Assembly (NCBI GenBank): GCA_021781255.1
Contig: JAJXXG010000736.1
Location: 1 to 6,855, forward strand
Direction: 5' to 3'
Source of the DNA: Acidobacteriota bacterium
Lineage (GTDB): Bacteria > Acidobacteriota > Terriglobia > Terriglobales > Acidobacteriaceae
Length of the DNA: 6,855 bases
Shown: one piece after another, positions 1 to 6,855 of the stretch
Layout of the letters: the number at the start of each line of letters is the position of its first letter
How positions within the stretch are numbered: the first letter of the stretch is position 1
Notes under the pieces: model-generated
Databases searched by the model: none
Told to the model about the DNA's origin: nothing
Seen by the model: the letters and a program-made list of their open reading frames with translations, nothing else
Program-made: the position numbers and the translations under genes

Positions 1-1
1 G

Positions 2-697
2 ATTCTGGATACGGCCGGGCAGAAAGGCACGGGCAAGTGGACCGTGATCAGCGCGCTCGATACCGGCCAGCCCGTGACTCTGATCGGCGAGAGCGTGTTC
101 GCACGATGCCTGTCAGCGCTGAAGGAGGAACGCGTGGAGGCAGAGAAGATTTTGCGCGGGCCTAAGACGGCGGTGAAGGTGGGCGGCCGCGCAAGGTTCA
201 TTGAGGACGTGCGCCGCGCGCTCTACAGCTCAAAGATCATCAGCTATGCGCAGGGCTACATGCTGCTGCGGGCCGCGGCCACAGAGAACGGCTGGAACCT
301 GAACATGGGCGGCATCGCGCTGATGTGGCGCGGCGGATGCATCATCCGCAGCAAGTTTCTGGGCAACATCAAGGCGGCTTACGAGAAAAATCCAAAGCTG
401 GACAATCTGCTGCTCGACATGTTTTTCTCGCGCGCGGTGAACAAGTACCAGGCCTCGTGGCGCAAGGCAGTGGCGCACGCCGTCAAGCTGGGCGTGCCTA
501 CGCCGGCGTTTGCCACAGCGCTCGCGTTCTTCGACGGCTACCGCACCGCCCGCCTGCCGCAAAACCTGCTGCAGGCACAGCGCGACTACTTCGGTGCGCA
601 CACGTACGAACGCGTCGATCAGCCGCGCGGCCAGTTCTTCCATACCAATTGGACGGGACACGGCGGAAGGGTATCGTCAACGACGTATAACGTCTAG
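2..697 (+). CDS. gnd: 6-phosphogluconate dehydrogenase, decarboxylating (C-terminal part, 5' truncated by window edge)
   Basis: Catalyses NADP-dependent oxidative decarboxylation of 6-phosphogluconate to ribulose 5-phosphate in the cytosolic pentose phosphate pathway. The frame is open from base 2 and gives 231 residues before the TAG at 695-697; the family is usually about 470-480 residues, so roughly the N-terminal half (the NADP-binding Rossmann domain) lies left of the window. The fragment opens with the family signature [13 protein letters not shown], followed by GESVFAR, the [11 protein letters not shown] stretch, [13 protein letters not shown], and the very conserved C-terminal tail [17 protein letters not shown], then [10 protein letters not shown] and a terminal YNV. 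These make the all-alpha dimerisation and substrate-binding domain, and the tail normally reaches into the partner subunit's active site. No frameshift or missing signature is seen. The gene converges on the kinase gene with three bases between stop codons. The apparent GTG at 44 is an internal valine, not a start. Confidence 0.97.
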
Positions 698-700
698 AAG

Positions 701-2161
701 TCAGCTTTCGGCTTTCGAAGAGTCGGGAGCATGGATGGGCAGGCGCACGATAAAGCGCGTGTCTCCCGGCTTCGATTCCACCTGAATCGTTCCGCCGAAT
801 TTTTGCGTCACGATGCGGTGAACGATCTCCAGGCCCAGCCCCGTGCCTGAGCCCTGCGGCTTGGTGGTGAAGAACGGTTCGAAGATGTGCGGAAGCGTGT
901 CGGGCGGAATGCCCGCGCCACGATCGCCGATCGAGACCGCGAGGAATCCAGGCTCGCTCCACGTGGCAATTTCGATCTTCGCGCCCTCGGGCGACGCGTC
1001 GGCGGCATTGTCGAGGAGGTTGGTCCAGACCTGACTGAGGGCATGACCGCGCGTACGGATGGTAGAGGGCGAGGCCGCGAATCGTTTTTCCACCTTGATC
1101 TGCTTGAGCCGCAGCTTGTGTCCGAGGATGGTGAGCGTGCTTTGCAGGCTGTCGTGAACGTTCAGGTCCCTGCCGGGCGTTCGCTCGTCGTAGGCAAACG
1201 TCTTTACGGCCGTCACCAATTCGGAGATGCGTGAGACGCTATCTTCGATGGCGCAGACCAGCGAGACACTGGAGACAAGGGATCCGAACCAGTTGAGCGC
1301 GTCGGAGAACGAGGCGGGATCAAATTGCTCCTTCGCGCATGCAATTTCGCCGCGATTGAAGCCCCTTGAGACGAGCACAGGCCCGATGGCGAAGGCATTC
1401 TCCACCTTCGCCGCGGCGAGCCATTCGCTCATGGCTTCCTCGGCGTCGGCCTGCTCCAGACTGCTCATCGCCGGCTGATTGCAGTCCTTGAGGGCGCGCT
1501 CCAGAAGATTCCTCATGCATTCAAGCTGAGCCGGGTTTTTGGGTTTCTCGCTCCCGCGCAGGCTGAGCTGCTGCAGGCGCAGCAGGTTCTCGCGCAGTTG
1601 CGAGGAGGCGCGCATGGCGGCAGAGCCGGGGTTGTGCAACTCGTGCATGAGTCCGGCGGCGAGCGTGCCCAAAGAGACCAGCTTCTCGCGGTGCAGCGCC
1701 TCAACCTGATAGGCCTGGAGCCGCTGCGCGCTATCGGCCAGGATGGTGTTGCGCACCGCGGAACAGCAGGCCAGCAAAGACCAAAAATCCTGCTCGCTGA
1801 AGCGGATGAGCACCGAATCCTGCGCCGCGGAGACGCGGAACATCGCGGCGCCTCTGCCGGTGAGCAAGGGCACCTCGCCGAATCCCTCGCCGGCTTGCAA
1901 GACCCCCACCAATGTCCAGGCCCCGTCTGGTTCCTGCCGTTCGGTGCGGATCTCGCCCTCGATCACGAGCCAGTAAAAGCGCCACAGTTCCCCTGCTTCA
2001 ACCAGCATGGCGCCGGCTTTGGCGGTTACGCGCTCGACGCGATTCACGCCTGCGATGGCGGCGAAGGGCGTGGCGGCGAAGATACGCGTACGCGGCAGAG
2101 CCTCGGCGAGATCCTTGAGAAGAACCGGTTCGACGCCGATCGGTTGTGTACTGTCAGTCAT
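701..2161 (-). CDS. Soluble sensor histidine kinase with N-terminal cyclic-nucleotide-binding-like domain
   Basis: Probably autophosphorylates on histidine and passes the phosphate to a receiver; the neighbouring receiver-reductase fusion is the obvious partner. With the ATG at 2159-2161 it has 486 residues. Residues about 30-135 look like a Crp-type cNMP-binding beta-roll (LVEAGELWRFYWLVIEGEIR, then GEGFGEVPLLTGRGAAMFRV). The phosphate-binding cassette is imperfect: the usual R-S/T-A is RGA, so nucleotide binding is unproven. The H-box is SLGTLAAGLMHELHNPGSAA with H173 as likely phospho-site. The stretch between H-box and N-box is unusually long. The ATPase part has LLDNAADA (N385), DRGAGIP (413-419), FEPFFTTK (427-434) and GTGLGLEIVHRI (from 439). 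No signal peptide or membrane segment is seen, so it should act in the cytoplasm. In-frame ATGs at 2204-2206 and 2201-2203 would add 15 or 14 residues, but that extension lies inside a REP-like element, so I prefer 2161. No start has a strong Shine-Dalgarno. Confidence 0.9.
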   Translation of the reverse strand: MTDSTQPIGVEPVLLKDLAEALPRTRIFAATPFAAIAGVNRVERVTAKAGAMLVEAGELWRFYWLVIEGEIRTERQEPDGAWTLVGVLQAGEGFGEVPLLTGRGAAMFRVSAAQDSVLIRFSEQDFWSLLACCSAVRNTILADSAQRLQAYQVEALHREKLVSLGTLAAGLMHELHNPGSAAMRASSQLRENLLRLQQLSLRGSEKPKNPAQLECMRNLLERALKDCNQPAMSSLEQADAEEAMSEWLAAAKVENAFAIGPVLVSRGFNRGEIACAKEQFDPASFSDALNWFGSLVSSVSLVCAIEDSVSRISELVTAVKTFAYDERTPGRDLNVHDSLQSTLTILGHKLRLKQIKVEKRFAASPSTIRTRGHALSQVWTNLLDNAADASPEGAKIEIATWSEPGFLAVSIGDRGAGIPPDTLPHIFEPFFTTKPQGSGTGLGLEIVHRIVTQKFGGTIQVESKPGDTRFIVRLPIHAPDSSKAES

Positions 2162-2183
2162 TCTGCTTGTTAATGCGGCGCTC

Positions 2184-2254
2184 CCGCAGGGGCCAAAGCC
2201 CATCATTCAATTCGGCCATCTCGGCACGACTGAAGTCGTGCCCTGTTACAAAGC
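2184..2254. repeat. REP-like intergenic element with two hairpins
   Basis: Two inverted repeats sit close together. The first is GGGC-CAAA-GCCC at 2190-2201. The second, stronger one is GGCACGAC-TGAA-GTCGTGCC at 2223-2242, a perfect 8-bp stem with a four-base loop, followed by CCTGTTACAAAGC. From memory, hairpins of this form ('GACTGAAGTCGTGCC') are scattered through intergenic regions of many acidobacterial genomes, like REP/BIME elements moved by RAYT transposases; I cannot confirm copy number here. Lying between the two members of a probable operon, it could stabilise the upstream message or reduce read-through. It covers the in-frame upstream ATGs of the kinase, which supports the downstream start. 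Confidence 0.6.
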
Positions 2255-2275
2255 AACCTTCATTGAGTTTCTCTG

Positions 2276-2312
2276 CTCGCCGCGGCGAGTAAAGTCGTAC
2301 CCTTTCAAAAAA
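2276..2312. repeat. Degenerate second REP-like copy with perfect 14-bp palindrome
   Basis: CTCGCCGCGGCGAG at 2276-2289 is a perfect palindrome. It is followed by TAAAGTCGTACCCTTTCAAA, which resembles the 3' part of the neighbouring element (TGAAGTCGTGCCCTGTTACAAA) with a few changes and a deletion. It therefore looks like a decayed second copy or the far half of a paired element. Function unknown. Confidence 0.4.
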
Positions 2313-2333
2313 CCCGAATCATGCGACAGGTTC
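2307..2333 (-). terminator. Possible weak rho-independent terminator after the receiver-reductase gene
   Basis: On the minus strand, GAACCTG (2333-2327) can pair with CGGGTTT (2316-2310) around a ten-base loop, and the second arm runs into a tract of six T (2312-2307). The stem is seven pairs including two G-T wobbles, so it is weak, and its first base overlaps the stop codon of the upstream gene. If active, it would partly separate expression of the kinase from the receiver-reductase gene. Confidence 0.3.
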
Positions 2334-3985
2334 TAAAACCCTGCCAGGTACTGGTGGACAAACTGGACCGCGATGGAACCCTCGCCCACCGCGGAGGCTA
2401 CGCGCTTTACCGAGCCGTGGCGCACGTCGCCGGCCACAAAAACGCCGGGCACGCTGCTCTCGAGCAGATACGGCTCGCGAGCTTCGCGCCAAACCTCCGG
2501 CAGTTTGCCATCTTTGCGCAGGTCCGGCCCGGCCAGTAAAAATCCATTTTCGTCGCGCAGGATGCAAGGCGGCAGCCATGCGGTGACGGGCGCCGCACCG
2601 ATCAAAACAAACAACGAGGACGCGGGCACCTCAACGTCTCCCGACGGTCCGCGCAACTTTAGCGCCGTCATACGCTCGTCGCCGATTGCCTCCAGCACCT
2701 GGGTCCGAGTTTCCACCACAATATTCGATGTTCTGGCGATCTCATCGATCAAGTATTTTGACATGGTGGCGGAAAGGCCCTCGCCGCGCACAAGCATGGT
2801 TACCTTGGAGGCAAATCGGGCAAAGTGCAGGGCAGCCTGGCCGGCGGAGTTTGCCCCCCCGGCGATATAGACCTCCTCACCCTTGCAGGCGAGGGCCTCG
2901 ACGAGCGCCGCGCCGTAGTAAACACCGCGGCCAGTGAGGCGATCTCCGCCGAGGATTGCGAGCTTGCGATACTGGACGCCGGGAGCAAGCAGCACGGCGT
3001 GGCTGGAAACCTCGCGGCCATCGGCGAGCTGAATAAAGCGGTATTGGCCATCGATGCGCATTCCGGTGGCGCGCTGGGTGACGAACTCGGCGCCGAATCG
3101 CGAGGCCTGGGTGTGAGCGCGGCGGCCCAATTCCGCGCCCGTGACGCCCGACGGGAAGCCGAGGTAGTTTTCGATCCGGGAGCTGGAGCCGGCCTGTCCT
3201 CCGGGCGCTTCGGGTTCGATGACCAGGGTGCGCAAGCCTTCACTGGCACCGTAGACCGCGGCGGCAAGGCCCGCCGGACCGGCGCCCACGACAACCAGGT
3301 CGTAGAAATCCTGGGCAGCCTGAACGCGCAGCCCGACGCGGGCAGCGAGCTCGCCCGGCTCCGGATCGACAAGCACGGTACCGTCCGCGAACAACACCAC
3401 AGGCAGCTTTTTGAGGTCAAGTTGACGGTCCTCGAGCAACTTGAGAGCTTCGGGGCTACCGGCAGCATCGAGCCAGCGGTAGGGCACATGATTGCGCGAC
3501 AGGAAGTTGCGGACGCGGTGGTCGTTCAGCGACCAGCGGTGCCCAATGACGCGCAAGCCCTCGAAGGACGGGCGGTAACCTGCCTGCCAGTCGTCGAGGA
3601 GGTCGTCGAGAACGGGGTAGAGCTTCTCCTCCGGGGGGTCCCAGGGCTTGTTGAGGTAGTAGTGAATGCGGGCGGAATTGATGGCGCGGATGGCCGCCTC
3701 AGTGTCAGCGTAGGCTGTGAGGAGGACGCGGCGCGCCTCGGGATAGAGATCGCGCGATCGCTCCAGCATCTCTACGCCGCTCATCCCCGGCATGCGCTGG
3801 TCGCTGAGCAGGAGCGCCACCGGCTCCTCGCGGGTTTTCAACTGAATCAGGGTGTCCAATGCGGCCTGGCCACCGCCGGCGCGCATCACTCGGTATGTGC
3901 TGCCATACTGGCGCCGCAGGTCCTGGACTACGGCCTCCAGCACGTTCGCATCGTCATCAACCGCCAGCAAAATCGGCCTTGCCAT
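2333..3985 (-). CDS. Response-regulator receiver fused to thioredoxin-reductase-like FAD/NAD(P)H oxidoreductase
   Basis: A 550-residue, apparently cytosolic, three-part protein. Residues 4-130 are a CheY-like receiver: acidic D10-D12, phosphoacceptor D62 in LLLSDQRMPGMSG, T90 in LLTAY and K113 in NKPW, so the phosphorylation machinery is complete. Residues about 143-222 (VIGHRWSLNDHRVRNFLSRN, then LPVVLFADGTVLVDP) look like a glutaredoxin/thioredoxin fold without CxxC. Residues about 227-550 are a thioredoxin-reductase-type flavoprotein: FAD motif GAGPAG (234-239) with E257, GGQAGSSSRIENYLGFP (262-278), NAD(P)H motif GGANSAG (376-382), and the C-terminal FAD motif FVAGDVRHGSVKRVASAVGEGS from 516. 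Where classical TrxB has the CATCDG redox pair, this protein has VYYGAALVEA (355-364), so thiol-disulfide exchange through that site is not possible. Annotation pipelines call such proteins 'fused response regulator/thioredoxin-disulfide reductase'; the reductase part of that name is doubtful here. The start ATG (3983-3985) has no Shine-Dalgarno. The kinase gene follows downstream. Confidence 0.92.
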   Translation of the reverse strand: MARPILLAVDDDANVLEAVVQDLRRQYGSTYRVMRAGGGQAALDTLIQLKTREEPVALLLSDQRMPGMSGVEMLERSRDLYPEARRVLLTAYADTEAAIRAINSARIHYYLNKPWDPPEEKLYPVLDDLLDDWQAGYRPSFEGLRVIGHRWSLNDHRVRNFLSRNHVPYRWLDAAGSPEALKLLEDRQLDLKKLPVVLFADGTVLVDPEPGELAARVGLRVQAAQDFYDLVVVGAGPAGLAAAVYGASEGLRTLVIEPEAPGGQAGSSSRIENYLGFPSGVTGAELGRRAHTQASRFGAEFVTQRATGMRIDGQYRFIQLADGREVSSHAVLLAPGVQYRKLAILGGDRLTGRGVYYGAALVEALACKGEEVYIAGGANSAGQAALHFARFASKVTMLVRGEGLSATMSKYLIDEIARTSNIVVETRTQVLEAIGDERMTALKLRGPSGDVEVPASSLFVLIGAAPVTAWLPPCILRDENGFLLAGPDLRKDGKLPEVWREAREPYLLESSVPGVFVAGDVRHGSVKRVASAVGEGSIAVQFVHQYLAGF

Positions 3986-3991
3986 AGAGAA

Positions 3992-4020
3992 AGTGTAGAA
4001 GGTTTGGCAAAACTACAGAA
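3992..4020 (-). promoter_or_regulatory. Candidate minus-strand promoter for the receiver-reductase gene, possibly leaderless
   Basis: Reading the minus strand, TACACT (3997-3992) is a fair -10 and ends six bases before the ATG. A poor -35, TTCTGT (4020-4015), lies 17 bases upstream. Transcription from it would begin at or next to the start codon, and the gene has no Shine-Dalgarno, which fits a leaderless message. The -35 match is weak, so this is tentative. Confidence 0.3.
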
Positions 4021-4070
4021 AGTTTGTTCTTGCCGGCTTCGTTCCGGGTCGCCGCTCGCTGGTGCTCTCA

Positions 4071-4105
4071 CCCCAGCGACAAAGACCTGTCGCCGGGGGC
4101 CCCGG
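4071..4105. repeat. Second intergenic hairpin element (REP-like)
   Basis: CCCC-A-GCGACA (4071-4081) pairs with TGTCGC-C-GGGG (4088-4098) around loop AAGACC, with one A/C mismatch. The right arm also belongs to a competing perfect 6-bp palindrome, CCGGGG-G-CCCCGG (4093-4105). I recall similar 'CTCACCCCAGCGACAAA...TGTCGCYGGGG' elements between genes of acidobacteria, which suggests a dispersed repeat family; this cannot be tested from one window. It lies upstream of both divergent genes and has no T-tract, so it does not look like a terminator. Confidence 0.5.
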
Positions 4106-4202
4106 ACTTGAATCTTGTCGTTCCCGGGATACAGAATCTGTGGTTTTGCAGTAGCCAGACCCATTCTAGTTAATGATTTCTACGGCTCTCTCTCTTCAGG
4201 TT

Positions 4203-4245
4203 TTTATACTCGTTTGGGCCGTCAAGCTATAATCTCGCTTATAGC
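4203..4245 (+). promoter_or_regulatory. Candidate promoter of the LuxR-type regulator with an overlapping 20-bp palindromic operator
   Basis: A consensus -10, TATAAT, lies at 4228-4233. The best upstream -35-like hexamer is TTTATA at 4203-4208, with a long 19-base spacer. The -10 sits inside a perfect inverted repeat, GCTATAA (4226-4232), six bases, TTATAGC (4239-4245). Twenty-base dyads of this kind are typical sizes for LuxR-family or other dimeric regulators, and binding here would block RNA polymerase. Transcription from about 4240 would leave a leader of nearly 240 bases before the gene at 4478. The bound protein is not known; autoregulation by the gene downstream is an inference. Confidence 0.45.
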
Positions 4246-4477
4246 GTGCCAAGATCGTACCGATCTGTGCCAGAGCCGCGCGGTTGCGCATCGAAGCGGC
4301 AGAGCTTGTATATGTAGCAATTGCATGCATTGCCAAGGTTTCGCGCCAATCCGCCGATAGTAACAAGAGAATGAAAGCCGCGGGCACCGCTGTTCAAGCG
4401 CCCAAGGGTTTAGCGAAGATCAGGGTTGAAACGCCGCATTTTCGTGGACAGGGACACGGGCAGGCAGAGCACACATC
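4246..4477 (+). other. Long presumed 5' leader, no gene recognised
   Basis: This stretch between the TATAAT and the regulator start has no convincing coding region and no tRNA or known riboswitch that I recognise. It holds small inverted repeats: AGATCG-TAC-CGATCT at 4252-4266 (perfect 6-bp arms) and GCAAT/ATTGC arms around TGCATGC at 4317-4333. A frame opening at the ATG at 4371 runs on through the regulator gene in another frame and looks like chance. The ribosome-binding region before 4478 (GGCAGAGCACACATC) is weak. Confidence 0.4.
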
Positions 4478-5179
4478 ATGTACAAGATCATCCTTGCCGA
4501 TTCGCAAGCGATCTTCCGGGCCGGAACCGCCAAGGTTCTGGCGATGGACGAGGATCTGCGCATCATCGCACAGTGCACGGATTTGGAGCGAATGTACCAT
4601 GCCATCGCCACCTTCCCCAGCGCCATTGTCCTGTTTTCGTCTTCGCTACAGCCGGATTTTGCGCGGCTTGCGGTGTTGCTTGAGACCACGGGCAGCCGTG
4701 GCATTGTGATTGCGGAGAACAACGAGCATGCCGCAACCTACCTGCAGCAGGGCTTTCGCGGCGTAGTGTTTCGCAGCGTTACCGGCCCGACGCTGGTAGA
4801 TTGCGTGCGCCGCGTGGCCGGCGGCGAGGTGTGGTTCCCCCCTCAGGCCGCGAAGCCAGAGTCGCCCGAAGAAGATATGGTGGGCGCGCGCGTGCGCGAT
4901 CGCCTGACGCCGAAAGAGATGCGCATTGTGGCCCTGATCGTGCAGGGGTGCAAGAACCGCGAGATTGCCCTGCGCCTGAAGACCACGGAGCAGGTAATTA
5001 AGAATTACCTGCGCTCGATCTACGACAAGACCGGAGTCAGCGATCGGCTGGAGCTGGCGCTGTTCACTATCCATCACCAGGTGCTGGCCAAGGCCGCCGC
5101 AGACGTTGGCCAGAAAATGGAAGCCGAAGCAAAAGCTGCTCCCGTCGCCGTTGGCGGACGAAAATTCGGGGAGTCATGA
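4478..5179 (+). CDS. NarL/LuxR-family transcriptional regulator with degenerate receiver domain
   Basis: A 233-residue DNA-binding regulator. Residues 1-118 fold-match a NarL-type receiver (YKIILADSQAIFRAG at the start, GFRGVVFRSVTGPTLVDCV before the linker), but the phospho-chemistry is missing: only D8 remains of the acidic pair, the strand that should carry the phosphoacceptor reads VLFSSSLQP (51-59) with no Asp anywhere from 36 to 59, the conserved Thr/Ser is A79 and the conserved Lys is R99. Residues 143-202 (LTPKEMRIVALIVQGCKNREIA, then KTTEQVIKNYLRSIYDKTGV) are a complete GerE/LuxR helix-turn-helix. A 30-residue Ala/Lys/Glu-rich tail follows. It therefore probably binds DNA without phosphorylation, or responds to another signal through the pseudo-receiver. 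It is divergent from the receiver-reductase gene. ATG at 4478 is the first plausible start in frame; the Shine-Dalgarno is weak. Targets are unknown. Confidence 0.93.
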   Translation: MYKIILADSQAIFRAGTAKVLAMDEDLRIIAQCTDLERMYHAIATFPSAIVLFSSSLQPDFARLAVLLETTGSRGIVIAENNEHAATYLQQGFRGVVFRSVTGPTLVDCVRRVAGGEVWFPPQAAKPESPEEDMVGARVRDRLTPKEMRIVALIVQGCKNREIALRLKTTEQVIKNYLRSIYDKTGVSDRLELALFTIHHQVLAKAAADVGQKMEAEAKAAPVAVGGRKFGES

Positions 5180-5224
5180 CCCGAGTTTGAAATCAATAAT
5201 GTTGACCTGGATTCCAGGGGCGAC

Positions 5225-5254
5225 TTGACGACCGCATATTTTTCCGCTTATTTT
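5225..5254 (+). promoter_or_regulatory. Candidate sigma-70-type promoter for the MFS permease
   Basis: TTGACG (5225-5230) matches the -35 consensus in five of six positions. An 18-base spacer leads to TATTTT (5249-5254), four of six for the -10. The predicted start, near 5261, falls just before the tandem palindromes, the expected arrangement for repression. No other convincing promoter is seen between the regulator stop and the permease. Confidence 0.45.
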
Positions 5255-5263
5255 CAACTGCAG

Positions 5264-5307
5264 CGAGATAATCTCGATTCTTCCCCGAGATAATCTCGAT
5301 TCTTCCC
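5264..5307. repeat. Two perfect 22-bp tandem repeats, each with a 13-bp palindrome (candidate operators)
   Basis: Copies at 5264-5285 and 5286-5307 are identical in all 22 bases and directly adjoining. Each starts with CGAGAT-A-ATCTCG, a perfect dyad with six-base arms, followed by ATTCTTCCC. The palindrome centres are 22 bp apart, about two helical turns, so two dimers would sit on the same DNA face. The pair lies immediately downstream of a candidate promoter and about 150 bases upstream of the permease start. The binding protein is not identifiable; MarR-, GntR- or TetR-type repressors are reasonable guesses. Confidence 0.7.
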
Positions 5308-5460
5308 TTTAATGTGCCGAATGAAGTTCATAAGACTGGGAATCAGGCAAGTGCTTGAACAAGTACACCTGCACTGAAAATCCCAATGGATTCACGGTTT
5401 CTGCACCTCCAGGGTTGCGATCCTGGCGCCAGTGTATTCAATCGAGGTCGAATTCAGGTC
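5308..5460 (+). other. Leader region of the MFS gene with overlapping small hairpins
   Basis: No gene is recognised here. CCAGG (5409-5413) can pair with CCTGG (5422-5426) around an eight-base loop, and the second arm overlaps a perfect ten-base palindrome CTGGCGCCAG (5423-5432), so the two structures are mutually exclusive. An in-frame ATG at 5386 would extend the permease by 25 residues; an in-frame TGA at 5356-5358 limits any further extension. Confidence 0.35.
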
Positions 5461-6855
5461 ATGACTTCAACAACCGACACCGAAAGCTCGGCGGGCCCCG
5501 GCCAGGTCGCCGAGGGCGATTTCTCGCGGCGCAAGATCAAAATAGCGACCGCAATCCTCGTTGGGCAGACGTTCGCGACGAGCATCCTGCCGTACAGCGC
5601 GCTGACCTTCGTCATGATCCCGATGACGCGAGAGTTCGGCTGGACGCGCACCCAATTCTCCTTCGCCACCACGTTCCTGTTCATCTTCGGCGCGGCAAGC
5701 CTGTGGCCGATCGGCCGTATCGCCGACAAGGTGGGCGTGCGGCCCGTTATCCTCATCGGCACGACCATCGTTGGCCTGGTGACGATCGCCATGTCGCGCC
5801 AGACGGCGAGCCTCGCGCTGCTGTTCGTCTTTTACACGCTGCTTGGCATGTTCGGCTCGACCGGCGTTGCGTACAACAAGGTAGTCGCCGCGCTGTTCAC
5901 CCAGAACCGCGGCAAGGCCCTGGCGATTCTCGGCGCGGAGTCGACCGTCGCGGCGGCGATCATCCCGATTCTGACGAACTTCCTGATGCTCAACTACGGC
6001 TGGCGCACGATGTACGTGGTCTTCGGCGCACTCATCCTCGCCGTCGTGCCCATCCTCTACTTCACCATCGAAGAGCCCGGGCAGATCGGCATCAATCTGC
6101 GTCCGCACTGGGCCCACAAGGCCACTCACTCGATGGCCGCTCCCTCGGCCACCCCTGACGCTGCGGCGGTTGGACCCGAACGCCAAGCGCCGCCGCTACC
6201 GCGCCCACCCCGTCTCGAGGGCATGGCGCTCAGGGAGGCGCTGAAGGACTGGGTGTTCTGGCTCATCACGGCTGCCGCGATGTTCGGCATGCTCATCGCG
6301 ACCGGCATGGTCGCGCACATGATTCCCGCTCTGCTCGGGAAGGGCTTCAGTCAGACATTCGCCGCGGAGATGACCTCCCTATTCCTGCTCGCTGGAATCG
6401 GCGGGGCGCTCGCCGGCGGCTACGCGGTGGATCGGTTTCAGACCGCCAAGGTGGGCACGCCGTTCAGCCTGTTGGCGGCCGCCGGCGCGCTTCTGCTGAT
6501 GATCGTTACCTCGAGCTACGGCGGCGATGCCGTTCTGGTCGTCGCCATTGCGCTCGGCGGCTTCTCATTTGCCGCTTACCGTCCCATGGGTCTGTACTTC
6601 CAGACGCGCTTCTTCGGACTCGGCTCCTTTACCGAGATCATGTCATTCCAGTACATGATAACGAACCCCATTTCTGCGTTCTCGGCACCGCTCATCGGAG
6701 TCATCTACGACCGCACACATTCCTACCACCTCGCGTTTCTGCTGATGGCCGTCTCCCCGCTCCTCGCAGCCTTTGTCTGGCTGGCGCTGCCGAAATACCG
6801 GTACTCCGCCAATATCGGAGTGTTGATGGTGCCGGCTCCCAGGCAGAGTGGAGGA
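5461..6855 (+). CDS. MFS permease (12-TM, oxalate/formate-antiporter or monocarboxylate-like style), 3' end beyond window
   Basis: The frame is open from ATG 5461 to the last base: 465 residues with no stop yet, close to full length for the family. It starts with a polar N-terminus (1-27), then about six hydrophobic segments (roughly 28-54, 66-86, 95-111, 116-140, 154-178, 182-203), a Pro/Ala-rich cytoplasmic loop (204-260) and six more (262-287, 302-325, 331-350, 356-380, 392-415, 422-444). The MFS motif A is clear after TM2: GRIADKVGVR (85-94); a second-half echo, GGYAVDRFQTAKV, follows TM8. It should be an inner-membrane secondary transporter. The single long central loop and overall look recall the OFA/monocarboxylate group, so a small organic acid is a guess; the substrate is not readable. 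ATG 5461 is preferred because the hydrophobic core follows after a short polar tail; ATG 5386 is the alternative. The Shine-Dalgarno is poor (GAGG at 5444-5447, AGG at 5456-5458). Confidence 0.92.
   Translation, partial: MTSTTDTESSAGPGQVAEGDFSRRKIKIATAILVGQTFATSILPYSALTFVMIPMTREFGWTRTQFSFATTFLFIFGAASLWPIGRIADKVGVRPVILIGTTIVGLVTIAMSRQTASLALLFVFYTLLGMFGSTGVAYNKVVAALFTQNRGKALAILGAESTVAAAIIPILTNFLMLNYGWRTMYVVFGALILAVVPILYFTIEEPGQIGINLRPHWAHKATHSMAAPSATPDAAAVGPERQAPPLPRPPRLEGMALREALKDWVFWLITAAAMFGMLIATGMVAHMIPALLGKGFSQTFAAEMTSLFLLAGIGGALAGGYAVDRFQTAKVGTPFSLLAAAGALLLMIVTSSYGGDAVLVVAIALGGFSFAAYRPMGLYFQTRFFGLGSFTEIMSFQYMITNPISAFSAPLIGVIYDRTHSYHLAFLLMAVSPLLAAFVWLALPKYRYSANIGVLMVPAPRQSGG

Follow-up and report, generated by a model that had tools for sequence, protein, structure and literature searches.

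What a histidine kinase does beside a receiver that is joined to a flavoprotein is the question raised by the window, i.e., the whole 6,855-nt stretch of Acidobacteriota DNA that was analysed. We favour a dedicated two-component system whose enzyme-like output is a cysteine-less FAD protein, with a probability of roughly 0.6. Both genes are located on the minus strand, the kinase directly downstream of the fusion, as described in the initial annotation, with 126 nt between them. The following features were assigned to these genes and to a neighbouring regulator:

2333..3985, minus strand: fusion of a receiver (REC), a Grx/Trx-like domain and a TrxR-like flavoprotein, 550 aa
3632..3967, minus strand: receiver domain, residues 7–118 (Pfam PF00072 Response_reg, E 1e-14)
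3326..3559, minus strand: predicted thioredoxin/glutaredoxin-fold domain without CxxC, approximately residues 143–220, Pro195 kept (model secondary structure; invariance; PF00462 only in relative L132)
2345..3304, minus strand: TrxR-like FAD/NAD(P)-binding flavoprotein, residues 228–547 (PF07992 Pyr_redox_2, residues 228–536, 1.1e-27; TIGR01292, 193.5 bits)
2912..2920, minus strand: YYG (residues 356–358) replacing the CxxC of TrxR (alignment)
701..2206, minus strand: cNMP-fold histidine kinase, 501 aa (or starting at M16)
1772..2029, minus strand: cNMP-binding-fold sensor domain, residues 60–145, without the phosphate-binding Arg (PF00027, 3.1e-12)
1643..1645, minus strand: H188, predicted phosphorylated His, in HELHNP (H-box AGLMHELHN)
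1325..1534, minus strand: helical insertion (four helices) between the two DHp helices, residues 225–294 (model, mean pLDDT 88)
734..1042, minus strand: HATPase_c catalytic domain, residues 389–491 (PF02518, 2.2e-26)
4478..5179, plus strand: divergent LuxR-type regulator with a pseudo-receiver, A or S at the phospho-Asp site (PF00196, 1e-9; no Response_reg match)

The phosphorelay residues are conserved on both sides of the pair. Within the receiver, D10, D11, D62 (codon 3800–3802, minus strand), T90 and K113 are invariant in all 54 aligned fusions, and the three residues previously taken as marks of an intact receiver (D62, T90 and K113) were correctly assigned. Judged from its sequence, the fusion is a member of the TrxB class of response regulators, in which a receiver with the phospho-acceptor site residues present is joined to a TrxR-like flavoprotein. 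Among the 47 aligned kinases, H188, E189, N192 and P193 are always kept and the spacing from H188 to N396 is 198–210; the phospho-acceptor earlier given as H173 is the same His, numbered from M16. A His in an H-box combined with HATPase_c marks the window protein as a predicted two-component histidine kinase, and its ExxN motif suggests that it may remove phosphate as well. It shares the H-box and the HATPase domain with the HisKA-type kinases HK853 and ZraS, but differs from them by a predicted helical insertion of ~70 residues between the DHp helices and by the lack of a HisKA match in the Pfam scan.

Domains that bind cAMP or cGMP carry an Arg in the phosphate-binding cassette. This Arg is missing from the window kinase and was found by inspection in only one of the 47 kinases (L079); therefore, cAMP is not an obvious signal for the kinase, and we rejected it as the default signal. 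The cNMP domain proposed earlier was recovered as a fold (PF00027, above), without its phosphate-binding Arg.

The initial annotation had called for a survey of the co-occurrence and orientation of the two families. Across four phylum samples comprising 646 genomes, with kinase matches accepted at E ≤ 1e-60, the kinase family was matched in 61 of 62 genomes with a receiver fusion, versus 1 of the 84 genomes that contain other relatives alone and 12 of the 499 in which no relatives were found, these counts being phylogenetically clumped. The sample centred on L061 (titled Betaproteobacteria) is a larger Acidobacteriota sample that shares the phylum draw of the Acidobacteriota centre, and the Pseudomonadota members come from plasmid records only. 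The fusion is present without a kinase at 1e-60 in G555, and kinase matches above 300 bits lacking a receiver fusion were limited to three genomes of these samples: G133, where the receiver has been lost; G348, where the kinase lies at a contig edge and no fusion was seen; and G490, where the fusion is cut by the contig end. All 12 hand-picked fusion genomes also possess a kinase match, including L035 and L049, which have none in the fetched locus. As judged by record title or sample centre, the pair occurs in Acidobacteriota, Actinomycetota, Cyanobacteriota, Chloroflexota, Deinococcota, Pseudomonadota and Myxococcota, in line with the earlier remark that the pairing is known from several phyla.

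In 57 of 80 loci, the kinase gene follows the fusion immediately and in the same orientation; in 11 it lies elsewhere in the locus, in 8 it is absent from it, and in the remaining 4 the flank is too short. The order of the genes is not fixed: the kinase precedes the fusion in G026, G102, G352 and one copy of G137, and the two genes have opposite orientations in G010 and in one of the copies of G566. Cyanobacteria show looser linkage: of the 19 loci with sufficient flank but without a kinase directly downstream, 15 carry cyanobacterial titles. A chance neighbourhood of the two genes is rejected by their linkage across loci and by their co-occurrence in genomes. No third gene shared by every locus emerged when the neighbours were clustered, and a hairpin at 2223–2242 has no exact copy among 171 loci.

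Neither the fusion nor the kinase contains a DNA-binding domain, so the earlier statement that DNA-binding output is lacking holds for both proteins. A LuxR-type gene nevertheless adjoins the fusion in the window; it also lies 5' of the fusion and divergent to it in the related loci most similar to the window, 20 of the 80 (L014–L032 and L077). Its receiver lacks the Asp in 21 of 21 cases, and it is restricted to the nearest relatives of the window among 89 clustered loci. In the loci that possess this gene, there is still room for a transcriptional arm near the fusion.

At least 8000 scored candidates pass E 1e-10 as relatives of the fusion, and the same flavoprotein body is found in proteins with another N-terminus, namely a cNMP domain, a degenerate receiver or none, which would fit an N-terminus that serves as an exchangeable input. 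For example, L007 and L008 (cyclic nucleotide-binding domain-containing thioredoxin-disulfide reductase) have the same cysteine-less Grx-like and TrxR-like body, ~49% identical over ~405 residues, but are one-component proteins, with a cNMP domain fused where the fusion has its receiver; their fetched loci lack a kinase of this family. Among all 38 receiver-covering matches from Actinomycetota (three of them cut or split), a kinase adjoins 18 of 19 intact receivers versus 0 of 16 degenerate ones. In the tree, the intact-receiver fusions form one clade (SH-aLRT 86) together with L127, which has lost the receiver and kept the kinase, and the degenerate ones form another. Only two independent contrasts between receiver integrity and kinase presence are available (sign test p = 1), so this association is not phylogenetically replicated, a proper test requiring at least six.

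The output is set apart by its missing cysteines. In all 54 aligned fusions, the CxxC of TrxR is replaced by YG. Neither CxxC nor CPxC is present at the Grx-like site, and the whole window fusion has just two cysteines, C367 and C474. Among 134 superfamily proteins scanned (L111 lacking the TrxR stretch and L143 the Grx stretch), Cys at both redox sites, and likewise CxxC at the Grx-like site, was found only in L132, a stand-alone Grx-TrxR protein that shares the two-domain body but keeps CPDC and CATC and has neither a receiver nor a kinase in the fetched locus. L132 was also the only protein scanned with a PF00462 match (1.1e-8); the Grx-like part of the window fusion gave no Pfam matches, and its assignment comes from the structure model, in which residues 144–216 follow the predicted order beta-alpha-beta-alpha-beta-beta-alpha, fitting a thioredoxin fold, and from the invariant Pro195 in the aligned fusions. 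In the same model, two flavin-site loops (residues 262–279 and 355–360) have pLDDT below 50. The FAD and nucleotide domains are homologous to those of thioredoxin-disulfide reductase (TIGR01292) and AhpF (TIGR03140), but the fusion has YYG for CxxC and scores below both cut-offs (193.5 versus 343.45 bits and 135.7 versus 502.9 bits, respectively). The motif HRRxxxR of thioredoxin-disulfide reductase recognizes the 2'-phosphate of NADPH; the fusion has VRGEGL instead, with R400 in 54 of 54 fusions and G at position 401 in 48 of 54. An ordinary thioredoxin reductase or glutaredoxin was ruled out by the absence of CxxC at both sites and the TIGR01292 score: because both canonical redox centres are gone, the fusion is not an ordinary thioredoxin reductase, despite its database name. 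Of the earlier description as glutaredoxin-like and thioredoxin-reductase-type, the TrxR-like homology stands and the Grx-like part fits by its predicted beta/alpha order, whereas the implied thiol-disulphide chemistry is not supported.

We infer phosphotransfer, switching and the type of electron acceptor as follows. The soluble kinase would sense a signal via its cNMP-fold domain and autophosphorylate at H188; the phosphate would be passed from H188 to D62 of the fusion, from which the kinase may also remove it, as its ExxN motif suggests. Phosphorylation of the receiver would then alter how the attached Trx-like and TrxR-like domains pack or oligomerize, and this change would switch electron flow from NAD(P)H to FAD or the access of an acceptor. 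With neither CxxC centre in place, the usual transfer of electrons from the flavin to thioredoxin or glutaredoxin is barred; a non-disulphide acceptor (a small molecule, another redox protein or O2) or a non-catalytic role in reporting NAD(P)H therefore appears more likely from the sequence. The more specific proposal, that phosphorylation gates the passage of electrons from NAD(P)H through the flavin to a non-disulphide acceptor, or else a partner binding that depends on flavin redox state, is a tentative one, at somewhat less than even odds.

The flow of information may also be reversed, the flavoprotein sensing NAD(P)H or flavin redox state, determining whether its own receiver is phosphorylated or dephosphorylated, and feeding back on the kinase, with another regulator as the real output. 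Loss of both disulphide centres is no less compatible with such a sensor than with an enzyme, and the LuxR regulator adjoins in the window and in the 20 loci mentioned above; however, its Asp-less receiver and narrow distribution, the existence of forms of the flavoprotein that have a cNMP domain, a degenerate receiver or none in place of a working one, and the near absence of kinase matches above 300 bits without a receiver fusion make this direction unlikely. That the genes adjoin merely through co-regulation, the kinase phosphorylating a different receiver, would agree with the extra unlinked kinases of this family in some genomes and with the 12 of 90 intact fusions whose fetched locus, in some cases with short flanks, lacks a kinase. 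Against it stand the near-reciprocal co-occurrence of fusion and kinase in the four phylum samples and the overlap of start and stop codons, which is seen in 31 of 81 same-strand pairs when the earliest start is taken and measures exactly 4 nt in 23 of them; we regard co-regulation alone as the least probable of the explanations weighed here.

Other thiol chemistry is possible in view of lone cysteines, namely C367, present in 50 of 54 fusions, and a Cys aligned with residue 328 in 39 of 54; CxxC occurs at some other place in 4 of 54. A thiol enzyme acting through C367 or another non-canonical Cys in thioredoxin or polysulphide metabolism would fit the reported induction of S. coelicolor SCO7298, a putative family member listed in the TrxB class (PMC9739842), by polysulphide (PMC9952706) and acid shock (PMC2631018). 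Such expression data do not show catalysis, though, neither site has CxxC, and C367 lies outside the CxxC-equivalent positions and is missing in the cNMP relatives L007 and L008; we consider a thiol enzyme improbable.

The REC-TrxR architecture favoured here as a phosphorylation-controlled output is already in print as the 'TrxB' response-regulator class, named in P2CS-based surveys and sharing with the fusion the pairing of REC with thioredoxin reductase. In the accessible parts of the sources, SCO7298 (TrxB class) and SCO7297 are listed as a response regulator–histidine kinase pair (PMC9739842), a 'Mycobacterium-like' REC-TrxR is noted in Heimdallarchaeota (PMC5847659) and one TrxB count is given in a table of thermophilic cyanobacteria (PMC9953108); the output is called thioredoxin reductase or pyridine nucleotide-disulphide oxidoreductase in these parts, which mention neither the missing cysteines nor the co-occurring kinase family. 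We found no biochemistry of the 'TrxB' class in the open-access literature, which agrees with the earlier view that its chemistry and signal are not established. A common protein is labelled thioredoxin reductase by its sources, a reaction that is barred to it in the ordinary way, and expression studies that name such genes trxB may be open to misreading, among them those on trxB3 (SCO7298), provided that it belongs to the family.

With the fusion and its kinase, the control of a flavoprotein by a receiver can be studied in a simple setting. If the tentative proposal of gating by phosphorylation is true, redox control would be exerted through phosphorylation without thiol chemistry, and in some loci the output would be fed by more than one kinase: two or three kinases are located near a single fusion in 7 of 80 loci.

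The kinase and the fusion, which joins a receiver to a glutaredoxin-like (Grx-like) fold and a thioredoxin reductase (TrxR)-like flavoprotein, genuinely belong to a class that is already known, though uncharacterised. Their genes and neighbours in the window are as follows.

2–697, + strand, 6-phosphogluconate dehydrogenase, C-terminal part (flank gene)
701–2206, − strand, kinase, ORF of 501 residues
2333–3985, − strand, fusion, ORF of 550 residues, followed by the kinase
4478–5179, + strand, LuxR-type regulator with a receiver lacking the phospho-Asp, divergent and 5′ of the fusion
5386–6855, + strand, MFS transporter (flank gene)

Pfam places a receiver at residues 7–118 and a Pyr_redox_2 flavoprotein at 228–536 of the fusion, and a cNMP-binding fold at 60–145 and HATPase_c at 389–491 of the kinase. 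The residues named in the initial annotation (D62, T90 and K113 of the receiver; H173 of the kinase) were correct on sequence reading, H173 being H188 of the longest kinase ORF. Several close relatives among the matches listed carry names from Terracidiphilus MAGs (Acidobacteriota). A near-perfect inverted repeat, GGCACGACTGAAGTCGTGCC, lies at 2223–2242 in the gap between the two genes; no exact copy was found in the 171 fetched loci.

Excerpts of published papers term archaeal REC-TrxR proteins ‘Mycobacterium-like’ (PMC5847659), give SCO7298/SCO7297 as a TrxB RR-HK (PMC9739842), tabulate a TrxB count for thermophilic cyanobacteria (PMC9953108), and describe induction of SCO7298 by polysulphide (PMC9952706) and acid shock (PMC2631018). 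Neither biochemistry of the pair nor mention of its missing cysteines was found in the open-access texts and excerpts searched.

A genome scan confirmed at least 584 loci, of which the best 80, a set biased toward the kin of the window, were used for the analysis of gene order. The kinase gene follows that of the fusion directly, with the same orientation, in 57 of these 80; it lies at another place in the locus in 11 and is absent from eight, and the flank is too short in four; 15 of the 19 loci with sufficient flank yet no directly downstream kinase are cyanobacterial by title. In the phylum samples described below, gene order varies: the kinase is upstream of the fusion in G026, G102, G352 and one of the G137 copies, the two genes face opposite ways in G010 and in one of the G566 copies, and in G459 and G618 the kinase is on a separate contig. 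Two or three kinases are present in 7 of the best 80 loci, and further family kinases are sited elsewhere in several genomes. Among 81 same-strand pairs drawn from all fetched loci, the two genes overlap in 31, by exactly 4 nt in 23, when the first possible start codon is taken. In plasmid records from Deinococcus, Streptomyces, Tsukamurella, Caballeronia and Gloeothece an ‘ATP-binding protein’ directly follows the fusion, and in that of Nostoc edaphicum two genes intervene.

Co-occurrence was surveyed in phylum samples drawn around centre genomes that carry the pair, with a cut-off of 1e-60 for the kinase. For the fusion the cut-off was 1e-90, except in Actinomycetota, where it was 1e-60.

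Genomes with the kinase among those with a receiver fusion; with other superfamily forms only; and with no superfamily match
Acidobacteriota (n = 199, overlapped by a draw of 149): 24/24; 1/14 (G133); 5/161 (four under 270 bits; the fifth, in G348, at one end of a contig of 8.3 kb)
Actinomycetota (n = 149): 18/18 (receiver intact or partly seen); 0/8 with only the degenerate-receiver full-length form and 0/28 with other matches, many resembling canonical TrxR; 0/95
Cyanobacteriota (n = 117): 5/5; 0/3; 6/109 (all <280 bits)
Chloroflexota (n = 181): 14/15 (exception G555; G509 split over contigs; G495 and G557 partial matches); 0/31; 1/134 (217 bits)
Total (646 genomes): 61/62; 1/84; 12/499

The pairing proposed in the initial annotation is borne out by these totals, in which four of the 62 receiver-fusion genomes are the sample centres themselves and one genome, G490 of the Chloroflexota, in which a contig end truncates the fusion and the kinase is present, is counted apart. 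Since only the best few first-look candidates were scored per genome (at most 13 among the rows listed), absence holds at that sensitivity only. Receiver site residues were read in Actinomycetota and in 20 fetched Acidobacteriota places, and elsewhere only the range of the match served to decide whether a receiver was present or absent. Locus L061 (G005), from a record titled Betaproteobacteria, fell in the same phylum draw as the Acidobacteriota centre, so its title is probably wrong.

All 38 receiver-covering matches in Actinomycetota (37 fetched places and L090) were examined. A kinase adjoins 18 of the 19 with an intact receiver site, the exception being L109, whose genome has another family kinase (L171) about 22 kb off, versus none of the 16 with a degenerate site (L101 being aligned from profile position 23 only and L170 cut at its end); three matches are cut or split. 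Fisher's p would be 4e-9 if rows were independent, which they are not. In a 94-row tree the degenerate forms group in a single clade, and a second clade unites the intact forms and L127. Because this tree offers only two independent contrasts (sign test p = 1), the association of an intact receiver with an adjoining kinase is suggestive only.

CxxC is absent from the fusion of the window, whose only cysteines are C367 and C474. Across 54 aligned fusions, invariant Y357 and G358 occupy the place of the TrxR CxxC, and the Grx-like site, mostly G-x-R-W-S, likewise lacks the motif; four have a CxxC at some other place. Among 134 superfamily proteins scanned (L111 missing the TrxR stretch and L143 the Grx stretch), cysteines at both sites were detected only in L132 (CPDC and CATC), a stand-alone protein with a Pfam glutaredoxin match; L011 has a single Cys within the TrxR stretch, and YG is altered too in some receiver-less forms, e.g., to YA or YS. 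Since both sites lack CxxC and the TIGR01292 score of the window fusion (193.5 bits) is below the cut-off of 343.45, the name ‘thioredoxin reductase’ is, judging by sequence, a homology label, and a misnomer worth correcting. For other thiol chemistry, C367, kept in 50 of the 54 fusions, would be the sole obvious candidate.

H188, E189, N192 and P193 are invariant in 47/47 aligned kinases. Alongside the observed architecture, linkage and residues of the pair, the best-supported reading is that H188 would pass phosphate to D62 of the fusion and that phosphorylation would control a Cys-less flavoprotein; transfer, acceptor and switching are what we infer here. The fusion model (mean pLDDT 83.7) does not settle catalysis, because it is weakest at the flavin loops 262–279 and 355–360. 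In the kinase model (mean pLDDT 88), helices at 225–294 are set between the two DHp helices, and the 50 Foldseek matches listed are mostly histidine kinases, over part of the model. Genomes without the fusion hold weaker kinase matches (210–280 bits) spanning this helical insertion, which therefore may not be exclusive to the pair. The Arg expected in the cassette motif of the cNMP fold is missing from the window kinase and from 46/47 aligned kinases, L079 excepted (alignment inspected by eye).

In relatives, the same Grx-like and TrxR-like body follows either a cNMP domain or a degenerate receiver, or has no domain ahead of it. The cyanobacterial kinase L003, of the same family, bears a receiver in place of the cNMP fold, and at L127 the open frame begins just past the receiver and the kinase is retained. 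Together with the multiple and extra kinases, these variants fit a common effector with interchangeable inputs: a fused cNMP domain in the one-component form, a cNMP kinase and a receiver in the two-component form.

In 20 of the best 80 of at least 584 loci, namely the 19 best-ranked (L014–L032) and L077, the LuxR-type gene lies 5′ of the fusion and is divergent from it; it was not found in the L040 and L080 loci, also titled Acidobacteriaceae. Its phospho-Asp site holds A or S in 21/21 cases, window included.

Beside the receiver-less fusion and kinase, L127 (3017–8371) also encodes an apparent Dps-like and two hemerythrin-like proteins (by eye). Unlinked second kinase copies are present in Acidobacteriota (L112–L124), several of them near genes that by eye resemble those for acetolactate synthase and topoisomerase I. 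A UBP-type zinc-finger gene occurs at L002 9110–9463 (with PF02148), L004 9137–9487 and L009 5663–6031. It comes after the kinase in two plasmid loci of actinobacteria and ahead of a receiver-less Grx-TrxR in Rhodococcus; a gene resembling it (by eye) clusters in 6/89 receiver-fusion loci.
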